Assembly (NCBI GenBank): GCA_949123685.1
Contig: CASBHZ010000080.1
Span: forward strand, 1-13,478
Source of the DNA: an uncultured Bacteroidales bacterium
GTDB taxonomy: Bacteria; Bacteroidota; Bacteroidia; Bacteroidales; Muribaculaceae
Direction of reading: 5' to 3'
DNA: 13,478 nt
In this document: positions 1 through 13,478 of the stretch, piece after piece
Numbering within the stretch: position 1 is the stretch's first letter
How the letters are laid out: every line of letters begins with the position of its first letter
Translations under genes and position numbers: made by a program
The notes under the pieces: model-generated
What the model saw: only the letters and a program-made list of their open reading frames with translations
What the model was told of the DNA's origin: nothing
The model's database searches: none

Positions 1-54
1 TGGTGGCCCATTTTTTAATGAGTGCCCTGGCCTACTTTTCAGTGAGTAATTACA
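1..54. mobile_element. Terminus of a probable IS21-family insertion sequence
   Basis: Seen: two imperfect 20-bp direct repeats, 4-23 (TGGCCCATTTTTTAATGAGT) and 28-47 (TGGCCTACTTTTCAGTGAGT), match at 16 of 20 positions with a 24-bp period. They are followed by AATTACA, so the block ends in CA at position 54. On the other strand the block opens TGTAATTACTCA. Multiple repeats beside a TG...CA terminus are a known trait of IS21-family ends. The homology of the neighbouring protein also appears to stop exactly at this boundary. No istA or istB is in the window because the contig ends here. The family call is inference from end architecture; the existence of a junction is better supported than the family name. 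Confidence 0.55.
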
Positions 55-675
55 CTCGTTGAGATTGGGATACTTGCGGATAAGATGGGGCACGAGGTTT
101 ACTTTGCCCTGCTCATCGGTCTGGAACGACAGGCGTGCGTCCACCTGCTGAACCTTGCCGCCCACATCGGTGGTGATGGTGACAAGCGCCGATTTGCGGT
201 TGAACAGCATTTCGCGCAGGTCGCCCGACTTTTCAAGCTGTTCTTTGTCAACGCCCCAGCGTTCTTTCAGCTCCGCCCAGTCAATCTTGCTTTCGTCAAC
301 GGGCTTGTTCTTCTGGGTTTCGCTGATCTCATCGGAAGGCTTTGCCTCGCGGTCTTCAAGCATCGACTTGTACGTTTCGGGGTCTTTGAGCATTTCGCCC
401 ATTACCGGCGCCTCTTTTTCGTAGTTGTCAGCATCAACCTTGAAAAAGCTGAACATCGTAGGATTCTTGCACTGGCGCAGGAAATTCGACATGAAGGCTT
501 CCAGCGGATTCTGCCGGATGTTGAATTTCACAAGGTCGGAGAGCTTGGCCGATTTTACATCGGACATCTTGGGTGTGCCGTCATCGTTCATGCCGGTCAC
601 TGCACCGATTTTCCCGCTTTCGTTGTCACGGGCAATCAGCACCTGATCTTTTTCTTGGGTCTGGTCTTGTTCCAT
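1..675 (-). CDS. DUF4099/DUF3945-type conjugative-transposon protein, N-terminal part, apparently interrupted
   Basis: An open frame starts at ATG 675 (MEQDQTQEKDQ) and runs to the window edge without a stop. The first 207 codons (675 down to 55) read as a typical N-terminus of the DUF4099/DUF3945 proteins carried on Bacteroidales conjugative transposons. Visible features are an acidic start, the stretch SDLVKFNIRQNPLEAFMSNF (about residues 45-64), a WAELKERWGV block and a closing VNLVPHLIRKYPNL. The last 18 codons come from the putative IS end and do not look like the family. The gene is the third of the xis-like operon, 87 bp after the previous stop, and matches the position of orf3 in CTnDOT. 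Its biochemical function is unknown. It is probably inactivated if the junction is genuine. Confidence 0.75.
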   Translation of the reverse strand, partial: MEQDQTQEKDQVLIARDNESGKIGAVTGMNDDGTPKMSDVKSAKLSDLVKFNIRQNPLEAFMSNFLRQCKNPTMFSFFKVDADNYEKEAPVMGEMLKDPETYKSMLEDREAKPSDEISETQKNKPVDESKIDWAELKERWGVDKEQLEKSGDLREMLFNRKSALVTITTDVGGKVQQVDARLSFQTDEQGKVNLVPHLIRKYPNLNECNYSLKSRPGHSLKNGPP

Positions 676-762
676 AGAAATAAAGAATTTTGTTGTTTGA
701 CTTTGCACCGACAAGCGGTGCGGTTATTTTGGCGTATGTGTGTTGTGTGAATTTTATGCGGG

Positions 763-1056
763 TTACAGGTCAGCAAAGAAAGCCCTTACATCTGCGGGCA
801 GATAATAGATTTTTCCGCGCTCTCCCTTACGGGTGAATGGAATCAGTTCCATTTTGCGGTAATTATACATCGTCTTGCGGTCGATGCCGTACTTTTCGCA
901 AACCTGCTTTTCAGTCCACATCTTCTCATCGTCAATGATTCCGAAGCCTTTCAGTGCATCAAGGTATGACCGTTCCATTTGGCGAAGACGCTCCATAAAG
1001 GTGTTTTCAAGGCTCTTTATCATCGCCGACACCTGTTTCAGTTCGTAGGCATTCAT
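763..1056 (-). CDS. Small helix-turn-helix DNA-binding protein, excisionase-like (Xis2d-like position)
   Basis: The protein has 97 residues. Residues 1-40 form a charged amphipathic helix region (KSLENTFMERLRQMERSYLD). Residues 47-95 form a MerR/excisionase-type winged helix: WTEKQVCEKYGIDRKTMYNY is the helix-turn-helix, and KIYYLPADVRAFF is the wing followed by a helix. The ATG overlaps the upstream stop in an ATGA arrangement (1053-1056), so translation is probably coupled. In CTnDOT the two small proteins after the integrase (Xis2c, Xis2d) are recombination directionality factors needed for excision. By gene order this protein is likely to play such a role, but sequence identity to them was not tested. 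The 87 bp after its stop contain a small hairpin (705-721, GCACCG/CGGTGC) and nothing else recognisable. Confidence 0.8.
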   Translation of the reverse strand: MNAYELKQVSAMIKSLENTFMERLRQMERSYLDALKGFGIIDDEKMWTEKQVCEKYGIDRKTMYNYRKMELIPFTRKGERGKIYYLPADVRAFFADL

Positions 1057-1418
1057 AAGCGCGGACGGTTTTTGTAGTTTGTTCGGATTTTATCAAACAC
1101 GTCAGGATCCCACGGAAGATGATACACGTTGATGGCTTCGATAAGTGGGCCAAGAAAGTACAGCACCTCGCGTCCGCGTTTGAGCCATTTCAGATTGTAC
1201 TGCTTTCTTATGCGCTGTAATTGGCGCGTTGAAATTCGGAGCAATGATGCAGCTACCGAATTGGGGATTGGTGGCATCGTCGGCTGATTGTCCTTTTCTT
1301 CTTTCTGCCGACCTGTTTTCCCTTTCTCTTTATTAAGAAGGGTGAGAACCGAAGAAACAAGTTCCCGGAGAGCTTCTTGATTATCGTGAAGCGTTTCAAG
1401 AGTTATTTCCATAATCAT
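1053..1418 (-). CDS. Helix-turn-helix protein, excisionase-like (Xis2c-like position)
   Basis: The protein has 121 residues from ATG 1418; ATG 1412 (MEITLETLHDN) is an equally good start. The frame extends upstream to a TTG at 1454, but a possible -7 box lies at 1442-1449, inside that extension, which argues against it. The N-terminal half is helical and charged (ETLHDNQEALRELVSSVLTLL). It is followed by a basic linker (KGKTGRQKEEKD) and a winged helix-turn-helix (VAASLLRISTRQLQRIRKQY, then LKWLKRGREVLYFLGPLIEA). It is the first gene after the integrase terminator and is coupled to the next gene by ATGA. I infer an excision or regulatory role from the family type and the CTnDOT-like order. 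Confidence 0.75.
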   Translation of the reverse strand: MIMEITLETLHDNQEALRELVSSVLTLLNKEKGKTGRQKEEKDNQPTMPPIPNSVAASLLRISTRQLQRIRKQYNLKWLKRGREVLYFLGPLIEAINVYHLPWDPDVFDKIRTNYKNRPRL

Positions 1419-1441
1419 TTTTGGATTTAGTGTTACGCTTG

Positions 1442-1489
1442 CAAAGTTCGGCAATCGTGCAAAGGCTCATTCGGGACGTTCCATGGAAC
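1442..1489 (-). promoter_or_regulatory. Candidate promoter/operator of the xis-like operon
   Basis: The minus strand reads GAACTTTG at 1449-1442, one mismatch from the Bacteroidetes -7 consensus TAnnTTTG. No TTTG lies at the usual 19-21 bp spacing, so the promoter would need help. Just upstream is a perfect 12-bp palindrome, GTTCCATGGAAC (1478-1489), followed by another TTCCA half-site. A weak promoter beside a palindrome suits activator control, as RteC controls the excision operon of CTnDOT. That regulator is not visible here, so the link is inference. Confidence 0.35.
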
Positions 1490-1520
1490 ATTCCACGACT
1501 TTAACCTGCGTTAACATTTT

Positions 1521-1567
1521 CAAAAAGACACAAAGTGCCGGCCATTGATATATAGCCAGCACTTTGT
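1521..1567 (-). terminator. Rho-independent terminator of the integrase gene
   Basis: The arms 1530-1542 and 1555-1567 pair as ACAAAGTGC and GCACTTTGT, then one C/A mismatch, then GGC with GCC, around a 12-nt loop. On the minus strand the hairpin is followed by GTCTTTTTG. It lies 20 bp after the integrase stop and separates int from the xis-like operon. Confidence 0.75.
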
Positions 1568-1586
1568 CAGATAGTTAGCCTGTATA

Positions 1587-2807
1587 TCAATTAAAATCTA
1601 AAACTCCGAGATTGTGAGATAAAATCTCCATATCCTTACTGATTTTGTCGTTTGTGATTCTGGCGTAGATTTGTGTCGTCTGAATGTTGGTATGGCCCAG
1701 CATCTTCGACACAGATTCGATTGGCACACCCTTACCGAGTGTCATGGTCGTTGCGAATGTGTGCCTCGCCAGATGGAAAGTTATGTTCTTGTTGATGCCG
1801 CATATATCGGCAATCTCCTTCAGATAGCAGTTGAGCTTCTGGTTAGTGATGATAGGTAGCAGTTTCCCATCGGTAAACTCTCCCTCATACTTTTTGAGTA
1901 TCTTCATCGCAGGCGGCAGCAGTGGCACCATCACCTTTGTATTGGTCTTTTGTCGGTGGGTCACAATCCACCAGCGACCGTCAAACATCTTTTGAATGTT
2001 GTCAACACGAAGGTGGGCGAGGTCGATATATGCCAATCCTGTGAAGCAGGCGAAGATGAAGATGTCGCGTACCTGATTGAGCCGTGCGGAAGCGAATTTC
2101 TTTGACATCATTTTCTCAAGTTCATCTTCGGTGAGAAAACCTCGGTCAACACGCTCTGTTGAGATTTTGTAGCCGTTGAACGGATCTACAAAAATCAGTC
2201 CTGCGCGGATAGCCTTGTTGATTACCTGCTTGAAGAATTTCATACACTTGTAGGTGGTGTTTTGGCTGTACTTGTATTCCGTGCGCAGGAAAAATTCCAG
2301 ATCGGTGATGAAGGAGAGCTTAATCTCGCGGAGCGGAATATCCGTGATATTGTATTTCATCTTCATGAACTCCACCACACGGCGGTACATACGCTCGTAT
2401 TTCTGATAGGTGGGATCCGCCTTGCTTAATCCCACAAGTTTTTTGGTGTCTTCAAGATGCTGTTCGTAAAGTTTCAGCAAGGATTCTTCGCGGGCTGTAA
2501 TACCCATATAGGCGTTTTTCACCATCTCTGCGGTAACATAGCCATGACGACGCTGAATATCATAGTAGTGATCTTTCATTATCACTTGAATGTCATTCAG
2601 GCGACTGTTAAGTTCAAGTATTTTGGCTGACCGACCCTTTGCTTTGGATGCTGCGACATCCCATAGCTGAGGCTCGATGGTGAGCTTCGAGTTGAGCTGT
2701 TCTACCTCTCCGTCAATGGTAATTCGTATCATGATGGGAGCCTTGCCCTCCTTGTTGATTTGATTACCACGGATGTAGAACAAGACTTTGAATGTGTTCT
2801 TTTTCAT
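1587..2807 (-). CDS. int: IntDOT-type tyrosine recombinase (integrase)
   Basis: The protein has 406 residues from ATG 2807 (MKKNTFKVLFYIRGNQ). A TTG eight codons upstream is open but is not the natural start. Order: an N-terminal arm-binding domain (about 1-85), a SAM-like core-binding domain (about 105-210) and a catalytic domain (about 220-395). Visible catalytic residues are K287 (HRQK), H345 and R348 (HLARH), H372 (MLGHT) and nucleophile Y381 (QIYA). The usual first catalytic arginine (TGLR) is replaced by alanine 259 (FTGLAYID), with R285 present in HRQK. From memory, IntDOT has the same numbering, with Ser259 and R285. It catalyses integration and excision of the element and sits beside the ssrA 3' end, its likely target. 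It is monocistronic, with its own terminator. Confidence 0.95.
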   Translation of the reverse strand: MKKNTFKVLFYIRGNQINKEGKAPIMIRITIDGEVEQLNSKLTIEPQLWDVAASKAKGRSAKILELNSRLNDIQVIMKDHYYDIQRRHGYVTAEMVKNAYMGITAREESLLKLYEQHLEDTKKLVGLSKADPTYQKYERMYRRVVEFMKMKYNITDIPLREIKLSFITDLEFFLRTEYKYSQNTTYKCMKFFKQVINKAIRAGLIFVDPFNGYKISTERVDRGFLTEDELEKMMSKKFASARLNQVRDIFIFACFTGLAYIDLAHLRVDNIQKMFDGRWWIVTHRQKTNTKVMVPLLPPAMKILKKYEGEFTDGKLLPIITNQKLNCYLKEIADICGINKNITFHLARHTFATTMTLGKGVPIESVSKMLGHTNIQTTQIYARITNDKISKDMEILSHNLGVLDFN

Positions 2808-3124
2808 CCTTTCTAAGAGTTGTGTTATCAATCTTTGCCGTTTGACCGGCTTCGATATGAAAACGAGTTAAACAATTAGTGGGATTGGTCGCTTTTCAGA
2901 AACAAAAAGACATATATCGGACAAGATAATTCGTTGATTCACAACGATATTTATTAGCACAAGCCAATTTTGTCTGATAGGTGGCAGCAATACTCGATTG
3001 AAATAGTAGCAGTTATAGTCGGATTTAGTGTTGGATTAGACCTGTTCGATGTCCGATATTTTCCGACTTACGACTAAGTTGCGTCTTTGTAACTATGTGT
3101 ATATTAAAATCTTATCGTGGTAAT

Positions 3125-3180
3125 CGTTACTAAATCGTTACTATTTCATTTTCCAAAATTTTAGTAACGAGTTAGTAACG
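3125..3180. repeat. Four phased TAGTAACG sites in perfect dyad symmetry
   Basis: CGTTACTA occurs at 3125-3132 and 3136-3143, and its complement TAGTAACG at 3162-3169 and 3173-3180. Each pair has an 11-bp period and the whole is symmetric about 3152.5. A further GTAACG lies at 3192-3197. One helical turn between sites puts them on the same DNA face, which suggests cooperative binding by a dimer or tetramer. Candidates are integrase arm-type sites or sites for an excision factor or repressor. Confidence 0.7.
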
Positions 3181-3245
3181 AAACTATGTCTGTAACGGTC
3201 TTTTCTTGGTCTGATTTCGGTCCTGAATCGAAAGGATTAGACACG

Positions 3246-3280
3246 AAAAAACCGCAGAACTAATTGATAGTCTGCGGTTT
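3246..3280 (-). terminator. Rho-independent terminator of ssrA
   Basis: The arms 3249-3258 (AAACCGCAGA) and 3271-3280 (TCTGCGGTTT) pair perfectly, with an inner ACT/AGT extension. On the minus strand the hairpin runs into TTTTTT and lies 37 bp beyond the mature tmRNA end. Confidence 0.8.
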
Positions 3281-3316
3281 GTCTGATTTAGTCTACAGAG
3301 TGTCCGTAGTAGCAAG

Positions 3317-3717
3317 TGGAGCTGGAGGGGATTGAACCCTCGTCCAAACGCGGAACCAATAAGCTTTCTACATGCTTAGTCTGTGGATTGGTTTTCATGA
3401 CAGGACAAGCCCACGACAGCCAATCCTATCCTTAGTTCCTAAATCTCGGGAACACGTCGGAACTCCGCAATCCCTATTTCCGAATTTCTCTGCACCTCCT
3501 TGTCCAAACGTCTCGGAACGGGGCAATGGGGAGATGTCTCGTTCACCTCACTTTGAGGCGAATAAAGGAACCCTACTGTACTTCAGGTTACGCAGCGAGA
3601 GCGTAATTGTTATTTTCGCCAATTATAGGTCGACGCTTTTGCGATTATAGAGCTTAAACGCCAAAGCTCTGCATGCTTACCTACCGCTTCTACACGCTGT
3701 CAAAGCCAATCAGCCCC
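3317..3717 (-). ncRNA. ssrA: Transfer-messenger RNA (tmRNA)
   Basis: The RNA rescues stalled ribosomes by acting first as alanyl-tRNA, then as a template for a degradation tag. Its 5' end is GGGGCUG (3717-3711), pairing with CAGCUCC (3324-3318) as acceptor stem. The T arm reads GAGGGTTCAATCCCCTC just before the 3' end. The tag frame from 3620 to 3588 encodes GENNNYALAA and ends in TAA. Its C-terminal YALAA is the usual protease-recognition form. Length is about 400 nt. The genome reads A-CTT after the acceptor stem, so CCA is not encoded and must be added. It has its own promoter and terminator. The integrase gene lies downstream of its 3' end, suggesting that the element uses this end as its attachment site. 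Confidence 0.95.
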
Positions 3718-3741
3718 TTGTTGTCAAAACGATAATGTTTG

Positions 3742-3773
3742 CAAATTTAGATACAATTTCCAATATAACCAAA
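3742..3773 (-). promoter_or_regulatory. Bacteroidetes sigma-70 promoter for ssrA
   Basis: On the minus strand TTTG (3773-3770), 20 bp, then TAAATTTG (3749-3742), a full match to TTTG-N19-21-TAnnTTTG. The predicted transcript would carry a leader of about 15-20 nt before the mature tmRNA 5' end at 3717, consistent with 5' processing. Confidence 0.8.
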
Positions 3774-3774
3774 T

Positions 3775-3811
3775 AAAAATATGCCAAGTTCACAAAACTC
3801 AGCATATTTTT
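3775..3811. terminator. Bidirectional-looking terminator between glnS and ssrA
   Basis: Perfect arms AAAAATATGC (3775-3784) and GCATATTTTT (3802-3811) continue inward through wobble pairs. On the minus strand the second arm ends in TTTTT, so it can terminate glnS transcription. It abuts the -33 box of the ssrA promoter. Confidence 0.6.
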
Positions 3812-3885
3812 ATGTATTTTTTGAATAAGTAAGAAACAACTTAAAGATTTTCCATGAAATTCAAACTGTTTCTTAATAATCTATT

Positions 3886-3936
3886 GAAGTTGTTTAAACT
3901 AATTTAAGTTATCTAAAAATTAATTTAAACAACTTC
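3886..3936. repeat. Long AT-rich inverted repeat overlapping the glnS stop codon
   Basis: Arms 3886-3905 (GAAGTTGTTTAAACTAATTT) and 3917-3936 pair at 19 of 20 positions around an 11-nt loop. The arm includes two bases of the glnS stop codon. No U-run follows on the minus strand, so it is more likely a 3'-end stabiliser than a terminator; termination could occur at 3775-3811. Confidence 0.6.
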
Positions 3937-5638
3937 ATTTTTTCATTTCTTTTGCCCAAGAGTCTTTCAAGCCAATTGTCTTATTGAAGACAGGATGTCC
4001 TGATGTGGAGTCTTTATCAACCACATAATAACCGAGACGTTGGAACTGGTAATGGTCACCTGCCTTAATCCTCTCAGCGAGCCATGGCTCAATTTTTGCA
4101 TTTTCCCGCACTTTCAATGAATCGGGATTAAGGAGGTCACGGAAATCACCCTCTTCCGCGCTCGGGTTCTCAACAGTAAAGAGCCTGTCATAATCACGGA
4201 TCTCAGCAGTGGTCGCGGTAGGGACAGACACCCAATGCAGCGTGCCTTTCACTTTACGGTCAGCACCGGGAAGTCCGCTTCTTGTCTCAGGATCATACGT
4301 AGCATAGATCTCTTCGATCTCGCCATCCTCCCCTTTCTTCACTCCGGTGCATTTGATGATATAGGCACCCTTCAGTCGAACTTCCTTGTCGGGAGAAAGA
4401 CGGAAGAATTTTTTGGGAGGATTTTCCATGAAATCTTCGCGTTCAATCCATAATTCCTTGCTGAACGGCATCTCGTGTGTACCTTCCGCCGGATTTTCAG
4501 GATTATTATCCATCACCATCATTTCTGTCTTATCCTCTGGATAGTTGGTGAGGATAAGCTTTACCGGGTTCTGAACCACACTCACACGCGTTGCTGTCTT
4601 ATTAAGATCTTCCCTTACGGAATGCTCAAGCAGCTCGATGTGATTAAGTGCCTCATATTTCGTATAACCGATACGCTTCACGAAGTCCTTGATCGACGAT
4701 GGAGTATATCCCCTCCGGCGCAATCCGCGGAGAGTGGGCATGCGGGGATCATCCCAACCGCTCACGAGACCCTCCTTTACAAGTTGAAGCAGCTTTCGCT
4801 TACTCATAACCGTATAGGTGAGGTTAAGGCGATTGAACTCTATCTGGCGAGGACAATAAGAATCATCAGCAAGCTCTTTCACGAAATACTCATAAAGCGG
4901 ACGATGAGGCACGAACTCAAGCGTACATATCGAATGTGTAACCCCTTCGAAATAGTCGCTCTGCCCGTGTGCGAAATCATACATAGGATATACCTTCCAC
5001 TTGTCACCGGTGCGCCAGTGTGGAGTCTTGATGATACGATACATTATCGGATCGCGGAAATGCATGTTGTCACTCGCCATATCAATCTTGGCGCGAAGCA
5101 CCATTGAGCCTTCTTCAAATTCACCGGCATTCATTTTCTCAAACAAGTCGAGATTCTCTTCTACCGGACGATCCCGATACGGACTGTTCTTTCCTGGCAC
5201 CGTAGGTGTCCCTTTCTGCTCTGCTATCTGCTCACTTGTCTGCTCATCCACGTAAGCCTTGCCTTCCTTTATCAAACGTACAGCAAGATCATATAATTTC
5301 GGGAAATAATCGCTGGCATAATAGAGACGGTCTTCCCAGTCATACCCGAGCCAGTGAATATCTTCCTTGATAGCTTCCACATATTCAGTATCCTCTTTCT
5401 GGGGATTGGTATCGTCGAAACGAAGATTGCATGTGCCTCCAAACTTCTCTGCCGCACCAAAGTCCATAATGAACGCCTTGGCATGTCCAATATGCAGATA
5501 TCCGTTCGGCTCCGGCGGGAAACGAGTGTTAAGACGTCCCCCGTTCTTACCGGCTTCAAGATCTGACTTGATTTCCTGTTCTATGAAATTGAGACCACCC
5601 TCACAGAGAGTTTCCTCTTCCTTTATAATTTCTTCCAT
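3935..5638 (-). CDS. glnS: Glutaminyl-tRNA synthetase
   Basis: The cytoplasmic class I aminoacyl-tRNA synthetase charges tRNA-Gln with glutamine using ATP. The protein has 567 residues, close to the roughly 550 of E. coli GlnRS. The signature PPEPNGYLHIGHAKAF has HIGH at 49-52, the KMSKS loop reads VMSKRKL (277-283), and DFAHGQSDYFEGVTHSICTL (221-240) is typical of GlnRS. The C-terminal anticodon-binding beta-barrels cover about 340-560 and end in FNKTIGLKDSWAK. The first ATG (5638) is chosen; a -7 box lies about 25 bp upstream. A GlnRS means that this organism can charge tRNA-Gln directly. The gene appears monocistronic. Confidence 0.97.
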   Translation of the reverse strand: MEEIIKEEETLCEGGLNFIEQEIKSDLEAGKNGGRLNTRFPPEPNGYLHIGHAKAFIMDFGAAEKFGGTCNLRFDDTNPQKEDTEYVEAIKEDIHWLGYDWEDRLYYASDYFPKLYDLAVRLIKEGKAYVDEQTSEQIAEQKGTPTVPGKNSPYRDRPVEENLDLFEKMNAGEFEEGSMVLRAKIDMASDNMHFRDPIMYRIIKTPHWRTGDKWKVYPMYDFAHGQSDYFEGVTHSICTLEFVPHRPLYEYFVKELADDSYCPRQIEFNRLNLTYTVMSKRKLLQLVKEGLVSGWDDPRMPTLRGLRRRGYTPSSIKDFVKRIGYTKYEALNHIELLEHSVREDLNKTATRVSVVQNPVKLILTNYPEDKTEMMVMDNNPENPAEGTHEMPFSKELWIEREDFMENPPKKFFRLSPDKEVRLKGAYIIKCTGVKKGEDGEIEEIYATYDPETRSGLPGADRKVKGTLHWVSVPTATTAEIRDYDRLFTVENPSAEEGDFRDLLNPDSLKVRENAKIEPWLAERIKAGDHYQFQRLGYYVVDKDSTSGHPVFNKTIGLKDSWAKEMKK

Positions 5639-5663
5639 AAATACTCGAATTTCTTCTAAAATG

Positions 5664-5671
5664 CAAAATTA
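5664..5671 (-). promoter_or_regulatory. Probable -7 box of the glnS promoter
   Basis: The minus strand reads TAATTTTG, matching TAnnTTTG, followed by C as is common in Bacteroidetes promoters. It would give a leader of about 20 nt. No clear -33 TTTG lies at the correct distance, so the call rests on one box. Confidence 0.5.
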
Positions 5672-5724
5672 CGAAAAAAATCCTATAGAATTGACCATAG
5701 GGATTATTTCTTGAAAAAAGAAAC

Positions 5725-5761
5725 AAAAAAAATCGGACCCCGGTCTTCAGACTGGAGTCCG
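5725..5761 (-). terminator. Strong rho-independent terminator after the 40-codon ORF
   Basis: The minus strand forms CGGACTCC...GGGGTCCG (5761-5734) with a TGAA loop and is followed by ATTTTTTTT (5733-5725). It lies 15 bp after the small ORF stop and insulates it from glnS. Confidence 0.85.
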
Positions 5762-5776
5762 TGATGCGTGCGGACC

Positions 5777-5899
5777 TCAATTGACACTCATTGCAGAAAA
5801 TGAAGTGCCGGATAGTGTGGCATATGTTCTTGCGAACTGACGTAAAAAACTGAGCGTCGATTTCCGCGGCGAGGGAACCACATCTACATTGTGATCCAT
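5777..5899 (-). CDS. Small basic protein of 40 residues, unknown function
   Basis: An ATG at 5899 opens a 40-codon frame ending in TGA at 5777. The product starts MDHNVDVVPSPRKST and has a basic amphipathic core, LSFLRQFARTYATL (residues 16-29). It has no signal peptide, cysteine pair or membrane segment. Support for a real gene: the strong terminator 15 bp after the stop, the lack of any competing gene in this 380-bp gap, and the core motif, which I recall (unverified) from short, often unannotated Bacteroidales ORFs. It lies 121 bp after the sigma factor gene and could be co-transcribed with it. Alternatively this could be a structured small RNA with an incidental ORF. Confidence 0.5.
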   Translation of the reverse strand: MDHNVDVVPSPRKSTLSFLRQFARTYATLSGTSFSAMSVN

Positions 5900-6020
5900 G
5901 TTTAGAGTAAAGTGGGAATCGTGCATCATAGGCAATTTTATTAAACAAATTCACCTATATAACGTCTATGCCACTATTTTTATTATCGCAATGATTAAAT
6001 TAGCTTTCTGCGATACAAAA

Positions 6021-6611
6021 TCACAACGTAAGAATTATATCCTTTTCGGTAGCGATCCTGCGCAGATTCAATATAGCGTATCGCATACGTCCGAGGGCCG
6101 TATTGATACTGACTCCGGTAATTTCAGCAATCTCCTTGAAACTCAATCCCTGATAATACCTCATTATCAACACTTCTCGTTGCAAGGTAGGGAGTTCTTC
6201 AATAAGATACTTCACATCTTCACGTATCTGCTCGGATATTATCATATCTTCTATTGTCTCCTCGCAAAGTTCCTTTCGATTTAACACATCTACATCCTCA
6301 AGATCCGCACTTTGCAGATTCTCAGATTTCTCCTGACGATAATAATCGATAATTAGATTGTGAGCGATACGTGAAATCCAAGCAGGAAACTTGCCGTTTT
6401 CAGTGTAACGTCCTTGACGTATTGTCTGGATAGCCTTCACGAAAGTTTCCTGGAATATATCATTGGCTATATCTTCGTTTTTGATAATGCGAAGAATATA
6501 GTTGAAAATTCTGTCCTGATGGTTCTTAAGTAACACATCGAATGCTTCATTGCATCCCGATGCATAAGCCTTTACCAACTGTTCGTCGGTCATGCCTGAA
6601 AAGTTTGCCAT
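6021..6611 (-). CDS. ECF-type RNA polymerase sigma factor
   Basis: The protein has 196 residues, the normal length for extracytoplasmic-function sigma factors. Region 2 spans about residues 21-92 (NHQDRIFNYILRIIKNEDIA, DIFQETFVKAI, FPAWISRIAHNLIIDYYR) and binds core polymerase and the -10 element. Region 4 spans about 135-185 (LPTLQREVLIMRYYQGLSFK, EIAEITGVSINTALGRMRYA) with the -35-reading helix-turn-helix. Region 3 is absent, as expected. A second possible start is M7 (MTDEQLVKAYASG). No anti-sigma gene is adjacent, so its control is not visible. It is transcribed from a near-perfect promoter at 6779-6810 through a leader of about 160 nt. Which regulon it serves cannot be read from the sequence. 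Confidence 0.93.
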   Translation of the reverse strand: MANFSGMTDEQLVKAYASGCNEAFDVLLKNHQDRIFNYILRIIKNEDIANDIFQETFVKAIQTIRQGRYTENGKFPAWISRIAHNLIIDYYRQEKSENLQSADLEDVDVLNRKELCEETIEDMIISEQIREDVKYLIEELPTLQREVLIMRYYQGLSFKEIAEITGVSINTALGRMRYAILNLRRIATEKDIILTL

Positions 6612-6730
6612 TTATGATGCTGGTTGATTTTGGTAAATATTTTCGATAGGCGATGTCGGTTTATAGGTGTCTATTTAAGTATTTATATAATATGAGATAC
6701 ATCATGAAAGACATTGTCTCTCATTTCTAC

Positions 6731-6765
6731 ACTCGTCACTCACTATTCCATACTCACTACTCACT
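6731..6765. repeat. Degenerate 7-bp tandem repeat in the sigma factor leader
   Basis: Five consecutive heptads read ACTCGTC, ACTCACT, ATTCCAT, ACTCACT, ACTCACT on the plus strand. On the mRNA strand this is a run of AGTGAGT units starting about 7 nt after the predicted transcription start. Such a tract can expand or contract by slippage, or be bound by a protein. Confidence 0.6.
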
Positions 6766-6778
6766 GCCTTTCAGTTTG

Positions 6779-6810
6779 CAAATATAAGACCTAATTAATG
6801 CAAAAACAAA
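6779..6810 (-). promoter_or_regulatory. Consensus Bacteroidetes promoter for the sigma factor gene
   Basis: The minus strand has TTTG (6810-6807), 20 bp, then TATATTTG (6786-6779) followed by C, a full consensus match. Transcription should start near 6772 and give an untranslated leader of about 160 nt. Confidence 0.8.
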
Positions 6811-6871
6811 TGATTTGATTGTTTTTAACATTAAAATTTGTTAATCACACAATAATCCGGATATAACTGCA

Positions 6872-7720
6872 TTATAAATCCTTGATTAAGCGTAATGCTG
6901 TCCATCCCGCATCCGAGACGAGACGGGAAACCTCTTTTAGTCCATATTTTGCACATTCGGCTTCCAGCATTTCCACGTCATGTTCATAGAAACCACTCAG
7001 AAGCATCTCCCCTCCCCGCTTCAAGGCTGCAGAATATCGGTCAATGTCTCCGATTATAATATTACGGTTAATATTAGCAAAAAGGAAATCGGCAGCGTAA
7101 AGAGTTTCAAGAGCCGATGCATCACCATGAATAATATTCAGCTCCACACCGTTAAGTGAAGCATGTTCAATAGCGTTCAAATATGCAGGTTCGTCAATCT
7201 CTATTCCGCTCACCACATCTGCCCCGCGCATCTTTGCAAGTATCGCAAGTATTCCAGTGCCGGTACCCACGTCTATCACGCTTCTTCCATGTAGAGGCAG
7301 CTCCAATATCAGCCGCATCATCTGCGAGGTAGTGTCGTGATGCCCGGTTCCGAATGCCATCTTCGGATCAATCACGATATCGTATTCCGCATCAGGAACA
7401 TCAGTATGGAAAGTGGAATGCACCGCTACCTTGTCTCCTATCAGAATAGGCTTGAAATAATTCTTCTCCCATTCTGCATTCCAATCCTCCCCTTTTATAA
7501 ACTCTGTTGATATGACGAAATCGGAAGGTATCGGGAAGTCAGCAAGAGCATCTTCGGCAAGCTTGCCGGCATCCTCAGTTGCCTTTATGTAGGCTACGAG
7601 CCCGGACTCATCCGGTTCAAAACTTTCAAAACCCGCATCAGCCAAGAATGCTGCTGCCAAATCGGTAATATCTTCAGAACATGGACTGGCGTCTATACGC
7701 ACAGAAATATAGTCATTCAT
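6872..7720 (-). CDS. prmA: Ribosomal protein L11 methyltransferase
   Basis: PrmA is a cytoplasmic SAM-dependent enzyme that methylates ribosomal protein L11. The protein has 282 residues, close to the usual 290. An N-terminal L11-recognition domain covers about 1-70. Then come EDWNAEWEKNYFKPI (78-92) and DPKMAFGTGHHDTT (118-131), both characteristic of PrmA. The SAM-binding motif I is VIDVGTGTGILAI (148-160), followed by GIEIDEPAYLNAIEHASLNG (172-191) and the catalytic-region motif FANINRNII (214-222). ATG 7720 fits the family N-terminus. It has its own promoter inside the 111-bp gap after the preceding gene and a leader hairpin. The 260 bp downstream hold the sigma factor promoter and leader. 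Confidence 0.95.
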   Translation of the reverse strand: MNDYISVRIDASPCSEDITDLAAAFLADAGFESFEPDESGLVAYIKATEDAGKLAEDALADFPIPSDFVISTEFIKGEDWNAEWEKNYFKPILIGDKVAVHSTFHTDVPDAEYDIVIDPKMAFGTGHHDTTSQMMRLILELPLHGRSVIDVGTGTGILAILAKMRGADVVSGIEIDEPAYLNAIEHASLNGVELNIIHGDASALETLYAADFLFANINRNIIIGDIDRYSAALKRGGEMLLSGFYEHDVEMLEAECAKYGLKEVSRLVSDAGWTALRLIKDL

Positions 7721-7764
7721 ACAGTGAACTTCTTAATCGGTTATATCGGTCCAGAACCAATAAA

Positions 7765-7788
7765 CGGTTCAGAACAATTTCTGAACCG
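7765..7788 (-). promoter_or_regulatory. Hairpin at the 5' end of the prmA transcript
   Basis: A perfect 10-bp stem, CGGTTCAGAA/TTCTGAACCG, with a 4-nt loop begins right after the -7 box, so it would sit at or next to the first transcribed base. The minus-strand TTTATT that follows also lets it act as a weak terminator for the upstream gene. TTCTGGACCG at 7756-7747 could replace the 3' arm with one G-U pair, giving two alternative folds. Confidence 0.55.
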
Positions 7789-7819
7789 CAAATATATCAA
7801 GAGTTTCAATTATATCAAA
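7789..7819 (-). promoter_or_regulatory. Consensus Bacteroidetes promoter for prmA
   Basis: The minus strand has TTTG (7819-7816), 19 bp, then TATATTTG (7796-7789) followed by C. The predicted start lies at about 7782-7788, in the leader hairpin, roughly 65 nt before the prmA ATG. Confidence 0.75.
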
Positions 7820-7831
7820 ATCAAACCTCCT

Positions 7832-8173
7832 TTATTTTCTGTTTTTGCCACGAAAGAATTTGAAAATTTTACGACCGGTGCCAAACACCGACATGCCGAT
7901 CATAACATAGTCAAGATAACCGAGACCGGATATTATCTTGCTCGCAAGTCCACCGACATGCGCCACACGAGATGTTGTGCCGTTACGCCCGAAAAATCCT
8001 CGCTTGCCAATCCTGTTGGCATTATGTATCATCTTGGATTTACAGAAATCCTTACGGAGAGATATCAAGGCACGCTGATAACGAAGCTCCTCTATTGAAT
8101 AACCCTTAAATTCTGTAGAATTATGAGGCACCTCCCCTTGTTTATCATTAACCGGCATTATTTCATTAGTCAT
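7832..8173 (-). CDS. Conserved hypothetical protein of the YtxH/holin cluster
   Basis: The protein has 113 residues and starts at ATG 8173, only 7 bp after the preceding stop, so the two are probably translated from one mRNA. A polar N-terminus (1-25) is followed by a helical block, YSIEELRYQRALISLRKDFC (25-44), then a glycine-rich, weakly hydrophobic stretch (VAHVGGLASKIISGLGYLDY, about 70-89). The C-terminus is strongly basic (GRKIFKFFRGKNRK). I recall similar proteins next to holin-like genes in Bacteroidales but know no function. The basic tail and the neighbours suggest an inner-membrane-associated protein. Confidence 0.8.
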   Translation of the reverse strand: MTNEIMPVNDKQGEVPHNSTEFKGYSIEELRYQRALISLRKDFCKSKMIHNANRIGKRGFFGRNGTTSRVAHVGGLASKIISGLGYLDYVMIGMSVFGTGRKIFKFFRGKNRK

Positions 8174-8180
8174 GACTCAA

Positions 8181-8528
8181 TCAGTTTTTATTTATTAGCA
8201 AACGGGTGATAAATCGAGCGATCGGATTCAATAGCAAAGGATTCCTCAAAAAATAAAACACAAGTATCAACAAACAGATGATGCCGCTGACTGCAAGATA
8301 TGCAAGCGCAGGAGCCATAAACATCTTAAATAACTCCACAAGTGAAAACGAGAGAAGAACCAGCACCACCATACCCATCAAAAGACATATGGCGCCTATG
8401 ATCATTGCCGATAGTAAAATCGTAAATTTCTCTGCCACCGTAAGTTTGGCATATTCTATCTCAAGTTTGATCCAGTCTCTCCCCTGCATCAAAATACCTT
8501 TTATCTCATCTGTAAGTTTATCTTTCAT
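8181..8528 (-). CDS. Phage-holin-family (Phage_holin_3_6-like) membrane protein
   Basis: The protein has 115 residues: an amphipathic N-terminal helix (LTDEIKGILMQGRDWIKLEI), then two long hydrophobic segments at about 37-65 and 73-95, and a basic C-terminal tail (RFITRLLINKN). This is the layout of the small holin-like (DUF1469/Phage_holin_3_6) proteins, which in free-living bacteria are chromosomal envelope proteins, often next to YtxH genes, and not phage lysis genes. No other phage gene is nearby. It lies 80 bp after the YtxH gene and 7 bp before the next gene. The exact role is unknown. Confidence 0.85.
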   Translation of the reverse strand: MKDKLTDEIKGILMQGRDWIKLEIEYAKLTVAEKFTILLSAMIIGAICLLMGMVVLVLLSFSLVELFKMFMAPALAYLAVSGIICLLILVFYFLRNPLLLNPIARFITRLLINKN

Positions 8529-8608
8529 ATTGTTTGATTAGCTACATAGAACGAGTGGACACCCGCTGGAATTGCCCCTGCCGATGCCCACACGTTTTAT
8601 TTCAACTT

Positions 8609-8803
8609 TTATTTCTCAGCTCCGGCAAGCTCTGCCACAAGGGCGTCAACTTCCTGATCACTGATCTTGATCCCTTTTTTCTTAAGGAGATCACAAATCC
8701 TTGTTCTTACATCGGCACCTTTCTCGGGAGCAAAAAGCAGGGCTGCACCACAACCCACTATTGCACCTCCCACAAAGGCTGAAATTAATGTGAGTGCTCT
8801 CAT
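8609..8803 (-). CDS. YtxH-domain small membrane protein
   Basis: The protein has 64 residues. A single N-terminal glycine-rich membrane helix (LISAFVGGAIVGCGAALLFA, 6-25) is followed by the hallmark APEKG (25-29) and a charged helix (DVRTRICDLLKKKGIKI). This is the YtxH family, linked to general stress in Bacillus but not biochemically defined. It is a clear paralogue of the protein encoded 31 bp upstream (8835-9038), so the pair arose by tandem duplication. Confidence 0.88.
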   Translation of the reverse strand: MRALTLISAFVGGAIVGCGAALLFAPEKGADVRTRICDLLKKKGIKISDQEVDALVAELAGAEK

Positions 8804-8834
8804 AAATTATATTATTAAGCTTATTTCAAATTAT

Positions 8835-9038
8835 TTAGATATGTTTCTCTATTTGATCCTCTATCTCGCCTACAAGCTCTTCCATCTTGTCCTTCTTGAG
8901 CGAAATTCCTTTCTCCTTCAGAAGTTTTGCGATACGGCTACGCGTATCCTCCCCTTTCTCAGGAGCCACAAGAAGACCTACTGCGGCACCTGCCACGGCT
9001 CCGCCTATCACTGCTAAAATCACATGTAATGGTTTCAT
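8835..9038 (-). CDS. YtxH-domain small membrane protein
   Basis: The protein has 67 residues: a glycine-zipper membrane helix (ILAVIGGAVAGAAVGLLVAP, 7-26), APEKG, a basic helix (DTRSRIAKLLKEKGISLKKD) and an acidic C-terminus (MEELVGEIEDQIEKHI). It is the first of the two tandem YtxH copies and probably heads the operon YtxH-YtxH-holin-hypothetical, because hairpins at 9073-9133 separate it from the DUF3332 gene. Confidence 0.88.
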   Translation of the reverse strand: MKPLHVILAVIGGAVAGAAVGLLVAPEKGEDTRSRIAKLLKEKGISLKKDKMEELVGEIEDQIEKHI

Positions 9039-9072
9039 AATCTTATATTTATAATTATTATTATTTCAAAAT

Positions 9073-9133
9073 TTTTAAGATTTTTTCAATCTTAAAAGCC
9101 ATTCAATTATATTAACAATTAAATAGGGCTTTT
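9073..9133 (-). terminator. Two overlapping hairpins after the DUF3332 gene
   Basis: One stem is AAAAGCC (9094-9100) with GGCTTTT (9127-9133). The other is TTTTAAGATT (9073-9082) with AATCTTAAAA (9088-9097). They share 9094-9097, so both cannot form fully at once. Each gives a U-containing tract on the minus strand. They probably end DUF3332 transcription before the YtxH genes. Confidence 0.55.
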
Positions 9134-9157
9134 TGATGGTTAAGCTGTGAATTTTTT

Positions 9158-9706
9158 TTATTTTTTTGCCATAGGCATCATCCCGGTCTCGGAAATATAT
9201 GCCATCATGCCCTGTTCCGTAAGATCCACAAGCATGAAATCGCCATCCGGCTTCACCATCTTGACATGACCCTCGTCTACAAAAGTCATAAATGGCATAA
9301 GCTCTCCCTCATTGTTTTCAAAAGCCCAAGTCTGAGTATCCTCTATAAACTCGAGACGCGTTTTTTCACCCGTCTCGGAAAGAGTGATAGTGTAGCCCTT
9401 TCCATCACAATCGATCAGATAACGCCCATGATCCGTATCTACAGCCTTTGTTGATGCTGTCATCGGATTAGTTCCACTCCAAAACTCTATTGAATTAATT
9501 ACCAATAAATCAGCTATACTTGTAACTTCATATACCGGGAGGATCCAAAAAGCGAAAAACACAAGCTCATTAACAAACTTATTACCTACCTGACGATTCC
9601 ATGACAACACTTTATTGGTCATCGCAAACGAACCGATGCATGAGGTGAACACCATCGATGATCCCGCCAACAAAATCGCGGCTACAGCTATCTTAAACTT
9701 CTTCAT
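9158..9706 (-). CDS. DUF3332-family lipoprotein
   Basis: The protein has 182 residues. A lysine start (MKKFK) and hydrophobic core lead to a lipobox-like VFTSC with C23 as the probable lipidated cysteine; phenylalanine at -3 is unusual for a lipobox. The family block follows: GSFAMTNKVLSWNRQVGNKF (25-44), VNELVFFAFWILPVYEVTSI (45-64), then LLVINSIEFWSGTNP (67-81), a hydrophobic region that may dip into the membrane. The remainder is a beta-rich domain (GRYLIDCDGKGYTITLSETG and onward). DUF3332 has no assigned function; envelope location is inferred. It is transcribed towards the YtxH/holin genes and may serve with them in envelope maintenance. Confidence 0.88.
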   Translation of the reverse strand: MKKFKIAVAAILLAGSSMVFTSCIGSFAMTNKVLSWNRQVGNKFVNELVFFAFWILPVYEVTSIADLLVINSIEFWSGTNPMTASTKAVDTDHGRYLIDCDGKGYTITLSETGEKTRLEFIEDTQTWAFENNEGELMPFMTFVDEGHVKMVKPDGDFMLVDLTEQGMMAYISETGMMPMAKK

Positions 9707-9851
9707 ATGGGTTGGTTTAGTTAATACTTAGAAGCGCATAAGCATATCGGGTCATTAATTAAAATCATACATACCCAAATCTCAAATACACATTCTATAT
9801 TTATTTAACAGGTTGTAAATTTAATAATATTTTTCTGCATTTCATATTTTT

Positions 9852-10007
9852 AAGTAAGTAATAAAAATTAATACACATATAAAACGCCGTTATTTTTGAG
9901 ATGTTTTTGCCGCGTAATGAAGAAGCATATAGGCATATGAGACTGAATTACAAGGCGAAAACAGCAAAAAAAGAACAAGTTTTATAGGGCGAGATTTCAT
10001 TACTTAC
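9852..10007. repeat. Self-complementary element, copy A
   Basis: About 156 bp that can fold over almost its whole length. Stems from outside in: GTAAGTAAT (9854-9862) with ATTACTTAC (9999-10007); TATAAAAC (9878-9885) with GTTTTATA (9979-9986); GTT (9889-9891) with AAC (9974-9976); TGTTTTTGCC (9902-9911) with GGCGAAAACA (9954-9963); GTAAT (9914-9918) with ATTAC (9947-9951); and an apical hairpin CATAT (9926-9930) with ATATG (9935-9939). The single-stranded shoulder reads GAAGAAG before and AGACTGA after the apical hairpin. It encodes no protein. It could be a MITE-like element or a structured RNA; I recognise no known family. Confidence 0.7.
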
Positions 10008-10025
10008 ATATATCGATTAATTTTT

Positions 10026-10210
10026 AAGTAAGTGACCCCATTAAACACATATCATAAACGCAGCTATTTTTGAAAGATTTTCCTGTGTTGATAAAGGAGC
10101 AATGCGGGCATTGCGACTGAAGAAACACGGGAAAAGGTTCAAAAAAGAGCAAGTTGATGATATGTGAGATTAAAATCATTTTATTATCGTTTTAATGGGA
10201 TCACTTACTT
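10026..10210. repeat. Self-complementary element, copy B
   Basis: About 185 bp with the same architecture as copy A. The termini AAGTAAGTGACCCCATTAAA (10026-10045) and 10191-10210 are inverted repeats matching at 19 of 20 positions. Inner stems: CACATATCAT (10046-10055) with ATGATATGTG (10157-10166); GCT (10063-10065) with AGC (10148-10150); TTTTTGAA (10067-10074) with TTCAAAAA (10138-10145); TTTTCCTGTGTT (10078-10089) with AACACGGGAAAA (10124-10135); and an apical hairpin GCAATG (10099-10104) with CATTGC (10109-10114). The shoulders AAAGGA and GACTGA resemble those of copy A. A further end-like ATTACTTACTT follows at 10211-10221, just before the umuC stop. Confidence 0.75.
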
Positions 10211-10227
10211 ATTACTTACTTATTCAA

Positions 10228-11502
10228 TTAATCTCTCTTATGATCAACATTGTCCGAGACCGGAGCCCCGAACGAAGAGATGTAACCTTCATTATGCCCC
10301 ATATGTCCATTAGTAAGCTGCGATGCAAGCTTAACCACATGATCAGAAACACCGAGATTCAGATTGTCAACAACTTTCATCAGATTCCTTGACCTTGATA
10401 TCCTCAGTCTACCTTCGGATATGTCATCAAACAAGGAAAGTGAATTTGAACCGCGTGGAACTATTTTAGACAATATCACCCCTGCCCTTTTATATTTAAC
10501 CACCGGATTGAAAATATGTTCAAGACATTTTACCGCCGCAGACGTAATAATTGCAGAGTCATCTATCGGAACTGAAAAAACGACCGAAGCTTTTGGCGTA
10601 TAATATCCCTTCTCTACATGAAACCTGTTCGTATGCAAAAAGACCGACAACTCTCCGCACTCTCCCTCCATAGCCCGCAAGCGCTTAGACACGTGAGCAC
10701 AATAACTTGCTATACGCGACCGTAGATAGTCAAAATCATCCACATCTTCCGGAAATGTCCGAGTCTCGCTAATGGAATCCTGCATCTTACGGGACACATG
10801 TTCCAATTCTATGCAAGGTACACCATGCAATTCCTGCCAGCTCCGTTCACCCGTGACACCCATTTCGCCACGAACCCACACAAGAGACTTACGAAAAAAA
10901 TCTCCTATGGTATAAACACCCTTGGCATAAAGACGTTTAGAAAGTCGCCTGCCCACGCCCCATAATTCCCCTACAGGAATATTGTCGAACAATGACACAA
11001 GCTCATCCGTCATTGAAACCGATACAACTCTCTCTCCTCTCTTTTTACCCATCTCGGCGGCAATCTTCGCAAGTGTCTTGGTAGGAGCGAAACCTATTGT
11101 GACAGGTATACGCTCCTCTTCCCAACAAGCGTTGCAAATAGCCTCCCCTATTTCAGGTATTACATCATCCGGAATCCCGGTCATGTCAAGAAACGACTCA
11201 TCCACCGAATAGTCGATCGTATTCGGAACGAACCTCTTGAAGATAGAATGAACCTTCAGGCTCTTTTCTTTATATAGCACATGATTTCCAGAGTATGCAA
11301 CAATCTTACCGGAATAAATGAGATCCCTTATTTCAAAAGCAGGTTGTCCCATCTTCACCCCGATCTTTTTTGATTCGTTACTCCGGGAAATCACACAGCC
11401 GTCATTATTCGACAGCACTACCATCGGCACGCCTTCAAGTTCGGGATTGACGGACCTTTCACATGAAACAAAAAAATTATTACAGTCAGCAAGACCTATC
11501 AT
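10228..11502 (-). CDS. umuC: Y-family DNA polymerase, UmuC (Pol V catalytic subunit)
   Basis: UmuC copies past DNA lesions during the SOS response, normally with a UmuD' dimer. The protein has 424 residues, the same length as E. coli UmuC. The palm/fingers region shows catalytic D6 (GLADCNNFFVSCER), VVLSNNDGCVISRSNESKKI (28-47), which separates UmuC from DinB, and catalytic D101-E102 (YSVDESFLDM). A helix-hairpin-helix thumb (VGELWGVGRRLSKRLYAKGV, about 177-196) and the little-finger domain follow. The C-terminus carries SLSLFDD, a possible beta-clamp-binding-like motif. The start is 2 bp after the recQ stop (TAG, AA, ATG), so the two form an operon. No umuD is in the window. The copy A/B hairpins lie immediately downstream. 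Confidence 0.95.
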   Translation of the reverse strand: MIGLADCNNFFVSCERSVNPELEGVPMVVLSNNDGCVISRSNESKKIGVKMGQPAFEIRDLIYSGKIVAYSGNHVLYKEKSLKVHSIFKRFVPNTIDYSVDESFLDMTGIPDDVIPEIGEAICNACWEEERIPVTIGFAPTKTLAKIAAEMGKKRGERVVSVSMTDELVSLFDNIPVGELWGVGRRLSKRLYAKGVYTIGDFFRKSLVWVRGEMGVTGERSWQELHGVPCIELEHVSRKMQDSISETRTFPEDVDDFDYLRSRIASYCAHVSKRLRAMEGECGELSVFLHTNRFHVEKGYYTPKASVVFSVPIDDSAIITSAAVKCLEHIFNPVVKYKRAGVILSKIVPRGSNSLSLFDDISEGRLRISRSRNLMKVVDNLNLGVSDHVVKLASQLTNGHMGHNEGYISSFGAPVSDNVDHKRD

Positions 11503-11504
11503 TT

Positions 11505-13412
11505 CTAATTCGAATATCTGTAAACTCCATCATTAGATTCGGCAAAGCCTTCACCACAGAGATATGAAAGCAATTCTGACAGTTGTGCCGGAGGAATACG
11601 CAAATCCCGCTCCATTATGCGCACATCAACCCCTTCCGGTTTAGATTTGAGATACTTGACAACAGTCTCTAACCGAGACGCGCCAACACCCTTCCGTGAT
11701 AATCGCCTATCCCTGCAGACATCACATCTGCCGCACTCCCTGCCGCCAGTCTCGCCAAAATATTCAACCAACATTTTTTCCCGACACACACCCTTGCCGA
11801 AACCATAATTTATCATCGCCTCCGTCCTGGCTCGGATCACCGCCTTACGCTCTTCGTAAATATCCTTTCCTATAAGCACATAACGCTTCTCTTCACGGGA
11901 TGTTGGAAAATACATATACGGCGATCGTGAACGCGGCACATAACTAATCACCTTACCCCGTGCAAGTTCCAACAAGGATTCATAAACCTTCTTTTCATCC
12001 AGTCCCGTCTCTCGCCCTATAACCCTCTCGTCAATATGAACATATTCGGCAAACAATCCGGAATACATCCTGAGTATTTTTGCAAGAACCGTATCAGCGT
12101 CTGCCGACAGCCTGTCTATATGATACAGTTCTTCCCTTGTGCAAGTGATCATTATCCGTGATCTCCGCTCCGTTTCCTCAAGATACTCCAGATAACCCGC
12201 CTGACCGAGAAGATGAAGAGAAGCCAGACAACGTCGCCGCTGATACTTGAACACCTCGCAGAAATGGTCAAGATCAAACTCAGACAATTTTTCATACCCT
12301 TCCTCCACAGCGACATGAAGATAGTTGCATACCCGCTCATAAATCTGCTTTATCTCATCACGCGGCGGGAACGCCTCTGTAACCCTCCTCTTTAACAATG
12401 CGGAATCACTTTGGGAAGTCAACAACACAACATAAGACAACTTGCCGTCCCTTCCTGCGCGTCCGGCTTCCTGATAATACTCCTCGAGAGATGGCGGCAT
12501 ATCGAAATGGATCACAACCCGCACGTCAGGTTTGTCTATACCCATTCCAAAAGCATTGGTCGCAACCATCACCCTCGTTCCTCCTCGTTGCCAGTCATTC
12601 TGACGCTCCTCCTTCAGAGAGATATCGAGACCTGCATGATAATAGGTTGCGGAAATCCCTGCCGAGACAAGATAATCAGCTATCTCGCGTGTGCGTTTGC
12701 GGCTACGCACATACACGATCGCTGCCCCTTTAGTGCGGTTTAATATATGAAACACTTCATATATCTTGGTTTCCGTAGATCTGACTATATAATTAAGGTT
12801 CGAACGCGAAAAGCTCATGCGGAACACGGCAGGTTCATGCATATCCAACTGTTTCAGTATATCCGCCTCTACATCAGGTGTTGCAGTTGCGGTCAATGCC
12901 AACACAGGAACAGTAGGAAACAGCTTACGTAATGATCGTATATTAAGATATGAAGGACGAAAATCATAGCCCCATTGTGATATGCAATGTGCTTCATCCA
13001 CAACTATCAGAGAGACGCAAAGCATACGCAACTCCTGGATGAAACGCTGATTGCGCAATCGTTCCGGGGATACATACAAAAGCTTAGCCCCGCCGTTCAT
13101 AAGTTTCTCGCGCGCCACGTTAATCTCCCGCATCGTCATGCCAGAATGCAGATACACGGCTTTTACCCGTCTACGTTTAAGATTGTCAACCTGATCTTTC
13201 ATCAGAGATATCAAAGGCGTCACCACTATGGTCAGTCCGGGCAATGCCAATGCCGGAACTTGAAAGGTTATGGATTTCCCCCCTCCGGTGGGCATAAGCC
13301 CGAGAGTGTCACGCGCCGACAAGACAGACATTATTATATCCTCCTGCAGCGGACGAAAAGATTCATATCCCCAATGTTTCCTGAGTATATTACGGATGGC
13401 ATCCAAGTCCAT
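11505..13412 (-). CDS. recQ: ATP-dependent DNA helicase RecQ
   Basis: The 3'-5' DNA helicase acts in recombination repair and fork restart. The protein has 635 residues from ATG 13412 (MDLDAIRNILRKHWGYESFR). Walker A is MPTGGGKS (40-47), Walker B DEAH (139-142), the aromatic-rich loop CISQWGYDFRPSY (143-155), motif III LTATATP (173-179) and motif VI QEAGRAGRDG (314-323). The RecQ-C-terminal zinc site has C543, C560, C563 and C566, followed by a short winged-helix-like tail. No full HRDC domain follows, as in many Bacteroidetes RecQ proteins. A longer frame up to 13445 begins with a GTG inside the sequencing adapter and is false. Only 18 native bases precede the chosen ATG, so a slightly longer native N-terminus cannot be excluded. 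Confidence 0.96.
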   Translation of the reverse strand: MDLDAIRNILRKHWGYESFRPLQEDIIMSVLSARDTLGLMPTGGGKSITFQVPALALPGLTIVVTPLISLMKDQVDNLKRRRVKAVYLHSGMTMREINVAREKLMNGGAKLLYVSPERLRNQRFIQELRMLCVSLIVVDEAHCISQWGYDFRPSYLNIRSLRKLFPTVPVLALTATATPDVEADILKQLDMHEPAVFRMSFSRSNLNYIVRSTETKIYEVFHILNRTKGAAIVYVRSRKRTREIADYLVSAGISATYYHAGLDISLKEERQNDWQRGGTRVMVATNAFGMGIDKPDVRVVIHFDMPPSLEEYYQEAGRAGRDGKLSYVVLLTSQSDSALLKRRVTEAFPPRDEIKQIYERVCNYLHVAVEEGYEKLSEFDLDHFCEVFKYQRRRCLASLHLLGQAGYLEYLEETERRSRIMITCTREELYHIDRLSADADTVLAKILRMYSGLFAEYVHIDERVIGRETGLDEKKVYESLLELARGKVISYVPRSRSPYMYFPTSREEKRYVLIGKDIYEERKAVIRARTEAMINYGFGKGVCREKMLVEYFGETGGRECGRCDVCRDRRLSRKGVGASRLETVVKYLKSKPEGVDVRIMERDLRIPPAQLSELLSYLCGEGFAESNDGVYRYSN

Positions 13413-13430
13413 ATCGGGATGATAAGAGAT

Positions 13431-13478
13431 AGATCGGAAGAGCACACGTCTGAACTCCAGTCACGCGATAGTATCTCG
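13431..13478 (+). other. Illumina TruSeq-type adapter with index (contamination)
   Basis: From 13431 the sequence reads AGATCGGAAGAGCACACGTC and continues through TGAACTCCAGTCAC (to 13464), the standard Illumina read-through adapter. An 8-nt index, GCGATAGT (13465-13472), and the start of the constant tail, ATCTCG (13473-13478), follow. It is technical sequence left at the contig end, so genomic sequence stops at 13430. Confidence 0.98.

Follow-up and report, generated by a model that had tools for sequence, protein, structure and literature searches.

Bacterial MITEs are usually viewed as deletion leftovers that are held together by their ends alone. The two elements described here, A and B, are most like the MITEs of the IS630/Tc1-mariner group, which target TA: they are 183 bp long and gene-free, lie between TA duplications and have terminal inverted repeats (TIRs) in common with IS630-family transposons of the same bacterial family. 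Unlike the three IS630 loci that we found, however, A and B have as their body a conserved, covarying hairpin with tandem G.A pairs. IS5-family insertion sequences (ISs; PF13340 plus PF01609, TNA target) and their MITEs share with the present family the GA.. ends, the TTA, TCA or TAA duplications and, at both ends of seven IS copies, the same core, whereas other IS5 copies lack the structured domain of ∼105 nt between TIR and gene. The RNA-processed MITEs Correia/NEMIS and ERIC are likewise palindromic and intergenic and form RNA hairpins, but we know of no covarying internal motif in them that sits under the ends of different transposase families. REP/RAYT and IS200/IS605 hairpins also stand beside a short purine tag, but the elements bearing our core have TIRs and DDE-type ends, show no co-occurrence with Y1 and have no significant replication-strand bias. 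Within the Bacteroidales, the Porphyromonas gingivalis MITEs (MITE239, MITEPgRS and BrickBuilt) have IS5-type ends, a likeness taken from their description. Long stem-loops have been predicted for BrickBuilt, but these arise from its own direct repeats, and the accessible part of that report describes no such core (PMC4596501). Titles and abstract openings in the Bacteroidota MITE literature, in which subscription papers are thinly covered, yielded no description of this core, and no conserved core of its type is described in the accessible parts of PMC9769881, PMC4596501 and PMC10969869.

The window, a 13,478-nt stretch of one contig from an uncultured Muribaculaceae bacterium, encodes RecQ, a Y-family DNA polymerase (10228-11502) and a DUF3332 protein (9158-9706), all in one direction, and the 521-base gap between the DUF3332 and polymerase genes is the site of both A and B. 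The closest relatives identified via the polymerase, L001 and L002 (both titled Muribaculaceae; 76% and 73% identity), are the two closest syntenic relatives and have the same gene order with a short gap, from which the element is absent and in which there is no model match. The contig ends (window 13431-13478, start approximate) in what we take to be Illumina TruSeq adapter sequence (AGATCGGAAGAGC...), which also supplies MLFRS, the residues with which the RecQ frame opens, and the frame end RSEEHTSELQSRDSIS. Elsewhere in the window, a tmRNA gene (3316-3717, minus strand; tag GENNNYALAA) adjoins a mobile-element-like stretch with a tyrosine integrase (1587-2831) and a DUF4099 protein (1-714).

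Element A occupies 9853-10220 on the plus strand and is interrupted by B, so that its 183 bp are the joined pieces 9853-10026 and 10212-10220. Element B (10027-10209, plus strand), also 183 bp, lies inside the right terminal repeat of A, between the two copies of its TA target-site duplication at 10025-10026 and 10210-10211; that of A is found at 9851-9852 and 10221-10222 (no strand is assigned to either duplication). The outer repeat of A is perfect over 14 bp (9851-9864/10209-10222), and the inverted repeat of B spans 10018-10045/10191-10218. Removal of B and one TA would leave a 183-bp A that is flanked by TA dinucleotides and whose outer ends read TAAGTAAGTAATAA...TTATTACTTACTTA, and an uninterrupted A-like copy in another genome (L121) has a right end that reads like that of A minus B. 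Because B interrupts the right terminal repeat of A, the two are nested and not in tandem; of the tandem small RNA that the initial annotation had offered as one option, the arrangement is thus wrong, though a small RNA is conceivable. That annotation had recognized both elements, at 9852-10007 and 10026-10210, limits that are replaced by those that the TA duplications set. An equivalent nesting occurs in the other TIR class, at a TTA within the right terminal repeat of L154. Neither A nor B has an internal open frame of ≥60 aa (the frame 10195-10392 overlaps the right end). Both are short, non-coding elements with TIRs and a TA on either side, and relatives carry up to 94 matches to our refined covariance model, R2. 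The MITE-like family suspected earlier is borne out.

Both elements had been described as near full-length self-folding units, and their folding energies agree with this: -40.5 kcal/mol for A (z -6.1) and -73.8 kcal/mol for B (z -10.3), with 0 of 200 shuffles as good in each case. The complementary strands of A and B also fold (z -7.8 and -9.5). On the 5' side the two elements are 73% identical over 62 nt; their stem sequences diverge with pairing kept. The structured core, ∼105 nt in the family, is placed by R2 on the plus strand at 9868-9995 in A (73.5 bits, E 2.1e-15) and at 10042-10169 in B (97 bits, E 4.5e-21), matches that hold partly by construction, since A and B are both among the 50 sequences of the model. 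Read on the plus strand, the core consists of an outer stem, a short internal loop, an inner stem, two GA dinucleotides with 1 to 3 Watson-Crick pairs between them, a hairpin of 6 bp and, on its far side, GA-(pairs)-GA. The apical hairpin of A with its shoulders lies at 9919-9946 (plus strand; GAAGAA at 9919-9924 and GACTGA at 9941-9946), and that of B at 10093-10120 (plus strand), where AAAGGA, the arm GCAATG, the cap CGGG, the arm CATTGC and GACTGA follow one another.

Compensatory change was already present in 19 of 22 pairs in a first seed of 13 sequences. Model R1 gave matches in at least 32 of the 59 genomes sampled from the Muribaculaceae (the family of G001, source of L001) and in at least 6 of 198 genomes of an order-wide sample, two of which (G001 and G028) are also in the family sample, and R2 gave matches in at least 2 of 395 genomes of a phylum-wide sample; these counts are lower bounds because searches over 40 genomes used stricter filters, with few candidates scored per genome. 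With laxer filters, four chosen genomes had 22, 94, 34 and 44 matches. A sequence-only alignment of 50 cores, A6, was dereplicated at 80% identity and omits 7 of 57 dereplicated rows (L216:2270, L093, L135:210, L004:8595, L249, L202:1238 and L240 minus), which we judged misanchored, decayed or redundant, an omission that favors a clean result. Paired cells make up 87.5% in A6 versus 65.6% in shuffles, the covariation score is 0.602 versus 0.216 (reached by 0 of 500 shuffles; sliding control 0.14-0.19), and both sides have changed in 22 of 23 pairs; the shuffles ignore relatedness and the structure was derived from the same 50 sequences, two concerns that dereplication and the sliding control lessen, not fully. 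Selection on the single-stranded fold of the core, which the initial annotation had read from the paired change of both arms in two copies, is well supported by these sequence comparisons. That annotation had named a lack of homologues, or homologues without covarying stems, as evidence to the contrary; what we found were homologues in many family genomes and stems that covary. It knew of no matching family, and likewise no Rfam family (4227 searched, gathering threshold) covers the window's elements or those of 10 loci of the family. Plasmid and phage collections gave no core match at E 0.1, and three viral contigs carried an exact motif. A AAGTAAGT-type copy is present on two contigs labeled viral (L255 and L256), which may be prophage or mis-binned chromosome.

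The motif GACTGA had been noted as conserved and unpaired. The motif stands, but it is not simply unpaired: GACTGA faces an upstream GAAGGA to give tandem G.A, one to three Watson-Crick pairs and again tandem G.A. In the GACTGA/GAAGGA form two Watson-Crick pairs lie between the G.A tandems, and covariation of the middle pair is seen across the family: GAAGGA occurs with GACTGA, GAGGGA with GACCGA, GAGGA with GACGA, and GAAGCGA with GAGCTGA. In the 57 anchored cores, which include a few wrong anchors (L216, L135:210, L240 minus strand and L227), the bases between the tandems are AG/CT in 23, GG/CC in 16, G/C in 8, AGC/GCT in 1 and other in 9, 33 cores keep all four of their GA dinucleotides, and the hairpin is capped by CGGG in 30 and by CGAG in 15. 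A (GAAGAA) and B (AAAGGA) are each one base off the G.A consensus. A variant core with three positions between the tandems is that of L229, L237 and L241 in genome G083; in L229 it reads GAAGCGA/GAGCTGA.

The fold is strand-specific, with 93 G-T versus 27 A-C cells, or 69 versus 27 without the base pair at the foot of the apical stem, an excess that is inflated because G-U was allowed during structure prediction. The pair at the foot of the apical stem is most often G-U (24 of 50) and never A-C, which favors RNA. These details bear on the idea that the cores are functionless quasi-palindromes, carried as MITE passengers, whose arms would owe their match to template switching at replication forks. 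Such a process would accommodate the palindromic form common among MITEs, the drift of copies within genomes and the existence of core-less copies. Template switching would, however, erase mismatches, yet the tandem G.A is complete in 41 (upper) and 35 (lower) of the 50 cores of A6, a G-U pair is kept in 24 of them, the pattern being confined to a single strand, and the spacing of one, two or three pairs between the tandems is compensated. Since template switching would not keep G.A mismatches, it leaves this pattern unexplained, and we consider it an improbable account.

Three other candidate features were considered and rejected. A hammerhead-like CTGATGA is present in some copies only, and a mini-ORF over ATGCGGGCATCGTGA is missing from copies with TAGCGGGCTA. 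A Bacteroidetes -7 promoter, TANNTTTG, at the outer stem suits, by eye, several AAGTA-type copies and not others.

The AGTAAGT ends of A and B match five of the six ends of three IS630-family transposons (L257-L259) found in the 59 related genomes. Each of these five ends agrees with one or more of three MITE TIRs at 21 to 24 of 26 positions, the best match being 14 to 19 in 100 pieces of 3.4 kb each from one family genome and, for one TIR only, 14 to 18 in 40 other loci. A TA duplication points to the IS630 group. By their TA target and AGTAAGT ends, A and B are thus IS630-type MITEs of the non-autonomous kind, and B evidently transposed into the right end of A. Matches to Pfam DDE_3 are rare (3 of 59 family genomes), and the same Pfam search found none in the high-copy genomes G012 and G036, so these genomes may have lost their source element, or it may have escaped assembly. 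None of the three IS630 loci has the core, and the MITE body therefore does not derive from these loci; the true parent may be another element.

Other core copies have GA-type ends with 3-bp TNA duplications, a combination found in part of the IS5 family. Among the MITE copies of genome G056 the duplications, read by eye, are TCA/TCA (L146 and L148), TAA/TAA (L157) and, in most, TTA/TTA, with L147, the plus copy of L149 and L156 as exceptions. What we label a third end type, GG..TTCTATAAATT, is found in 4 of the 50 analyzed cores. The ends of L229, L237 and L241 are like GTAACTGTTTAAATTT, intermediate between two TIR classes. A tree of the cores groups the end types, and its starred branches force the AAGTA type to have changed at least three times; a single origin of that type is not rejected, however (AU p 0.19), and we therefore do not claim repeated end-swapping.

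Cores frequently occur in head-to-head pairs, as in L081, L083, L029, L011, L114, L117, L120, L126, L127, L131, L133 and L135, and genome G293 has at least 11 such pairs among the 66 matches listed of 94. In L122 the two cores lie on either side of an IS5-type transposase frame, with PF13340 and PF01609 over the cut-off. A search of 247 family genomes with the L212 transposase as query returned 18 loci in 12 genomes, 12 of which have L212-type ends or sequence. Seven of these 12 (L262, L263, L266, L267, L269, L271 and L274) carry the core at both ends, inverted and reading inward; four have one core (L261, together with L264, L268 and L273, these three cut by contig ends), and one, L265, also contig-cut, has none. 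The remaining 6 of the 18, with GAGGGTGTTTCATAAC ends, have no core. Among the IS5 loci tested with the model, nine (eight distinct places) had no core; G293 has both kinds, L263 with the core and L275-L278 without. The placement of the core in the L212-type loci makes it an end domain of one IS5 group. By their layout, two-core MITEs look like internal deletions of this core-bearing group, and single-core MITEs look like copies that keep one end. Since the core also occurs with IS630-type ends, the ends must have changed at least once, exchange between transposase families being read from shared cores beneath different ends.

In G036 (contig C11, near 804711 and 807017; L203), two terminal repeats are directly joined in core-less palindromes of 48 and 36 bp, which, amid many full copies, are possibly the end stage of a MITE. 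A separate locus, L201 (1028-3510), has two 45-bp inverted GA-type ends that enclose three host-like genes, by eye CDP-alcohol transferase-like, HAD-like and GtrA-like. We rejected its reading as a cargo transposon, the unequal target bases (TCA/TTA) suggesting that these are probably two separate small copies.

Across 143 copies there was no orientation bias to neighboring genes (upstream 73 versus 69, downstream 73 versus 68), and the four gene arrangements were about equal (40, 36, 32 and 32), in a count that uses crude open-frame calls and includes both members of head-to-head pairs. The absence of bias makes it less likely that the core acts strongly in cis on host transcripts. One could suppose that, as RNA, the core regulates in cis the host genes beside each insertion, serving as a terminator, stability element or leader: the 143 copies have open frames close by on both sides (at medians of 45 and 32 nt past the trimmed flanks), and the accessible part of PMC10969869 describes Correia and ERIC MITEs as cut by RNases within mRNA. 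Besides the even gene arrangements, the patchy presence of the core, in 32 of 59 family genomes and in neither L001 nor L002, speaks against such a role, which we think quite improbable.

Replication gave no significant bias in G036 (co 22 versus anti 16, p 0.42; TA skew, 38 of 44 matches) or in G293 (co 14 versus anti 25, p 0.11; GC skew, 39 unpaired among the 66 matches listed of 94), and the two trends run in opposite directions. This lack of significant bias counts against the main rival reading, in which the core would act as single-stranded DNA, the hairpin of an exposed end presenting the terminal repeat or recruiting a factor and so raising transposition. IS630 and IS5 enzymes, moreover, work on double-stranded ends, and domain-less copies exist. 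The strand asymmetry of the fold and the same inward polarity at both IS ends are in keeping with single-stranded DNA, the absence of gene-orientation bias fits a role in mobility, and tandem G.A pairs form in DNA too; on balance we regard this reading as rather unlikely, if less so than the other alternatives. The suggestion in the initial annotation that the family is mobilized through its folded form found no support: the ends are DDE-type (TIR with a duplication of TA or TNA), some IS copies lack the hairpin and no consistent replication-strand bias was seen. In some elements the core is dispensable for movement, to judge from the core-less IS630 and IS5 loci and the core-less derivatives of 36 to 48 bp in G036.

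Many copies have GGA(G) immediately 5' of the apical hairpin, and Y1_Tnp is found in 31 of 59 family genomes, as might be expected if a Y1 (RAYT) transposase moved the cores as REP-like repeats, with GGAG before the hairpin as the tag. The TIRs and target duplications are, however, DDE-type, and Y1_Tnp occurs in 17 of 32 core-bearing versus 14 of 27 core-less genomes (Fisher p 1.0), which leaves this explanation with very little probability.

Within genomes, single stem transitions kept the pair in 12 of 25 cases in G056, 8 of 12 in G036 and 10 of 15 in G012, and double changes with the pair kept numbered 4 in G036 and 14 in G012. Stems change more than unpaired sites in G056 (0.0205 versus 0.0092) and more slowly than unpaired sites in G036 and G012, a mild constraint. 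Together, the absence of a link to gene strand, the absence of significant replication bias and this drift within genomes suggest that it is the lineage of the element, and not the adjoining host gene, for which the fold is important.

Our best explanation is that A and B are IS630-type MITEs with a fold-selected end domain shared with one group of IS5 elements, which would act as RNA on inward transcripts; as a whole, we think it about evenly balanced between right and wrong. The anatomy of the elements and the core, as read from the alignments, is very probably correct. The RNA mechanism is more tentative, and we hold it somewhat less likely than not. It proposes that the acting molecule is an RNA made as transcription enters the element from its end and that a host factor would bind or cut the folded RNA; entering transcripts would then neither express nor disturb the element, a form of shielding. 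Selection may act on actively transposing lineages more than on individual genomic copies. More generally, it is possible, and we propose it with reserve, that the hairpin with double tandem G.A is a fold-dependent, strand-specific end module of DDE transposons that has been traded between unrelated transposase families (IS5 and IS630).

A fold that is kept down to its non-canonical pairs and their spacing, in many genomes and with at least two transposase types, suggests that something reads the folded strand. If the end-module reading is true, some cut-and-paste elements would need a structured RNA or single-stranded DNA beside the TIR and transposase, and the success of MITEs would be selected through the fold. 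The family offers a tractable system for asking if DDE transposons make use of a structured domain of RNA or DNA; a covariance model is now available for finding tens of repeats per genome in one gut-bacterial family.
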